Shown here one piece after another: positions 1 to 64,000 of a DNA stretch of 64,000 nt. The notes below the pieces were generated by a model, which ran no database searches, was not told where the DNA came from, and saw only the letters and a list, made by a program, of their open reading frames with translations. Position 1 is the stretch's first letter, and the number at the start of each line of letters is the position of its first letter. The position numbers and the translations under genes are program-made. Source of the stretch: Sulfurimonas gotlandica GD1 (GTDB taxonomy: Bacteria > Campylobacterota > Campylobacteria > Campylobacterales > Sulfurimonadaceae); the NCBI RefSeq assembly GCF_000242915.1, contig NZ_AFRZ01000001.1, positions 1,116,001 to 1,180,000 of the forward strand, read 5' to 3'.

Positions 1-455
1 TCTTTATTGCTTAGATGCTGCGAGCTGTTTTCACTTTTTAGTATATGGTTTTGCGTGTCAAACTCTAAATCCTTAGCTATCTGAACTAAAAAGCTGAGCC
101 CAAAATGCCTTTTGATATTTTCTATACGCTGAGTCAACTCTTCTAAATCAAAAGGCTTTTTTATAAAGTCATTTGCACCCGATTCAAAGGCTTTTTTTAG
201 ATGCTGTGTATCGTGAAAAGCAGTTATAAAAATAGTAGGAGTCTCATCATTAAAACTTCTTAGCTCTTTGAGTAGAGAGATGCCATCACCATCTGGGACA
301 TTGATGTCAAATATATACAAGTCGTAGTTTATCTCCTCACTAAGCACAAGTGCTTTTTTCATACTATATGTATGAGTCACAGTGTATTCTTCTTGTAAAA
401 AATCGACCAAGATATCTGCTAAGACCGTATCATCTTCTAGGAGTAAAATTTTCAT
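1..455 (-). CDS. OmpR-family response regulator, partial (C-terminus beyond the window)
   Basis: The reading frame starts at ATG 453-455 on the minus strand and runs off the left edge, giving about 151 residues. The receiver domain is clear: an acidic pair D8-D9, the phospho-acceptor D50 in YIFDINVP, and the KKPF lysine near residue 105. The last visible residues begin what looks like a winged-helix output domain, so this is probably a DNA-binding OmpR/PhoB-type regulator. It is divergent from the copper efflux genes and separated from them by a promoter with direct repeats at one-helical-turn spacing, the classic OmpR-family arrangement. A CopR/CusR-like role is therefore inferred. The partner kinase is not visible and may lie further left. 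Confidence 0.85.
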   Translation of the reverse strand, partial: MKILLLEDDTVLADILVDFLQEEYTVTHTYSMKKALVLSEEINYDLYIFDINVPDGDGISLLKELRSFNDETPTIFITAFHDTQHLKKAFESGANDFIKKPFDLEELTQRIENIKRHFGLSFLVQIAKDLEFDTQNHILKSENSSQHLSNK

Positions 456-492
456 GAAGTATTATATCACACCAAATGAAGCTATTAAAAAA

Positions 493-525
493 CCTCACAT
501 TCTACTCACACTAGCTAACTATACT
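493..525 (+). promoter_or_regulatory. Direct-repeat operator and -10, copy a
   Basis: CCTCACA at 493-499 and ACTCACA at 504-510 are 11 bp apart start to start. A -10-like TATACT at 520-525 follows after 9 bp. The same geometry recurs at 753 and 3361. It lies in the gap between the response regulator and the SHOCT gene. Binding by the neighbouring OmpR-type regulator is inferred. Confidence 0.7.
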
Positions 526-552
526 TACACTATATAAAGTAAGGAGTCTGTC

Positions 553-744
553 ATGCATAGTTTTGGAATAGTCGGAATGGGATTGATTTGGCTTGTTTTG
601 CTACTTGTAATCGTAGCATTGATATATGTGATGGACTCAGATTCAGATCAGAGCTCTGCTAAAGACATACTTGATAAAAGGTTTGCAAATGGCGAGATCG
701 ACGAGGAAGAGTATAAAATTATTAAAGATAGTCTCAGACTATAA
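553..744 (+). CDS. Small SHOCT-domain membrane protein
   Basis: A 63-residue protein. Residues 8-27 form one hydrophobic membrane segment, then a short acidic linker, then a C-terminal module (about residues 36-63) with the pattern AKDILDKRFANGEI-EEEY, which is the SHOCT short-domain signature. A ribosome binding site (aaggag) lies just upstream of the ATG. SHOCT domains are usually small oligomerisation modules at the end of membrane proteins. Its own copy of the direct-repeat promoter places it in the copper regulon by inference. Its biochemical role is unknown. Confidence 0.75.
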   Translation: MHSFGIVGMGLIWLVLLLVIVALIYVMDSDSDQSSAKDILDKRFANGEIDEEEYKIIKDSLRL

Positions 745-752
745 TCTTTAAT

Positions 753-785
753 CCTCACAATCTCCTCACAATATCTAAGTAAACT
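753..785 (+). promoter_or_regulatory. Direct-repeat operator and -10, copy b (upstream of copA)
   Basis: CCTCACA at 753-759 and CCTCACA at 764-770, again 11 bp apart, followed after 9 bp by TAAACT at 780-785. It sits directly upstream of the P-type ATPase gene. The geometry is identical to copies a and c. Confidence 0.75.
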
Positions 786-831
786 TAAACCATAGAAGAA
801 CTAGATGCCCCAAGCTAAATGGAGGTGCGTC

Positions 832-2964
832 ATGAGTGTTAAAGAAACAAATATCTATACCTGTCCTATGCATCTTGAAATAAAACAAGATCATCCAGGG
901 TCTTGCCCTAAATGTGGTATGGCACTTGAACCAATCAAAGTCCAAGCCGATGAAGAGAACGACGAACTAACATATATGAGCAGACGATTTTGGATAAGTC
1001 TGTTCATATCCCTCCCTCTCTTTATTGTAGCTATGACAAATGATTTAGCACCGGAGCTTTTACCCGAGAGTCTTTCTATGCTAAGTGTTCAATGGTTTCT
1101 TTTTATACTCGCAACTCCAGTAGTGCTTTGGGGCGGATGGCCATTTTTTGTTCGTGGATACCTTTCAGTAAAAACATGGAACTTAAATATGTTCACACTT
1201 ATAGCCATAGGTGTAGGTTCTTCTTATATATACAGTGTTTTTGCACTTTTAGTGCCCCACACTTTTCCTCCGCTTATGCAGACAGAAGATGGTTTAGTCC
1301 ATGTCTACTTTGAAGCATCTGCAGTTATTACAACCTTGGTACTACTAGGTCAGATGCTAGAACTAAAAGCCAGAAGCAAAACAACTTCTGCAATCAAAAC
1401 ACTTTTAAACCTTTCTCCTGCACAAGCGCATAAAATTGATAACAATGGTAATGAAGAAATTGTATCCCTTGAGAGTGTACTTGTAGATGATATTTTAAGA
1501 ATAAAACCTGGCGAGAAGATTCCGGTCGATGGAGTGGTCATTGGCGGACACAGTAATGTCGATGAGTCGATGATTACAGGAGAAGCTATACCTGTCCCAA
1601 AATCAGTCGATGATTTTCTAATCGGAGCAACACTAAACAAAAATGGAACACTACTCATGCGTGCAGTTCGTGTTGGAAGTGACACGATGCTCTCAGAGAT
1701 CATAGATATGGTAGCGCAGGCTCAACGCTCACGCGCTCCTATCCAACACATAGCGGACAAAGTCGCAGGTTACTTTGTACCAGCCGTAATATTCTCCGCA
1801 ATTTTCACATTCTTTGGCTGGTATATGTGGGGTCCTGAACCACGTCTCGCTTATGCGGTCGTATCTGCAGTAGCAGTTTTAATTATTGCCTGTCCTTGTG
1901 CCTTAGGATTAGCAACTCCTATTTCTATTATGGTAGGGACTGGACGAGCAGCTCTAATGGGTATTTTGATAAAAGACGCACAAAGTTTAGAGACTATGGA
2001 AAAAGTAACAATATTAGTTGTTGATAAAACAGGAACACTCACAGAGGGAAAACCAAAAGTTACTAACTTTATTGTTTCAGATGGTTTTGATGAGATAGAT
2101 GTCCTAAGATATGCCGCAAGTTTAGAAAGTGTCAGCGAGCATCCGTTAGCACAAGCGATAGTAAAGCATGCAAAAGATGCCGGTCTTGTCTTATCACAGG
2201 TTGATAAATTTAAAGCCATTACGGCAAGAGGCATTATCGGCGAGATAGATGATAAAAAAATAGTCCTAGGCTCACAAGAATTCATTAACTCTCTTTGCAT
2301 CTTTGAAGCAGATGCACAGAAGAAAATAAAAGCCCTGCGTAAAGAAGATAAAGGTCTTATATTTATGAGTATAGATTTTCACCTATGTGCTATATTTGCT
2401 ATTGAAGATGCCATAAAACCAACATCTAAAGAGGCAATTCACGCACTTAAAAAAGAAGGTATTAAAGTTGTACTTATTAGCGGAGACAACAAGATAACAG
2501 CAAATAAAGTGGCAGATACACTAGGTATTGACAAAGTTTACTCCAGCGTATTACCAAACGTAAAAGCTGAGATAATCAAAGAACTTCAAGATGCCGGTGA
2601 GATTGTAGCCATGGCTGGTGATGGTATAAATGACGCTCCTGCACTAATGCAGGCTAATGTCGGCATCGCTATGGGAACAGGAACTGATGTTGCCATCAAC
2701 AGTGCAGGAATCACCCTTATAAAAGGTGATTTACTTGGCATCGTTAAGGTTAGAAAACTAAGTTATGAGACTATGAAAAACATCAGGCAAAATCTCTTTT
2801 TTGCGTTTATATATAACAGTGCAGGTATCCCAATAGCAGCTGGACTTTTTTACCCACTCTTTGGTGTTTTACTCTCTCCTGTAATTGCCGCAGCAGCTAT
2901 GAGTTTTAGCTCTGTATCTGTCATAACAAACGCATTGCAATTAAGAAATATTAAGATTGGTTAA
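832..2964 (+). CDS. copA: Copper-translocating P1B-type ATPase (CopA-like)
   Basis: A 710-residue heavy-metal P-type ATPase that would pump monovalent copper (or silver) out of the cytoplasm. In place of an N-terminal HMA domain it has a short CPMH...CPKCGM metal-binding module (residues 11-30). The actuator TGE is at 249-251, the transmembrane CPC metal site at 354-356, the phosphorylated DKTGT starts at D398, the nucleotide-binding HP is at 437-438, and GDGIND is near 615. The ATG at 832 is preferred over one at 805 because a strong GGAGG lies just before 832. It follows the SHOCT gene and has its own direct-repeat promoter. CPC with this N-terminal module favours Cu(I) over zinc or cadmium; substrate is inferred. 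Confidence 0.93.
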   Translation: MSVKETNIYTCPMHLEIKQDHPGSCPKCGMALEPIKVQADEENDELTYMSRRFWISLFISLPLFIVAMTNDLAPELLPESLSMLSVQWFLFILATPVVLWGGWPFFVRGYLSVKTWNLNMFTLIAIGVGSSYIYSVFALLVPHTFPPLMQTEDGLVHVYFEASAVITTLVLLGQMLELKARSKTTSAIKTLLNLSPAQAHKIDNNGNEEIVSLESVLVDDILRIKPGEKIPVDGVVIGGHSNVDESMITGEAIPVPKSVDDFLIGATLNKNGTLLMRAVRVGSDTMLSEIIDMVAQAQRSRAPIQHIADKVAGYFVPAVIFSAIFTFFGWYMWGPEPRLAYAVVSAVAVLIIACPCALGLATPISIMVGTGRAALMGILIKDAQSLETMEKVTILVVDKTGTLTEGKPKVTNFIVSDGFDEIDVLRYAASLESVSEHPLAQAIVKHAKDAGLVLSQVDKFKAITARGIIGEIDDKKIVLGSQEFINSLCIFEADAQKKIKALRKEDKGLIFMSIDFHLCAIFAIEDAIKPTSKEAIHALKKEGIKVVLISGDNKITANKVADTLGIDKVYSSVLPNVKAEIIKELQDAGEIVAMAGDGINDAPALMQANVGIAMGTGTDVAINSAGITLIKGDLLGIVKVRKLSYETMKNIRQNLFFAFIYNSAGIPIAAGLFYPLFGVLLSPVIAAAAMSFSSVSVITNALQLRNIKIG

Positions 2965-3016
2965 AAGACATTTATGGAACTTTTAATGCTAGTATTGACT
3001 CAGTAAAGGATTTTAA

Positions 3017-3325
3017 ATGAGCAAATTGATTAACCTCCACCAAAAAAATGACCCTTTAAAAGATTGGGAAGAAAAGAATATAAGAAATAAAAAAAAATCC
3101 AATATCGCCTTTACACAAAATAAACAAGAAGCTCACGCAATATATATACCCAAAGTTTATGACTCTCCTCAAGAAATAGCAAGAATAGCTGAAATACTCG
3201 CAACCAAAGAAGAGATACAACGAAGCTTATCGTCTAAAATTATTTATACAAACACACAAGAGAGTGCAGAGATAAATCAAAGACGAAAAGAACTTCTAAA
3301 CATTAAAAAAATACTACAAATGTAA
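3017..3325 (+). CDS. Hypothetical protein in the copper locus
   Basis: A 102-residue, lysine-rich, predicted cytoplasmic protein with no signal peptide or membrane segment and no cysteines, so it is unlikely to bind copper through thiols. The C-terminal half is helical and charged. It starts 52 bp after copA and ends before a weak hairpin, so it may be cotranscribed with copA. I recognise no family. Its position between copA and the efflux operon is the only clue to a role. Confidence 0.6.
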   Translation: MSKLINLHQKNDPLKDWEEKNIRNKKKSNIAFTQNKQEAHAIYIPKVYDSPQEIARIAEILATKEEIQRSLSSKIIYTNTQESAEINQRRKELLNIKKILQM

Positions 3326-3347
3326 AGAGCTAGGTTACAACTCTTTA
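3323..3347 (+). terminator. Weak hairpin after the copA unit
   Basis: TAAAGAG (3323-3329, including the stop codon) pairs with CTCTTTA (3341-3347) around an 11-nt loop. There is no strong U tract, so termination is uncertain. The next promoter starts only 14 bp downstream, which fits a transcription-unit boundary. Confidence 0.4.
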
Positions 3348-3360
3348 TATAACTGACATC

Positions 3361-3393
3361 CCTCACAAACCCCTCACAAACAATCAATATAAT
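3361..3393 (+). promoter_or_regulatory. Direct-repeat operator and -10, copy c (cus operon)
   Basis: CCTCACA at 3361-3367 and 3372-3378, 11 bp apart, followed after 9 bp by a perfect TATAAT at 3388-3393. It precedes the YtkA-like/cusCBA operon. It has the best -10 of the three copies. Confidence 0.8.
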
Positions 3394-3421
3394 TCTTTTA
3401 TATATAACAAAAGGATAAATC

Positions 3422-3802
3422 ATGAAAACGATAGCAAAAATATTTCTAATAGCAATACTAGGGGTTAGTCTACTACAAGCAGCAGCATTTGAGAAAGTTG
3501 CAAAGTCAAGAGAAACAAACGTTGTAATGAGTTCAGAAAAACCTCTAACTACTGGGAATAATACAATAAATATGGTAGTATCTAACGAGAAGTATGCAGA
3601 CGCAGTAGTAAGTATTAAAATATTCATGCCAGCAATGCCTGGGATGCCGTACATGGAAACTACAGCAGATGCTAAAAGTCTTGGCGGCGGAAAGTATGAA
3701 GTCAACGTAAACCTATCAATGGGTGGTACTTGGCAAGTTCATATCTTTATCACACCAAAAACTGGTAAAAAAGTCAGAGCTAAAGCTTCACTAAATATCT
3801 AA
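3422..3802 (+). CDS. Periplasmic YtkA/FixH-like protein with methionine-rich motif
   Basis: A 126-residue protein with a signal peptide (about residues 1-21, ending LLQAAA) and a small beta-rich domain. The motif MPAMPGMPYME supplies four methionines in a short stretch, typical of YtkA-like/FixH-like domains near copper systems, and could bind Cu(I) or Ag(I). It is the first gene of the operon with cusCBA, 9 bp before the outer membrane component, with a good ribosome binding site (aaaggataa). It may serve as a periplasmic metal carrier, analogous to CusF but in an unrelated fold. The metal-carrier role is inferred. Confidence 0.75.
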   Translation: MKTIAKIFLIAILGVSLLQAAAFEKVAKSRETNVVMSSEKPLTTGNNTINMVVSNEKYADAVVSIKIFMPAMPGMPYMETTADAKSLGGGKYEVNVNLSMGGTWQVHIFITPKTGKKVRAKASLNI

Positions 3803-3811
3803 GGATAAGTT

Positions 3812-5005
3812 ATGAGAGTATACATCGTACTACTTTTCCCACTTCTGCTAAGTGCTGCAACTCTATCTTCACTGATAGAGAATGCCAAAGCTACTCACAC
3901 CTCTCTGGATGCAATAGAAAAACGTCTAAGTGCAGTTAGTGATGAGTACGATGTAACTAGAAATTTTGCTGACCCCGAGCTTCTGCTAAGTGTTAGCGAT
4001 ATTCAACTAAAAGATCCAACAAACCGCTCAATCGAGCCTATGCAATACTCTGCTGTAAACTTAAAACAAAAGATTCCATATTTTGGAAAAAGAGATGCAG
4101 CTTCTAAAAAAGTAGATGCAAAAAAAGCAACAATTAGCTTTAGCCTTGCTCAGGCAAAAGTAAAACTTACAGAGTCTATAAAGCTAACGGCATATAGCAT
4201 CTGGCAAGTAGAAGAGCAGCTAAAAATCACAAATGAGTACATAGAACTTACACGTCAAAACATTGAACTTTACACTGCGTACAGTAGCAGTGATGCAAAA
4301 TCTCACATGGGAATCATGTCAGCTGAGCTATCACTATCTCAACTAAAAATAAAACATAGTAAACTCCAAAGTTTATTAATGGGTCTATATAAAAATGTGA
4401 GTTACCTAAGTGCTATGGATGTAAAATCCATCGAGCTTTCTATGGAGGTTTCACAGCCAAGAGAACTCTCTTACTACATGGATGCGACAGATGAGAGCAG
4501 TGCTTACAAAGTAAAAGAGGCCATAGTAAAAGAAGCAGAAGCTGACATAAAAGTAAAAGAGCTGGCTAAAAATATTGATCCGTTTGTTCAAGTTGGTTAC
4601 TTTTACAGAGAATCATTCGAAGACTACATGAATGTGAATGTAGGTTTTGCACTTCCTATCTATGGAACTCAAGACTCAAAAAAGGAAGCTTCAAGAAAAG
4701 TATCTCTAGCTACAAAAAGCGAAGTGCTTGACTTTAAAAACTCACTTGACTCTAAAGTGGTAGAGTATTATGCAAGACTTCAAGACGCATACAGAGTTTA
4801 CAACATCATAGAAAAAGAGAGCTTACCACAGATAAGACACATGTTTGATCTTACAAACACATCTATCAAAAGTGGTTCTGAACTCTTCATTTACATAGAA
4901 CTTTTAGGCAAAAAACTCAAACTAGATGAACAAAGCATCGAAGCTGTTAGCGCGTTCTACAAAGCTAATGCTTCTCTAGATGCACTCATAGGGGTAGAAA
5001 AATGA
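3812..5005 (+). CDS. TolC-family outer membrane efflux protein (CusC-like)
   Basis: A 397-residue protein with a signal peptide (residues 1-15) and long helical stretches of the outer membrane efflux protein family, the channel component of tripartite pumps. It is somewhat shorter than E. coli CusC (about 460 residues). It overlaps the adaptor gene by 4 bp (ATGA), so the two are probably translationally coupled. Role inferred from family and from its place between a methionine-rich periplasmic protein and an HME-type RND pump. Confidence 0.85.
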   Translation: MRVYIVLLFPLLLSAATLSSLIENAKATHTSLDAIEKRLSAVSDEYDVTRNFADPELLLSVSDIQLKDPTNRSIEPMQYSAVNLKQKIPYFGKRDAASKKVDAKKATISFSLAQAKVKLTESIKLTAYSIWQVEEQLKITNEYIELTRQNIELYTAYSSSDAKSHMGIMSAELSLSQLKIKHSKLQSLLMGLYKNVSYLSAMDVKSIELSMEVSQPRELSYYMDATDESSAYKVKEAIVKEAEADIKVKELAKNIDPFVQVGYFYRESFEDYMNVNVGFALPIYGTQDSKKEASRKVSLATKSEVLDFKNSLDSKVVEYYARLQDAYRVYNIIEKESLPQIRHMFDLTNTSIKSGSELFIYIELLGKKLKLDEQSIEAVSAFYKANASLDALIGVEK

Positions 5006-5997
5006 GACTTTTACTAATATTATTTATGTTATTATCATTTGCAGATGCAAAAGAAAAAACCGTACAACAGGTCTTTAATGTACAGACTACAAAAGTAAAG
5101 CTAATCTCAGATGCCAAGAGCATAAAAAGCTTTGGATTTGTAAAAGTGGATGAGTCTAGAGTCTATGATGTAAGTCCGAGATTTAGCGGTTTTGTTGAAG
5201 TTTTATATGCTGATAAAACATATAAAAAAGTAAGTAAAGGGGAGGAGCTTGTAAAAGTTTACTCTCCTGAAGTCTTAAAAGCTAAAGACGATTACCTAAA
5301 CACTATGAACTACACAAAAGATAGACCAAATAAAACGATGCTTGAGAGTGCTAGAACAAAACTTTCTCTTTTAAACATTCCAGATGCCGAGATAAATCAA
5401 ATCATAAAAAGCAAAAAAACAACTTCTTTTACAACTATAAACTCTCCATCAGATGGTTATATATTTAAAAAAGCACTAAACAACAACTCTGCTTTTAACG
5501 CTAAAAATGTACTTTTTCAGGTAGTAAATCTTGACAAAGTATGGGTTGAGATAAAAATTCACCAAAACCAATTTGAAGCACTGCAAAATATAAAAGATTA
5601 TACACTCTCGACTCCATCACTAAAACAGACTTTTAAAGCTACAAGAGAAAATCTATACCCTGAACTTGATCCAAAAGAGGAGAGCTTTACTCTTAGACTC
5701 TCTCTTGATAACAAAAACAATCTTCTAAAACCTGGAATGTATATAACAGCAATTATGAGCACAGATGCTACAAGTTATCTAACTCTTCCTGCAACTGCTG
5801 TTATGAGAAAAAATGGTAAGTTTTATGTATTTGTTGTTGGAGAATACGAGGGAGAATACGCACCTCTAGAGGTAGATGTAGAAGTTTTAAATACTGATAC
5901 ATACATAATAAAAAGTGAGTTAAACGAAGGCGATGAAGTAGTGAATAATGCTTTGTTTATGATGGACAGTGATGCCCAAGTAAATGGGTTATATTAA
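5002..5997 (+). CDS. RND efflux periplasmic adaptor (CusB-like)
   Basis: A 331-residue membrane fusion protein with an N-terminal signal (residues 1-16). It has the barrel-sandwich layout: a beta segment containing VYDVSPRFSGFVE, a short helical hairpin (about residues 90-130), and the return lipoyl half with PSDGYIF, followed by a beta-barrel region. It links inner-membrane pump and outer-membrane channel. It is shorter than E. coli CusB and lacks the N-terminal metal-binding module. It overlaps the channel gene by 4 bp and precedes the pump gene by 10 bp. Confidence 0.88.
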   Translation: MRLLLILFMLLSFADAKEKTVQQVFNVQTTKVKLISDAKSIKSFGFVKVDESRVYDVSPRFSGFVEVLYADKTYKKVSKGEELVKVYSPEVLKAKDDYLNTMNYTKDRPNKTMLESARTKLSLLNIPDAEINQIIKSKKTTSFTTINSPSDGYIFKKALNNNSAFNAKNVLFQVVNLDKVWVEIKIHQNQFEALQNIKDYTLSTPSLKQTFKATRENLYPELDPKEESFTLRLSLDNKNNLLKPGMYITAIMSTDATSYLTLPATAVMRKNGKFYVFVVGEYEGEYAPLEVDVEVLNTDTYIIKSELNEGDEVVNNALFMMDSDAQVNGLY

Positions 5998-6007
5998 AGG
6001 ATAAGTT

Positions 6008-9000
6008 ATGATTGAAAGTATAATATCCTTTAGTATTAGAAATAAATTTCTTATCCTAATGGCTACGCTGTTTTTAACTTTTGCCTCTTACTGGGCTCTT
6101 AAAAATACGCCTCTGGATGCCATACCTGACCTCTCTCCACCTCAGGTAATCGTTAAACTAAATTGGGCGGGACAATCTCCTGAGATCATAGAAGATCAAG
6201 GGACTTATCCGCTTGTTTCTCAGTTTCTCGCTATTGCAAATATAGAGACGGTTAGAGGTTTTTCAACTTATGAAAATGCTCTTATTTACATCATATTTAA
6301 AGAAGGAACTGATCTTTACTGGGCTAGGACTCGTGTACTTGAGCAGTTGGCTTCTGTACAATCCTCTCTTCCTGAATCCATGGAAGTAAACCTAGGTCCA
6401 GATGCCAGCGGTGTGGGCTGGGTGTATGAGTATGCTCTTACTTCAAAGACTAAAAACCTCAGCGAGCTTAGAACTCTGCAAGACTACTACTACAAGTATG
6501 CACTTTTAGGTGTTGACGGTGTTAGTGAAGTTGCATCAATAGGTGGATTTGTTCCGACTTACCAAGTGAGTGTGAGTAACGATACACTGACACGTTATAA
6601 CCTCAGCATCCAAGATGTCGCAAAAACTCTCAAAGAAAACAACAACGACACGGGCGGTCGTATAGTTATTCAAAACGGTTTTGAGTGGATGATTCAAGCC
6701 AAGGGCTATCTCAAAGACTTAGATGATATCCGCTCTTTAGTTGTGACTTCAAAAGCTAACATTCCAGTAACCATAGGAGACATAGGAAGAGTAGAGTTAG
6801 TTCCTGGATCTCGTCGCGGTATGGCAGACCTTAACGGTGAGGGAGAAGTTGTCGGAGGAATCGTAATGGTTCGTTACGGCGAAGATGTTTATGCGACCAT
6901 CAAACGTATAGAGAAAAAGATGAGTGAGTTACAAGTCGATGGTGTTGAAGTCATCGAAACATATAACCGCTCAGAGCTCATCGAGAAAGCGGTAGATACA
7001 CTAAAGTTTACACTAATTGAAGAGATTGTAATTGTCATCATTATTATTACTCTATTTTTAATGCATCTACGCTCTTCTATCATAGTTCTGGTTGCTCTAC
7101 CTCTGACTATCGGTGCGACTTTTTTACTTATGAAAGTCTTTGGGATTGACTCAAATATAATGAGTCTTGGTGGTATCGCCATTGCCATCGGTGCGATGGT
7201 AGATGCAACCATAGTAATGATAGAAAATGCTCACAAGACCATTATAAAAGAAGAGGAAAAAAAAGGTGAATCTCTCACAAAACAAGAGAGATATGATGCC
7301 ATTGCCAGCTCGTCAAAAGTTGTAGGTCGTCCAATATTTTTTGCCCTTGCTTTGGTTGTGGTTTCATTCCTGCCTATCTTTGCACTTTCTGGTCAGGAGG
7401 GTCTACTTTTTACTCCTCTAGCTTTTACAAAAACCTTTGCTATGACTGCGGGAGCAATCATCTCTATAACTCTAGTTCCAGTCCTGATGCTCTTTTTCGT
7501 AAAGGGAAAGATACTTAGTGAGAACAAAAATCCACTAAACCGTTTCTTTGTCTGGCTCTATCACCCAATCATCATTTACGGACTGAAACTAAAGTACATC
7601 GTGATCTTAGCTGCTGTTGTAGCTCTTGGTTTTATGTATCCGCTATACAATGGTCTAAAGTGGGAGTTTATGCCTCCACTAAATGAACAGTCTCTTATGT
7701 ACATGCCTGTTACTCCTTATGGGATCAGTGTCGATCAGAGTAAAATTTTGACTCAAAAGACAGATGCCATCATCAAAAGTTTTCCAGAAGTTGATACAGT
7801 CTTTGGTAAGGGCGGGCGCGCAAACTCTGCTACTGACCCTGCCCCTCTCGGGATGATAGAGACTATTATCACTTTCAAACCACAGATTGAGTGGAGAGAA
7901 GGCATGACGCATGAAAAGCTAATGGCAAAACTAGAAGAGGCTCTTCAAGTTCCAGGGCTCGTTAACTCTTGGACTTATCCTATTCGCGGTCGTATAGATA
8001 TGCTTTTAAGCGGCATCCGTACTCCTCTTGGAATCAAACTATATGGTAAAGATGCAGCAGGCTTGCAAAAGTATGCACTAGAAATTGAGAGCAAACTTAG
8101 AACTTATGACAAAACACAATCAGTATTTGCCGATCAGGCAAGTGCCGGATATTACCTCGACATAGAGATAGATGAAAAAGAGTTGGCAAGATTCAAGATA
8201 AGCAAAAACTACCTGCTGGATTATGTGGCATCCGGGGTTGGCGGGATGAAAGTCTCTACTATGTACAAAGGCATAGAGCGTTATCCGATTGCACTTCGTT
8301 TTGAAGAAAATGAGAGACGTAGCATAGAAAGCATCCGGGAGTTACAGGTAAAAACTTCGCTTGGGTTTGTACCGCTTGGAAACTTTGCTAAAGTTGCTTA
8401 CCGTGAGAGTGCATCTGTTATAAAAAGTGAGATGGCATCTCCTGTTACTTTCATCTACATCACTCCACAGGTAGGTGTTAGTGCGACTGAGTATAAAAAA
8501 GAAGCTAAAGTTCTTTTAGATGACATAAAACTTCCTGCTGGCTACTACATAGACTGGGCTGGTCAAAGTGAGTACCTAGATTCAGCGATGCAAAAAATAG
8601 TCTGGATAGTTCCAGCCGTGCTTATAGTTATCCTGATACTAATCTACTTTGCGCTTAAAGAACTAGTACCGACTTTCATAGTCTTTTTCAGTCTACCGTT
8701 TGCACTTTTGGGCGGTCTTATCTACATAGACATGCTTAACTTTAACATGAGCATAGCAGTTATAGTCGGCTTTTTAGCACTTCTTGGGATTGCAGCTGAA
8801 ACTGCGATTGTAATGATAGTTTATCTACAAGAAGCGGTAAATGATGCAAAAGAGAAATTTGCCACAAACTTTGGTCACTTAGAGTTAAGAGATGCTATAT
8901 ATGAAGGAGCAGTTAAAAGAGTAAGACCAAAACTGATGACTGTTTTCTCAACTCTTGCAGGTTTACTTCCTATTATGTACATTAACGGAGTTGGTAGCGA

Positions 9001-9118
9001 AGTAATGCAAAGAATCGCCGCACCAATGATAGGCGGACTAATAAGTTCAGCAGTTCTAAGCCTAGTAATCATCCCTATACTTTTTGAGATTTATGCTAAG
9101 TGGGGGATGAGGAAGTAA
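6008..9118 (+). CDS. cusA: Heavy-metal efflux RND pump (CusA-like)
   Basis: A 1036-residue RND permease, the usual length for the heavy-metal (HME) subfamily. It has an N-terminal membrane helix, two large periplasmic loops and two clusters of membrane helices. The HME signature GAMVDATIVMIENAHK is present near residue 400, in the proton-relay helix. It is the last gene of the ytkA-like/cusC/cusB/cusA operon and ends 16 bp before a convergent gene. Copper or silver is the likely substrate because of the CopA and methionine-rich neighbours; cobalt-zinc-cadmium pumps of the same subfamily cannot be fully excluded. Confidence 0.9.
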   Translation: MIESIISFSIRNKFLILMATLFLTFASYWALKNTPLDAIPDLSPPQVIVKLNWAGQSPEIIEDQGTYPLVSQFLAIANIETVRGFSTYENALIYIIFKEGTDLYWARTRVLEQLASVQSSLPESMEVNLGPDASGVGWVYEYALTSKTKNLSELRTLQDYYYKYALLGVDGVSEVASIGGFVPTYQVSVSNDTLTRYNLSIQDVAKTLKENNNDTGGRIVIQNGFEWMIQAKGYLKDLDDIRSLVVTSKANIPVTIGDIGRVELVPGSRRGMADLNGEGEVVGGIVMVRYGEDVYATIKRIEKKMSELQVDGVEVIETYNRSELIEKAVDTLKFTLIEEIVIVIIIITLFLMHLRSSIIVLVALPLTIGATFLLMKVFGIDSNIMSLGGIAIAIGAMVDATIVMIENAHKTIIKEEEKKGESLTKQERYDAIASSSKVVGRPIFFALALVVVSFLPIFALSGQEGLLFTPLAFTKTFAMTAGAIISITLVPVLMLFFVKGKILSENKNPLNRFFVWLYHPIIIYGLKLKYIVILAAVVALGFMYPLYNGLKWEFMPPLNEQSLMYMPVTPYGISVDQSKILTQKTDAIIKSFPEVDTVFGKGGRANSATDPAPLGMIETIITFKPQIEWREGMTHEKLMAKLEEALQVPGLVNSWTYPIRGRIDMLLSGIRTPLGIKLYGKDAAGLQKYALEIESKLRTYDKTQSVFADQASAGYYLDIEIDEKELARFKISKNYLLDYVASGVGGMKVSTMYKGIERYPIALRFEENERRSIESIRELQVKTSLGFVPLGNFAKVAYRESASVIKSEMASPVTFIYITPQVGVSATEYKKEAKVLLDDIKLPAGYYIDWAGQSEYLDSAMQKIVWIVPAVLIVILILIYFALKELVPTFIVFFSLPFALLGGLIYIDMLNFNMSIAVIVGFLALLGIAAETAIVMIVYLQEAVNDAKEKFATNFGHLELRDAIYEGAVKRVRPKLMTVFSTLAGLLPIMYINGVGSEVMQRIAAPMIGGLISSAVLSLVIIPILFEIYAKWGMRK

Positions 9119-9134
9119 AACTAGGCTGAAACTC

Positions 9135-10535
9135 TTACGACAACTCTCTTAGAATCTTTTTGTATTCATCTTTATTCGTAATGATAATATCCACCAGTTT
9201 TGGATCAAAGTGTTTACCGCTCTCTTCTTTAAGTTGTTCTATCACATCTTCCAGTGCCCACTTCTCTTTGTATGCACGTTTAGAAAGGAGTGCATCAAAA
9301 ACATCTACAATAGCAACTATACGCGCATATATAGATATCTCTTCACCTACTAAGCCCTGTGGATATCCTGTACCGTCATATTTTTCATGATGTTCATAAG
9401 CTATTATTGCCGCTGTTTGTAAAAGTTTACGTTCTGAGTGATTTAAAATCTCAAGCCCTAAAATAGAGTGGGATTTCATAATATTATACTCTTCATCAGT
9501 AAGTTTTTCAGGTTTGTTTAAAATAGCATCGCTTATGCCTACTTTACCTATATCATGCAGTGGAGATGCAAGTTCTATCAGGTTTACTTCTTCTTCACTT
9601 AGACCATACTCTCTTGCAACAAGTGTACTTATAATAGAAACACGTTTTGTGTGAAGTCTAGTTTCCTTTGAACGAATCTCTTCAATACGTCCAACTGCTA
9701 ACATAGTTTCTTTTAAAGTTGATTCTATCTCATCATTTAGATTTTGAAGTTGTATATTTTTGACGAGTAATTCTTCCTCTTTTTCCAAGATGTTGAAGTT
9801 AAACTTGTTGACATTTTTCACAACATCTTCAAACTCTCTACTTTCATATTTTGAACTGTCTATAACTTTATGTGACTTATAAGCCAGCTCTCCATCTTCT
9901 ATGATGTGAGATAGTGGTTCACGAATATATCGCTCAATAACACGGAACATATTTAGTATGATGACAAGTGCCAAGAAGAGCAATACAGCACCGATTATAT
10001 AGCTATTTTTAAGAGCAGAGACTTGATATGAGCCAATATCCATCGTAATATCAACTGCTCCAAGTACTTCTCCATCTTTTGCATTATGGCACTCTAAACA
10101 GTTTAAAGTTCCATCTGAGCTCGCAATGTATGGAACAACAGCTTCTATTGAACTCTCCATGTCGTCATATAAGACAAAAACTTCTTTTTTTTCTAGGATT
10201 TCTCTAAGAGAGGGTGTGAGTTTTTTTTCATACAGGGTGGATTCTCCATACTGTTTATTTACAGAGTCACCACGAATTATTTTTATAGATTTTATGTCAT
10301 ATACCGAAGATATCTCATTTAAGAAGTAAGAACGTTTGTCCATGATGCCGGCTTTCATGTGCGATGTCAGACCGGCTTTAACTATTTCTGATACTGATAT
10401 AATTTTTTTTTCTATTACAAACTCAAAGAAGCTTCTATAGCTTAGTCCGATAACAGCAGCTATAATCAACATGGATACAAGGAATACTTTTAACAATTGA
10501 GCAAGTGTAATATTTTTTATACTCTGTTTTTGCAT
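9135..10535 (-). CDS. HD-GYP phosphodiesterase with periplasmic heme-c-type motif
   Basis: A 466-residue membrane protein. A membrane helix at about 15-35 and another at about 178-198 flank a periplasmic sensor region holding CLECH (C146-H150), a covalent heme c motif. A linker with coiled coil follows, then an HD-GYP domain with HD at 327-328 and the GYP of YDGTGYP at 390-392. HD-GYP enzymes hydrolyse c-di-GMP. The layout suggests phosphodiesterase activity set by redox state or a gas ligand at the heme; this is inferred. It is convergent with cusA and monocistronic. Confidence 0.85.
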   Translation of the reverse strand: MQKQSIKNITLAQLLKVFLVSMLIIAAVIGLSYRSFFEFVIEKKIISVSEIVKAGLTSHMKAGIMDKRSYFLNEISSVYDIKSIKIIRGDSVNKQYGESTLYEKKLTPSLREILEKKEVFVLYDDMESSIEAVVPYIASSDGTLNCLECHNAKDGEVLGAVDITMDIGSYQVSALKNSYIIGAVLLFLALVIILNMFRVIERYIREPLSHIIEDGELAYKSHKVIDSSKYESREFEDVVKNVNKFNFNILEKEEELLVKNIQLQNLNDEIESTLKETMLAVGRIEEIRSKETRLHTKRVSIISTLVAREYGLSEEEVNLIELASPLHDIGKVGISDAILNKPEKLTDEEYNIMKSHSILGLEILNHSERKLLQTAAIIAYEHHEKYDGTGYPQGLVGEEISIYARIVAIVDVFDALLSKRAYKEKWALEDVIEQLKEESGKHFDPKLVDIIITNKDEYKKILRELS

Positions 10536-10592
10536 TTTATCTCATAAATAGTTTTTTGACACATTATAAGTACATTTTTTAAATTTAAGCTG

Positions 10593-10625
10593 AAAAAAGA
10601 GCGAGTGCTTGCGCACTAGCTCTTT
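10593..10625 (-). terminator. Strong intrinsic terminator for the EF-hand-like gene
   Basis: Read on the minus strand, AAAGAGC-T-AGTGC pairs with GCACT-C-GCTCTTT around a tiny loop, with one mismatch in the stem, followed by a run of six T. It overlaps the stop codon of the gene at 10624. Confidence 0.82.
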
Positions 10626-11679
10626 ATGCTTGTAAAAGTGTGGCTAGAGGCTCTTCTATAATTACGTTTGCGTTTGCTTGGGCAATCTCAAACTCCTCTT
10701 TTCGTTTTTTACCTACTTGTTCTTTTGCGCGAGATGCAAAGTCTATCTGGGAAATATTTCCGCATGTTCCGTCTTCATTCAAAAACATCCCGCAACTCTT
10801 CATCTCACCAAGAGTTTGGTTTGTGTTAGTTTTATAGGTAAACTCGCTAGATGCTGAGTCTAAAAAGATAGCTCCGATGCCAACTTCACCAAGACCGACT
10901 AACTCTTTTTCATTGTCATCTCCATTTTTGAACCAGATGCGAAGCTTGTCGAAGATGCTGTCATTTTCATCTATCCAATGATTGCCATCTATATCATACT
11001 CACTTAATTCACCAAAACCATTTCCTGTTAATGTCCCAAAAAGTTCACTTCCTTGGTTTACAATACCATCAGAGTTCTTGTCAAGTGCTAAAAAACCGCT
11101 TCTAGCTCCAAGCATTGAGATTTGATCAGATTTTCCATCATTATCTAAATCAAAAGAGAAGGTGTCAGAACTTAGGTCTGGAATATCTCCATCCAAGTTT
11201 ATGACAAGTGGGTCAAAAGCACTGTAGATATCTATGTTATTTTCTATAACAAAACTTCTACTCATAGAAAAGTTTAGATTGATATCCAAGTCGCCTTTAT
11301 CTGTTTTTATATGTCCTAGTGTTGAAAAGTCCAGTTTTTCATGCTCTTCATAACGCTGGAAAAAAGAGAGATGTGTGTAACCAAGTATATCTTCTTGAGG
11401 CGATTGTAGTTCCTGAGGACTTTGGCTTGATTGAGTTCTTGAACTGAGCATATTTATGAGATTCTGAATAATCCCTTCGAGTGTTTTTACCCTGTTATCG
11501 AAATATGAACCTATCTCGTCTTGAGGTTTTGCTTTGTTCATATTTTGTATGTTCGCAGTAGCTTCCTTACCGACTGGAATTCCTGTAAAAAATGTAGAAA
11601 AACTCATCTGAGTCTCTAGCTCTACTCTTCTTAACTCGTGTTTTGATTGCATAGCAATCTCGTGTGATTCTATTTTCAT
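10624..11679 (-). CDS. Hypothetical protein with EF-hand-like calcium loops
   Basis: A 351-residue protein without a classical signal peptide. The N-terminal third is low complexity with a glutamine/serine stretch. The middle holds aspartate-rich loops resembling calcium-binding repeats: FDLDNDGKSD, LDKNSDGIVN and YDIDGNHWID, spread over about 90 residues (200-290). This pattern is shared with secreted RTX-like or VCBS-type proteins in many proteobacteria, but no glycine-rich nonapeptide array is present. The family function is unknown to me. The 5' leader (11680-11780) is rich in inverted repeats, and a strong terminator closes the gene, so it is a single-gene unit. Confidence 0.7.
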   Translation of the reverse strand: MKIESHEIAMQSKHELRRVELETQMSFSTFFTGIPVGKEATANIQNMNKAKPQDEIGSYFDNRVKTLEGIIQNLINMLSSRTQSSQSPQELQSPQEDILGYTHLSFFQRYEEHEKLDFSTLGHIKTDKGDLDINLNFSMSRSFVIENNIDIYSAFDPLVINLDGDIPDLSSDTFSFDLDNDGKSDQISMLGARSGFLALDKNSDGIVNQGSELFGTLTGNGFGELSEYDIDGNHWIDENDSIFDKLRIWFKNGDDNEKELVGLGEVGIGAIFLDSASSEFTYKTNTNQTLGEMKSCGMFLNEDGTCGNISQIDFASRAKEQVGKKRKEEFEIAQANANVIIEEPLATLLQA

Positions 11680-11780
11680 AGCACAGCCTTTATGCTAGGC
11701 CTTATTGCCGTCCTTGAATGCCTAAATTTAGGGAATCTCCTTCACCCGTTTAGATATTAGAGCAATTAGGATTCCCAATC
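11680..11780 (-). other. Possible structured 5' leader with alternative pairings
   Basis: The leader contains GGGAATC (11731-11737) complementary to GATTCCC (11770-11776), and a self-complementary CCTAAATTTAGG (11721-11732) that shares two bases with the first pair. A short GCCT/AGGC stem lies next to the start codon. The overlapping pairings could exclude each other, as in a riboswitch, but I cannot match a known class. Confidence 0.35.
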
Positions 11781-11868
11781 TTACTATTATTTCTTAAAAA
11801 TATAACTAAATTAAGTAATAATTATATTTACTTCTGTTAGCATTAGTGTTTATATTCTCGGAGAAAAA

Positions 11869-12708
11869 ATGACAATATTCATAAAAAAAACATTCATACT
11901 AACTGTTTTTTTACTTCTTTCTACTACCCTTCTTAGTGACGAAAAAAGAGTTATAAAATTTGCTCCACTACCTATAAAAAAAGCTTCAAAAAACATAGAA
12001 GACTTTCTTCCTATGAACTATTATCTAAAAGAAAAACTCTCAGTTGATATAAAGTATGTCTATAAACAAGACTATCAGGACATATTAAACGGTTTTAAAG
12101 ACGGTACTATAGATATGGCATATCTAGGGCCACTTCCATTTGTATCTCTAAAAAAAGAGTATATGTTTGTTAGACCCATCATCACTTTTAAAGAAAAGAG
12201 CGGTTCAAGCAAGTACAGATGTGTGCTTGCAAAGTTTAAAAATGACAAATTTGATAAAGAGAAGCAGATAAAAGTAGCACTTACACAGCCTCTATCTACA
12301 TGTGGTTATCTTATGACAAGTATCTTGTTAAAAGATAACTTCAACATTGATTTAGAGAATCAAAAATACGACTACACCATGTCTCATGTAAATGCTCTTA
12401 TCTCTGTTGTAAAAGGAGAGTTTCTCATAGCTGGTGCTAAAAAAAGCATAGCAAAAAAATATGAATCTCTAGGTATAGAGATAATTGCACAAAGCGATCT
12501 TCTACCTGGTTTTAGTCTAGTTGTAAATACTCAAACGCTATCACAACAACAGATAAAAGAGATAGAAGATGCTCTTCTTGAACTACCACAAGAAGAGTAC
12601 AAAAGCTGGAAAGGGATAACATCAAACGGTATAGAAAAAGCAAATATGCAGGATTACGATGAGCTAATCGCAGATTTTGATATTCCCAAGAAAGGAAATA
12701 TGCAATGA
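11869..12708 (+). CDS. PhnD-like periplasmic substrate-binding protein
   Basis: A 279-residue protein with a signal peptide (residues 1-23) and the phosphate/phosphonate-binding PhnD fold: an early FAPLP strand, the hinge motif GTIDMAYLGPLPFV (about residues 83-97) and a later SLLPGFSLVVN-like strand. No ABC permease or ATPase is nearby. Instead it overlaps the next gene, a membrane diguanylate cyclase, by 4 bp (ATGA). It is therefore probably a ligand-binding sensor partner rather than a transporter component. The ligand is unknown; phosphonate or phosphite is only suggested by family. Confidence 0.82.
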   Translation: MTIFIKKTFILTVFLLLSTTLLSDEKRVIKFAPLPIKKASKNIEDFLPMNYYLKEKLSVDIKYVYKQDYQDILNGFKDGTIDMAYLGPLPFVSLKKEYMFVRPIITFKEKSGSSKYRCVLAKFKNDKFDKEKQIKVALTQPLSTCGYLMTSILLKDNFNIDLENQKYDYTMSHVNALISVVKGEFLIAGAKKSIAKKYESLGIEIIAQSDLLPGFSLVVNTQTLSQQQIKEIEDALLELPQEEYKSWKGITSNGIEKANMQDYDELIADFDIPKKGNMQ

Positions 12709-14627
12709 AGATAAAAATCTCTATTGCACTTATTTTTGTCATAATACTCACAGCAGTCTTTTACAAATACATGCAAACATCTAAAGATGAAGTAATACAA
12801 AACGTAGCAAATAAAAGTCTAGAGTCTATGGATGTTGCTAATAAATCTATACTAAACACTTATCTGCTGGTTGCTGAGAAAAACTTCTATGATATTATGC
12901 AAAATAAAAAAGCATTAGAGATTTTAAGAGAGTTCAAAGATGCTGATGAAGAAACAAAAGCAGTTCTCAGAGGAGAGTTTTTTAGACTTCTTTACAAAGA
13001 GTATGATTTTCTTAAAAAGCAAAGCATCCGCCAGTTTCATTTTCATACCCACGATTCTAAAAGTCTGCTCAGATTTCATCTGCCATATAAAAGCGGTGAT
13101 TCCTTAAAAGATATAAGAACTTCTATTAGAGTTGCAAACGCAGAACTTAAAACAATGGTAGGTTTTGAAGGCGGTAGAGTACTTCCTGGATATAGATATG
13201 TATTTCCAATAGTTGACAAAGGAGAGCATCTAGGCAGTGTAGAGTTTTCAGTCTCTTTTGAAGGAATAGAGCGAAAACTTCGAAAGATACTTCCTTTTTA
13301 TGCTCATAAGATAATTTTAGAAAAAGCAGTAAGTTATGATAAAGTTTTTAAAGAGCACATAGACTTTTTTGTACCCTCACAATTTAGTGAGAATTACTAT
13401 CTTGAAAATCAAGATATCTCAAAAGTAACTAGAAAAACACAAGATGATTCTTTTGTAAATAAGCTTACATCTTTGGCTAAAGAGAGTAAAGACTTTTTAC
13501 AAAAACTTGCTAAAAAAGATAGCTTCACAGTTCCTATTATAGAGGATGGAAAAGGTTATGTCGTTACTTTTTTAGCTCTTAAAGATATTGATAATAAAAA
13601 TGCAGGTTATGTAGTCTCTTTTACAAATCTTCAAGAGATAGTTTATATACAAAAAAGATATCAGGACTTTAGCTTTATCGTATTTCTTGGTGCTACACTA
13701 CTCTTTATACTAATAGTAGCCGTTATTGTTCAAATACAAAAAGTAAAAAATGAGTCTTTAAAACTTCAAAAGTTTATAGACATCCAAAACTCTATAGTTG
13801 TTTTAACCGATGGAAAAAAGTTCAAGTTTACAAACAAAAGTTTTTTTGACTTTTTCAAATATGCGGACATGGAAGATTTTTTAAATAAACATGATTGTAT
13901 TTGTGAGCTCTTTGTAAGAAGTAATGGCTTCTTTAGCTTAGCCGATGTAAAAGAAAACGAAAAACACTGGGTTGAGAGTCTGCTAAACCTATCTGGAAGA
14001 AACAGAATAGTATCTATGATAGACAAGACTTTAACGCCACATGCATTTACTGTCTCAATAAATAGATATGATAGAGAAAACTACATCATCAATTTTAGTG
14101 ACATAAGCGATGCTATGACTGAGAAACTTCAACTTCAAAAACAGATAGTTAGAGATCAGTTAACAAAAGCATACAATAGAGTATATTTTGAAAAGACTAT
14201 AGACTCACTCATAGCATCAAACACCAGTCAAAACAAAAATACCGGAATCATATTTTTCGACATTGACCATTTTAAAAATGTAAATGATACTTACGGGCAT
14301 AAAGCAGGTGATGATGTCTTAAGGATAATTGTAGATCTTGTAAAGAAAAATATTCGTAGTAATGATAAGCTAATACGTTGGGGTGGAGAAGAGTTTCTTA
14401 TCTTGCTTCCTGCGAACTCTATCGATGAAGTATATAAAGAAGCAGAGCATTTGAGGAAGACTATAGAAAAACATGAGTTTGACATAGTAAAACATCTTAC
14501 ATGTAGTTTTGGACTATCTCTGCATGAAGCAACGGCAGACATTCACGAGAGCGTAAAAAAGGCTGATGAAAAACTCTATGAAGCTAAGAAAAACGGTCGT
14601 AACAGAGTTGTTTTTAGCTTCATATAA
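12705..14627 (+). CDS. Membrane diguanylate cyclase with periplasmic sensor and PAS-like domain
   Basis: A 640-residue protein. A membrane helix (about 4-22) and a second one (about 323-345) flank a large periplasmic sensor. A PAS-like domain follows, then a GGDEF-family domain with an intact active site GGEEF and an inhibitory I-site RSND five residues before it. It should synthesise c-di-GMP from GTP with product inhibition. Translational coupling to the PhnD-like gene suggests that the binding protein docks on the sensor domain. The ligand and target are not visible. Confidence 0.88.
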   Translation: MKIKISIALIFVIILTAVFYKYMQTSKDEVIQNVANKSLESMDVANKSILNTYLLVAEKNFYDIMQNKKALEILREFKDADEETKAVLRGEFFRLLYKEYDFLKKQSIRQFHFHTHDSKSLLRFHLPYKSGDSLKDIRTSIRVANAELKTMVGFEGGRVLPGYRYVFPIVDKGEHLGSVEFSVSFEGIERKLRKILPFYAHKIILEKAVSYDKVFKEHIDFFVPSQFSENYYLENQDISKVTRKTQDDSFVNKLTSLAKESKDFLQKLAKKDSFTVPIIEDGKGYVVTFLALKDIDNKNAGYVVSFTNLQEIVYIQKRYQDFSFIVFLGATLLFILIVAVIVQIQKVKNESLKLQKFIDIQNSIVVLTDGKKFKFTNKSFFDFFKYADMEDFLNKHDCICELFVRSNGFFSLADVKENEKHWVESLLNLSGRNRIVSMIDKTLTPHAFTVSINRYDRENYIINFSDISDAMTEKLQLQKQIVRDQLTKAYNRVYFEKTIDSLIASNTSQNKNTGIIFFDIDHFKNVNDTYGHKAGDDVLRIIVDLVKKNIRSNDKLIRWGGEEFLILLPANSIDEVYKEAEHLRKTIEKHEFDIVKHLTCSFGLSLHEATADIHESVKKADEKLYEAKKNGRNRVVFSFI

Positions 14628-14635
14628 AATATAAT

Positions 14636-15076
14636 TTAATTTTTCTCGCCAAATATAAGTCTGTCTAGAGAAAATTTACCGGCTCCATGTGCAACAAACC
14701 CGAGTAAAAATATCATATAGTATAGCGGTATTTCAAAACCGTTATCCCCTGCTGAAAAACCATGCGGAAGATGAACTGTAACAATAGCGACTATCATAAC
14801 TATGATAAGAGGTATGGAGATAAGACGAGTCAAAAGTCCAAGTGTCAATAAGACAACACCAGCGATTTCGGTGCCTGCTGCCATATATGCATTTAGTAGT
14901 GGAAAAGGTATACCCATAGAGCCAAACCACTCAGCAACAGAACCTATATCTGCCCACTTGTTCATAGCTGGTGTATAAAAACCATAAGCAATCAACAGCC
15001 TTGCCAAAAGTAACGATATAGGTTTTAGATATTCACTTAAGCGACTGAATTCTAAGTATAATTTTTTGATGTTCAT
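14636..15076 (-). CDS. DoxX family membrane protein
   Basis: A 146-residue protein with four membrane helices and the DoxX pattern (RLLIAYGFYTPAMNKWAD near the start, then GTEIAGVVLLTLGLLTRL). DoxX proteins are small quinone-linked or redox membrane proteins; relatives occur in copper-related RiPP (bufferin/Hvf) operons. The promoter gap to nrtS carries the near-palindrome also found upstream of the KCG-repeat peptide about 1.7 kb away, which may link the two. The function here is inferred and uncertain. Confidence 0.82.
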   Translation of the reverse strand: MNIKKLYLEFSRLSEYLKPISLLLARLLIAYGFYTPAMNKWADIGSVAEWFGSMGIPFPLLNAYMAAGTEIAGVVLLTLGLLTRLISIPLIIVMIVAIVTVHLPHGFSAGDNGFEIPLYYMIFLLGFVAHGAGKFSLDRLIFGEKN

Positions 15077-15127
15077 AATAGACTCCTCTGTTTATATAAG
15101 CCTATTCTAGCACATTAATATATAACA

Positions 15128-15149
15128 GTATGTAATATATGTCACATAA
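15128..15149. promoter_or_regulatory. Near-palindromic operator, CRP/FNR type
   Basis: TATGTAAT-N4-GTCACATA, with a single mismatch between arms. It lies between doxX (minus) and nrtS (plus). It aligns over 22 nt with the perfect version at 16859-16880. Spacing and core resemble boxes of CRP/FNR-family regulators such as Campylobacter NssR (TTAAC-N4-GTTAA). Confidence 0.6.
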
Positions 15150-15236
15150 CTAAAAAGCCTCATTGTGATATACTGCTTCGAATAATTACATATGTATGAA
15201 AGAGCTTGAAAACTAGATAAGTTTAAGGACTAATTG

Positions 15237-15602
15237 ATGACAATAAAACGTTTTAAAATATACTGTGAAATATCTGCATCTCGCAGTGTTGTGAAAAGAG
15301 CGATAAAAGTGGCGCTAATTGTAGGCACAACTCTAAATATTATCAATCAAGGAGAAGTCCTTCTAAGTCTTGAACTTGCTAATGTAAATTTTATAAAATT
15401 ATGTCTCACATATGTGGTACCATACAGTGTAACAACCTATACTGCCGTTGCCATGAAACTAGAGTTTCAAATAGGTACAAAGGCCGTAACCACAGTAGAT
15501 TTAAAGTGTCATGGATGCAAAAAAACAGTCCATATAAATGAAGGTGAAATTATACCAGAGTGTGACAAATGCGGTATTAAGACACATTGGCGATTAGCCT
15601 AA
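15237..15602 (+). CDS. nrtS: NrtS-like nitrate/nitrite transporter with C-terminal zinc ribbon
   Basis: A 121-residue protein. Residues 10-80 match the small NrtS membrane family: a helix with [17 protein letters not shown], then a second hydrophobic helix with [13 protein letters not shown]. The C-terminal 35 residues add two cysteine pairs, CHGCKK and CDKCGI, forming a likely zinc ribbon or rubredoxin-like knuckle. ATG 15237 is chosen because AAGGA lies 8 bp upstream; a TTG sits 3 bp earlier. The next gene, a chemoreceptor, starts 10 bp downstream. Nitrate/nitrite transport is from family knowledge only. Confidence 0.78.
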
Positions 15603-15612
15603 GGGAATCTAC

Positions 15613-16503
15613 ATGCTATTTGGCGGACTAAAACTAAAAGAAAATGAAGAAATTATTCAAAAAGATTATCTAAAAGAACTAGAAACAAAAGCTAAACTAT
15701 TAGAAAAAATACTTGCAAACAACTCACTCCAAACAGCTAATACAATTTATGACAATGCTCATCATGTAAATAAAGCTTCTACAAATCGTCTAACAAGTAT
15801 AGAAAAAACAAAAGAGATGGTCAATGAATTTATCCAAAAATCTAGAGAAATCAAAAATATAACAGAAAAATCAAAAGATATTGCCGAGAGAACTTTAAAC
15901 TCTACCCAAGAGAGTTCAAGTCAAATCAATCTTCTATCTCAAACACTAGAAGAAAATCATCAAATGATTAGTGGATTTCAAGAACAAGTCCTAGAGCTAA
16001 ACAATAAAAACAACGCTATTAGTGGACTTGTTGAGTCAATAAAAGATGTTGCTGATCAAACGAACTTACTTGCTTTAAATGCTGCTATTGAAGCTGCACG
16101 AGCAGGTGAACATGGTCGTGGATTTGCGGTTGTAGCTACAGAGGTTAGAAAACTAGCGGACAGCACTAACAAAGCGGCTGGGCAAATTCAAATGGAGATG
16201 AATGTTATCATGGGCATCTCAAATGATGTAGTAGATCTTCAAGAAGGAATGATTAAAGGTATCGAAAAGAGCGTATCAATTGCCCAAGAAACTGTACATT
16301 TACTTAATGAGCTTGGGAACAATGCTAGTGATAATAAGAATGGAGTATTAGTTGCGATTGGCTGCATTGATGTGCAACTTAAGGATTCAGAAACTATTAA
16401 CGGTGATATGCACCAGTTAGTAGAGGACACGAAACAAGCTATCGAAGGCTCAAGCAAAAGTATCACTCTTGCCCAAACTCTAATCTCGGAATTAAAACTC
16501 TAA
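15613..16503 (+). CDS. Soluble methyl-accepting chemotaxis protein
   Basis: A 296-residue protein without membrane helices. The conserved signalling hairpin of chemoreceptors is present near residues 145-185 ([35 protein letters not shown] in part), surrounded by long coiled coils. The N-terminal 80 residues hold no recognisable sensor and the protein is short for the family. It would signal to CheA from the cytoplasm. It is cotranscribed with nrtS by spacing, so taxis toward or away from nitrate/nitrite or a related nitrogen oxide is a reasonable inference. Confidence 0.9.
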
Positions 16504-16515
16504 AAAGAGTTTTAA
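16492..16515 (+). terminator. Hairpin terminator after the chemoreceptor
   Basis: TTAAAACTC (16492-16500) pairs with GAGTTTTAA (16507-16515) around a 6-nt loop, overlapping the stop codon. The T-rich right arm supports intrinsic termination. It may also serve the convergent gene at 16523. Confidence 0.5.
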
Positions 16516-16522
16516 TTATTCG

Positions 16523-16804
16523 TTACTTGTTAGAACCACACTTTCCTGCGCCACATTTCATAGCTTTTTCTGGAGCTTTTTTATCATCTGAACTCTTCAT
16601 GCCTTTTTTGTCAGCACCACATTTATCAGAATTATTTCTCATAGTCTTTTCTTTTTCGCCACCACATTTAGTTGCAGGCTGCTTCATAGAACTTCCACAT
16701 TTACCAGCTCCACATTTCATACCCTCTGCGCTTGCTGTTGTAGCACCTAGACTTAGAAATAACATTGCACCAAAAAGAAGTGCTGCTAAGTTTAATTTTT
16801 TCAT
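16523..16804 (-). CDS. Secreted KCG-repeat peptide, HvfA/bufferin-like
   Basis: A 93-residue protein with a clear signal peptide (residues 1-26, ending TASA) and a lysine/cysteine/glycine-rich tail. The tail holds six KCG motifs: KCGAGKCG twice (start and end), one TKCGG and one DKCGAD. Each motif has one cysteine. This resembles HvfA-type peptides (repeated EGKCG), whose cysteines are modified by DUF692/HvfB enzymes to bind copper. No DUF692 or DUF2063 gene is in the window, so it is either modified by an enzyme encoded elsewhere or unmodified. A DoxX gene lies about 1.5 kb away with a similar operator. Confidence 0.72.
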   Translation of the reverse strand: MKKLNLAALLFGAMLFLSLGATTASAEGMKCGAGKCGSSMKQPATKCGGEKEKTMRNNSDKCGADKKGMKSSDDKKAPEKAMKCGAGKCGSNK

Positions 16805-16858
16805 TTGAAATCCTTTAAATTTTAATTAGAATGATTGTAGCACAAATATAAATAATAT

Positions 16859-16880
16859 TTATGTAACAAATGTTACATAA
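16859..16880. promoter_or_regulatory. Perfect palindromic operator upstream of the KCG peptide
   Basis: TATGTAAC-N4-GTTACATA (9-bp arms including the outer T/A) lies about 55 bp upstream of the KCG-peptide start codon. It aligns with the near-palindrome at 15128-15149. A CRP/FNR-family regulator is the likely binder. Confidence 0.65.
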
Positions 16881-16932
16881 CTTTAAATCTTAAGCATAAA
16901 CTAACAAATCTCTATTTGAAGCCTGGATAACT

Positions 16933-18948
16933 TTACTTTGACATATGCAATGCCAGTTTTTCCACTTCCACAATTGTTATAGGTTTTGAGTAGTAAAACC
17001 CTTGAGCAATATCACACTTAGAATTTTGCAAAAATTCTATATGTTCTTTTGTCTCTGGTCCCTCCGCTACTATTTTTAATGATAGTGATTTTGACATACT
17101 GATAATCGCATTTGTAATAGCGATATCATCTTTGTCATTTGGAATATCTTTGATGAACTCTCTATCAATTTTCAACTTATCTATAGGCAGTTTTTTCAGA
17201 TAACTAAGAGATGAATAACCTGTACCAAAATCATCAATAGCTATAGAAACACCAAGCTTTTTAAGTCTTGATAATATTCTTACAGTCTCATTAATATTTT
17301 CCATAATAACACTTTCTGTAATCTCTAGTTCTAAGAATCTACCATCAATTTTAGTTCTCTCAATTGCAGCTTCGATATACGAATACAAATCTTGGTGTAA
17401 AACCTGTTTAGCTGAAACATTTATAGAAAGAGTTGCTTCACTCATATGAGTATCTTTCCATAAAGCCAATTGATCACATGCCTGGTCTATAATCCATTCC
17501 CCTATAGGCATAATCAAGCCACTGTTTTCTGCGATAGGTATAAAGTCAAGAGGAGAGATTAATCCTTTTGTTGGATGCTGCCATCTTATAAGTGCTTCAA
17601 CTCCAACAATTTTTTCATTCCATAGTGATACCTGAGGCTGAAAAAGTAAAAAGAGCTCATTATTTTCTAAAGCTTTATGAAGTTCACTCTCAAGCATAAG
17701 ACGGTTTGAAGATAGATTTAACATATCAGCATTAAAGAAAGAGTACTTGCTTCTGCCAGATTGTTTTGCATCATACATCGCAACATCTGCATTTCTTAAA
17801 AGCAACTCTGCATCTTGCGCATCATCCGGATAGATTGCAATACCTATAGATGCTGTAGTATAGACTTCATAAGTATTTAATATAAATGGCTTTTTAAGTA
17901 CTTCATGAATCTTAATCATTGTCTTTTCTATAGTCAGTTCACTCTGTACATTTGAAAATAAAAATACAAACTCATCCCCTCCAAAACGTGAGAGCATATC
18001 ATATTCTTTTATTTCATTTTTAAGACGTTTTGCAACTTTTTGAAGTAACATGTCTCCTAGAGTATGGCCTAATGAATCATTGATAGTTTTAAAGTTATCA
18101 AGATCCATAAAGATTAGAGCAAAGTTGTTTTTATTTTTATTTACCATACTTGTTATTTTATCAATATAAGCATGACGATTCGGCAGACCGGTCAGACTAT
18201 CATGATTAGCAAAATATTCTAATTCATATCTAGCTTTTCTCTCTTTATTGTAGACGAACCGAAAAAGTATCATACCCACAAACCAAAAGATAATATGAAT
18301 GACAACAGTCTTCTTATAAGAACTTATAGCAAGTTCATATATTTCAGCCATTGGAACAATTACACTAACCCCTCCGGCTGTCTTATTATTTACGTAGGAT
18401 TCTTGATGACCGTGACATGTCAGACATCCTGGAGTAACTTCCATTGAACGTATAAGACGCATGTAAGATTCATTATTGATTTTAGTAAGCTCAAGTATCT
18501 CTTTGATTGAGTCATCTTTTTTAAACTTTTTTAAGGCATCTCTTTCCCAGGCGTCCGGTGCGCTGTTTGGATTTAAAATTTCTAAGGCTGTAATATGCCC
18601 TTTTGCACCATAAAGCCCTGAGTACTCATCCATCATCTGTCTTAACATATATGCCGGGTTCATAAGGGTTAGTTTTTTACCGGTATCTGTTGTCACATCC
18701 CTCTCTGGCATATGACTTAAGTATGGACTTGGAGGTGTTCTCTTCATATCTACAGGGACATAAACTCCGCCATGAGTAGTGGCCCACTGTCTAAATGCCT
18801 GATCTTTATCAAAGTTGGCACTGGCAACATTACGGGCAGTCTCAAAACTTTGCTGATATTGGTTAAATGCGGAAAATGTAAGAGATGAGACTACTGTAAG
18901 TGTCCAGACAAGCATAGTAATAATTTTTAGATTAAATAATTTTTTCAT
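16933..18948 (-). CDS. GGDEF-EAL protein with Tll0287-like heme sensor
   Basis: A 671-residue membrane protein. The N-terminal periplasmic domain (about 35-205) matches Tll0287-like/DUF3365 sensors: NPNSAPDAWERDAL near 126-139 and the heme motif CLTCH at 175-179, followed by GGVSVIVPM. A membrane helix lies at about 213-234. GGDEF is intact at 323-327 but the I-site position reads KEYD. EAL is intact at 451-453. It could make or degrade c-di-GMP, with the balance set by the heme domain. It is transcribed alone. Confidence 0.87.
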   Translation of the reverse strand: MKKLFNLKIITMLVWTLTVVSSLTFSAFNQYQQSFETARNVASANFDKDQAFRQWATTHGGVYVPVDMKRTPPSPYLSHMPERDVTTDTGKKLTLMNPAYMLRQMMDEYSGLYGAKGHITALEILNPNSAPDAWERDALKKFKKDDSIKEILELTKINNESYMRLIRSMEVTPGCLTCHGHQESYVNNKTAGGVSVIVPMAEIYELAISSYKKTVVIHIIFWFVGMILFRFVYNKERKARYELEYFANHDSLTGLPNRHAYIDKITSMVNKNKNNFALIFMDLDNFKTINDSLGHTLGDMLLQKVAKRLKNEIKEYDMLSRFGGDEFVFLFSNVQSELTIEKTMIKIHEVLKKPFILNTYEVYTTASIGIAIYPDDAQDAELLLRNADVAMYDAKQSGRSKYSFFNADMLNLSSNRLMLESELHKALENNELFLLFQPQVSLWNEKIVGVEALIRWQHPTKGLISPLDFIPIAENSGLIMPIGEWIIDQACDQLALWKDTHMSEATLSINVSAKQVLHQDLYSYIEAAIERTKIDGRFLELEITESVIMENINETVRILSRLKKLGVSIAIDDFGTGYSSLSYLKKLPIDKLKIDREFIKDIPNDKDDIAITNAIISMSKSLSLKIVAEGPETKEHIEFLQNSKCDIAQGFYYSKPITIVEVEKLALHMSK

Positions 18949-19087
18949 AGTTTGTCTTTGTATTATCTTCGAATAAGATTAGATTATATTCTCTCAATAC
19001 TTAATGCAATATATAAGTGCCAAACTAAATAATTTATCAATTTGTTTTAGATACACTTATGTAAGTTTTAAACAAAGGTATTTTCAA

Positions 19088-19615
19088 ATGAAACAAAGAG
19101 TCTTACTTCTACATGGATGGGGAGGAAGTGATTATCCTCATTGGCAAAGCTGGTTAGCCGGTGAATTGGTAAAAGATTATGGTTGCGTTAGTTTTTTAAA
19201 ACTTTCAAATTTTGAATTTCCCAATAAGAACATCTGGAAAGAAGAACTTTTGAAAGAATTATCTGATTTTAAACCAGATATAGTTATTTGCCACTCTTTA
19301 GCAAACACTCTCTGGTTTCACATTTGTAATGAAGAAAAAATATCTGATATAGCGAAACTATTTTTAGTAGCTCCACCAAGTCTAAACTTACAGATAAATG
19401 AGCTGGAAAACTTTTTCCCAGTTAGCATTCCTAAAAATCTACATGCAAAAGAAGTTTTACTTATCTGCTCTACAAATGATCCATACATGACGATAGAAGA
19501 AGCCAGATTACTTCAAAAAGAATTGGATGTTGAAATGAAAATTTTAGAAGATGCCGGGCATATCAATACAGACAGCGGATTTGGCCCTTGGCCTTGGATG
19601 CTAAATATATTATAA
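19088..19615 (+). CDS. RBBP9/YdeN-like alpha/beta hydrolase
   Basis: A 175-residue serine hydrolase of the RBBP9/YdeN family. It begins with the typical LLHGWGGSDYPHWQSWL strand-loop, has a nucleophile elbow ICHSLAN (GxSxx variant HSLAN) near residue 80, an aspartate in STNDPYM, and the late histidine in DAGHINTDSGFGPWP. The start at 19088 is chosen over 19004 because the homologous region begins there and AAAGG precedes it. The substrate is unknown. Confidence 0.82.
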   Translation: MKQRVLLLHGWGGSDYPHWQSWLAGELVKDYGCVSFLKLSNFEFPNKNIWKEELLKELSDFKPDIVICHSLANTLWFHICNEEKISDIAKLFLVAPPSLNLQINELENFFPVSIPKNLHAKEVLLICSTNDPYMTIEEARLLQKELDVEMKILEDAGHINTDSGFGPWPWMLNIL

Positions 19616-19637
19616 TAACAAAAAAGGAAAATAAGAG

Positions 19638-19838
19638 ATGAATGATACAGTAGAAGAGTTAGAGTCAGAGCTGCAAGAAGTTTTACTAAACATAGATAAT
19701 ATCGCAGCACAAGTTGTAGAAAAAAAATTAGATGCTTACGAAGGATTTATGAAATCTGAAAAATGGAAGAACAGGGTTGTTGAGATTGGTTATGCCTTAA
19801 AAGAAAAAGGTATAGATATTACTACAAGAACTGAGTAA
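19638..19838 (+). CDS. Small hypothetical protein
   Basis: A 66-residue acidic, helical protein with no signal peptide or cysteine. It starts 22 bp after the hydrolase with a good ribosome binding site (aaaggaaaat), so it is probably cotranscribed. I recognise no family. Confidence 0.55.
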   Translation: MNDTVEELESELQEVLLNIDNIAAQVVEKKLDAYEGFMKSEKWKNRVVEIGYALKEKGIDITTRTE

Positions 19839-19850
19839 ATATTTTTGTGC

Positions 19851-19856
19851 TATAAT
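19851..19856 (+). promoter_or_regulatory. -10 promoter element (GCTATAAT)
   Basis: A perfect TATAAT in a GCTATAAT context, 28 bp before the next start codon. The same GCTATAAT core recurs before other genes here, as expected of the Campylobacterota housekeeping sigma factor, which tolerates a weak -35. Confidence 0.5.
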
Positions 19857-19883
19857 TAGTGCATATACAGTAAAGGAGTTGTT

Positions 19884-20108
19884 ATGAATGTGACTAGTTA
19901 TACATTTCAATCACCTTACCCTAACGCAGTTCAGGTTGGCAGGCCTGACCCTAGTTCAAAGCAGGAAAGCAGTGCCCCAGATACTGGTACGGAGATTATT
20001 AAAGGTACAAATACCTCTCTAGCTAAAGCCGAAAGTTTTCAAGCTACTCAGATACAAGAAGTCAAGCCTACGGTTGATTCTGGTAGTACTATAGACGTAT
20101 ATGCTTAA
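19884..20108 (+). CDS. Small hypothetical protein
   Basis: A 74-residue soluble protein, rich in serine, threonine and proline, probably disordered; it ends in DVYA. A strong ribosome binding site (aaaggag) precedes it. It overlaps the acetyltransferase gene by 8 bp, suggesting coupled translation. No family recognised. Confidence 0.55.
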   Translation: MNVTSYTFQSPYPNAVQVGRPDPSSKQESSAPDTGTEIIKGTNTSLAKAESFQATQIQEVKPTVDSGSTIDVYA

Positions 20109-20655
20109 TCCGACGCTTTACTTTCTCAGGTCTTCTGAGCAAAAGATTGCGACTGATATGTTGCGCTACTCGATGCGCCTTGATGAGCTGAATAAATCCC
20201 TTCAAGACTTCCCTGAGCTAAATATTTATGATAGGTTTTATGGCTTGTCAAGCAAAGATTTAGGCTTGTACTCCCTTGTTGAGAACAAAATAGCTGGTGC
20301 GATTTGGATACGTCTACTCAAAGCTGAAGATGGCGCGCTTGGTTATTTAGATGCCAGCACACCTGTCTTGAACATAGCTGTTATTCCAGAATTTAGATCT
20401 AAAAAGATAGGCTCCGCTATGCTTGCACAACTTCTACTAGAAGCCGGTGCAGTTTTTGAGAGAATAAGCGCAAGTGTTACTCAAAACTCAAATGCTCAAA
20501 AGCTATTTGAAAAGTTTGGCTTTATAAAAGTAGATGGCTCTGATGCCAAAAGTCCCGTTGATGGAAGTGATGTATTTACAATGCTTAAAACATTAGAAAA
20601 AAAAGAAGTAGTCAGGCCTACTGACGGCTACGATCCGCGTAGGTGGATGGACTAA
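20101..20655 (+). CDS. GNAT family N-acetyltransferase
   Basis: A 184-residue protein with a GNAT core: the acetyl-CoA motif strand VLNIAVIPEFRSKKIGSAML (residues 95-114), where the R-x-x-K/R-x-x-G pyrophosphate loop is visible, and the late NAQKLFEKFGFIKV helix-strand. The substrate (small molecule or protein N-terminus) cannot be told. Translation is likely coupled to the preceding small gene. Confidence 0.8.
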   Translation: MLNPTLYFLRSSEQKIATDMLRYSMRLDELNKSLQDFPELNIYDRFYGLSSKDLGLYSLVENKIAGAIWIRLLKAEDGALGYLDASTPVLNIAVIPEFRSKKIGSAMLAQLLLEAGAVFERISASVTQNSNAQKLFEKFGFIKVDGSDAKSPVDGSDVFTMLKTLEKKEVVRPTDGYDPRRWMD

Positions 20656-20662
20656 ACTAGCT

Positions 20663-20887
20663 CTAAATGTCTAAATCATCAAAAAACTCATCCGCTGTCA
20701 GGGGTTTGTTACTTTCATCTTCGATTGGTTTTTGCTGTAAGCTAAGTTCTTGATAGGCTAAGTACATATTCAGAGCTTCAGAGACCATGACTGTTCTATT
20801 TTTACCTATCTCTAAAGACAATTTATCTAAATCTTTTAGAAGATCTAATCGTAATTCAACAGTTACTGATTCAACTTTTTCATTCAT
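20663..20887 (-). CDS. Ribbon-helix-helix transcriptional regulator
   Basis: A 74-residue protein with an RHH/CopG fold: the beta strand SVTVELRLDLLKDLDKL, then two helices with the turn KNRTVMVSEAL. The ATG at 20887 is chosen because an upstream in-frame start would put the operator region inside the gene. RHH proteins are often antitoxins but no toxin gene adjoins it, so autonomous repression is more likely. Inverted half-sites upstream fit autoregulation. Confidence 0.72.
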   Translation of the reverse strand: MNEKVESVTVELRLDLLKDLDKLSLEIGKNRTVMVSEALNMYLAYQELSLQQKPIEDESNKPLTADEFFDDLDI

Positions 20888-20910
20888 TGATAATTCTTTA
20901 TATTTTTTTG

Positions 20911-20960
20911 TTGTGGCATCATAGCACAAGAGTACTTTGTTGTGCAAAACATTAGCACAA
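20911..20960. promoter_or_regulatory. Inverted-repeat cluster, candidate RHH operator
   Basis: Half-sites TTGTG at 20911-20915 and 20940-20944 and CACAA at 20925-20929 and 20956-20960 form two inverted pairs about 30 bp apart. They lie just upstream of the RHH gene, as expected for an autoregulator. Confidence 0.45.
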
Positions 20961-21027
20961 ACTAAATAAATAATACTATTTTTACATGTCAAGAGATTTG
21001 TTCTTTATTTTAGGTAAAATCTGTATT

Positions 21028-21393
21028 ATGAGTGAAGAAAAATTTATCCACGATAGCAAAACTGTTTTAAAATTTATTCAATGCTACTGCGATAGTGAGC
21101 ATTTTAAAGTTGAGAAAAAGATAGACTCTATCAAACTCAACTACAATTATAAAGATTTAAACGAAGAGATACACTACGACTTATGCGAAAAGTGTGAAGA
21201 GACCCTAATCTATTCATATATCAAACTTCAAGAATGTATACATGACGATAAACCAAGCTGTAGGAAATGTCCAAAACCTTGTTATGACAAAGCAGAATGG
21301 AAAACATTAGCAAAAATCATGCGCTACAGTGGCCTAAGACTCGGTATTCTTAAAATTAGAAAATTCTTTAGCAGGTTTGAACATAGCGCTTAA
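21028..21393 (+). CDS. YgbA_NO (nitrous oxide-stimulated promoter) family protein
   Basis: A 121-residue cysteine-rich protein of the YgbA family, named from genes induced by nitrogen oxides. Cysteine groups are QCYCD near the start, LCEKC in the middle, and ECIHDDKPSCRKCPKPCY near residues 75-90; the C-terminus has MRYSGLRLGILKIR. The cysteines suggest metal binding. The ATG at 21028 begins the conserved MSEEKFIHD; an earlier in-frame ATG at 20986 is less likely. A decayed copy of the gene lies 2 kb downstream. Confidence 0.82.
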   Translation: MSEEKFIHDSKTVLKFIQCYCDSEHFKVEKKIDSIKLNYNYKDLNEEIHYDLCEKCEETLIYSYIKLQECIHDDKPSCRKCPKPCYDKAEWKTLAKIMRYSGLRLGILKIRKFFSRFEHSA

Positions 21394-21427
21394 AATACTA
21401 TACTACTTATCTTCATCTAATTTTCTG

Positions 21428-21433
21428 TATAAT
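21428..21433 (+). promoter_or_regulatory. -10 promoter element for the DUF234 gene
   Basis: A perfect TATAAT 28 bp before the start codon, preceded by TTTTCTG. No clear -35 was seen. Confidence 0.45.
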
Positions 21434-21460
21434 TTCAAAAACTAATCAAAGGCTTCTCCT

Positions 21461-22375
21461 ATGGCAAAGCATCCAACACTCTTAGAACAATTTCGCTCTT
21501 TTTATTTTCAAAACAACCCTAAAGATATGGAGCAAGCTATAAAGTACTTTGGTGTCTTTGGTGGAATGAGCTGGAGTGTTGATATGGATAAGCCACTTTC
21601 AGAGCTAATAGAAAGTAAAGTTTTCAAGAACTACAAGTATATTCACGCAGATATTACAAAAATTACAGAGAGCGACAAACACTCCCACCAGCTCCTAAGT
21701 GGCATCGCTACTGGAGACCGTCGAATGCATTCTGCTTTAAAAAGAGCTCGCATCTCAAGAAATGATGGTGAGTATGCGATGGAAAATCTTTTTGAGAGAG
21801 GTCTTCTAGAAGCTGAATACTCTCTTGAATCTCCACCAAACGAAGAAGATCGTATAGATAAAAAACTCAACTTTCCTAAACCTTTCATGCGTTTTTGGTT
21901 CTCTTTTATATCTCCATATTTTAAAAGTATCAAAGATGGTGATTACAAAGAAGCAAAAGAGACATTTGCCAATCGTGAACAAGAGTTCTCTGAGCTGATA
22001 TTTACAAAACTAGCCATGGAAGTTGTGAAGAAAAGTATAAAAGATGATCCTATTAAAGAGATAGGAAGTTACTGGGATAGAAATACTGAAATCGACATCT
22101 TGGCAAAAACAAAGTCTGGTAAAATCGTTGCTGGCATTTGTAAAAACTCTAACTCTAAAGCAAAAAAGACTGATCTTACTAAACTAAAAGAACAATGTGA
22201 AAAGGCTGAACTAACTCCGGATATCTGCGTAATTATTTCAAAGAGCGGTTTTTCAAATGAGCTAAAAAATGAAAAGGGAGCAGAGCTTAGACTACTTACT
22301 CTTAAAAACTTTAAAAGTCTAGTTGAAGACCTGAGTGAAAAAGACTTCATAGAATGCAGTGGAAAAAGATATTAA
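21461..22375 (+). CDS. DUF234 (PD-(D/E)XK-like) domain protein
   Basis: A 304-residue soluble protein. The C-terminal half matches DUF234, a restriction-enzyme-like fold: WDRNTEIDILA followed by GKIVAGICKN, giving the E-I-D...K catalytic-like arrangement near residues 205-225. DUF234 is usually fused to an archaeal-type ATPase; here the P-loop part is absent and the N-terminal 150 residues look like a winged-helix region. It is followed after 4 bp by prephenate dehydratase. The function is unknown. Confidence 0.75.
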   Translation: MAKHPTLLEQFRSFYFQNNPKDMEQAIKYFGVFGGMSWSVDMDKPLSELIESKVFKNYKYIHADITKITESDKHSHQLLSGIATGDRRMHSALKRARISRNDGEYAMENLFERGLLEAEYSLESPPNEEDRIDKKLNFPKPFMRFWFSFISPYFKSIKDGDYKEAKETFANREQEFSELIFTKLAMEVVKKSIKDDPIKEIGSYWDRNTEIDILAKTKSGKIVAGICKNSNSKAKKTDLTKLKEQCEKAELTPDICVIISKSGFSNELKNEKGAELRLLTLKNFKSLVEDLSEKDFIECSGKRY

Positions 22376-22379
22376 CACT

Positions 22380-23228
22380 ATGAAAAAGAAAGTTGCTTAC
22401 CAAGGCGTAAAAGGCGCTTATTCTCACCTGGCTTGCCATCATGCTTATCCTGAGTATGAGGCTATTGCATGTAAATCGTTTGATGATACTATGTATTTAG
22501 TAGAAGAAAATGAAGCTGATCTTGCGATGATTCCGATGGAAAACTCAACAGCAGGCAGAGTTGAAGAAATTTACAGACTCATACCGAAGATGAACCTCTA
22601 CATAATAGCTGAGCACTTTGAACCTGTAAACCACTGTCTACTTGCACTTCCAGGAGCAAAATTAGAAGACCTAAAAACTGTATCTTCTCACCCGCAAGCA
22701 CTGGCTCAGTGCAAAAATCACATCGAAAAGCATAACCTAGATGCCAGAGCTAAGTTTGACACAGCAGGTTCAGCTGAAGAGCTTGTAAGTATGCAAGATA
22801 AAACTCACTCTGCCATAGCATCTAGCTTAGCTGCAGAGATATATGACTTAGAGATTTTAGAAGAAGGATTTCAAGACTTAAAAAATAATACTACACGCTT
22901 TCTTATTCTCTCTAAAGAGCACATCGTTCCTGCGTTTTGTGAAAATGAAAAGTATATTACTTCTATTATCTTTGAAGTAAGAAACATACCTGCAGCGCTT
23001 TATAAAGTACTTGGCGGTTTTGCGACTAACAGTGTAAACATCATCAAGATAGAAAGCTACTCTGGCAGTGGAACATTAACACTATCACAGTTTCACATCG
23101 ATATAGACGGGCATCCAGATGAGAAAAATGTAAAATATGCACTTGAAGAGTTAGCTTACTTTGCCAACACTGTAAAAATGCTAGGTACATATATACCTCA
23201 CTCTACGAGAGAGAACTTACGCGCGTAA
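22380..23228 (+). CDS. pheA: Prephenate dehydratase
   Basis: A 282-residue protein that would convert prephenate to phenylpyruvate for phenylalanine synthesis. The catalytic domain starts with VAYQGVKGAYSHLA and holds MENSTAGRV (about residues 54-62) and the TTRF motif (NNTTRFLIL near 177), which is essential in this family. The C-terminal ACT domain (about 200-280) senses phenylalanine; IESYSGSGTLTLSQF is its ESRP-like region. ATG 22380 is preferred to an upstream GTG at 22359 that overlaps DUF234. No chorismate mutase domain is fused. Confidence 0.92.
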   Translation: MKKKVAYQGVKGAYSHLACHHAYPEYEAIACKSFDDTMYLVEENEADLAMIPMENSTAGRVEEIYRLIPKMNLYIIAEHFEPVNHCLLALPGAKLEDLKTVSSHPQALAQCKNHIEKHNLDARAKFDTAGSAEELVSMQDKTHSAIASSLAAEIYDLEILEEGFQDLKNNTTRFLILSKEHIVPAFCENEKYITSIIFEVRNIPAALYKVLGGFATNSVNIIKIESYSGSGTLTLSQFHIDIDGHPDEKNVKYALEELAYFANTVKMLGTYIPHSTRENLRA

Positions 23229-23293
23229 TTTAACTAATATAAGTCAAGATAAGTAACATTATTTTTAGATACACTTACTCAAAGTGAAAGAAA

Positions 23294-23587
23294 ATGACAG
23301 AAAGAAAAATTCATACATGATTGTCGGACTGTTTTAAAGTTTATACAATGCTACTGCGATAATGAGCATGTTAAAAGTGAAAAACGTGAAGAGACTCTTC
23401 ACTACTCATACCTCAAACTTCAAGAATGCCCACACGATGAAAAACCAAGCTGTAGAAAATGTCCAAAACCTTGTTATGACAAACCAGTATGGAAACTTAT
23501 AGCAAAAATCATGAGATATAGCAGTTTGAGACTTGGCATCATAAAAATACGAAAAAACTCTTTGATCGTTTTAGGAAGAGTGCTTAA
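23294..23587 (+). pseudogene. Decayed copy of the YgbA_NO gene
   Basis: The translation aligns with the intact gene at 21028 only if two frame changes are allowed. One is a +1 in an A run at about 23309 (then FIHDCRTVLKFIQCYC follows in frame), the other a -1 in an A run at about 23551, giving RFRKSA before a stop at 23585. In between, 25 codons are missing relative to the intact copy, from after SEK to EETL, removing the LCEKC pair. The CPKPCY motif is kept. It is convergent with and just overlaps the next gene. Confidence 0.85.
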
Positions 23588-24657
23588 AGAGCAGATCTTG
23601 CTTTATGTTCTTTCTTATCAAGATACATTTTTTCATCAGCTTTGCGAATCAAAACATCAGCTTCTTCAAAAGTATCTGGACCAGTGTCAACAATGCCAAT
23701 ACTTAAAGTTACATGTTTAAATATTTTATTTACTTCAAGCCTTAAGCGAGTAACGTATATATCATGTGCTTCTTCTGCCTTACATTCTGGTAAGACAATA
23801 CAAAACTCATCTCCTCCATAACGAAAACAGCTATCTTCTACACGTGATACTTTTTTTATAGACTCTCCTACAGCTCTTAAGATATCATCTCCTTTATGAT
23901 GCCCTTGGGTATCATTAATTATTTTAAAATCATTAATATCTATATATACAACTGAAACTGATTCAGAGCGACGCTCAGCTGCTCTTAATGTTACCGTAAG
24001 AGTTTCTAATAGAGTTCTGACATTTAACAAACCTGTCAGAGCATCTGTTCTTGACATAGTTTCCAACTGCTGCGTTCTCTGCATAACAGTTTCTTCTAGT
24101 ACTAAAGCATAGCTCTCTGACTTCTCTTTTGAAGATTCTATTTCTGATACTAAACTTCTAATGTAAGTTTCAAACACTAAAGTTATGTCAAACAAGAACA
24201 ATTTATCAAGTGCTCCAAGCGTCGCTATTAACTCAACTGAGTCTTTAATCTCTTCTCTAATCATAGTTGTAAGTATCTTTTTAAGAGTATTAATAGCTGA
24301 AAGGTAAAGTTTTGGTTCAACTCCAATACGCTTATGTACCAATCCTATTCTAAGTCTATTATTGACATATTCAAGATCATAAAGTCCACTAAAAAGATCT
24401 AACAAATATTTACGCTGTGCATTTTTAAGCTTAAACAGAGTATCAGCATCTCCAATCAAAAGTGCTATTTCAGGAACTGATGTTTGCATCTCATAAAACG
24501 CGTCAACTAACTCATCCATCCTAGGTTCTATAAAAGTTTTACATTTTCTTAAAAACTCAAAATCTGTATCTCCAAGATTAAACAGTAGTTTTCGATTTGT
24601 AATTTCAAACTCTGTAATTCTCATTTGTTCTAGTAGTGTTTGATCTGTTCGCTTCAT
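23584..24657 (-). CDS. Globin-coupled diguanylate cyclase
   Basis: A 357-residue soluble protein. Residues 20-170 form a globin-coupled sensor domain, with the proximal histidine H108 in GLVHKRIGVEPKLYLSAI. A coiled coil and GGDEF domain follow. GGDEF is at 281-285 and an intact I-site RVED at 272-275. The layout matches E. coli DosC/YddV and Bordetella BpeGReg, which make c-di-GMP in response to oxygen at the heme. Oxygen sensing is inferred; other gases are possible. It is a single-gene unit. Confidence 0.88.
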   Translation of the reverse strand: MKRTDQTLLEQMRITEFEITNRKLLFNLGDTDFEFLRKCKTFIEPRMDELVDAFYEMQTSVPEIALLIGDADTLFKLKNAQRKYLLDLFSGLYDLEYVNNRLRIGLVHKRIGVEPKLYLSAINTLKKILTTMIREEIKDSVELIATLGALDKLFLFDITLVFETYIRSLVSEIESSKEKSESYALVLEETVMQRTQQLETMSRTDALTGLLNVRTLLETLTVTLRAAERRSESVSVVYIDINDFKIINDTQGHHKGDDILRAVGESIKKVSRVEDSCFRYGGDEFCIVLPECKAEEAHDIYVTRLRLEVNKIFKHVTLSIGIVDTGPDTFEEADVLIRKADEKMYLDKKEHKARSAL

Positions 24658-24763
24658 AATAGATTCCCTTATTGATGTGGTATTTGTTTAGGAATATTAT
24701 ATTCCATCATATCTTAATTTGCAAATGTTACTATTCATTTCATTAATCCAGTTTATTTAATAG

Positions 24764-24769
24764 TATAAT
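24764..24769 (+). promoter_or_regulatory. -10 promoter element for tex
   Basis: TATAAT 21 bp before the tex start codon (AGTATAATTCCC). A short leader is implied, with no obvious strong Shine-Dalgarno. Confidence 0.5.
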
Positions 24770-24789
24770 TCCCTAAAAAAGAAACAACT

Positions 24790-26895
24790 ATGCAAAACCT
24801 AATAACCCTACTAACTCAAAAAACAAATCTAAAAAAAGAACACATCCAAAACATTTTAAAACTTCTTGATGAAGGTTCTACTATTCCTTTTATTGCCCGT
24901 TATCGTAAAGAGATGACTGGTGGTGCTGATGATGAAGTTCTTCGTGATTTTGAAACTATTTACATAAGTTCTAAAAATCTTTTGGAACGTAAGGAAGAGA
25001 TTTCTCGTCTGATTGGTGAGAGAGCTACTTTAACAGATGCCATAAGTAAAAGCATCTCAGATGCTGAGACTATGAGAGCTTTGGAAGATATATATAGACC
25101 TTATAAAGAAAAGAAAAGTTCTCGTGCTACAACTGCCATGGAAAATGGTCTTACTCCTTTAGCTAACACTCTTCAAAGCGCAAGACTCTCTGCATCTGAG
25201 TTCACACAAGAAGCGAAGAAGTTTGTAAAAGGTAATGTTGCATCTGCCCAAGATGCAGTAAAAGGTGCTCAAGACATTTTGGCTGAGAGATATGCAGACC
25301 AGCCTCGTGAGCGTGAAGCCATCAGAAACACAATGCTTCGCCACGGTTCTTTGGAGACTAAAAAAACTAAAAGCTTTGATGAAAATGGAACTTTTAAAAA
25401 CTTCGCTGGTAAAAGTGAAAAAGTAGCTTACATTCCTTCGCATCGTTACCTTGCCATTATGCGTGGAGTAAAAGAGAAAGAGCTATCTGTAAAAATAACT
25501 ACAGATGTAAACCACATAGAAGAGAACATCAAACAGTACAAGATTCCTCGTCATGCATCTAGCTCTAGCGAACTGCTTTTTGATGCTTACAAAGATGGAC
25601 TAAAAAGACTTCTTCTTCCATCGTTGGAGAGAGAAGTTCACAGCGAACTAAAATTAAAAGCGGACGTTTCTGCCATCAACGTTTTTGGTAAAAACCTCAA
25701 CCAACTTCTTATGACTCCACCTGTTACAAAGAGAGTTCTTTTAGGAGTTGATCCGGCATATGTGAGTGGATGTAAACTAGCTGTTATAGATGACAACGGC
25801 AACTACTTAGAATCCGCTGTAATCTACCCTACACAGCCAAAGAACGACTATGAGAACTCTAAGAAAAAAGTTATAACACTAACAAACAAATATAACATCA
25901 CAGGTGTAGCCATAGGCAATGGAACAGGCTCCAGAGAAACACAGGAGTTCTTCGCTCGTCTTAACAAAGAAGAAGGTATGAACCTAAACTATACAGTTGT
26001 CTCAGAAGCTGGAGCATCTGTATACTCAGCATCTAAGCTTGCACAAGATGAGTACCCAGACCTTGATGTAACTATTCGTGGTGCTATTTCCATAGCTCAA
26101 AGACTTCGTGACCCGATGGCAACTCTTGTAAAGATAGATGCTAAGTCTCTTGGCATCGGACAGTATCAACACGATGTTGACCAGAAGCTTTTAGCTAAAA
26201 GACTTGATGATGTTACTTGTGACCTTGTAAACCGTGTAGGTGTAGATATCAACTCTGCATCTGCATCTCTGCTTTCTCATGTTGCAGGAATTGGTGCAAA
26301 GATAGCTCAAAACATCATTGCATATCGTGATGAGAATGGAAACTTCACTACAAAAGACCAACTTCTAAAAGTAAAAGGTCTAGGTAAAAAAGCTTATGAG
26401 CAAGCAGCAGGTTTCATCCGTATAAAAAATGGTAAAAATGTGTTTGACAACAGCGGCATCCACCCTGAGAGTTACAAGATAGCTAAACAGATAAACGGCT
26501 TAGACCTCAGCACTATAGATGCAGAGACAAAATCCAAAGAGCTTGGAGTTGGTAAGGAGACTCTCAAAGACATCATTAAAGAGCTTCAGAAGCCCGGTTT
26601 TGATCCGAGAGAGGATTTGCCTCCAATTCCATTTAAAGAGGACGTAACAGACATTAAAATGCTCAAAGAGGGTAGTTTTGTCTCAGGTGTTGTTCGTAAC
26701 ATTGCAGACTTTGGTGCTTTTGTAGATATCGGGCTAAAAAATGACGGAATGATTCATATATCTAAGATGAGTGAAAAGCGTATCGCTCACCCCTTAGAGG
26801 TTCTATCTCTAAACCAATATCTACCACAAATAGAAGTTATCTCAGTGGATAATGAAAAAGGCAAGGTTAGTCTTAGTCTTTTAAAAACTTTTTGA
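24790..26895 (+). CDS. tex: Tex family RNA-binding transcription accessory protein
   Basis: A 701-residue Tex protein. The N-terminal helical region holds IPFIARYRKEMTG (residues 33-45), a YqgF/RuvC-like domain follows (GVDPAYVSGCKLAVID near 320), then helix-hairpin-helix motifs (GIGAKIAQNIIAYRDENG) and a C-terminal S1 RNA-binding domain (about 630-700, GVVRNIADFGAFVDIG). Tex binds RNA and transcription complexes. The 3' end overlaps the convergent kinase gene by 23 bp. Confidence 0.95.
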   Translation: MQNLITLLTQKTNLKKEHIQNILKLLDEGSTIPFIARYRKEMTGGADDEVLRDFETIYISSKNLLERKEEISRLIGERATLTDAISKSISDAETMRALEDIYRPYKEKKSSRATTAMENGLTPLANTLQSARLSASEFTQEAKKFVKGNVASAQDAVKGAQDILAERYADQPREREAIRNTMLRHGSLETKKTKSFDENGTFKNFAGKSEKVAYIPSHRYLAIMRGVKEKELSVKITTDVNHIEENIKQYKIPRHASSSSELLFDAYKDGLKRLLLPSLEREVHSELKLKADVSAINVFGKNLNQLLMTPPVTKRVLLGVDPAYVSGCKLAVIDDNGNYLESAVIYPTQPKNDYENSKKKVITLTNKYNITGVAIGNGTGSRETQEFFARLNKEEGMNLNYTVVSEAGASVYSASKLAQDEYPDLDVTIRGAISIAQRLRDPMATLVKIDAKSLGIGQYQHDVDQKLLAKRLDDVTCDLVNRVGVDINSASASLLSHVAGIGAKIAQNIIAYRDENGNFTTKDQLLKVKGLGKKAYEQAAGFIRIKNGKNVFDNSGIHPESYKIAKQINGLDLSTIDAETKSKELGVGKETLKDIIKELQKPGFDPREDLPPIPFKEDVTDIKMLKEGSFVSGVVRNIADFGAFVDIGLKNDGMIHISKMSEKRIAHPLEVLSLNQYLPQIEVISVDNEKGKVSLSLLKTF

Positions 26896-29098
26896 GTATC
26901 CTGTAAAGTTCAGCCTCATCTATAGGTTTAGACAGATACTCATCCATTCCCTCTTTTAAGAAGCGTTCTCTATCTCCCTCCATAACATTTGCAGTAAGGG
27001 CGATAATAGGTCCGCATCTGTCTCCATGTTTTTCTCGGATGCGATGCATAGATGTTATACCATTCATATTTGGCATATTTTCATCCATCAGTATAAGCTG
27101 GTGAACATCAGGATCATACATTACCAGAGCTTGCTCTCCATCATCTGCTATATCACACTCAACACCTATCTCTTCTAAAAGAAGCTCTATAAGCATCTGG
27201 TTTGTTTTATTGTCTTCGGCTACTAGAACTTTCCCGCTTAAAATTTTGTTCTCTATCTCAAATTCATCAATTTTAGCTTTTATTATGATATCTGAAGATA
27301 TCTTTTGCATAGGAATCTTAACTTTAAACGTTGAGCCTTTGCCCTCTTGGCTCTCAAGTATAAGCTTTCCGTTCATCAACTCGATAAGCTTTTGTGTGAT
27401 GCTAAGACCTAATCCTGTTCCTCCATACTTTCTTGTAGTAGATCCATCTGCTTGAACAAAAGGTTTAAAGATCTTATCCTGAACATCTGGAGACATTCCA
27501 ATGCCTGTATCTTGCACAACTATGGAAAATTTTTCCTCTTTATAGTCAATATAAAGGCTAATCGTTCCACCATCTGGTGTAAACTTAATAGCATTAGATA
27601 ACAGATTAAGAATAATCTGACTAATCCTAAACAAATCTCCGATAAAAACACCTTTTAAATCATGGCTGATATGTGACTTAAGAGATATATTTTTATCAAT
27701 CAACATACCTTCGAACTGTTGGGCATAGTCTTTAAGTTCTTCATAGGCATTGAATTCATGTGCATCTACCGTAAACTCACCTGTTTTTATTTTCGCGAGG
27801 TCCAAGATGTCGTTTATGAGATTTAGCAGTTGCTTAGAACTTGTACCTACGTGACGTAGATACTCTAAATGTTTTTTATCACTTATCTGCTTGTTTAAAA
27901 TGTTTAAAAATCCAAGGATAGCATTTAGCGGGGTACGAAGCTCATGAGACATGTTTGAAAAGAACTCTTCTTTTGCTTTTTGTGCTGTTATATCGTGACG
28001 AATAGAACTATAACCTATTAACTTTTTGTTGTAATTATAATCTGGAAAAATAGTGCTTCTTACCCAGTAAAACTCACCAGCTTTATTTTTATTTTTTATG
28101 TCTCCTTCCCAAGTCTCACCACTTTTGATGCTTTTCCACATCTCTTTATACAGCTCTTGTGGCATATCAGGATGACGTATTAGGTTGTGAGATCGTCCCA
28201 TAAGTTCTTCCTCTGAATAACCGCTAATATCACAAAATGCCTTACTTGCATAAGTAATAAAACCGTTTAAGTCAGTATTTGAGGCTATCACATTCTGACC
28301 AAAAGATTTAACTGACTTATTTAACTTGTACTGCTTCTCTTTTAATTGCTCTAGTCGTTTTTTCTCTAAATTTGTAAAGTATGTGACAACTATAAAGATC
28401 AATATAACAAGTAAGAAACCAGATATTATGAGAGTAAGGTTTATATAGTCTGTAATAGTGTCATAACGTTTTCTTTGCTCTTGCACGGGAATGATTACTT
28501 CAAGCACCCCGCGAACATCACCAAGTTTCCAGTCTTTTTTCGGACTATCAAATCTCGTGTTATGGCAGTTGACACATGATATATCATTAAAAACATCTCC
28601 TATTGCAACCCTAACAACTTCTACGCCATTTATAATATCATTAGAAATAATTGGCTCTTGAGCACCATGGTCTCTAAAGTTGCTTATAGATTTTTTTTCA
28701 AATTCATCAAGTACTCTACCCTCACGATTTGGATATGAATAGTCACTATAGAGTTTAAGCTGCATCCCCTTAAAATTTTTAGTTATATTTTCGCTAAGAT
28801 CATGAATAAACGTAGCTGGAAGAGGAATGGTGTTTGAAATATTTTTATGCTTAGAATCAACTTTTATATCTGAATATTTACGAACTTTACTTATGATATT
28901 TTTGCTGTAGTATTGACGTATTTCTTTATACTGCTCTATAGTTCTAATGGCATAATCAACTGTATTCTCACGCATACTCTTCTCATGTAAAGAAGAGGAA
29001 ATTCCTGTAATAACTAAAATTTCTACGATTATGAGAAAGATGATAGGAAGAAAAATTTTAAACTCGACTATGGGTGACAATTCATCTTCCTCCATCAT
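26873..29098 (-). CDS. Hybrid sensor histidine kinase with periplasmic heme-c-type sensor
   Basis: A 741-residue protein. A membrane helix (about 13-33) is followed by a periplasmic Tll0287-like domain with CVNCH at 175-179 and the following GVLEVIIPV strand, then a second membrane helix (about 220-242). PAS (about 265-385), HisKA with FFSNMSHELRTPLNAILGF, HATPase (GGTGLGLSI) and a C-terminal receiver with LILMDENMPNMNG complete it. The heme-type motif suggests redox sensing. The gene lies divergent from sorA, with a perfect inverted repeat between them. Confidence 0.9.
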   Translation of the reverse strand: MMEEDELSPIVEFKIFLPIIFLIIVEILVITGISSSLHEKSMRENTVDYAIRTIEQYKEIRQYYSKNIISKVRKYSDIKVDSKHKNISNTIPLPATFIHDLSENITKNFKGMQLKLYSDYSYPNREGRVLDEFEKKSISNFRDHGAQEPIISNDIINGVEVVRVAIGDVFNDISCVNCHNTRFDSPKKDWKLGDVRGVLEVIIPVQEQRKRYDTITDYINLTLIISGFLLVILIFIVVTYFTNLEKKRLEQLKEKQYKLNKSVKSFGQNVIASNTDLNGFITYASKAFCDISGYSEEELMGRSHNLIRHPDMPQELYKEMWKSIKSGETWEGDIKNKNKAGEFYWVRSTIFPDYNYNKKLIGYSSIRHDITAQKAKEEFFSNMSHELRTPLNAILGFLNILNKQISDKKHLEYLRHVGTSSKQLLNLINDILDLAKIKTGEFTVDAHEFNAYEELKDYAQQFEGMLIDKNISLKSHISHDLKGVFIGDLFRISQIILNLLSNAIKFTPDGGTISLYIDYKEEKFSIVVQDTGIGMSPDVQDKIFKPFVQADGSTTRKYGGTGLGLSITQKLIELMNGKLILESQEGKGSTFKVKIPMQKISSDIIIKAKIDEFEIENKILSGKVLVAEDNKTNQMLIELLLEEIGVECDIADDGEQALVMYDPDVHQLILMDENMPNMNGITSMHRIREKHGDRCGPIIALTANVMEGDRERFLKEGMDEYLSKPIDEAELYRILKKFLKD

Positions 29099-29156
29099 CT
29101 TTAAAAATAATTTACAATGATTATAACCAAACTATTTAAGAACATGATATGAATTA

Positions 29157-29179
29157 CTTACATTGGCAGATAATGTAAG
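29157..29179. promoter_or_regulatory. Perfect inverted repeat upstream of sorA
   Basis: CTTACATT (29157-29164) and AATGTAAG (29172-29179) with a 7-nt spacer. It lies in the divergent gap between the hybrid kinase and the sulfite dehydrogenase gene, about 65 bp before the sorA start. Operator function is inferred. Confidence 0.5.
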
Positions 29180-29245
29180 CCGTCACTTAGCATAATCTTT
29201 TCTTCTTATTTGTGTTAGAATAACAAAAAATTATTTAGGACTCAT

Positions 29246-30439
29246 ATGCAAAGAAGAGATTTCTTTAAACTGTCACTTGCGGCTTCTGCAGTTGCACTTA
29301 CAACACCTGCATCTGCTCTTACAAGAGAGCCTATAGATTCTCAAAGTGTCTCAAAGGTTGCATTTCCGGAGAAAAGACCTCTAATCACATACTCTGATAG
29401 ACCTCCTATTTTAGAGACTCCGATAGAAGTTTTTACAAAAGCTATAACTCCAAATGATGAGTTCTTTGTTAGATGGCACATGCCTCGTATTCCTACTCAT
29501 GTTAGCATCGATACTTACAGAATCAAAGTTAGCGGTGAAGTTGAGAATCCTCTATACATTTCACTCAAAGAGCTTAAAAGTGACTATGAACAAGTAGAAC
29601 TTACTGCTGTAATGCAATGTGGTGGAAACTCTCGTTCAGCATTTGTACCGACAACCAGCGGTATCCAATGGGGTAATGGGGCTATGGGTTGTGCTTCATG
29701 GAAAGGTGTTAGACTAAAAGATGTTCTAAAAAAAGCAGGTCTTACTAAAGATGCAAACTGGATAGGACTAAACGGTGATGACAAAGCATCTTTTCACAAG
29801 ACAGAAAACTTTATGAGAGAGCTTGAGCTTCATGAGATAAAAGATGATGTTATTATCGCTTATGAGATGAACGGTGAAGATCTGCCATACCTAAACGGTT
29901 ATCCTGTTCGTCTTGTTCTTCCAGGATCATTCTCGGACAGTTGGGTGAAGATGCTAAGCAATATCACTGTTATGAAAGAGTATAAAGAGCTTTACTATAT
30001 GGATACCGCTTACCGTGTGCCTGACAATGAGTGTGAGTGTGAGACACCTGATAATCTTTCTAAAAAAACTAAGCCTATAACGACCATGAATATAAAATCT
30101 GTTATAGGTTATCCGACTAGCAACACAAGAATAGATGCCAACTCAAATGTAATACTAAAAGGTGTAGCTTTTGATAGTGGACACGGAATAAAAGAAGTTT
30201 TAATCTCTGTAGATGCTGGAAAAAGCTGGTCTCCTGCTGAGCTTGGTAAAGAGTTGTCTTTACATGCTTTTAGAGAGTTCAAATTTGCTTTTAGACCTAA
30301 GAGTAAAGGGAATATGACACTTATGGCTAAGGCTATTAATACTCTTGGTGAGGAACAGCCGTTTGCAAAAGATATACAGTGGAATCACGGTGGGTATAAA
30401 TACAATGGCATCGATAGTGTTACTATCACGGTGGTGTAA
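29246..30439 (+). CDS. sorA: Sulfite dehydrogenase, molybdopterin subunit (SorA-like)
   Basis: A 397-residue molybdoenzyme of the sulfite oxidase family, exported by Tat (QRRDFFKLS at the start). The Moco-ligating cysteine is C125 in VMQCGGNSRS. A C-terminal beta-sandwich dimerisation domain contains VDAGKSWSPAELG. It would oxidise sulfite to sulfate in the periplasm and pass electrons to cytochrome c. The next gene, 6 bp downstream, encodes a small c-type cytochrome, which fits the SorAB heterodimer. It is distinct from soxC in this window. Confidence 0.88.
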   Translation: MQRRDFFKLSLAASAVALTTPASALTREPIDSQSVSKVAFPEKRPLITYSDRPPILETPIEVFTKAITPNDEFFVRWHMPRIPTHVSIDTYRIKVSGEVENPLYISLKELKSDYEQVELTAVMQCGGNSRSAFVPTTSGIQWGNGAMGCASWKGVRLKDVLKKAGLTKDANWIGLNGDDKASFHKTENFMRELELHEIKDDVIIAYEMNGEDLPYLNGYPVRLVLPGSFSDSWVKMLSNITVMKEYKELYYMDTAYRVPDNECECETPDNLSKKTKPITTMNIKSVIGYPTSNTRIDANSNVILKGVAFDSGHGIKEVLISVDAGKSWSPAELGKELSLHAFREFKFAFRPKSKGNMTLMAKAINTLGEEQPFAKDIQWNHGGYKYNGIDSVTITVV

Positions 30440-30445
30440 GGAAAT

Positions 30446-30757
30446 ATGATGAGTAAAATATTATTAATAACACTACTTTTAGCATCTTGTCTCGCAGCTG
30501 AGTATACGAAAAAAGTACAACTTCCAAGTATTACTTTTCAAATGGCTGAAGATGATAACTTCAAAGCGATGCAGAGAAACTGTCAATGGTGTCACTCTTA
30601 TGGCTACATCTTAAATCAAGGAAAACAGTCTAGGAAATTTTGGAACAAGTCAGTTGTTAAGATGAGAGAAGTTTACAAAGCCCCTATCACTGCTAGAGAC
30701 GAAAAAACAGTAACAGACTATCTTTTTAAACACTATGGCAATGGTGAACTAGAATAA
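30446..30757 (+). CDS. sorB: Small monoheme cytochrome c, SorB-like
   Basis: A 103-residue protein with a signal peptide (residues 1-17) and one heme motif CQWCH near residue 47. It follows sorA by 6 bp, fitting the electron-acceptor subunit of a SorAB complex. The heme is placed early and a distal methionine may be in KMREVY. Its 3' end overlaps the convergent response-regulator gene by 25 bp. Confidence 0.8.
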   Translation: MMSKILLITLLLASCLAAEYTKKVQLPSITFQMAEDDNFKAMQRNCQWCHSYGYILNQGKQSRKFWNKSVVKMREVYKAPITARDEKTVTDYLFKHYGNGELE

Positions 30758-32517
30758 TTATTAAATGGTAAAGTAAAATAATTATTTGATGGTTTACCAA
30801 AATGATATCCTTGAAACTCATCAACTCCTAGATTAAAGACAATATCAAATACCTCTTTATTGTGTACATATTCCGCTATTGTTTTTATGTTTAGCTCTTT
30901 TGAAAACTGTACAATTGCCTTTACAAGTTCAAATGAGTCTTTATCAGTATCAATATTCTTGATTAAGGAACCGTCAATTTTTATGTAGTCTGGTTTTAGT
31001 TTCATTATATGCGTAAAATTTGAGTACCCTGTACCAAAGTCATCTATAGCGATCCTAACTCCTAACCCCTTAAATGTTTTGATAAAATCTTCTACAATCT
31101 CAAAATCACCTATATCTTCGCTCTCAACTATCTCAAATATAATACGTTTTGCTATCTCTTTGTCACTCAATATTTTTTTCAAAAAATGTATCAGTTCCCT
31201 ATTTTTTATATCTTGATATGCTAAATTTATGGAGACATCCTCCATCCTGTTTTCTAAAAGTTTAAAAGCTTTTTTAATAACAAGATATGAAATAGCACTG
31301 TACTGCTTGGTTTGTATTGCTATTGGTAAAAAGATCTCAGGTGAAGTGTGAGAATCTATAGAGTCTTCTTCACTGACTAACCTCATCAATGCCTCATGCT
31401 TGATAGTCTTTTGTTCTCTATCTACTATTGGTTGTAGACATGCAATAAAAAGATCATCCTTAAGTCCTCTATTGAGTATTTTAAACCACTTAGCTGTATT
31501 AATTATCTCTTTTGAGGCATCAATATTCAAATGATATGTAGAAAATTTTATATTATTCTTTTTTGCGTAGCTAAGTGCCATATCTGCTTTACCAAGTATC
31601 TTCTCATTTTCTATAGCAATTCCGACTGTTATTGATAGTTCTACAAATTCATTCTTTTCTTTTAATGGAAATTTTGTTATTAAAACCTGTTTGAACAGTT
31701 CATTTATATCATCTAAAATCTTTTCATGATTTAGAAACTCTGATGATTCAAAAAGTACAAATTGATCTCCTGAAATCCTATAAACTTCATAGCATTTATT
31801 TTGTGTATAGTCTTTTAGTAGACTTGAAAAATTCTTTAAGACTTCATCTCCTACATTAGTTCCGTATAGTTCATTTATAGAATGAAAATCATCTATATCT
31901 ATCAATATTAAAACAGGAAACTCAACATCTACAATATCAATATCAAGCCTAAAGCGACTTTTTAAACCAGTCAAATCATCAATATACAATTTTTCTTCTA
32001 ATTCTCGTGTTCTATTTTCTACCTTTGTCTCGAGTAAATCATTTAAGCTTTTTAGTTCACTGTTTTTACGTTCAATCTCGTTTTGGTATCCTCTATTTTC
32101 TTTTTTAAGCCGTATCTTCTCAACACTTATTGCTAATGCTTCTAAGAATTGTTCTAAAATGGTCGGTTTTAGCAAATACCCATCAATTCCAAGCTTAATT
32201 GTTTGAGTAAAATACTCTGATTCACCATAAGCTGAGACTACTAAAACTTGCTGGTTTGGATTGATTTTTTTAATCTCACTTATCATTTCAATACCATTCA
32301 TTTTTGGCATACTGATGTCAGTCACTACTAAGTCTATAGTGTCACTATTAAGTTTATATTTATCAAGTCCATCTACTCCATCAAAACCTTCTATTACATT
32401 CTTAAAAGTTCTTTGTAATATCAGTGAGGTAGAGTCTCTTACATCTTCATTATTCTCTACATACAAGATCTTCATATTTTTTCCATACTTTTCTAAATTT
32501 TCCAATACTTCATTCAT
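30733..32517 (-). CDS. Response regulator with degenerate GGDEF and EAL output
   Basis: A 594-residue protein. The receiver domain (residues 15-130) has LYVENNED, phospho-acceptor in VVTDISMPKMNG and the K of LLKPT. A coiled coil leads to a GGDEF domain whose motif reads SGDQF and whose I-site position is lost, so cyclase activity is unlikely. The EAL domain is intact (HEALMRL, then DDFGTGYSNF). Phosphorylation would control c-di-GMP breakdown. It is the last gene of a leftward unit that begins at 35377. Confidence 0.87.
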   Translation of the reverse strand: MNEVLENLEKYGKNMKILYVENNEDVRDSTSLILQRTFKNVIEGFDGVDGLDKYKLNSDTIDLVVTDISMPKMNGIEMISEIKKINPNQQVLVVSAYGESEYFTQTIKLGIDGYLLKPTILEQFLEALAISVEKIRLKKENRGYQNEIERKNSELKSLNDLLETKVENRTRELEEKLYIDDLTGLKSRFRLDIDIVDVEFPVLILIDIDDFHSINELYGTNVGDEVLKNFSSLLKDYTQNKCYEVYRISGDQFVLFESSEFLNHEKILDDINELFKQVLITKFPLKEKNEFVELSITVGIAIENEKILGKADMALSYAKKNNIKFSTYHLNIDASKEIINTAKWFKILNRGLKDDLFIACLQPIVDREQKTIKHEALMRLVSEEDSIDSHTSPEIFLPIAIQTKQYSAISYLVIKKAFKLLENRMEDVSINLAYQDIKNRELIHFLKKILSDKEIAKRIIFEIVESEDIGDFEIVEDFIKTFKGLGVRIAIDDFGTGYSNFTHIMKLKPDYIKIDGSLIKNIDTDKDSFELVKAIVQFSKELNIKTIAEYVHNKEVFDIVFNLGVDEFQGYHFGKPSNNYFTLPFNNYSSSPLP

Positions 32518-32545
32518 TACTTATTTTATCCCTGGTTTTATAAAT

Positions 32546-34354
32546 TCAAATATCACTTAACTCTATTGTAAAGACAGCACCAACATGATTGTTTTTAACA
32601 CTCAACTTACCGTGACAGTGATCTTCTATGATTGTTTTAGACATATAAAGACCTAGACCTGTACCATCTTTACTTTTTTTTGTAGAAAAATATGGCATAA
32701 AAATATCATTCATAATATTTTCCGGTACACCACCTGCATTATCATTTATTTCCAATATATATTTATGGCTATCTTCTTGTATATATGTTTTTATATATAT
32801 AGTTGGATTTATAATATTGCGTTCTAAAAGTACATCTTCTGCATTTTTAATAAGGTTCAAAACAACCTGTTTCAACTCATTTGAATAAGAAGTAAATCTT
32901 TTTTGGCATTTGTATTCTTTAACTAGTTTGATGTTCTTGTCAATGAGTGTTGGAGATAAAATCCCTAATGAACTTTCAACAACTTCTTCAAGTGTAATTT
33001 CATCCTCTTCTTTTTGATCTTTAAAAAAGCCTCTAAAGTCATCTATTGTTGCAGATAGGTGTTGAGTATAATCAGTGATTTTTCCAAGTGATTTTTCAAA
33101 AAATTCTTTTTCATAATTACCCATCATTACATCTATCTTCATAGCCCCCACAGTTGATGAGATGGCAGCTAATGGTTGTCTCCATTGATGCGCTATCATG
33201 CTTATCATCTCACCCATTTTTGCCAGTCTATTTTGATATAGTAGTTGCTTCTCTTTCTCTGTGTTCTTTTTAACTTCTTCTTCTATTCTTTGCTCTAGCG
33301 TCTCATTTAATTTTTGTAACTTTTTTGTTTTTTCTTCCACACTGATTTCTAGCGAATCTTTTAATCTATCTACTTTAGCTTTTAAATTACCAAACCTTGA
33401 AGAGAATGTGTATGCAACAGGAAAAGATCCTAAAATCATAAGAAACATAATAAATGCCATCTCATATATTTGGATAAGGCTCTGCTCTTTAAATTTATGG
33501 TATTTTGGTTCAATTATCATTTTAATATTCTCACCATTATCTAAGTCTATCAGTGCTGAATAGACCCCTTCACCAATATACTTATCCTTGTTTAGTATAC
33601 TTTGGTAACTATCTTCAAAATGATTTTTAACACTGTATTTCGTATCTAAATATTTACCCCAGCTACGATTTTTTTCTGGATGAATAATAAAATCACCATC
33701 ATTATCTATTAGATAAATATTATAAAGTGATACGCTTGATATTTGATTTAAAAAATACTTCATAGATATATTGATGATAAGTATTCCAACTTTTTCATTT
33801 TCAACAAATATTGGAATACCTACTCTCAGCACCGGTTTTATTGGTTTTTCTATTTGATTATGTTCTATATTTAAATCAATTTTTGAGTACCAACTTTTTG
33901 CTTTGTCATCTATCGCTATAATTTCTTTAAAGTAGTATCTATTTGATTTGTCTTGAAGTTCTTCGCTTGTTATAAGTTTTGGAGTAGGTTCCTTCTCTGT
34001 TTTATCTATTCTGACTTTTTCAAATCCATTTTTATCAATATACCTGAGTTGCATAACATCTTCGGAAGTATTAACAATATATGTAAATAGGTCTGAAATA
34101 TCAGAATCACTATTATCATGGAGATATTGTTTGAATATTTTTGAGTCTCTGATTACAAATAATTTTTTCTCAATATTGTTAGTATAATTTTTTAAAAAGG
34201 CTTTTTGTTTAGTGAGTTGATCAACTGTATTTATAATATATTGCTCTTTTACATGTGACACTTGTATTTTATTTACAGTAAATATAGCGACCAGCCCTAA
34301 TGCCAGCCCGTAAGTAATATAACTAAGCAGTAGCTTATTTTTAAATGAATTCAT
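32546..34354 (-). CDS. Sensor histidine kinase with periplasmic Cache-like domain
   Basis: A 602-residue membrane kinase. Helices at about 8-27 and 293-315 flank a large extracytoplasmic sensor with Cache/PDC features (YLIDNDGDFIIHP). The phosphorylated histidine lies in MIAHQWRQPLAAIS, a variant common in Campylobacterota. The ATPase region has LNLIKNAEDV and GTGLGLYMSK. It sits among three response regulators whose receivers resemble each other; it is the only kinase in this cluster, so it may serve several of them. Confidence 0.88.
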   Translation of the reverse strand: MNSFKNKLLLSYITYGLALGLVAIFTVNKIQVSHVKEQYIINTVDQLTKQKAFLKNYTNNIEKKLFVIRDSKIFKQYLHDNSDSDISDLFTYIVNTSEDVMQLRYIDKNGFEKVRIDKTEKEPTPKLITSEELQDKSNRYYFKEIIAIDDKAKSWYSKIDLNIEHNQIEKPIKPVLRVGIPIFVENEKVGILIINISMKYFLNQISSVSLYNIYLIDNDGDFIIHPEKNRSWGKYLDTKYSVKNHFEDSYQSILNKDKYIGEGVYSALIDLDNGENIKMIIEPKYHKFKEQSLIQIYEMAFIMFLMILGSFPVAYTFSSRFGNLKAKVDRLKDSLEISVEEKTKKLQKLNETLEQRIEEEVKKNTEKEKQLLYQNRLAKMGEMISMIAHQWRQPLAAISSTVGAMKIDVMMGNYEKEFFEKSLGKITDYTQHLSATIDDFRGFFKDQKEEDEITLEEVVESSLGILSPTLIDKNIKLVKEYKCQKRFTSYSNELKQVVLNLIKNAEDVLLERNIINPTIYIKTYIQEDSHKYILEINDNAGGVPENIMNDIFMPYFSTKKSKDGTGLGLYMSKTIIEDHCHGKLSVKNNHVGAVFTIELSDI

Positions 34355-34372
34355 ATTAGAAGACTTTTCTCT

Positions 34373-35377
34373 TTAAAAACATACTTTGTTTCTACCATTA
34401 TGTTTAGCTTTGTAAAGTGCTTTATCCGCTCTTTCGACTAATGAGTCTATACTGTCTCCATCTTCAAAGCTTGCAACTCCAAAACTTGCCGTGAGCTCTT
34501 TGATATACTCAAAACTTGTATTTTCAATAATTTTCCTGAGGTTTTCTGCTAAGTGTAAAGAGCCTTCAATATTTGCTTCATGACAAATAATAAGAAACTC
34601 TTCTCCACCCCATCTACCAACAATATCTGTTTTTCTAATATTATTTTTAAGGACTTGAGAGAAACTTTGAAGGACTTTATCACCAATCTGATGACCATAT
34701 GTATCATTAATAGGTTTAAATCTATCAATATCAATAAATATAATACTTATCTCTGCTTGAAGTTTCACCATTTTATTAATTTCCAAATCAAGCACTTTAT
34801 CAAGTTTAACTCTATTATATAATCCCGTTAATTTATCTGTAATAGCTAGTGCATTCAACTCTATGTTTTTGCTAAGCTCTTGTTGTATTTTTTCTTCAAG
34901 TTTTATGTTTGATAATTTAATATTTTTAATATTTTCTATGTTTTCTTTTTCAATTGAAATATCGTTAAGCATCTTGGAGAGGACAAGAAAGAATTCATGA
35001 TCTTTAGTCGGCTTTTGAATAAATTTATTGATTCCGATATCAATCAAATTTATAAGCATCTCGGAGTTACTAAAGGCAGAAATAATCAATATCGCCTGTT
35101 CTTTATTTATCTCAGATATAGCTCTAGTCATCTCAATACCATTCATATGCGGCATATCAATATCACTAATTACTAAATCATAATATTGTCCATTGTCTTT
35201 ATGGAAATCTATATATTTTTGTATACCTTCTCGTCCATCAACCGCTACATCAACATAACCGACAAATCTTTCTAACAACTCGGACGTACTCTCTCTTACA
35301 TCTTCTTTATCTTCTACATAAAGTAATTTTATAGTTTTACTTATCTTCAATAATTCTGTTAATTTATTTTCATCCAT
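34373..35377 (-). CDS. Response regulator diguanylate cyclase (REC-GGDEF)
   Basis: A 334-residue protein. The receiver has KLLYVEDKEDVREST and phospho-acceptor VISDIDMPHMNG; the GGDEF domain has GGEEF with I-site RKTD five residues before. This is the WspR-like layout in which phosphorylation raises c-di-GMP synthesis. It is 18 bp upstream of the kinase gene and probably cotranscribed with it and the downstream EAL regulator. Confidence 0.9.
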   Translation of the reverse strand: MDENKLTELLKISKTIKLLYVEDKEDVRESTSELLERFVGYVDVAVDGREGIQKYIDFHKDNGQYYDLVISDIDMPHMNGIEMTRAISEINKEQAILIISAFSNSEMLINLIDIGINKFIQKPTKDHEFFLVLSKMLNDISIEKENIENIKNIKLSNIKLEEKIQQELSKNIELNALAITDKLTGLYNRVKLDKVLDLEINKMVKLQAEISIIFIDIDRFKPINDTYGHQIGDKVLQSFSQVLKNNIRKTDIVGRWGGEEFLIICHEANIEGSLHLAENLRKIIENTSFEYIKELTASFGVASFEDGDSIDSLVERADKALYKAKHNGRNKVCF

Positions 35378-35487
35378 TTCTGGCTCCTAGAAATACTCTA
35401 GTTATTTAAGTACATTGTAAAGACACTTGGGTAGTTTAGCGAAGAAAAATATCCAAAAAGTTTCATTATTATTTTTGGATAGTTACT

Positions 35488-36192
35488 CTAGATAAAGGAA
35501 TATCCTACTGAGTAGATGTTTTTTATGAGTTTTTGTGGGAGTTTATTATTCAATCTTTTTAGAAGGTTTTTTACATTTGATTTATCTATATTTCTAGAAT
35601 CTTGCCATATTTGTTCAATAATTAATTCATCTGAGTAAATAAAATTTGTATTTGATGTCATTAGTTCAAATAGCAAAATTTCATTTTTTGTAAGTGTAAT
35701 CTCTTGTGATTTATAGTACAGTTTGTTTGAGCCTTTACTCCATCTATAGTTTTCATTTATATCTATAATATCTTTTAAAGAATTAGATTTAGCATATAAA
35801 ATTCTGCTTAGTTCTTCAACTATTTGCTCCACTTCAATAGGCTTAATCAAGTAACCATCAACTCCGCTTTTTATCGCTTTTAATAAATAATCACTTTCAT
35901 CATGAGCTGAAAAAACTAAAACAGGGATTTTTTCATTAATAGAGTTATTGACTTTATCTATCATCATCAAGCCATCCATATTTGGCATATTTATATCTGT
36001 AAAAATAATGTCCGGCTTATGCTTATTAAATTTTTCTAGCCCATCTTTTCCATCAATTGCAACAATGATTTCTTCAAAAAACTTTTCAAGCAGTGTAATA
36101 GTTGAGACTCTTGTCTCTTCATTATCTTCGACATAAAGGAGCTTTAATGTTTTTGTATATGATTGAAGTTTATCTAGTTGTTTAATATTCAC
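35488..36192 (-). CDS. OmpR-family response regulator (REC-winged helix)
   Basis: A 234-residue protein. The receiver starts TLKLLYVEDNEETRVST, very like the receivers of the two downstream regulators, with phospho-acceptor IIFTDINMPNMDG and K in LIKPIE. The C-terminal winged-helix domain (about 145-234) has ITLTKNEILLFELM and ends YSVGYSFI. It precedes the REC-GGDEF gene by about 110 bp. The shared receiver pattern suggests a common kinase. Confidence 0.9.
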   Translation of the reverse strand: MNIKQLDKLQSYTKTLKLLYVEDNEETRVSTITLLEKFFEEIIVAIDGKDGLEKFNKHKPDIIFTDINMPNMDGLMMIDKVNNSINEKIPVLVFSAHDESDYLLKAIKSGVDGYLIKPIEVEQIVEELSRILYAKSNSLKDIIDINENYRWSKGSNKLYYKSQEITLTKNEILLFELMTSNTNFIYSDELIIEQIWQDSRNIDKSNVKNLLKRLNNKLPQKLIKNIYSVGYSFI

Positions 36193-36261
36193 TTTGATGT
36201 TCCTAATAAAACTTTATGAGCCATTATAGCCTTAAAAATATAAATCAAAAAATAGACTTGC

Positions 36262-36267
36262 TATAAT
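36262..36267 (+). promoter_or_regulatory. -10 promoter element for the ABC-F gene
   Basis: TATAAT in a GCTATAAT context, 32 bp before the chosen start codon. Confidence 0.5.
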
Positions 36268-36299
36268 TGCGAACAAGAAATACAAACCAAAAGAGCATC

Positions 36300-38132
36300 A
36301 TGATACAACTAACAAACATTTCTAAAAGCTTTTCTTCTCAAGAACTTTTTTCAAACCTAAACTTTAAACTAAATGCTGGAAACCGCATCGGTCTTGTCGG
36401 TAGAAACGGTAGTGGGAAATCTACTCTTTTTAAACTTATTCTCGGTGAGGAAAGTCCTGACAGCGGTGATGTTGTCATTCCTAAGGGCTATAAGATAGGT
36501 ACTCTAAAACAGCATCTTACATTTAGCCAATCAACTCTTAGAGAAGAAGCAGCTTTAGCACTTGAAGAAGAAATGAAGTATGATGTGTATAGAGTTGAAA
36601 AGATTCTTTTTGGTTTGGGATTTGTTCAAGAAGACCTTGAAAAAGACCCTCTGTCCTTTTCAGGTGGTTATCAGATACGTATAAATCTTGCAAAACTTTT
36701 AGTAACCGAGCCAAATCTGCTACTTTTAGATGAGCCTACAAACTACCTTGACATCGTCTCTCTTAGATGGTTAAAGAGTTTTCTTCGTAATTTTGAGGGT
36801 GAAGTAATTCTGATAACTCACAACAGAGATTTTATGGATAGTGTTACAACACATACTATGGGACTTGTTCGCAAAAAAATAGAGATTATTGCAGGAGATA
36901 CTCACAAGTTTTACGAACAACTTAACGCAAATGATGAGCTTCACACAAAACAAAAAATCTCACAAGATAAAAAAGTAAAAGAGCTTGAAGAGTTCATCGC
37001 TAGAAATAAAGCCCGTGCATCTACAGCAGCTCTTGCTCAGTCAAAAGTAAAACAGTTGGAAAAGATGGATATACTTGAAGACTTAGGCTTTGACAACTCT
37101 CTAAAATTTGATTTTAACTTCAAAGATACACCAGCAAAGATTTTACTTGATGTTAAAGATTTGAGCTTTGGTTATACACCTGAGAACATCCTTTTTGAGA
37201 AGATATCATTTACACTTGAAAAAGGTGAATGTCTTGGGATTATCGGTAAAAATGGTAAGGGTAAATCAACACTTCTAAATACTATAGCAGGTGAGCTAAA
37301 GCAACTAAGCGGCAAGGTTGACTTTCATACATCAACTTCTTTTGCTCACTTTGGTCAGACAAATATTGCACACCTTAGTGATAAAAACACTGTTATGGAT
37401 GAGATATATGTAGGAAATTCTACACTCTCAGAAGCACAGGTTAGGAGCATCTGTGGCGGTATGATGTTTAGCGGAGATGCAGCTAAGAAGAAGATCTCTC
37501 TTCTCTCAGGTGGAGAAAAAAGTCGTGTAATGCTAGGGCAGATTTTAGCTCGCAATGTAAATCTTCTTTTTCTTGATGAGCCTACAAATCATCTTGATAT
37601 GGATTCTATAGAAGCACTTACTATTGCTATACAAAGCTTCAAAGGCTCGGTCATCATCGTAACTCACTCCGAAGAACTGCTTCGTAGAGTTTGTGATAGG
37701 CTCATCATTTTTGCGAAAGACGGAGCTGAATATTTTGACGGCGGATATGATGATTTCTTAGAAAAAATTGGCTGGGAAGAAGAGGAGCAAGTTGAGAAAG
37801 TAAAAGCTGCTCCAAAGGGTAACCAAAAAGAAAATAAAAAACTTAAAGCTGAGATGGTTAGAGAGAGAAATAAAGTTACATCCGCTCTAAAGAAAAAAGT
37901 TGAAAACTTAGAGAGTAAAATCATGAAGACCGAAGAGCTTTTAGAAGTTCATCATAAAGATCTCATAGAGGTTTCAAACTCTGGTGAGAGTGCTAAACTT
38001 ATGGAGCTTTCTAAACTTGTCTCAGATGAAGAAGCATCTGTAGAAGAGATGTTTGAAGAACTTGAAGTTGTTCAAACTAAGTTAGATGAAATCAACGAAG
38101 AGTATGAGCAAAAGATGGCGGAGCTAGACTAA
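36300..38132 (+). CDS. ABC-F family ATPase
   Basis: A 610-residue soluble protein with two ABC cassettes and no membrane segment. Cassette 1 has GRNGSGKST, LSFSGGYQ and LLLLDEPTNYLD; cassette 2 has GKNGKGKST, LLSGGEKSR and LLFLDEPTNHLD. A charged coiled-coil C-terminus follows (about 515-610). ABC-F proteins act on the ribosome; the Uup/YheS-like layout is closest, but the subgroup is not certain. ATG 36300 is used since a TTG at 36267 lies in the -10 box. Its 3' end overlaps the next convergent gene by 4 bp. Confidence 0.92.
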   Translation: MIQLTNISKSFSSQELFSNLNFKLNAGNRIGLVGRNGSGKSTLFKLILGEESPDSGDVVIPKGYKIGTLKQHLTFSQSTLREEAALALEEEMKYDVYRVEKILFGLGFVQEDLEKDPLSFSGGYQIRINLAKLLVTEPNLLLLDEPTNYLDIVSLRWLKSFLRNFEGEVILITHNRDFMDSVTTHTMGLVRKKIEIIAGDTHKFYEQLNANDELHTKQKISQDKKVKELEEFIARNKARASTAALAQSKVKQLEKMDILEDLGFDNSLKFDFNFKDTPAKILLDVKDLSFGYTPENILFEKISFTLEKGECLGIIGKNGKGKSTLLNTIAGELKQLSGKVDFHTSTSFAHFGQTNIAHLSDKNTVMDEIYVGNSTLSEAQVRSICGGMMFSGDAAKKKISLLSGGEKSRVMLGQILARNVNLLFLDEPTNHLDMDSIEALTIAIQSFKGSVIIVTHSEELLRRVCDRLIIFAKDGAEYFDGGYDDFLEKIGWEEEEQVEKVKAAPKGNQKENKKLKAEMVRERNKVTSALKKKVENLESKIMKTEELLEVHHKDLIEVSNSGESAKLMELSKLVSDEEASVEEMFEELEVVQTKLDEINEEYEQKMAELD

Positions 38133-38644
38133 GTCCACTCTTCAAGCTTACCTCTCAAATCTATATGAGTAAGATATAGTCTCAAATCAAACTCTGCTTG
38201 ATGATATGATGGCTGCATATATTCACATAGTTTATAAAAAGCTTTGTTGTGCTCTTTTTCTTTAAAGTGCGCTAACTCATGCACTACTATCATCTCTAAA
38301 AACTCTTCTGGTACACTCTTAAACATAGATGCTACACGTATTTCATTTTTGGCTTTTAACTTTCCGCCCTGCACTCGTGAGACAAAGTGATGAGTTCCAA
38401 GAGCATTGTGAATAACATTTATTTTTCCGTCATAAACAACTTTACTAAGCGGAGATGCTTTTTTTAGATGTTCATTTTTTAAATCATTCACATAAGAGAA
38501 AAGTGTTTTATCACTCTTCTTATCATGTCCGTATGGATACTTTTTTAGAAGGTGTGCAGAGAGCTTATCTTGTTTTATAAGCTCTCTGACTTGAAGTTTT
38601 ACAGCATCTGGATAGTGATTAAGATATTTGAGCTTACTTTCCAA
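38129..38644 (-). CDS. YgjP-like zinc metallopeptidase (M48-type fold)
   Basis: A 171-residue protein with the metal motif VVHELAHFKEKEHNKAFYKL (HExxH plus later H and E) near residues 115-135, the pattern of YgjP/WLM-type gluzincin-like metallopeptidases. No signal peptide is present. It overlaps the upstream GGDEF-like gene by 11 bp and is the last gene of a tightly packed leftward unit. The substrate is unknown. Confidence 0.82.
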   Translation of the reverse strand: MESKLKYLNHYPDAVKLQVRELIKQDKLSAHLLKKYPYGHDKKSDKTLFSYVNDLKNEHLKKASPLSKVVYDGKINVIHNALGTHHFVSRVQGGKLKAKNEIRVASMFKSVPEEFLEMIVVHELAHFKEKEHNKAFYKLCEYMQPSYHQAEFDLRLYLTHIDLRGKLEEWT

Positions 38645-39404
38645 TACGCTTTATAAGAGCTTTTATACTCTCATCCTTTTTTTGAATATATAACTCAAGT
38701 GAATAATTCTTATTTTTTAATTTGTACATCATCTTCTGAGCATTTTCCTCACTGTCCACAAGATAAATAAGTAAAAAACTGTTATCTTGCCAACGAATTA
38801 ACATATCATCTTGACGTGTACTATTTTTAAAGTGATTAACTGAATTGCAAAGAGTAAGTTCTTGCGAATCATCTTCTAAAGTTATTAGGATTGCTCCTAT
38901 GATTTTTTCATTAAACTGTGCCGCATCTTGGTAGCTTCTAGCTATGTGTAAAAAATAATCTTTTGCATAAGCTCCACTTTTAACATCCATATTTGCATTG
39001 TTCTCAATCATAATCCGCTTTATCAAACTCTGCGTAATGTCATTGAGTGTAGCTATAGTATACTCAGAAGTGATTTGCTTAAGCTCTACAGAAAAAGCAT
39101 GAGGTTCAAAGCTTGGTGTCATCATGCTCACAACACGATCAATCTCTGGAAGTTTTAAAATCGAATCAAACCATTTTTCGCCTGCAGAAATCTTCTCTTT
39201 ATAAAAATATAATGGATGAGGAACAAAGTTATCAACGAAGGCTCCATACTCGCGTAGATAACTTTCACAAGAAGATATAGCAAAAAATTTGTTAAAACTT
39301 TTGTTTGTTAGAATTGGCTCATCATCTTTAAAAATAACAATCAGATCTTTTTGACTATCTATTACACTTTGAAGCAGAGCTATACTTATATTATCTTCAA
39401 TCAT
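38634..39404 (-). CDS. PAS and degenerate GGDEF protein with retained I-site
   Basis: A 256-residue soluble protein. The N-terminal part resembles PAS (DLIVIFKDDEPILTNKSF). The C-terminal part aligns with GGDEF domains, but the active motif reads QDNSF after LIRW, so it should not make c-di-GMP. The I-site RQDD five residues before is intact, so it may bind c-di-GMP as a receptor. The start at 39404 forms a TAATG overlap with dbpA. It probably arose from a diguanylate cyclase like that at 12705, whose PAS-like part is similar. Confidence 0.72.
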   Translation of the reverse strand: MIEDNISIALLQSVIDSQKDLIVIFKDDEPILTNKSFNKFFAISSCESYLREYGAFVDNFVPHPLYFYKEKISAGEKWFDSILKLPEIDRVVSMMTPSFEPHAFSVELKQITSEYTIATLNDITQSLIKRIMIENNANMDVKSGAYAKDYFLHIARSYQDAAQFNEKIIGAILITLEDDSQELTLCNSVNHFKNSTRQDDMLIRWQDNSFLLIYLVDSEENAQKMMYKLKNKNYSLELYIQKKDESIKALIKRIGK

Positions 39405-40765
39405 TAAAGCACCCAAACAGAAAATTTCTTACCTTTTATTTTTCCATTTTTTAGCTGCCTATGCGCCTCATCAATAAGTTTAGCCTCTATAGCAACATAA
39501 CTTTGGCGCTCATAGATATCTATCTTCCCAATAGAACTGCCTTGAAGTCCGGCATCTCCAGTTAGTGCGCCAAGAAGGTCTCCTGCACGCACCTTATCTT
39601 TCTTCCCACCTTCGATTACAAGTGTTATATATTGAGGTTTCATCTCAAAGCCGTTAACAGTTTTAAGTTCCCCTGCATCTTCAAAAAGCCTTGTCTCGTT
39701 TTTATACTCATAAGCCTTGTCAGCTTCATATTGACTAAAGAGTGTAAATGCCAAACCATCTTGACCGGCACGTCCGGTTCTACCAATTCTATGAGTGTAA
39801 GTCTCATCCCCATGAGGAAGATCATAATTGATTACCATAGACATTTCTTTAATGTCTAAACCGCGAGCTGCTACATCTGTAGCAATAAGTACAGGGCAAC
39901 TTCTGTTGGCGAATTGAACTAAGACATCATTTCTCTCATACTGTTCAAGATCACCGTGAATAGCTAATGCATCTATCTTTTTCTTTAATAAATTTTCTGC
40001 TAACTCTTTTGCTTCTATCTTTGTATTTGTAAAGATAATGACATTTTCAGGTTTGAAATTACTCAGAATATTTACAATAGTGTCTAGTTTTTGATGGTCA
40101 TTTACTTCGTAAAATCTCTCAGTTATGTTGTTTGCTGTCTCTGTAGAAGTTGTCTTCACGCTAACAGCTTCATGCTGAAGGTTTTTACTGATATCCATGA
40201 TCTCATCCGTATATGTAGCCGAGAAGAGAAGTGTCTGTTTTCTCTTTTTAGTGAACGATAAAACTTCATTTATCTCTTCACTAAATCCCATATCGAGCAT
40301 TCTGTCTGCTTCATCAAGAACTAGCATCTCTAAGTCCTCAAGAGATAGAGTCGCCTTCTTTAGATGCTTTAAAATCCTCCCTGGTGTTCCTACAATGATG
40401 TGTGCACCATGACTAAGTGAACCAAGCTGTGGACCAAAAGCAGCTCCGCCGCAAAGAGTTAAAATCTTAACATTGTGTGTAGCACGGGCTAGCATACGAA
40501 GCTCTTTAGCAACCTGATCCGCAAGCTCACGTGTAGGACAAAGTATGAGAGACTGAACTCTAAACTTTTTAACTTGTAGTTTTGTAAGAAGTCCTATTCC
40601 AAAAGCGGCAGTTTTTCCACTTCCTGTTTTTGCCTGAGCGATTACATCTTTACCATCAAGAATATGAGGAAGTGCCTCAGCTTGGATGGGAGTCATCTCT
40701 TTGTAGCCTATTTCTTCTAGGTTATGAAGCATCTCTTTTGAGAGAGGTAGATTTGAGAATTTCAT
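39404..40765 (-). CDS. dbpA: DEAD-box RNA helicase DbpA
   Basis: A 453-residue ATP-dependent RNA helicase. Motifs in order: Q motif TPIQAEALPHI, Walker A AKTGSGKTAA, DEAD in VLDEADRMLD, SAT, and HRIGRTGRAG. The C-terminal RNA-recognition-like domain (about 380-453) is the DbpA type that targets 23S rRNA during large-subunit assembly. It overlaps ywbE by one base (TAATG) upstream and the degenerate GGDEF gene by one base downstream. Confidence 0.93.
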   Translation of the reverse strand: MKFSNLPLSKEMLHNLEEIGYKEMTPIQAEALPHILDGKDVIAQAKTGSGKTAAFGIGLLTKLQVKKFRVQSLILCPTRELADQVAKELRMLARATHNVKILTLCGGAAFGPQLGSLSHGAHIIVGTPGRILKHLKKATLSLEDLEMLVLDEADRMLDMGFSEEINEVLSFTKKRKQTLLFSATYTDEIMDISKNLQHEAVSVKTTSTETANNITERFYEVNDHQKLDTIVNILSNFKPENVIIFTNTKIEAKELAENLLKKKIDALAIHGDLEQYERNDVLVQFANRSCPVLIATDVAARGLDIKEMSMVINYDLPHGDETYTHRIGRTGRAGQDGLAFTLFSQYEADKAYEYKNETRLFEDAGELKTVNGFEMKPQYITLVIEGGKKDKVRAGDLLGALTGDAGLQGSSIGKIDIYERQSYVAIEAKLIDEAHRQLKNGKIKGKKFSVWVL

Positions 40766-40956
40766 TAGTATATTTCCTTCACACGACCGACTTCACCGCT
40801 CATAAGACGTACTTTGATGCCATGAGGGTGAGAAGGAGATTTTGTAAGAATATCGCGAACGATACCATCTGTAAGGAGTCCAGTGTCTTGGTCTTGTTTT
40901 AGGACAATAGCTACGCTTTTGCCTTGTTTAATATTTTTTCTTTGAGTGCCATCCAT
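40765..40956 (-). CDS. YwbE family protein
   Basis: A 63-residue protein with the YwbE pattern: RKNIKQGKSVAIVLKQDQ, then LTDGIVRDILTKSPSHPHGIKVRL, and a G-x-V-G-R-V-K ending. This looks like a small KOW-like beta barrel. It starts the dbpA unit and its stop overlaps the dbpA start. A nucleic acid-related role is inferred from the context. Confidence 0.85.
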   Translation of the reverse strand: MDGTQRKNIKQGKSVAIVLKQDQDTGLLTDGIVRDILTKSPSHPHGIKVRLMSGEVGRVKEIY

Positions 40957-41002
40957 AACTGTACCTTTTAGTTTTTAAGTATGCAATTATAGCTGTATTC
41001 TT

Positions 41003-42247
41003 CTAAGCTGTCATCGCTTCTTCAAAACTATTCACATCTTCCATACTTTTAAGAACAACATCTTCTATTTGATGAGTTCCTAAGTTATACTTTGAAGTAA
41101 ATATATGTACCGACTTTGTGTCAAAGGCTTCTATATCTCTAATCAGAGCATATATCTCGCCCAATAAACCCTCATCTTTTAGCAAGGCATTTGTAACTTC
41201 ATCTGAGATATTTAAATCTTTCAATACCCTTTCTAGTTTAACGCTGAAAAGAGTATCTATAAGTGATAAAACACCGACAAAATATGCTTCCCCTAAAGCG
41301 TTGCTTTTCACATCAGGATTTACAGATTTTAAGATATTTTCCATTAGCTCTGTTCTATGTTTTACCATCAGCATGAGAGGTGAATGCTTAGATGTTCTGC
41401 TTACTGATTTTGAGTAAATCATCAACATTAGCCATTGGGCAAGTGGCTGTCTTCCAACTAATGTCAAGATATGATGAATAGAAGAGATTCTGTTTCTAAA
41501 GTGAAATGCACAAGAGTTCATGTAGCGTAATAACTGTACAGTTATCTCATAGTTATTCTCAAACTCTGATGTAATCTCATCTATATTGGTGTCATTTATC
41601 AGCAGGTTATAAAGCTTTAGTACATTTAATTGAGAAGGTTCATACTTCGCATTTTCTACAATGTTAGGTTTTGCAAAAAAGTAGCCCTGAAACATTTCAC
41701 AGCCAATCTCTTTTGCTAATTCATAGTGTGTATTATCTTCTATTTTAGAACCGACTACTTTGATGTTGTGAGCTTTCATCTCACTGATCATATCTTTCAT
41801 CTCAAGATCTATGTCTTTATCTACATTTATTTTTATGTATGAGAGTTCTTTATATACTTTTGAATATTCTTTTAAACTATCTGGATCTAAGGAAATATCA
41901 TTTATAGCAAGAATATAGTCTTTAGCATGAAGCTGTTGCAGTCTCTCAACTACTCTCTCACTCATCTTCACATCTTCAAAAAGTGAAAATATAAAAAACT
42001 CTTTTGGGATTGAAAAAATAATATCGTGAAGTAAAAATTTTTCATCAACTTTAACAAATGCTCTACGATTTCCAAGTAGCGTGCTTGTCCCAAACTTATT
42101 TAAGATATTACTTATAACTGACGCACTGGCAAATCGGTCATTACTTATATGACTGGCTTTAGTACTGTCTCTATATAAAATCTCATAAGCAACAAGATCA
42201 CCGTTAGAGTCAAGAATTGGTTGGCGCCCTAAATATACATTTTCCAT
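41003..42247 (-). CDS. EAL-HDOD signalling protein (degenerate EAL)
   Basis: A 414-residue soluble protein of the YuxH/CdgJ type. The N-terminal EAL-like domain begins YLGRQPIL and its signature reads EIL instead of EAL, so phosphodiesterase activity is doubtful. The HDOD domain (about 205-400) lacks HD catalytic residues and serves as a protein interaction module. In Vibrio, relatives affect motility and c-di-GMP. Here the role is inferred. Confidence 0.83.
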   Translation of the reverse strand: MENVYLGRQPILDSNGDLVAYEILYRDSTKASHISNDRFASASVISNILNKFGTSTLLGNRRAFVKVDEKFLLHDIIFSIPKEFFIFSLFEDVKMSERVVERLQQLHAKDYILAINDISLDPDSLKEYSKVYKELSYIKINVDKDIDLEMKDMISEMKAHNIKVVGSKIEDNTHYELAKEIGCEMFQGYFFAKPNIVENAKYEPSQLNVLKLYNLLINDTNIDEITSEFENNYEITVQLLRYMNSCAFHFRNRISSIHHILTLVGRQPLAQWLMLMIYSKSVSRTSKHSPLMLMVKHRTELMENILKSVNPDVKSNALGEAYFVGVLSLIDTLFSVKLERVLKDLNISDEVTNALLKDEGLLGEIYALIRDIEAFDTKSVHIFTSKYNLGTHQIEDVVLKSMEDVNSFEEAMTA

Positions 42248-42302
42248 TGCAATCCTTTTTATTTAATTGGGTATATTGTAACGAAAAAAAGTCTCTAAAA
42301 AG

Positions 42303-43082
42303 TTAGATTGTGTGTTTTAGTTGGTACATCATAATAGACGCTGCAACACTAACATTAAAACTCTTAACCCCTGGAGCCATTTCTATACTCAAAACTTCAT
42401 CACAAATATCAAGAACTTCTTGCGATATTCCTTTTCCTTCATGCCCCATAAGCAGAACCCATTTTTGAGGAGATTTTACCTGTGATAAGAGTGTAGCATC
42501 TGGAGTAACCTCAGCTGCGTATATCCTGTATCCATCTTTTTTAAGCTCTTGTATTGTCTGAGATATATCTTCATAGATATGTACTTTCAGCTTGCTAACA
42601 TATCCCATAGATACTCTCAAAGCCCGTCTTCCATAAGGATGCGGTGATTGGCGAGGGAGGAGATAAGAATCTACTCCCAGAGCAGCAGCACTTCTTGCAA
42701 TAGAGCCTACATTTTCTGTTGATGTTATGGCATCTAGCATCAAGATATTATCACCTAGCGCTTCTAGCGATGTTTCATCCGGACGAGTTCCATGCATCAT
42801 GCAATTATGATGAATCTTATGACCGACAATATTCTGCATCTCATCTTTGTCTACAAGAAAAAGTTTCTCTATTTTTTTTGAGTTTATCAGCTCTGAAAAT
42901 TCATTATAATACTCTTTTGTAGCCAAGATGCTTTTCACTTCTATTTCACTATCTAAAAGCATATTTACAACTTTTGGACTATCAGCTATAAAACTATTAT
43001 CCTCTGTAAAAGCATTATCTCTGAGCTTTTTATAAATCTCTAATTCCGGTATGTTTATGTCATCTATCTTTATATAATTCAT
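42303..43082 (-). CDS. TrmH/SpoU family RNA 2'-O-methyltransferase
   Basis: A 259-residue enzyme with the SPOUT motifs: STENVGSIARSAAALG (motif 1), LLMGHEGKGIS (motif 2) and PGVKSFNVSVAASIMMYQ (motif 3), which form the SAM-binding knot. It uses SAM to methylate a ribose in rRNA or tRNA; the target is not identifiable. The inner ATG at 43082 is preferred over 43103, which is nearly over the divergent promoter and has no ribosome binding site. Confidence 0.87.
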   Translation of the reverse strand: MNYIKIDDINIPELEIYKKLRDNAFTEDNSFIADSPKVVNMLLDSEIEVKSILATKEYYNEFSELINSKKIEKLFLVDKDEMQNIVGHKIHHNCMMHGTRPDETSLEALGDNILMLDAITSTENVGSIARSAAALGVDSYLLPRQSPHPYGRRALRVSMGYVSKLKVHIYEDISQTIQELKKDGYRIYAAEVTPDATLLSQVKSPQKWVLLMGHEGKGISQEVLDICDEVLSIEMAPGVKSFNVSVAASIMMYQLKHTI

Positions 43083-43088
43083 CTTCGC

Positions 43089-43094
43089 TATAAT
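43089..43094 (+). promoter_or_regulatory. -10 promoter element for the cytochrome b561 gene
   Basis: TATAAT in a GCTATAAT context with a ribosome binding site (aaggag) only 9 bp further and ATG at 43114. The leader would be very short, with transcription starting inside the Shine-Dalgarno region, or the true -10 is elsewhere. Confidence 0.4.
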
Positions 43095-43113
43095 AGCATA
43101 CAAAGGAGTTCAA

Positions 43114-43683
43114 ATGAAATATTCAATATCTTTTCGCATCTGGCACTGGCTAAATGCAATCGTTGTTTTAGGGCTGTTGGCAACTGTGTTCTTGCGTAAG
43201 ACATTTTTGAGTTGGAGAACTAACTCAGAGATACTCATGAACAAACTCTTTGACATGGATATAGAAATAAGCATTGAACAGGCAAAGATTTTGGCAAAGG
43301 CTGTTCGTGCAGGCATGTGGGAGTGGCATATTATACTAGGTTATGCACTTGTGTTTTTGATTCTTTTTAGGATATTTCTATACTTTAAAGATACATCCAT
43401 AAGAGAGAGTTTCAGCTCTTTAACACTGCACAAAAAAATGGTTCATCTTTCATATTATGTTATTTATGCGACTCTAATCTTTATGAGTATTACGGGTTTT
43501 ATGATTCACTTCTACCAAGATTTGGGATTGTTAAAAGATACAGCACATGATATCAAAGAGATTCATGAGCTTGTATTTAATATCATTCTGTACTTTGTAC
43601 CTCTTCACATCGCGGGTGTTATTATTGCTGATAATAGAGACGAAAAAGGTCTGATTTCTACAATGATAAACGGTAAAGAGTAA
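43114..43683 (+). CDS. Cytochrome b561-type diheme membrane protein
   Basis: A 189-residue protein with four membrane helices. Histidine positions fit di-heme b binding: FRIWHWLNAI in helix 1, WHIILGY in helix 2, and IHEL and LHIAGV in the last helices. The family typically serves as the quinone-interacting membrane anchor of dehydrogenases or as a small electron-transfer protein. The catalytic partner is not adjacent. It converges with the dioxygenase gene with no gap. Confidence 0.82.
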   Translation: MKYSISFRIWHWLNAIVVLGLLATVFLRKTFLSWRTNSEILMNKLFDMDIEISIEQAKILAKAVRAGMWEWHIILGYALVFLILFRIFLYFKDTSIRESFSSLTLHKKMVHLSYYVIYATLIFMSITGFMIHFYQDLGLLKDTAHDIKEIHELVFNIILYFVPLHIAGVIIADNRDEKGLISTMINGKE

Positions 43684-44280
43684 TTACGCTACCTTATCTA
43701 CCCTGAACCAGCCGGCTATAGAGTATCTTTTTTTTATAGCTGGTAAAACTTCATGTGGAAACTTCTCACTCAAAAAGACAACTAAAGTATTTGCTTTAGG
43801 AGGCACTTTTTTTAAAAAATTATTATGCTCATCATATATAACCAACTCTCCGCCATCTCCCTCTCTCCATCCTTCATTTAGGTAATAAACAGTGGTTACA
43901 ACGCGATTTACAGAGTTTTTAAAAGCATCTACGTGAGTCTCGTAAAAATCTCCTGTATTATATATAGCATAGTGACTTTCATAATATGTCAACACTAAAA
44001 AAAGTGTCTTATTCAGATACTCTTTAAGTCCATCAGCAAAAGCTAAAAATTCACTTCGTACCGAGCCATCATCATCTAACCAATGAATCTTATCTCGTCT
44101 TCTATTTGTATCTATATGCAATGCAGGGAAGTTTGAGATGCCTGCTCTTCTAAAGTTACTTTCTATTTTTGCATCTTGTAAAAGCAGGTGTGAGAGATTT
44201 TTACTTATAGCATTTTCTATTACTATATATCCATCATCGACTAAGGCATCTGTTATTTTTGAATATATAGCTTGGTTCAT
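43684..44280 (-). CDS. 2OG-Fe(II) oxygenase family protein
   Basis: A 198-residue protein of the prolyl 4-hydroxylase-like family. The Fe-binding triad is visible: HVD in FYETHVDAFKNS (about residues 117-119) and the late histidine in FPHEVLP; the 2-oxoglutarate-binding arginine follows in KRYSIAGWFRV. The substrate may be a protein or small molecule; none can be inferred from neighbours. Confidence 0.82.
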   Translation of the reverse strand: MNQAIYSKITDALVDDGYIVIENAISKNLSHLLLQDAKIESNFRRAGISNFPALHIDTNRRRDKIHWLDDDGSVRSEFLAFADGLKEYLNKTLFLVLTYYESHYAIYNTGDFYETHVDAFKNSVNRVVTTVYYLNEGWREGDGGELVIYDEHNNFLKKVPPKANTLVVFLSEKFPHEVLPAIKKRYSIAGWFRVDKVA

Positions 44281-44388
44281 ATGCGTACCTAATATTAATA
44301 GCGCATTGTAATCAGTTTTATTGTTTTTTGAGCATAGGAATGTTGTTTTATTGGTAATGTTTCTGAATTTTAAAGAAGTAATCTATTT

Positions 44389-44408
44389 AACACTCCATAA
44401 AGAGTGTC
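44389..44408 (-). terminator. Hairpin after nifU
   Basis: On the minus strand ACACTC pairs with GAGTGT around a short loop just after the nifU stop. No U tract follows, so this is a weak candidate. Confidence 0.35.
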
Positions 44409-44413
44409 AAATA

Positions 44414-45388
44414 CTAAATAGGTAGAACGCGAATGTTTTTAGAAAGTTTCTCTTTAAGAGTTGATTCGATTGCATAAAGTGTACCTGTTGAAGAAGAAGC
44501 ACAACCATTACAAGCACCTAAGTAACGGATATAAATATCAATATACTCATCACCTTTTTTAATGTCAATTACTTCCATATCTCCACCATCCATAACTAGG
44601 AACTGGCGAACACTCTCATCAATTACAGCATCTACTGCTTTTATCTGCTGAACTAAAGTCATACTAGCGAAATCTCCAGATGCACCTGCATCAGCAGCAG
44701 CTTTCATTTTCTCTTCATCCATCTCTTTACGAGTATCGGCTAAGATATCTACTAAGTACCACTCTCTAGCTTCGTGACCACCAGGCTTGATACAGCTTTT
44801 ACAGAATCCACCGGCTTTTGTATAGTCAGTAATCTGCTCAATAGTTTTAAGATCATTAAGACGAATAACCTCTCTAAGAGTATTCAGACTAACACGAGCA
44901 CATTCACAAACAATGATCTCTTCTTCAAAACTCTCAGCATCTACGCCCATGTAAAGACCAGCCGCTTTTTTAATAACATCGTAAGCCATAACTGAACAGT
45001 GCATTTTTTGAGGTGGAACTGCAGGAACATCTGGAGTATCACGAAGAGCCATCTCAACATCAATATTTGTAATCTTTACAGCTTCTTGTACTGTTTTACC
45101 AATACAAAGTTCAGTCATTACATCAGAAGATGCGATAGCTGTACCACAGCCAAAAGATTTGAATTTTGAATTTACAATCTTATCGTTTGCAGGATCTATT
45201 TCCCAGTATAAACGAACCGCATCACCACAAGACTCTGCACCGAAATCAGCAACAATTAACTTATTACCGCGTCCCTCTGCATCTGCCTCAAAAATCTCAC
45301 CTTGGTGCTGAGGGTTATTCATAAGCGTTGTTACTTTATTTGAATAAGCATCCCATAAAGATGCTCCTAACATATCTGCTTTTGCCAT
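44414..45388 (-). CDS. nifU: Iron-sulfur cluster assembly scaffold NifU
   Basis: A 324-residue, three-domain NifU. The N-terminal scaffold (1-130) has cysteines in ESCGDAV, GCGTAIAS and MHCSVM. The middle [2Fe-2S] domain has CECARVS and FCKSCIKPGG. The C-terminal domain holds GACNGCASSSTGTLY, the CxxC of Nfu. Together with NifS it builds Fe-S clusters; in Campylobacterota this pair serves general, not only nitrogenase, assembly. It follows nifS by 23 bp. Confidence 0.95.
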   Translation of the reverse strand: MAKADMLGASLWDAYSNKVTTLMNNPQHQGEIFEADAEGRGNKLIVADFGAESCGDAVRLYWEIDPANDKIVNSKFKSFGCGTAIASSDVMTELCIGKTVQEAVKITNIDVEMALRDTPDVPAVPPQKMHCSVMAYDVIKKAAGLYMGVDAESFEEEIIVCECARVSLNTLREVIRLNDLKTIEQITDYTKAGGFCKSCIKPGGHEAREWYLVDILADTRKEMDEEKMKAAADAGASGDFASMTLVQQIKAVDAVIDESVRQFLVMDGGDMEVIDIKKGDEYIDIYIRYLGACNGCASSSTGTLYAIESTLKEKLSKNIRVLPI

Positions 45389-45411
45389 AATATTCTCCTA
45401 TTTTTTATTTT

Positions 45412-46629
<1,218 letters not shown>

Positions 46630-46659
46630 TTACCTCATGAAATAGGATTATTTTTAATT

Positions 46660-46676
46660 AAGACAAAATTTGTCTT
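46660..46676. promoter_or_regulatory. Inverted repeat upstream of nifS
   Basis: AAGACAAA-A-TTTGTCTT, a perfect 8-bp inverted repeat with a 1-bp centre, 34 bp upstream of the nifS start codon. It may be the operator of an Fe-S or iron-responsive regulator; the binder is unknown. Confidence 0.45.
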
Positions 46677-46752
46677 CTTTTACTTTTGACATGATAATAG
46701 TTTTGTTATTACGATATGCTTAAACCAATCTGTACTTATGGATTATTTAAGC

Positions 46753-46758
46753 TATAAT
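46753..46758 (+). promoter_or_regulatory. -10 promoter element
   Basis: TATAAT in a GCTATAAT context, 42 bp before the start of the hypothetical gene at 46801. A second TATAAT at 46782-46787 is too close to the ATG to be the main element. Confidence 0.4.
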
Positions 46759-46800
46759 TATATTTATAAAATAATTTAATATATAATATAGGAATAAAAT

Positions 46801-47304
46801 ATGTGTAATTTCAATAAACATAGTGACGATACAAAAGAATTAATTCACTTGCTTATGACAAGGTTTGCGTCTTCTATTGGTGGAGCAAACTTTCTTTTAG
46901 GACTACTTGAGGCTATGAAAGAAAAAAAGCCTAATGCCCTTATGTTTAGCGCTTGTCAGATTAATTCTAAAGAAGCAACCATCAAATGGAATAAAAAAGT
47001 TTTTAAAGACAAACTTGACATTTTAGAAGAGGTTATCCGTTCACATAAAAGCTCAGAAGATCAAGATTTTAATATACTTGAGAGTGATAGTGAGAAAAAG
47101 AAGAAGAAAATCCTAAATATGGTTAAAGCTCTTGCACCACTAGAGTTTATTGTAACTCCCAATGATTCTGAGAATGGAGAAGGATTCACGTTTAAAATAT
47201 TTGAAGATATTGAAGATGGCATCGTAAAAATCAACCCTGTATTTGCAGCAATGTTTTTCTGTTCAACAGAATATATGAAAAAAGTTTTAAAATATAACTC
47301 TTAA
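46801..47304 (+). CDS. Hypothetical protein
   Basis: A 167-residue soluble, helical protein with a lysine-rich middle (EKKKKK) and two central cysteines. A hydrophobic stretch FAAMFFCSTEYM lies near the C-terminus. No family recognised. It is convergent with the diguanylate cyclase gene downstream. Confidence 0.6.
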   Translation: MCNFNKHSDDTKELIHLLMTRFASSIGGANFLLGLLEAMKEKKPNALMFSACQINSKEATIKWNKKVFKDKLDILEEVIRSHKSSEDQDFNILESDSEKKKKKILNMVKALAPLEFIVTPNDSENGEGFTFKIFEDIEDGIVKINPVFAAMFFCSTEYMKKVLKYNS

Positions 47305-47321
47305 AAATTTTATGCTTGAAG

Positions 47322-48059
47322 TCACTGAGTTAAGTTAAATACTTTAACGCAGTTTCTTCCTGCATCTTTAGCCATATACAGTGCTTTATCAGAGTGTTCC
47401 ATTACTTCATTTATGTCATCGTCTCTTAAACCAAAACTTATTCCGGCTGAAATCGTAATCTTTTGCTCTTTGCACTCAAAAGTTCTTCTCTCTATGCTCT
47501 CTCTTATCTGTTCTACTTTACGTAAGACATCTTGTTTATAGATTTCTGTAAAGATAATAACAAACTCTTCTCCGCCATAACGACAGAGTGTATCTCCTGG
47601 TCTGATAAGTGACTGCAGACTCAGAGCAAGACTTTTTAATATACAGTCTCCAGTTGAGTGACCAAGAGAATCATTGATAAGCTTAAATCTGTCTATATCT
47701 ATAAAGACCACAGCAAAATCAGTATCTTCTTTACGCAAAGATGTAAAATTTTCTAAAAAATTATTCAAATAGTGACGGTTATTCAGACCTGTCAGGGCAT
47801 CTTTAAATGCATATGTCACTGCTTTATTATTTACTTGATATAGCTCTTTTTTTATAGAAAGATATAAAATAAATATAATAAACACCGCAGAGGAAATTGA
47901 GAAAAACATCTCTTTGAAAATGAGATCATATATTAGAGCAATATCTTGAGCATCGTGATGTAGCACTAAAATTCTTACAATAGATAATACTATAAGAGCA
48001 GAAGCTACTATAAAGATGGCTTTATACACTAAGTGTTTTTTCTCATCATAGCTTATCAT
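47322..48059 (-). CDS. Small membrane diguanylate cyclase
   Basis: A 245-residue protein. Two membrane helices (about 12-30 and 47-67) precede a GGDEF domain with GGEEF and I-site RPGD five residues before, so it should make c-di-GMP with product inhibition. No sensor domain is visible beyond the helices. It overlaps the AraC-type regulator gene by one base (TGATG), so the two are coupled. Confidence 0.88.
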   Translation of the reverse strand: MISYDEKKHLVYKAIFIVASALIVLSIVRILVLHHDAQDIALIYDLIFKEMFFSISSAVFIIFILYLSIKKELYQVNNKAVTYAFKDALTGLNNRHYLNNFLENFTSLRKEDTDFAVVFIDIDRFKLINDSLGHSTGDCILKSLALSLQSLIRPGDTLCRYGGEEFVIIFTEIYKQDVLRKVEQIRESIERRTFECKEQKITISAGISFGLRDDDINEVMEHSDKALYMAKDAGRNCVKVFNLTQ

Positions 48060-48898
48060 CAGCCTACTTCCTTAAGCTTTTGCATCTGATATATCTGTAT
48101 CTTTTTATTTGCAACTTCATTTAGTATAACACTTGGACTTACCCCTAAAAACTTCTTAAATACTGAGTTCATATGAGAGTTATCACTATAAAGATACTCT
48201 AATTCTTTAAAAGTACACTCATCTTCTATGTATGCCAAAACTGTTCTACAGAACTTGGAAACAAAAATAAAATTCTTTGGAGTTAAACCGACAACTTTTT
48301 TAAATTGTCTCTCCATAGTACTTCTACTACATCCAAACTCTTTTGTAAGACTCTCTACAGTTACTTCAAAACGATATGAGTTTACTATTTTGTCGATTAC
48401 ATCATAAAGGGTTAGATGCGGACTATCCTGAGAATCATATATAGACTTCAAAGAAGTGTTTAAATACTCAAGCTCTTCTTTAATACTATTATGAGAATAT
48501 AGATTTTTAAAATATGTCTCTATAGTATCAGGTTCTAACTCTTCATAACTACTGTTCAATCCAGAAGCCTCTTTATTGAACAGTTTATAGTAACCAATAG
48601 GTGTCAGTTCTGCCAATATCACTGGGAATGTGATATCTTTTGAAAAATTCTCATTACAACAAACGAATTTTTCAACCTTATTAGTTTTCACACTTACTGA
48701 ATAATTTTTAGGGATTGAAAACTTATTATCTTCTTTATATATTTTTGTATATCCCTCTATTCCCCTGTTAAAAACTATAAAGTTACATCCGTTTGGAAGA
48801 AAGAGCAGACTCTCTACTCCCTCTAGTGAATTTACAATAACGTATTGCTTAACTATACTTTCTAGTTCTCGTGATGGAGAAAAAATATCATAAATCAT
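48059..48898 (-). CDS. AraC family transcriptional regulator
   Basis: A 279-residue protein. The C-terminal AraC HTH region (about 175-265) has the two-helix pattern: VESLTKEFGCSRSTMERQFKKVVGLTPKNF, then a second helix with FKKFLGVSPSVIL. The N-terminal 160 residues resemble cupin-like sensors of the family but no ligand is recognisable. It is upstream of and coupled to a diguanylate cyclase, suggesting regulation of that gene or of a shared target. Confidence 0.87.
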   Translation of the reverse strand: MIYDIFSPSRELESIVKQYVIVNSLEGVESLLFLPNGCNFIVFNRGIEGYTKIYKEDNKFSIPKNYSVSVKTNKVEKFVCCNENFSKDITFPVILAELTPIGYYKLFNKEASGLNSSYEELEPDTIETYFKNLYSHNSIKEELEYLNTSLKSIYDSQDSPHLTLYDVIDKIVNSYRFEVTVESLTKEFGCSRSTMERQFKKVVGLTPKNFIFVSKFCRTVLAYIEDECTFKELEYLYSDNSHMNSVFKKFLGVSPSVILNEVANKKIQIYQMQKLKEVG

Positions 48899-49011
48899 TA
48901 AATATAACCATTAGCCTATTATTTAAGTACATTGTACTAAATTATTATAGTTTTAAGTTGTGTTAAATCGTCAATAAACTTAGTTTCACTGCAATTTTAA
49001 ATCAGAAATGG

Positions 49012-49017
49012 TATAAT
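49012..49017 (+). promoter_or_regulatory. -10 promoter element for leuC
   Basis: TATAAT in GGTATAATCGCG, 32 bp before the leuC start codon. Confidence 0.5.
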
Positions 49018-49049
49018 CGCGAAATTATTACTTATTATAAAGGTTCATT

Positions 49050-50309
49050 ATGGCTCAAACTATAACAGAGAAAATATTTTCAGAGCATGTTGGAAGAGAA
49101 GTTTTTGCTGGAGAAATCATCCGATCAAACATAGACATGGTTATTGGAAATGACATTACTACACCAATATCTATCAGTGCTTTTAATCTAAGTGGAGCAG
49201 AGAAGCTTGCAAATCCAGATGGATTTTCTATTGTTCTTGATCACTTTATTCCTGCAAAAGATATAGCATCTGCTAACCAAGCTAGAATTTCTCGTGACTT
49301 TGCAAAAAAACATAAACTAAAAAACTTTTTTGATGAAAAAGATATGGGAATCGAACATGCGCTTCTACCGGAGAAAGGGCTTATTGTTCCAGGTGATGTA
49401 ATCATCGGTGCAGATTCACATACTTGTACTCACGGTGCACTAGGTGCATTTTCAACTGGTATGGGTTCAACTGACTTAGCCTTTGCAATGATTAGTGGCG
49501 GGAACTGGTTTAAAGTTCCTGAATCTATAAAAGTAAACCTAAGTGGAAAACCTGGCAAATACACTACTGGTAAAGACATCATCTTGGAGATTATCCGTAT
49601 GATTGGTGTTGACGGTGCACTTTATAAGACTTTAGAATTTACTGGTAGCACAATAGAGCATTTAAACATGGATGACAGATTTTCTATGTGTAACATGGCT
49701 ATAGAAGCAGGTGCTAAGAGTGGGATAGTTGCTTATGATGACATCACAAAAGAGTTCTTAGCAGATAAGGATTTAGCTCGCGAACCTAAGATTCATTACT
49801 CAGATGCGGATGCAGCTTATGTTCAAGTTTTAGATATAAATGTTGCGGAGCTTGAACCTGTAATTGCTTACCCGTTCTTACCATCAAATGGTCACTCAAT
49901 CACTCAAGCAGTTAAAGATAAGATCAAAATAGACCAGGCATTTATAGGGAGCTGTACAAATGGTCGCTTAGGTGATCTTAAGACTGCTGCTGAAATTTTA
50001 GACGGTAAAAAAGTTCACGAGGATGTTCGTCTTATTGTAACACCTGGAACTCAAAAGATTCTAAAAGAAGCGTACAGACTTGGCTATATGGACATTATCA
50101 TAGATGCAGGTGGAGTTGTTTCAAACCCAACTTGTGGAGCATGTCTTGGTGGATATATGGGAATACTTGGAGATAACGAGGTTGCTGTTTCTACAACAAA
50201 TCGAAACTTTGTAGGTCGCATGGGCTCTAGAAGTTCAAAAGTATATTTAGCAAACTCTGCTGTTGCTGCAATTTCTGCTATTACTGGTTATATCACAGAT
50301 CCGAGATAA
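49050..50309 (+). CDS. leuC: 3-isopropylmalate dehydratase large subunit
   Basis: A 419-residue aconitase-family enzyme for leucine synthesis; isomerises 2- to 3-isopropylmalate with a [4Fe-4S] cluster. Cysteine ligands are visible in IGSCTNGRLGDL and NPTCGACLGG. It is of the shorter HACN type (about 420 residues) found in Campylobacterota and archaea rather than the 470-residue enterobacterial form. LeuD is not adjacent. A homoaconitase role cannot be excluded but is less likely. Confidence 0.92.
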   Translation: MAQTITEKIFSEHVGREVFAGEIIRSNIDMVIGNDITTPISISAFNLSGAEKLANPDGFSIVLDHFIPAKDIASANQARISRDFAKKHKLKNFFDEKDMGIEHALLPEKGLIVPGDVIIGADSHTCTHGALGAFSTGMGSTDLAFAMISGGNWFKVPESIKVNLSGKPGKYTTGKDIILEIIRMIGVDGALYKTLEFTGSTIEHLNMDDRFSMCNMAIEAGAKSGIVAYDDITKEFLADKDLAREPKIHYSDADAAYVQVLDINVAELEPVIAYPFLPSNGHSITQAVKDKIKIDQAFIGSCTNGRLGDLKTAAEILDGKKVHEDVRLIVTPGTQKILKEAYRLGYMDIIIDAGGVVSNPTCGACLGGYMGILGDNEVAVSTTNRNFVGRMGSRSSKVYLANSAVAAISAITGYITDPR

Positions 50310-50340
50310 AGATTAGTATTTATATTAATACTAATCTTTT
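50308..50340 (+). terminator. Strong terminator after leuC
   Basis: AAAGATTAGTATT (50308-50320) pairs with AATACTAATCTTT (50327-50339), a 13-bp perfect stem with a 6-nt loop and T run, overlapping the stop codon. Confidence 0.82.
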
Positions 50341-50402
50341 GATGCATGGTTTAATTAAGATACATGCAGATATTATTTTAACAATATCTATAAAGGAATA
50401 AC

Positions 50403-51626
50403 ATGAAAAAACTACTACTAATCCCAGCTCTTTTGCTAGGTAATGTAGCAATCGCTACAGATTACAACTTCGAGATCACTCCTCTAATCGGCTATAACGT
50501 AGCTGAGGGCAATATCGATTTGGATAACTATGCAACTTTTGGTGCAGAGATTCAATACAATGGTCTTAATTCTATCATCAAGCCTGAGCTCTCTGTTTTA
50601 TACTCTAAAGCAAACTACAGCACTAACACACTCCCAAGTAATGCAGATACTGATGTATGGCGCGTCGCTTTAAATGGTGTTTATGAGTATAAAAAAATTG
50701 GATCTGTAATTCCACTTGCTAAAGCTGGTATAGGATATGAGACTATGGATGGTGGTAGCTACACTGGACAGACTGGTAATGCCGATAGCGTATTCTTAGA
50801 TACTGGAGTTGGTGCTAAAATTCCTTTTAACGACATGATTGCTTTAAAACTAGAAGCACTTTATATGCTTAAATATAATGACAATAGATATGACAATAAC
50901 TTAGCTGTTCTAGCTGGTCTAAATATTGCATTTGGGGAAAAAGCTCAAAAAGCGGCACCAGTTAAAGAAGAGCCTGCACCTGTTGTTGCAGCCGTAGTGG
51001 TTGATGGTGATGATGACAAAGACGGTGTTTTAAACTCTGTTGACAAGTGCCCAGCAACTGCTGCCGGCAAAACAGTTAATGATGAGGGTTGTTTCATCGA
51101 TGGCGATGATGACAATGACGGTGTTTTAAACTCTGTGGACGCATGTTTAACTACTGCTGTTGGAAAAACTGTTGATGCTAAGGGTTGTGAAATTGACGGA
51201 GATGATGATAAAGATGGTGTTCTAAACTCTAAAGATATCTGTCCAAACACTCCAATTGGTGACGCTGTAAACAGTGATGGATGTCCTGCTAAAATAACTC
51301 TTCATGTTAAGTTTGAAAACAACTCTGATGTTGTAAACACAAGCTCATATGATATCATTGAAAAATATGCAGATTTTTTAAATAACTACAGCTCATACAG
51401 TGCCAAAATTATCGGTTATACAGATAGCAAAGGAAGTGCAAACTACAACCAGAAGTTATCTGAAAAAAGAGCTAACGCTATTAAAAGCATGCTACTTGAA
51501 AAAGGTGTACCAGCTGATAGATTATCTTCAGTAGGAATGGGTGAAAGCAATCCTGTTGCAGACAATTCTACAAAAGAAGGTCGTGCACAAAACAGACGTA
51601 TCGAAGCTGAGTTAACTAAAAAGTAA
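50403..51626 (+). CDS. OmpA-family outer membrane porin with thrombospondin type 3 repeats
   Basis: A 407-residue protein. A signal peptide (1-19), an N-terminal eight-strand barrel-like domain (about 20-180), then three calcium-binding TSP3-like repeats built on GDDDKDGVLNS-x-D-x-C (about 200-300), then a C-terminal OmpA peptidoglycan-binding domain with SEKRANAIKSMLLEKGV and ENRRIE-like AQNRRIE. Paired cysteines in each repeat probably form disulfides. It is similar in layout to OprF. mobA starts immediately after its stop codon. Confidence 0.9.
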   Translation: MKKLLLIPALLLGNVAIATDYNFEITPLIGYNVAEGNIDLDNYATFGAEIQYNGLNSIIKPELSVLYSKANYSTNTLPSNADTDVWRVALNGVYEYKKIGSVIPLAKAGIGYETMDGGSYTGQTGNADSVFLDTGVGAKIPFNDMIALKLEALYMLKYNDNRYDNNLAVLAGLNIAFGEKAQKAAPVKEEPAPVVAAVVVDGDDDKDGVLNSVDKCPATAAGKTVNDEGCFIDGDDDNDGVLNSVDACLTTAVGKTVDAKGCEIDGDDDKDGVLNSKDICPNTPIGDAVNSDGCPAKITLHVKFENNSDVVNTSSYDIIEKYADFLNNYSSYSAKIIGYTDSKGSANYNQKLSEKRANAIKSMLLEKGVPADRLSSVGMGESNPVADNSTKEGRAQNRRIEAELTKK

Positions 51627-52199
51627 ATGCTAAATATTCCATGTGTCGTCTTTGCAGGTGGCAAAAGCAGCAGAATGGGAGAAGATAAGTCTCTTCTTCC
51701 TTTTGCCGGTTTCAACACTCTCACAGAATTTCAACTCTCTCGCTTAAAAAAAATCTTTAAAAACGTATATATCTCATGTAAAGAAAAAAGCAAGTTTGAT
51801 TTTGAAGCTTCATTTATTGAAGACGTAAAAACTGCTCAAACATTCGCTCCAACTGCCGGATTTGTTGCTATATATAAAGAGCTAAAAGAGGACTCATTTT
51901 TTGCACTCAGTGTAGATGCTCCTTTTGTAGGTCAAAAAGAAATACAAAAAATTATAGATGCGGATAAGCAGGATATAGATGCGACAATAGCTAAAACAGA
52001 GTTTGGCATTCAGCCTATGTGCGGCATTTATCACCGTTCACTTGAGAATGAATTTTCCAAGATGCTAGAAAATGACAATCATAAACTTGGTTTTTTGTTA
52101 AAATCATCAAAGACTACTTTCGTAAATTTTGATGATGAAAAGCCTTTTCTAAATCTAAACCACCCACACGAGTATGAAGAAGCCCTAAAACTTATATAA
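51627..52199 (+). CDS. mobA: Molybdenum cofactor guanylyltransferase
   Basis: A 190-residue protein with the N-terminal nucleotide-binding motif [19 protein letters not shown] (residues 8-26) that joins GTP to molybdopterin. MobA makes the guanine-dinucleotide cofactor of DMSO reductase-type enzymes; sulfite oxidase family enzymes do not need it, so targets lie elsewhere. It directly abuts the OmpA stop codon and precedes moaC by 53 bp. Confidence 0.9.
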
Positions 52200-52221
52200 T
52201 CAATATTTAACTCCTATTGGC

Positions 52222-52227
52222 TATAAT
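52222..52227 (+). promoter_or_regulatory. -10 promoter element for moaC
   Basis: TATAAT in a GCTATAAT context, 24 bp before the moaC start codon. Confidence 0.5.
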
Positions 52228-52251
52228 ATACAAAAAATAAAAAGAACTATA

Positions 52252-52722
52252 ATGAACCTAACTCACCTTGATGAAAATCAAAGACCAAAAATGGTCGACG
52301 TATCCGACAAAAGTCAAACCACAAGAGTTGCAGTTGCATCTGGTATAATTGAAATGAGCCAAGATGCTTACGATGCAATAGTAAGTGAAAAAACTAAAAA
52401 AGGTCCAGTTCTTCAAACTGCTGTTATCGCTGCGATTATGGGTGTTAAAAAGACTAGTGATCTTATTCCTATGTGTCATCCATTAAATCTTAGCGGGATT
52501 AACTGTGATGTAGAAGAGTTACCAGAACTTCCAGGTTTTAAACTAAGTGTTACAGCTAAACTAACAGGACAAACCGGTGTTGAGATGGAAGCCCTAACTG
52601 GAACAAGTATAGGTCTTTTAACGATTTACGATATGGTTAAAGCAATAGATAAAGGCATGATTATAAGAAACGTGCAACTAGAAGAAAAATCAGGAGGTAA
52701 AAGTGGAGATTTTAAACGATAG
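52252..52722 (+). CDS. moaC: Cyclic pyranopterin monophosphate synthase
   Basis: A 156-residue protein with the MoaC hallmarks: [18 protein letters not shown] near the start, [18 protein letters not shown] (about residues 64-81) and [20 protein letters not shown] later. With MoaA it forms cyclic pyranopterin, the first stage of Moco synthesis needed by SorA and SoxC. It overlaps the next gene by 20 bp. Confidence 0.95.
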
Positions 52723-52972
52723 AACGGAGAAACTTGAACTTACTTACCCATGCTCTTGGGCATATAAACTTATTGCCGGTGAGAAAGAAGCACTAGAGAA
52801 AGCTATCCATGATGTTATTCTTGAGAGAGAGCACAAGCTGACTCACTCTAATAACTCTAAAGCTGGAAAGTATGTAAGCATGAACCTCGATCTTCTTGTC
52901 CATAATGAAGATGACAGAAACTTTATATATGAAGCCCTAAAGGCTCATCAAAATATCAAAATGGTACTTTAA
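52703..52972 (+). CDS. DUF493 family protein
   Basis: An 89-residue protein that starts with GTG and overlaps moaC by 20 bp; GGAGG-like bases lie just upstream. The pattern [25 protein letters not shown] with a C-terminal [10 protein letters not shown] strand fits DUF493/YbeD, an ACT-like fold of unknown function. It is cotranscribed with moaC by overlap. Confidence 0.78.
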
Positions 52973-52986
52973 CTAAAGGATTTAAA

Positions 52987-54045
52987 ATGGATTTAGAGAA
53001 ATTAAATAGTGATTTGACAAGCTCGTACAATCATAGATTTAAAAGTGTTGATAAGAGAGTAGCACACATAATGAATCATTTAAGCGATGATTTAAATATC
53101 CAGATAAATGATTTAAATCTTCACGAGATTAAAACTATTGCCACAACTATCTTAGATATTGAAACTCTTGCTCTAAAGAGTGATGTTGAATCTCTTTTAG
53201 CACAAAAAGAGCTTATTGAGAGAAATTTAGAAAAAAAATCTGAAGAACTTCAGCAGTCAAAATACAATGTTTTTAATGCAATAGAAACTCAACTAGAAAG
53301 TAAAAATGAAGCACTATCTAAACTTCATCAAGTTAAACTGCAATCTATAGACTTGTATGATTTTCTTAGTGAAATGGTTGAATCTGCAATCATTACTGCT
53401 CTTGAGAAAGATACTGATGGAGATATAAAAGAGACAACTCAAGAGGTAATAAAAGATATAACTTTTGAAGCTATAAAAGAGGGTTCTTTAAATACTATCA
53501 GAATAAGAAAAATATTATCAACAATACTACACTCAGCAGTAGATATTGCAGAAGCCTCGCCGACAAAAGCTGACGATATCTTAAATGCAACTCTTCATGG
53601 TATGAGAAGTGGTCTTATACGCTCTATTGATAGATTCAAAAAGAGATTAGCATACATGCCTGTAGAAGCGAAACATATCCTGATTGAAGACTATGATACT
53701 ATTATGGAAGATTTAAATCAAACAGATACTCTTTTCTCTCAAGTTGTTCAGACTCAAGCCAGTGAAAATACACAAGAGATAAGAAAAATACTTCTTGATA
53801 TCAACAAAGATATGCACTATGATTTAGAAGAGTTGGTACATATTTCTAAAGAGACTGCGGATGTTATGAGAGAGAGATTCTCATCATTTGCAAAAACAGC
53901 TGTTAAGAAGGCAGATACGGCTCTAAAATCTGAAGCGGCACAAGAAGCTAAGAGAATGGGTAAACAAGCCTGGGGAGTAGCTAAGACTGCTCTAGGGAGT
54001 GCAATAAAAACTGCTAAGGGTGCAATAGATAATAAAGATAAATAA
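52987..54045 (+). CDS. Hypothetical coiled-coil protein
   Basis: A 352-residue, almost wholly helical soluble protein with no cysteine, signal peptide or membrane segment. Residues 60-120 form a coiled coil; the C-terminus (about 300-350) is lysine/alanine-rich with repeated AKTA/AKKAD segments, amphipathic like membrane-surface helices. It starts 15 bp after the DUF493 gene with a good ribosome binding site (aaagga). No family recognised. Confidence 0.6.
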   Translation: MDLEKLNSDLTSSYNHRFKSVDKRVAHIMNHLSDDLNIQINDLNLHEIKTIATTILDIETLALKSDVESLLAQKELIERNLEKKSEELQQSKYNVFNAIETQLESKNEALSKLHQVKLQSIDLYDFLSEMVESAIITALEKDTDGDIKETTQEVIKDITFEAIKEGSLNTIRIRKILSTILHSAVDIAEASPTKADDILNATLHGMRSGLIRSIDRFKKRLAYMPVEAKHILIEDYDTIMEDLNQTDTLFSQVVQTQASENTQEIRKILLDINKDMHYDLEELVHISKETADVMRERFSSFAKTAVKKADTALKSEAAQEAKRMGKQAWGVAKTALGSAIKTAKGAIDNKDK

Positions 54046-54060
54046 AATCTTTATTGTCTA
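54026..54060 (+). terminator. Long hairpin after the coiled-coil gene
   Basis: AATAAAGAT (54031-54039) pairs with ATCTTTATT (54047-54055); with one mismatch the outer bases ATAGA/TCTAT extend the stem to 14 pairs. No long U run follows, so strength is uncertain. Confidence 0.5.
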
Positions 54061-54064
54061 TCTT

Positions 54065-54094
54065 CACAGGGTTTCGAGAAAAGATAACCTTGTG
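54065..54094. terminator. Second hairpin in the convergent gap
   Basis: CACAGGGTT (54065-54073) pairs with AACCTTGTG (54086-54094) with one G-U pair. It sits between the coiled-coil gene and the convergent DUF302 gene and may end either transcript. Confidence 0.4.
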
Positions 54095-54119
54095 AAAAAT
54101 CTACTTCTAAATTTAAGTT

Positions 54120-54710
54120 CTAGAAATCGCCCTTAGCACCTAAATCCATCATTTTATACATTGTATCTCTTACATGTTCAGCTTTTTTCATCATTTCAGG
54201 AGGCAGCGTATGTCCACCAAAAAGCATAAGTTCCATAGCCATTGTAACTAGCCATCGATCACCTTTGTCATCTTCAACTATAAGAATTCTACAAGGCATA
54301 AATGCACCATATGCTACTGAGTAGTCAATAAATGTTTTAGCAATATTTGGAGCACAATAGTGAAGTATTCTAATGTATCTTTGTCTTTTACCTGCGTGGT
54401 CATATTCATCAGCCATTCTAGAATCACCAACTTGAAGCATATTTGCATCACCAGCTATACTCTTCATAGATTCAATAACATCTTCCGTACTTACATCCGA
54501 GTTTATTTTTACACGTCTTACCATTGCATCTGCAGATTTACCACTAGTAAGTACAGCATCAAACATTGTCATATATGCACCCATAGCCTTAGGATCTAGT
54601 TTTGAGGCTTTGCTCATTTTATCAGCTAAGTCAAACTTTACAAATGCCACAAGCATTCCTACAATTATGATTCCACCTATAATACTTAAAATATTTTTTA
54701 ATATATTCAT
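54120..54710 (-). CDS. DUF302 domain membrane-anchored protein
   Basis: A 196-residue protein with an N-terminal membrane helix (about 8-27) and a DUF302-like domain outside it. The domain has the ILHYCAPNIAK segment and a FMPCRILIVED strand whose FxPC cysteine is also found in the second half of the DUF302 protein at 56126. It is the last gene of the leftward unit MOSC-DUF302-FCSD-DUF302. The function is unknown; sulfur or redox linkage is suggested by context only. Confidence 0.72.
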   Translation of the reverse strand: MNILKNILSIIGGIIIVGMLVAFVKFDLADKMSKASKLDPKAMGAYMTMFDAVLTSGKSADAMVRRVKINSDVSTEDVIESMKSIAGDANMLQVGDSRMADEYDHAGKRQRYIRILHYCAPNIAKTFIDYSVAYGAFMPCRILIVEDDKGDRWLVTMAMELMLFGGHTLPPEMMKKAEHVRDTMYKMMDLGAKGDF

Positions 54711-54754
54711 TTCTTTCCTTAAAAATTACTATTTAATTTATACGTTTAGAAGCA

Positions 54755-56098
54755 CTATTTACTAAACATATCTGCATATAATGCATTTGCCCAATCAAAA
54801 ACTGAATCTGCATTAACAGTTCCATCTTTCTTCCAGTTTTCACTACTACTTGTAGATGCAAAAGCAAATGTTTCATCTATTTTGTTATAAGCATATTGAG
54901 TATAAACATATATTGCTCTCGCAGGGGCAATTGAAACAATAGAAAAACAAGTCGTTGTTGGTGGATACCATTTTATTTCTTTTGTTTTATTAATCTTTTG
55001 TGCTATCAATTTAGCAACATGGTGCCCTTCAGAGTTTGAAGTGTTTCCTGATTTAGAAAAACCCATTGGTCTAGAATCACCAGTAACGTATATGTCTTTT
55101 TCACCATTTACTTCATATGTTAAAGAATTTATATTTCCCTCTAGTTTGTTTTGCCCATCTTTGGCAATACCAACTCTTTCTAAAATTTTAGCACCTCTAA
55201 CATGAGGATAAAAAGCAGCTTCTTCGAAACTTATTTCTTCAAACTCTGTTTCAACTACTTTATTGTCTAAGTTAATACTATTAATAACTGTATTAGGTCG
55301 ATAGTCAATATAATCACTATAAAGTTCATCAAAGGCAGATTGAAATCCTTTTTTCTTAATAGTAATAGCATTATTCTCATCTAATAATATAACTTTTGCT
55401 TTTAGTTTTTTTTCTTTGAAATAATCAGCGATTATACAAGCTCTCTCATACGGGGCAGGAAGACATCTATAATTTCCACTTGGAACTGTTAAAATGAAGT
55501 TGCCGCCTTTAAAGTTTAGGACTTTGTTTCTTAGACTTATGTGTTCAGATCCAGGTATAAAACCAGCAGGGTACTCTTGTCTAAGTCTTGTCTCAAATGC
55601 AATATCATTTGTCCAGCGTGAGTAATCATAATCAATCCCAGGTGCAAATATCAAGTAATCAAAACTAATATCACCATCACTAGTTTGTAAGAGACGATTC
55701 TCTCTATCAAGTCCAGTTGCTGTTGCATGAAAGTATGTATAGTTATTTTCTCTTGCCGCTTGAAGATAATCATGTGTTAAATACTCTAACTTTATCTTAT
55801 CTACTAGCCATAAGTTACTCATTGGGCAAGAGATGAATTCATGTCTTTGCTCAACTAAAATAACATCAGCATTTGGAGCGAATATTTTTGTGTATTTTGC
55901 TATAGAAAGTCCAGACCAACCACCTCCGACAACTACAACTCTAGGGCCTTTAGAATCTGCTATAGGGGCCTTGTAAGTTGAGTTTACCGTAAGTGCTTGA
56001 TTTGCTTTTGGATCACTTAAAGTAGCACATCCGTTTATGGCTGTTGCAGCAACAGCCAAACTTGAAATTTTTAAAGCTTCTCTTCTTGATATAGCCAT
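54755..56098 (-). CDS. FCSD-like sulfide dehydrogenase flavoprotein
   Basis: A 447-residue FAD protein with a Tat signal (SRREALKISS) and possible lipid cysteine (NGCAT). Features are VVVVGGGWSGLSIAKY (FAD Rossmann), YRCLPAPYERAC (equivalent of the redox cysteine 161 of Chromatium FCSD) and TTTCFSIV (equivalent of cysteine 337). This is the flavocytochrome c sulfide dehydrogenase/SoxF family, which would oxidise sulfide or a polysulfide. No cytochrome subunit gene is adjacent. The physiological substrate is inferred. Confidence 0.85.
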   Translation of the reverse strand: MAISRREALKISSLAVAATAINGCATLSDPKANQALTVNSTYKAPIADSKGPRVVVVGGGWSGLSIAKYTKIFAPNADVILVEQRHEFISCPMSNLWLVDKIKLEYLTHDYLQAARENNYTYFHATATGLDRENRLLQTSDGDISFDYLIFAPGIDYDYSRWTNDIAFETRLRQEYPAGFIPGSEHISLRNKVLNFKGGNFILTVPSGNYRCLPAPYERACIIADYFKEKKLKAKVILLDENNAITIKKKGFQSAFDELYSDYIDYRPNTVINSINLDNKVVETEFEEISFEEAAFYPHVRGAKILERVGIAKDGQNKLEGNINSLTYEVNGEKDIYVTGDSRPMGFSKSGNTSNSEGHHVAKLIAQKINKTKEIKWYPPTTTCFSIVSIAPARAIYVYTQYAYNKIDETFAFASTSSSENWKKDGTVNADSVFDWANALYADMFSK

Positions 56099-56125
56099 TT
56101 GAACATCCTACTTTAATTATTTTAA

Positions 56126-57064
56126 TTACTCTGTTACTTCTTTAACTACTCTAACCATAGTTTTTTGAGCATCTTCTAGTACTTTAATAGATGGCTCATC
56201 CTCAATATCTAAAGAACTTATCCAGTTATATACTGATGGATATGCCATTTGTACTTCTGTAGCACCTTTTTCTTTATACATGTAGAATGTACATGGAGCA
56301 AATGCACCAGCTTCTGGGTGAGTTTTTGCAACTTCAAAGATAACCGGTAGTTTACAAATTGAGTATGCATCAAAAAAGTCATATTTATTATAACCAGCTT
56401 CAGCAAATTCATCACCTAGTTTGTTGAAACCTGCAATTACAAATCCAGCAGTTTCAAGTGAACCTTCCAGCTCAGTCTGAAGACCTTCTAGCTCATCTTC
56501 AACAGCATCACCTTGAGCTTCCATTTCAGCAGTAAATGAAGTTATTAGTTCGCCCTTTGGTGTACCTATTTTATATGACGTTTTTTCAAAGTGTCCATTT
56601 GGCAAAGCTTTAGCTAAAGTTGCTCTTACAAGATTTGAATATTCAATCATGTGTTTGTTTGATGCAGGTATACCAGTTACTTTTGCCATACCATCTAATG
56701 ATATAGATGAGATAGAGATATCATTTGAATCTTTTTTCATGTATATAGACATACTTAACGGTGCAAATAATGCAGCTTTTGGAGAAATTTTAACTAACTC
56801 TAAAACCAAATCTTTTTTATAAAGAGTAAAAAGATGATACATTTTATGATTAGTTTTTTGAAACTTAGATTTAAATGCTACATTCATATCATTGTTTCCA
56901 GAAATTAAAAATCCTGAATCAGCAAATGCTTTTTGTATTGTAGCTCCAGTAATTTTACCTTTTGAGTTATCAGCTGTATATATCTGTATATCTTGTGCTG
57001 CGCTTGCAGCTACTCCAGTTACTAGCATTAGTGCTGTAACTAAACCTTTTATAATTGACTTCAT
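56126..57064 (-). CDS. Secreted tandem DUF302 protein
   Basis: A 312-residue protein with a signal peptide (residues 1-22) and two DUF302-like repeats (about 25-130 and 195-290). The second repeat keeps FAPCTFYMY; the first has FAPLSMSIY, with leucine in the cysteine position. The two repeats are joined by a coiled coil. It lies between MOSC and the FCSD-like gene and is likely periplasmic. The biochemical role is unknown. Confidence 0.75.
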   Translation of the reverse strand: MKSIIKGLVTALMLVTGVAASAAQDIQIYTADNSKGKITGATIQKAFADSGFLISGNNDMNVAFKSKFQKTNHKMYHLFTLYKKDLVLELVKISPKAALFAPLSMSIYMKKDSNDISISSISLDGMAKVTGIPASNKHMIEYSNLVRATLAKALPNGHFEKTSYKIGTPKGELITSFTAEMEAQGDAVEDELEGLQTELEGSLETAGFVIAGFNKLGDEFAEAGYNKYDFFDAYSICKLPVIFEVAKTHPEAGAFAPCTFYMYKEKGATEVQMAYPSVYNWISSLDIEDEPSIKVLEDAQKTMVRVVKEVTE

Positions 57065-57097
57065 TTATTTTCCTTTTTTAACTATGAGTTTTTACTA

Positions 57098-57529
57098 TTA
57101 ATTTATAAGATAAATATCATCATCTTTTTTAATAGTAGCACCACTAATCACTTTTGCAAAAATTCCTCTATCTTCTTTGAGTATTTTTGGTAATTTTGGG
57201 TCTACCTTTGCAAGACTATTGCAAAGAGTGCAGTTTTGGCTTATCTCTAATACAAGTTCACCTATCATAACTCTTGCACCTGGTTTTAAATAGTATGGAT
57301 TGTAATCAATTAGTATATTTTCGCCCAATGCGCTGTATGGTGCGTCTATACCATGCTTTTTAGCCAATACATAACTATCTTGTGAAGTTATCAGAACTGA
57401 TCTTTGTATATTTTTATTGTAATACTTATCTTCTATAACGCCCTTACTATCAAGAGCTAATTCTGTTGTGTTTATTCTGCCATCATTCGTAGAATAAAAT
57501 AGCTCTAGAACTTTTCCAACTTTTGACAT
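57098..57529 (-). CDS. MOSC domain protein
   Basis: A 143-residue MOSC (molybdenum cofactor sulfurase C-terminal) protein; the pattern GVIEDKYYNKNIQRSVLITS and the conserved cysteine region ISQNCTLCNSLAKV (about 101-114) fit. MOSC domains carry sulfur or act in Moco sulfuration. It heads the second leftward unit after the sox genes, just after two terminator-like hairpins. The role in sulfur handling is inferred. Confidence 0.82.
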   Translation of the reverse strand: MSKVGKVLELFYSTNDGRINTTELALDSKGVIEDKYYNKNIQRSVLITSQDSYVLAKKHGIDAPYSALGENILIDYNPYYLKPGARVMIGELVLEISQNCTLCNSLAKVDPKLPKILKEDRGIFAKVISGATIKKDDDIYLIN

Positions 57530-57629
57530 ATAAACCCTTATCTATTTAAATCTTCTACTCCACTATCTGGAATATTATTATCAACAAAAATAAAAAAAAT
57601 TTGATTTTGCTTGTAACTTTTTGGCTTAT

Positions 57630-57666
57630 GCAAAAAAATCAACATATATTTATGTGATTTTTTTGC
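57630..57666 (-). terminator. Terminator-like hairpin with 12-bp stem
   Basis: GCAAAAAAATCA (57630-57641) is the exact complement of TGATTTTTTTGC (57655-57666), with a 13-nt inner part. It lies in the gap between soxH and MOSC and would stop the leftward sox transcript. Confidence 0.7.
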
Positions 57667-57674
57667 TTCGCTGA

Positions 57675-57709
57675 AAAAAGAGTTTTAATAATCTTTATTT
57701 TAGATTATT
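57675..57709 (-). terminator. Terminator overlapping the soxH stop
   Basis: On the minus strand AATAATCT pairs with AGATTATT (57702-57709 and 57687-57694), then CTCTTTTTT follows. This is the first of two tandem stops after the sox operon. Confidence 0.65.
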
Positions 57710-58814
57710 CTTTTTCTTCTTCTTCTTCTTTTTCATCTTCTTCATCACCTTCATACATCTCTAGCTCTTCATAAGATCTAAAAACATTACCTGGGCTTAA
57801 AAGATAATACAACTCTTTATTTCTAAACTCTTCAAGAGTTACATGTTTTGTAATAAAGTCAGGATGAATCTCTTCCTCAATACCTTCAAGAACTCTATCT
57901 TTTAAAAGAGTAAAGTATTGTATAGATTCATCATCAGCAGTCTTATCTGTAATAAAACCATGCCCTGGAACTAAGTGGTTCCAATCTCTAGCTTTAATAG
58001 CTTTAAGTGCATTTAACTGACCTACAACAATACCATCACGATTTGAGGTTACCCTTCCATTCATTACAACATCAGCAACAAGAACAACTTTATCTTCTGG
58101 AAGATATAAGAACCAATCCTCTTCAGAGTGTGCATAACCAACTTTTACATACTCCATCTTAATACCATGAAGTGTAAACTCAGTTGTCTTATCAAAAGAT
58201 TCATCAACTGCAGCTAGCTTAGTGCCTCTTATTGCATTTTGGTAAAGGGCTCTAATCATTCTCGTTTGAGGTGGTACATCTCTAGTATTTTCATTTGGTT
58301 TGCCAGTATGCTCATCATAACCAAGATAGTTAACATTAACAGACTTTGGACCATATACAATAGCGCCCTGTGTCTCTTTATAGTAATTATTACCTAACCA
58401 GTGATCATCATGCTCATGACTTACAATAACTGTCTTAACAGGAAGATCAGCAATTTTTTTCATAGCTGCATGAGCTTGTTTAGCAAATATGTAAGATGGA
58501 CCACTATCCCATGCTATCCAACTATCTTTACCTTTAATATAACAACTGTTTGACATATCACCGGCATTTTCTTTAGTTGGCATTTCCATAGCACCGAAGA
58601 AACACCATACTCTATCACTAACTTGTACCGGCTTTAAGTTATAGTCCCACTCTTTATTAGTACCAGTACGTGGTTCAACCCACTCATAAACTATAAAGTT
58701 ATCATCTGCGTCAAGCTTATGCGGATCAGTGATTGTTACACTTTTATTAAAAATAAATGGCATAGAGATAACGAATGCCACTATTGATAATAAAATAATT
58801 ATTTTAATTTTCAT
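57705..58814 (-). CDS. soxH: Metallo-beta-lactamase fold protein, SoxH-like
   Basis: A 369-residue MBL-fold hydrolase with an N-terminal membrane/signal helix (about 3-22). The metal motif HEHDDHWLG (about residues 138-146), later VGYAHSEED and LVADVV provide the usual two-metal ligands, and a second histidine in VPGHGF. The C-terminus is very acidic. It follows soxZ by 8 bp. SoxH is encoded in several sox clusters but not required in vitro; its substrate is unknown, so the gene symbol is tentative. Confidence 0.75.
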   Translation of the reverse strand: MKIKIIILLSIVAFVISMPFIFNKSVTITDPHKLDADDNFIVYEWVEPRTGTNKEWDYNLKPVQVSDRVWCFFGAMEMPTKENAGDMSNSCYIKGKDSWIAWDSGPSYIFAKQAHAAMKKIADLPVKTVIVSHEHDDHWLGNNYYKETQGAIVYGPKSVNVNYLGYDEHTGKPNENTRDVPPQTRMIRALYQNAIRGTKLAAVDESFDKTTEFTLHGIKMEYVKVGYAHSEEDWFLYLPEDKVVLVADVVMNGRVTSNRDGIVVGQLNALKAIKARDWNHLVPGHGFITDKTADDESIQYFTLLKDRVLEGIEEEIHPDFITKHVTLEEFRNKELYYLLSPGNVFRSYEELEMYEGDEEDEKEEEEEKE

Positions 58815-58822
58815 AAGTATCC

Positions 58823-59122
58823 TTATTTAATTTTTTCACTGCCCGTTTCGGTCTTTTCATTGTTGTCGATTGTAGTGAAAGTGATTTCATCACCTGATTT
58901 TCCATTAAACTTAAACTTCACAAGTGGATTTTCAGACATAAAACCACTAGTTGATACTTCAAATACTACTGCATCATTAACTTTAGCAACGATATATTTG
59001 ATATATTCCGGCTTAATACCTTTCTTAATTGATTCTTCTTTATCAGCCATTAAACTTGTGAACATTGCTTTTACTTTTACAACGCCGCCTTTTTCTTTTG
59101 CTTTGATTTTCATTTTTGCCAT
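58823..59122 (-). CDS. soxZ: Sulfur-carrier partner SoxZ
   Basis: A 99-residue Ig-like beta protein with the SoxZ pattern: a GFMSENPLVKFKFNG core (about residues 60-74). It pairs with SoxY, which it stabilises, as the SoxYZ carrier. It follows soxY by 56 bp and precedes soxH by 8 bp. It is short for the family and lacks cysteine. Confidence 0.9.
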   Translation of the reverse strand: MAKMKIKAKEKGGVVKVKAMFTSLMADKEESIKKGIKPEYIKYIVAKVNDAVVFEVSTSGFMSENPLVKFKFNGKSGDEITFTTIDNNEKTETGSEKIK

Positions 59123-59178
59123 TTTATTACCTTTTTTATTTATTTTTTATTTATAACTTATGCGGTGAAGGGATTAAA

Positions 59179-59640
59179 TCAACCTCCACAGCCACCAATA
59201 GATACATCGATCTCTTTAGAAGCAGTATATAAAGTACCTGTTCCTCTCTCTTTACCAACTATTGTAACAACAGCAGTCTGTCTCATTTTGATTCTGAAAT
59301 CATACTCTATGATTGCACCTTTAGGTACAGAGAATACACAAGATAGACATCTTGGGTTTGCATCTTGAAAAAGTGCTATCGACTCTAGGTCTAAAGATGA
59401 TGTAACAGTAATTGGAATTGATCCACCGTTTTCAGCTAATTTTGGAGCTTTAAATTTTAATTTATCACTTTTCTTTAATCCAGCATTACCGTAAAGTGCT
59501 TTGATTCCATCAACTGTTTTTTCTACTTCCCATGCTTTTGGCATAGTAGCTCTGAAGTCCACTGCTCTTAAGTCTGTACCTGGTGCAACGATTGCAGCAA
59601 AAGCTGCAAGACCTACGCCTAAAAATTTTCTTCTATCCAT
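59179..59640 (-). CDS. soxY: Sulfur carrier SoxY
   Basis: A 153-residue protein with a Tat signal (DRRKFLGVG) and the C-terminal sulfur-carrying motif GGCGG at its end, the swinging arm cysteine to which sulfur is attached. An extra CLSC pair lies near residue 98. Sox enzymes act on this arm in the periplasm. Gene order is soxC-soxD-soxY-soxZ; the SoxY and SoxZ used by SoxXA/SoxB may be a second pair elsewhere. Confidence 0.93.
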   Translation of the reverse strand: MDRRKFLGVGLAAFAAIVAPGTDLRAVDFRATMPKAWEVEKTVDGIKALYGNAGLKKSDKLKFKAPKLAENGGSIPITVTSSLDLESIALFQDANPRCLSCVFSVPKGAIIEYDFRIKMRQTAVVTIVGKERGTGTLYTASKEIDVSIGGCGG

Positions 59641-59678
59641 TTTGTTTTCCTTTAATTTAAAATTTAACTAGATTTACT

Positions 59679-60914
59679 CTAGTGCTCTCTACTTGAATCT
59701 ATCATAAAATCAACTATTTCTTTAACATCTGATGGTAATAAATCTTCATTTCCACCTTTTGGAGGCATTCCGCCTACACCGTTAATAGAGTTACGAAGAA
59801 CTTGTTCAAAACCTTTTTCTCTTACTTTGTTCCATGCATTTATGTCTCCGACAGCTGGAGCACCCATATTGTCAGTTGCATGGCAAAGCTTACAAGACTG
59901 ATTGTACATCTTTTCAGCTTTAGATATTGTTTTATCTTCTACTTCTGGTGGTAAGTCTCTTACTGTTGTGTAAGGTGGTACAACATCTGACATTTCATAT
60001 TTGATTTTCTCAATACCTGCTTCTGTTTTACCGTCTTTGCCACCAGGATCTTTACAGTCTGTCATACATCTAGTACCAGCACCAATATTTTTAGCACGAT
60101 CAGCAAAAAATGCTCTTACGTCTTCTGGACCTGTAGGACCATCTATATTTGGATAAAAACCATTATTATTTGGAAGAACTACTTTTGCAAGTTTTTCTGC
60201 ATCTAAAACATAATCATCACCCATCTTTTCGCCATCAATTTTTATGCCATTTTGAGCTAGTATGTAAGCTGTAATTGCATAAGTCTCATCTGCACTTAAG
60301 CTTTTAGGAGTTGCATACGGCATAGCATCTCTTATATATGTGAAAAGTGTAGTAGCTTTTGGCCAATAAGTACCGACAGTTCTTTTTGGTGCATCTGTTT
60401 TTCCATAAACTCTCTGATTTTTAAGAGTTATAAGAATTCCGTTTTCATCTTTATCTTGATTTCCACCAGTTAGTTGAGGATACCCTTTACCACCAGCTCC
60501 AAAATCACCATGACATGAAGCACATTGCGCTTCATAGAGCTCATCACCTTGCTCTACAGAACCTTCACCTTCAGGTAAGCCTGTACCATCTGGTAGTGCA
60601 TCAACATCCCATGCTTTAATCTCATTAGCTGTTGCTGGTCTACCAAAGCCAACACCTTTAGTGCTTTGCTGATTATAAGCGTATGCTGTTTCTACACCAT
60701 TTGCTCTAATATAAGTAACACCACCATCAATTGCGGTCTTATTTTTGATTGCATAGTGTCCAACCGTGCTAGGAGCACTTACTGTAGCTACTGTTTTTAC
60801 AGCAGCTTTTTCATTCGCACTAGACGATGAAGGCAGACATCCAGTAAGCAGAAGAGCTGAACTAGCAAATACCGATGCTCCTATTAATATTGATTTACGA
60901 TCTAATTTGAACAT
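59679..60914 (-). CDS. soxD: Diheme cytochrome c, SoxD-like subunit
   Basis: A 411-residue protein with a lipoprotein-type signal (LLTGC, C26) and two heme motifs, CASCH (131-135) and CKLCH near residue 345. It is the cytochrome partner of SoxC, taking electrons from sulfane oxidation. ATG 60914 overlaps the soxC end by 20 bp and has AAGGAG upstream; earlier in-frame ATGs lack a good site. Intermediate residues include a third cysteine pair CMTDC. Confidence 0.88.
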   Translation of the reverse strand: MFKLDRKSILIGASVFASSALLLTGCLPSSSSANEKAAVKTVATVSAPSTVGHYAIKNKTAIDGGVTYIRANGVETAYAYNQQSTKGVGFGRPATANEIKAWDVDALPDGTGLPEGEGSVEQGDELYEAQCASCHGDFGAGGKGYPQLTGGNQDKDENGILITLKNQRVYGKTDAPKRTVGTYWPKATTLFTYIRDAMPYATPKSLSADETYAITAYILAQNGIKIDGEKMGDDYVLDAEKLAKVVLPNNNGFYPNIDGPTGPEDVRAFFADRAKNIGAGTRCMTDCKDPGGKDGKTEAGIEKIKYEMSDVVPPYTTVRDLPPEVEDKTISKAEKMYNQSCKLCHATDNMGAPAVGDINAWNKVREKGFEQVLRNSINGVGGMPPKGGNEDLLPSDVKEIVDFMIDSSREH

Positions 60915-62193
60915 TTGTAACTTCTCCTTTAGCATCAACAGCCCATGTGTGAATAGCGTTTCTATGGTAAACACCCTCTACACCAACTACGGCCTTCTCT
61001 TGATTAACTGTAGGCTGAACATTATCAGAGTCATCATAAGAACGACTTTGAAGTAATAATGGCTTACCTTCATATTTATACATGTAAGAGAATCTCGTCC
61101 AAGCTTTTGGAAGAACCAAACCTTTAAGAGAAGCCTCTATCCAGTTTTTACCACCGTCAAAACTAAGATCAACACCTCTAACAGTACCGTGTCCACTCCA
61201 TGCTAAACCTTCTATTTCAACTAAATCGCCGACTTTAAGATCAGTCCATGGTTTTTCAGGACATGGTGAAGTAATAACCGAGTTCGTTTCAAGAGCGTAG
61301 AAATGCTGAATAGCTTTACCACTTGCAGTAAGTGCAGTATATTTAGAAGTCTCTTCTTTTGCATACCATGGTTTATCACCAAATTCTAATCTTTTTAACC
61401 ACTTAACACAAAGGTTAGCTTCCCAGCCCGGAGCCATTAAACGTACAGGATAACCCTGCTCATCACGTAAAGCTTCACCATTTTGTGCATAAACTAGCAT
61501 ACAATCATCAAGAACTTTTTCAACAGGCAGTGTTCTACTCATCTCTGAACCATCACTACCTTCTGCAAGCATCCACTTAGCAGTTGGCTTAAGACCTAGG
61601 TCTTCAAGGATTACGCTTAAGCGAACACCTGTCCACTCTGAACAACTCATCATACCTCTAACAAACTGTAAAGAACCAAACTGTGGACCTTTCCACTCAG
61701 CAGCACCATTTGATGGACACTCCAAAAATAGAATTTTAGTTTCGCTTGGATATCTTTTAAGTTGCTCTAGAGTAAGAACTATAGGCTTTTCAACAAGACC
61801 GTGAATCATAAGTCTAAACTTATTTGGATCAATATGAGCTACACCGTTGTGAGTACGAGTAAAGTGTAAACCACTTGGAGTAATAATACCTTGTTGCTCA
61901 TGTAATGGTGTCATAGAAATAGCAGCATGCATATCACCAGCTGATGACATTAATGCTGACGTTCTTCTAACAACGTTATGCTCATACTTTGACGGTAGTC
62001 CATAAGGATTATAGTTACACTCATCCCCTAAACTAGTTCCCCATTTAGTATGATGCATAATATTTGGATCATCTGCGAGTAGTGTACCTGGTGCTAAAAT
62101 ACTTGCAGCAGCAACAGCACTAACAGATGCTGTTCTTTTGAAGAATTCTCTTCTACTAACAGATGTTGATTCTTCTTTAAATGTTTTATCCAC
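60895..62193 (-). CDS. soxC: Sulfane dehydrogenase molybdoprotein SoxC
   Basis: A 432-residue sulfite oxidase-family enzyme with a Tat signal (SRREFFKRT). It oxidises the sulfane sulfur on SoxY with SoxD. The cofactor-binding cysteine is C159 in LECPSNGAAEW, and the dimerisation domain has DGGKNWIEASL. The start is GTG at 62193, with AAAGGAGAAG 3-12 bases before. It opens the operon and precedes soxD with a 20-bp overlap. Confidence 0.93.
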   Translation of the reverse strand: MDKTFKEESTSVSRREFFKRTASVSAVAAASILAPGTLLADDPNIMHHTKWGTSLGDECNYNPYGLPSKYEHNVVRRTSALMSSAGDMHAAISMTPLHEQQGIITPSGLHFTRTHNGVAHIDPNKFRLMIHGLVEKPIVLTLEQLKRYPSETKILFLECPSNGAAEWKGPQFGSLQFVRGMMSCSEWTGVRLSVILEDLGLKPTAKWMLAEGSDGSEMSRTLPVEKVLDDCMLVYAQNGEALRDEQGYPVRLMAPGWEANLCVKWLKRLEFGDKPWYAKEETSKYTALTASGKAIQHFYALETNSVITSPCPEKPWTDLKVGDLVEIEGLAWSGHGTVRGVDLSFDGGKNWIEASLKGLVLPKAWTRFSYMYKYEGKPLLLQSRSYDDSDNVQPTVNQEKAVVGVEGVYHRNAIHTWAVDAKGEVTNVQIRS

Positions 62194-62523
62194 ATCTTCT
62201 CCTTTGTAGTTTATTTATTGTTTTAATTATATTAATCTGTTAACCTTATCTGTATTTTTATCACAAAGTTGGCACAAAAATTAATTGTACCATTTTTACA
62301 TAGTTAAGTGCTTTATAAAGGTCTAATAAGTCAAGAATTAAGCATATAAAAGATATTTGCATACATTATGTTACTAACAGAAACACCACTTTTAAAATTA
62401 AAATTTTACATATAATATTTTTAAATATGCCGTATTAGTAGTGCTTATATAGATAAAAAGGCCTTATTATTTAAACTGATTAAAACTAATGATTTTTTTG
62501 TGAGTTTAAATTTTTCTGCTATT
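62194..62523. other. Intergenic region with soxC promoter
   Basis: A 330-bp gap upstream of soxC. On the minus strand a TATAAT-like element lies at 62226-62231, 32 bp before the GTG start. Otherwise AT-rich with no recognisable RNA gene or strong hairpin; a TTTAAACT/AGTTTAAA pair at 62474-62515 follows the upstream gene. Nothing else was seen. Confidence 0.4.
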
Positions 62524-63006
62524 TTACTTTTCTGATTCTTCTGAATTACTTTCATTAAGTTGTGAACCTACATCTTCAACAACATCTTCTTTTAGCTCAA
62601 TTATTAATTCTTGTCTTTTAACCATTAGATTTTCTAAAATATTTTGACCGACTTCTTCTCTGTCTTGCCAATCTACTTCATGGTAAATATTGAAAAGTTT
62701 TTTGAAATAGTCGTAATGAGTATCACTGCTCGTAATTTTAAAAAAATAAAATCTTGTATAGTCTATATCATTTATGTGACGTATAGCTATCTTCTTACCA
62801 ATACTATCTGGATACACTTCTTCTTTTATCCAGTTTGCAAAGTATTCTGATTCCTTAAACCAGTTATATAAGCTTAAATCTGAATCTTTTAAAATATTGA
62901 AAGTTAGTGTCTGCTCATCATCTAATTCAAATAGATGCTCTCTCTCATCTAGCTCAAATTTATCTAGAGCCTCATTATAGATAGTAAACTCAAATTTTAG
63001 TTGCAT
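62524..63006 (-). CDS. Hypothetical acidic protein between sqr and soxC
   Basis: A 160-residue soluble protein, rich in aspartate and glutamate, with aromatic segments (YEFTI-like start, YYFFKIT region) suggesting a beta-rich fold. No cysteines or signal peptide. It lies in the sulfur oxidation region and is transcribed in the same direction, 100 bp after the sqr-like gene and after its terminator. No family recognised. Confidence 0.6.
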   Translation of the reverse strand: MQLKFEFTIYNEALDKFELDEREHLFELDDEQTLTFNILKDSDLSLYNWFKESEYFANWIKEEVYPDSIGKKIAIRHINDIDYTRFYFFKITSSDTHYDYFKKLFNIYHEVDWQDREEVGQNILENLMVKRQELIIELKEDVVEDVGSQLNESNSEESEK

Positions 63007-63066
63007 GTAAAAATCCTGAATAAAAAAAATATTTGTTGAAAAATTTCTTGTTGTGTGAAAGAATAG

Positions 63067-63097
63067 AAAAAAGGAGAGAAGGAGAATCTCCTTCTCT
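63067..63097 (-). terminator. Strong terminator after the sqr-like gene
   Basis: On the minus strand AGAGAAGGAG pairs with CTCCTTCTCT around a 3-nt loop, followed by a run of six T. It separates the sqr-like gene from the hypothetical gene. Confidence 0.85.
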
Positions 63098-63104
63098 TGT
63101 TGAC

Positions 63105-64000
63105 TTACGCTTTACCAGAAAGCATACCGTACATTGTCATTGGTTTAAGGGCATAAACTTTCATTAACCAGAACACCCATCTTTCTACTAATGGATCTAG
63201 TGGGAATGATGGTGTAGGTTTAACACTCCAGTCAAACTCAGCTAACATAACTGTACCAATATCTGTGATAAGTGGACAAACTGTATAACCAGCATATTTT
63301 GAAGGTAATTTTTTACCTTCCATTTTAGCTATTAAGTTATCTACAAGAACTTTATACTGCTTTCTTACAGATCCACCAGTTTTACCCATTGGTACTTGTG
63401 CAATATCGCCAATTGCAAATACATTCATAAATTTAACATGCTGAAGTGTTTCTTTGTTTACAGGAACAAAACCACCATCACCTATCTCAGATTCTGCAAC
63501 TTCTCTTGGAGCTACTGCATCTGGAGTTATATGTAAAAAGTCATAAGGAACTCTTATTTTTTCATGCTTAGAGACAACCTCGAAATCTTTCATAATTGGA
63601 TCAAAAGGCCCTTTTTCTTGCCACTTAGAATCAAAAATAGCTATTTTATTTTCTTTTTCAACACCTATTAGGTTAGTTCTATAGTGCCATTTAAAACCTT
63701 CTCTTTTAAACTGCTCATAGATAGCATCGTGGTATTCAGGTACACCAAACATTGCTCCACCATTTGGATAGAAAGTAAGTTCAGCATTATCTCTTGCACC
63801 AGCTTCTTTAAGTCTTGCGTTTGTAAGATACATAATTTTCTTTGGAGCACCACCACATTTAATTGGTGTACTTGGATGCGTGAAAAGAAATTGTACTTTT
63901 TTACCATCTTTAGCATTTTTAGCTTTCTCGATGTATTTTTGCATCTGCTCCCAAGTTTTAGTAGCACCTTCAGCTGTATAGATTGAACAAATACCAGTAT
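63105..64000 (-). CDS. sqr: Sulfide:quinone oxidoreductase-like flavoprotein, partial (N-terminus beyond window)
   Basis: The frame is open to the right edge, giving 298 visible C-terminal residues; an internal ATG at 63944 is not the true start. Features of SQR are cysteines in GICSIY, PIKCGGAPKK and YTVCPLITD, the FAD-binding FAIGDIAQVPMGKTGGSVRKQ, and a C-terminal membrane-surface helix (ERWVFWLMKVYALKP). It would oxidise sulfide and reduce quinone on the outer side of the membrane. The SQR type (I-VI) cannot be fixed without the N-terminus. Confidence 0.82.
   Translation of the reverse strand, partial: TGICSIYTAEGATKTWEQMQKYIEKAKNAKDGKKVQFLFTHPSTPIKCGGAPKKIMYLTNARLKEAGARDNAELTFYPNGGAMFGVPEYHDAIYEQFKREGFKWHYRTNLIGVEKENKIAIFDSKWQEKGPFDPIMKDFEVVSKHEKIRVPYDFLHITPDAVAPREVAESEIGDGGFVPVNKETLQHVKFMNVFAIGDIAQVPMGKTGGSVRKQYKVLVDNLIAKMEGKKLPSKYAGYTVCPLITDIGTVMLAEFDWSVKPTPSFPLDPLVERWVFWLMKVYALKPMTMYGMLSGKA

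Follow-up and report, generated by a model that had tools for sequence, protein, structure and literature searches.

Here we describe three promoters of Sulfurimonas gotlandica GD1 that share a tandem repeat of the hexamer CTCACA, and we consider it highly likely, from sequence comparison, that the three repeats are the operators of a divergently encoded two-component response regulator (RR) which activates the copper-export genes beside it. The window, that is, the whole stretch of 64,000 nucleotides that was analysed, had led in an earlier note to the proposal of a copper regulon, and this regulon is very probably real: across relatives the sites and the RR orthologue occur together, and in other species, too, the sites are followed by copper genes. 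Binding by the RR, its phosphorylation, activation over repression and copper as the signal are all what we infer from this pattern.

Three promoters and one regulator

All three operators lie on the forward strand and are recovered by pattern matching in the window, the genome and the genus. Operator 1 (CCTCACA-TTCT-ACTCACA, 493..510) is followed after a fixed 9-bp spacer by TATACT (520..525), the -10 element of the SHOCT promoter; operator 2 (CCTCACA-ATCT-CCTCACA, 753..770) stands 9 bp before TAAACT (780..785), the -10 of copA; and operator 3 (CCTCACA-AACC-CCTCACA, 3361..3378) stands 9 bp before TATAAT (3388..3393), the -10 of ytkA-cusCBA, in a geometry that is conserved in ytkA promoters. 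SHOCT, copA and ytkA thus each have an operator and a -10 of their own. The coordinates and spacings first given for the three sites proved exact, and the core pattern CTCACA-N5-CTCACA-N9-TANNNT matches without mismatch at 494-525, 754-785 and 3362-3393. Their description as an 11-bp direct repeat needs correcting: what recurs strictly, at a period of 11 bp, is a 6-bp word (7 bp if the C or A before it is counted), although relatives often repeat the whole 11-mer CTCACAAACYC. In the usual -10 numbering the half-sites occupy -38..-33 and -27..-22, the position of the -35 element, so that head-to-tail half-sites one helical turn apart lie in the -35 region at a fixed distance from the -10, an arrangement to be expected of a class II activator. 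The same geometry, with its period of 11 and spacer of 9 written as CACA-N7-CACA-N9-TANNNT, recurs in 22 of the 25 ytkA promoters of orthologous loci against a shuffled mean of 0.005, and alternative periods or spacers in those 25 promoters give 0-5 matches.

When up to 2 mismatches were allowed over the 15 fixed bases, only the three operators matched in the window (0.22 expected), and three or more such matches were reached in 0 of 100 shuffles. Many unrelated matches elsewhere in the genome had been named beforehand as grounds for giving up the motif; in the genome that was searched, a single contig of 2,952,682 bp, the exact core CTCACA-N5-CTCACA occurs three times in the 2.95 Mb, at the three operators and nowhere else, and the proposal thus withstood this check. 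Loosening the pattern brought no excess over the reversed-pattern control, with 11 matches against 13 for the core at 1 mismatch on both strands of the genome and 76 against 107 for the full pattern at 3 mismatches. Because looser patterns occur only at control frequency, the regulon that the CTCACA repeat defines seems to be this one locus.

Could the three sites be chance words, or copies of a dispersed repeat, and hence look-alikes without function? The genome does hold short repeats, among them the 17-bp ACTCACTACTNACTCAC, which has three exact copies, at G000:C1 30907 (+), 451062 (+) and 2256651 (-), with 0 control matches; one copy resembles an operator, and the repeat is a separate element. 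The flanks of the three operators differ, however, near-zero matches are expected by chance, and both the spacing and the place before the start codon are conserved across genera, all of which leaves this explanation with hardly any credit. The operator-like copy of the repeat is the match at G000:30908, a candidate fourth site with one mismatch and the right -10 spacing, which we rejected as an operator, it being kept in the closest relative only and absent from genome G030. The remaining one-mismatch matches in the genome, which lie mostly within open reading frames and occur at control frequency, were likewise set aside.

The regulator on the other side of operator 1 (1..455, reverse strand; 215 aa) belongs to the OmpR/PhoB family, as the earlier note had it, with receiver (REC, PF00072, 90.1 bits) and Trans_reg_C (PF00486, 63.4 bits) domains that both exceed their cutoffs. 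Its 3' end and the gene for a 371-aa histidine kinase lie just beyond the window (G000:C1 1114700-1116455). In the kinase HATPase_c scores above the gathering cutoff and HisKA slightly below it, and an HELNTP box is present; an adjoining kinase gene is found in 37 of 37 RR loci of at least 5 kb. Its probable periplasmic segment has three possible metal ligands that are strongly conserved among 45 orthologues (H49 in 44, M63 in 45 and H111 in 45) and that might bind copper. Against the heavy-metal regulator model TIGR01387 the RR reaches 93.7 bits where the cutoff is 279.2, a score that places it outside the CusR/CopR/SilR subfamily; since it falls so far below this cutoff, the family name alone is no pointer to metals. 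A probable -10 for the RR gene (TATAAT, 461..466, reverse strand) stands 5 bp before its ATG, and the pattern TAYAAT-N4..7-ATG is found in 27 of 32 RR orthologues (L080-L119) against 9 of 167 background reading frames, which suggests that the RR mRNA is leaderless or nearly so and that this is conserved among orthologues. Operator 1 starts 27 bp upstream of the RR -10, and at locus L088 the operator abuts it, suggesting a regulatory region common to the RR and the divergent SHOCT promoter; autoregulation of the RR is likely.

All genes downstream are read on the forward strand. The first (553..744) encodes a 63-aa membrane peptide with a SHOCT domain that scores 26.3 bits, just below the Pfam cutoff of 27, and has orthologues in copper loci. 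It is followed by copA (832..2964), encoding a Cu(I)-exporting P-type ATPase with an N-terminal HMBD domain (TIGR01511, 581.7 bits, cutoff 397); its frame is open from 805, and since GGAGGT precedes 832, the start is probably there rather than at 805. Between copA and ytkA lies a 102-aa reading frame without a family (3017..3325), whose position between the two genes is kept in three close relatives at 53-61% identity. The third site had been said to precede cusCBA; it does head that operon, the first gene of which (3422..3802) encodes a YtkA-like periplasmic protein. Profile searches then identify a cusC-like outer membrane efflux protein (OEP, 3812..5005), a cusB-like adaptor (5002..5997) and a cusA-like RND transporter (6008..9118; TIGR00914, 982 bits, cutoff 701).

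Sites, targets and regulators across relatives

Among 100 genomes of the genus, the exact pattern occurs at 22 sites in 13 genomes, and the reversed-pattern control at none. An RR orthologue, at a cutoff of E <= 1e-70, is present in 40 of the 100, and the exact site is found in 13 of these 40 against 0 of the 60 genomes without one (Fisher p = 1.7e-6, a value that ignores kinship and, the genomes being related, overstates their independence). The exact site is absent from the other 27 of the 40, for which half-site drift accounts only in part.

The sites stand about 50-65 bp before the start codon, upstream of copper genes, and dozens of relatives keep them before genes like these. Behind those of the genus lie ytkA-cusC(BA), cusA, copA, the SHOCT gene, a DUF302 gene and a multicopper oxidase (Pfam Cu-oxidase); one further site precedes a small exported-looking protein, and one in genome G079, which forms a divergent pair with a ytkA site, faces a gene without an assigned name. 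The addition of the SHOCT peptide to the regulon holds up, as its gene has a site of its own in relatives L080, L082 and L112, and one site in G388 heads a DUF302-SHOCT-copA unit; we found no paper in the accessible literature that links SHOCT with copper. At L162, L177 and L183 the DUF302 gene comes first in the operator-driven unit, hinting at a role for DUF302 in copper.

Two further kinds of gene were seen behind the pattern. At L187, in genome G465, whose RR is 81% identical, an exact operator with a -10 (1501-1532) precedes a gene for a 229-aa membrane-like protein, DUF4395 by appearance, the start codon of which lies 57 bp past the start of the site; this is possibly a further copper gene. 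At L188 and L189 (G358 and G382, of another genus) the operator pattern stands before a gene of 188-190 aa with a TAT-like leader, DUF2202 by appearance, and the best RR match in these two genomes is only 45% identical; these two sites were set aside.

One might suppose that it is a different OmpR-family regulator that occupies the sites and that the neighbouring RR is a bystander. A search of the genome at E <= 1e-20 gives 12 OmpR-type matches, and in G287 and G396, outside the family, there are CTCACA-like repeats for which no close RR orthologue was found. Matches outside the family are, however, near background, at 3 against one reversed-control match in the same set (the exact matches at L179, L180 and L190, and a match at L185 inside a reading frame, were judged to be background or the sites of other regulators). 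The co-occurrence of site and RR orthologue in the genus, a site between the RR orthologue and ytkA in the sister genus g4, and half-sites whose drift follows the recognition helix of the neighbouring RR all speak against the supposition, which we regard as improbable.

A somewhat less improbable alternative, still an unlikely one, is that the RR does bind the sites but represses from them, or else responds to some signal other than copper, such as silver, zinc, redox or envelope stress, and that the copper genes form part of a broader response. No copper gene is found nearby at 11 of the 37 RR loci of at least 5 kb, some contigs being short or truncated, and the DUF4395-lookalike gene of G465 could be read in the same way. 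Against it, the targets are repeatedly copper exporters and the multicopper oxidase, and the operator takes the place of the -35 element beside a good -10, a layout that activator-dependent promoters share. Activation of copper-export genes by the neighbouring RR is the reading we retain.

Half-site drift and comparison with known systems

With RR orthologues of 67-76% identity, CTCACA gives way to CACACA, ACCACA and AACACA as the half-site, and the geometry is unchanged. Concurrently the RR recognition helix, DAVRTLIKELRKHLG (residues 186-200), passes from KEL or KDL to KNL: CT precedes CACA in 38 of 42 half-sites of genomes with Glu or Asp at residue 194, and in 6 of 38 half-sites of those with Asn. 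A set of 24 distinct sites, drawn from the Glu/Asp class and from loci whose regulator was out of reach, gives the consensus CTCACAAACYCCTCACAAAC-N6-TATAAT. In an alignment to E. coli BasR/PmrA, E194 falls on Asn196, and in our own alignment of the PhoB helix we take its position to be that of Arg201. PmrA Asn196 reads bases in the crystal structure, and PhoB Arg201 bonds a guanine (PMC3973317, PMC4660055). In the regulator tree the shift at residue 194 comes down mostly to a single change at the level of a clade, with another that is ambiguous, and locus L092 is an exception, having E at 194, yet half-sites with CC or CA. It is suggestive that the half-site sequence tracks residue 194, if through few independent events.

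The pho box lies in the -35 region. The operator described here resembles both it and the PmrA box in having two 6-bp half-sites, head-to-tail with a 5-bp gap, and a winged-helix regulator of the OmpR/PhoB family; the box of PmrA (BasR) is CTTAAT-N5-CCTAAG, with 6-bp half-sites head-to-tail and 5 bp apart (PMC3973317, PMC4660055). It differs in the half-site itself, CTCACA, in the residue at the base-reading position (Glu194, where PmrA has Asn and PhoB Arg) and in its targets, which are copper-export genes. The operator and the regulon are new, and the type of mechanism is already known.

In E. coli copA is under CueR, unlike here, where copA belongs to the regulon. Like E. coli CusRS and Pseudomonas CopRS/CusRS, the present system is a two-component system with a small regulon beside copper-efflux or resistance genes; unlike the operators of CusR and CopR, which are palindromes with arms of the TGACA or GTAAT type (CusR sites: AAAATGACAAnnTTGTCATTTT; ATTCATnnATGTAAT; PMC11195947), those found here are direct repeats of another sequence. 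More distant regulators, at L122, L094 and L125, go with TTCACA-type half-sites at an unchanged period, and the ytkA promoter of the outgroup locus L122 reads TTCACA-N5-TTCACA. These half-sites would link the operator to the TTCAC repeat of Campylobacter jejuni DccR. The DccR operator, as reportedly described by MacKichan in 2004, is WTTCAC-N6-TTCACW, a direct repeat of period 11 that covers the -35 region. Unlike the copper genes here, the known targets of DccRS are periplasmic and membrane proteins whose expression falls in stationary phase (PMC9449129). Helicobacter pylori CrdRS, as cited in the same paper, is likewise a two-component copper-resistance system of the Campylobacterota, and no operator sequence for CrdRS was found in the accessible literature.

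A bolder reading, which we entertain without favouring it, is that the Sulfurimonadaceae may hold a copper two-component system that forms a lineage of its own, apart from CusRS/CopRS, and uses a direct-repeat operator. In this system the replacement of Glu or Asp by Asn at residue 194 would have accompanied the shift of the operator from CTCACA towards NACACA or ACCACA at unchanged spacing, leaving a natural record of regulon-wide co-evolution between regulator and operator.

Proposed mechanism and its meaning

We propose that the adjoining membrane kinase would sense a periplasmic metal, most likely Cu(I), and that the RR would take up phosphate at an aspartate, by its position D50, and dimerise. 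Two of its winged-helix domains would then bind head-to-tail to CTCACA half-sites one helical turn apart, where the RR would replace the -35 element and recruit sigma-70 polymerase in the manner of class II activation, the output being the SHOCT peptide, CopA and the YtkA-CusCBA efflux operon.

A copper regulon is hereby defined from sequence in a genus of sulfur oxidisers that is of global importance and the metal regulation of which is scarcely described in the accessible literature. The operator predicts targets at almost zero background, so that a part in copper stress can now be tested for SHOCT, DUF302 and YtkA-like proteins, and perhaps for DUF4395-like ones. Its half-sites, which drift while the geometry stays fixed, form a natural collection in which changes of specificity among OmpR/PhoB-family regulators can be measured.
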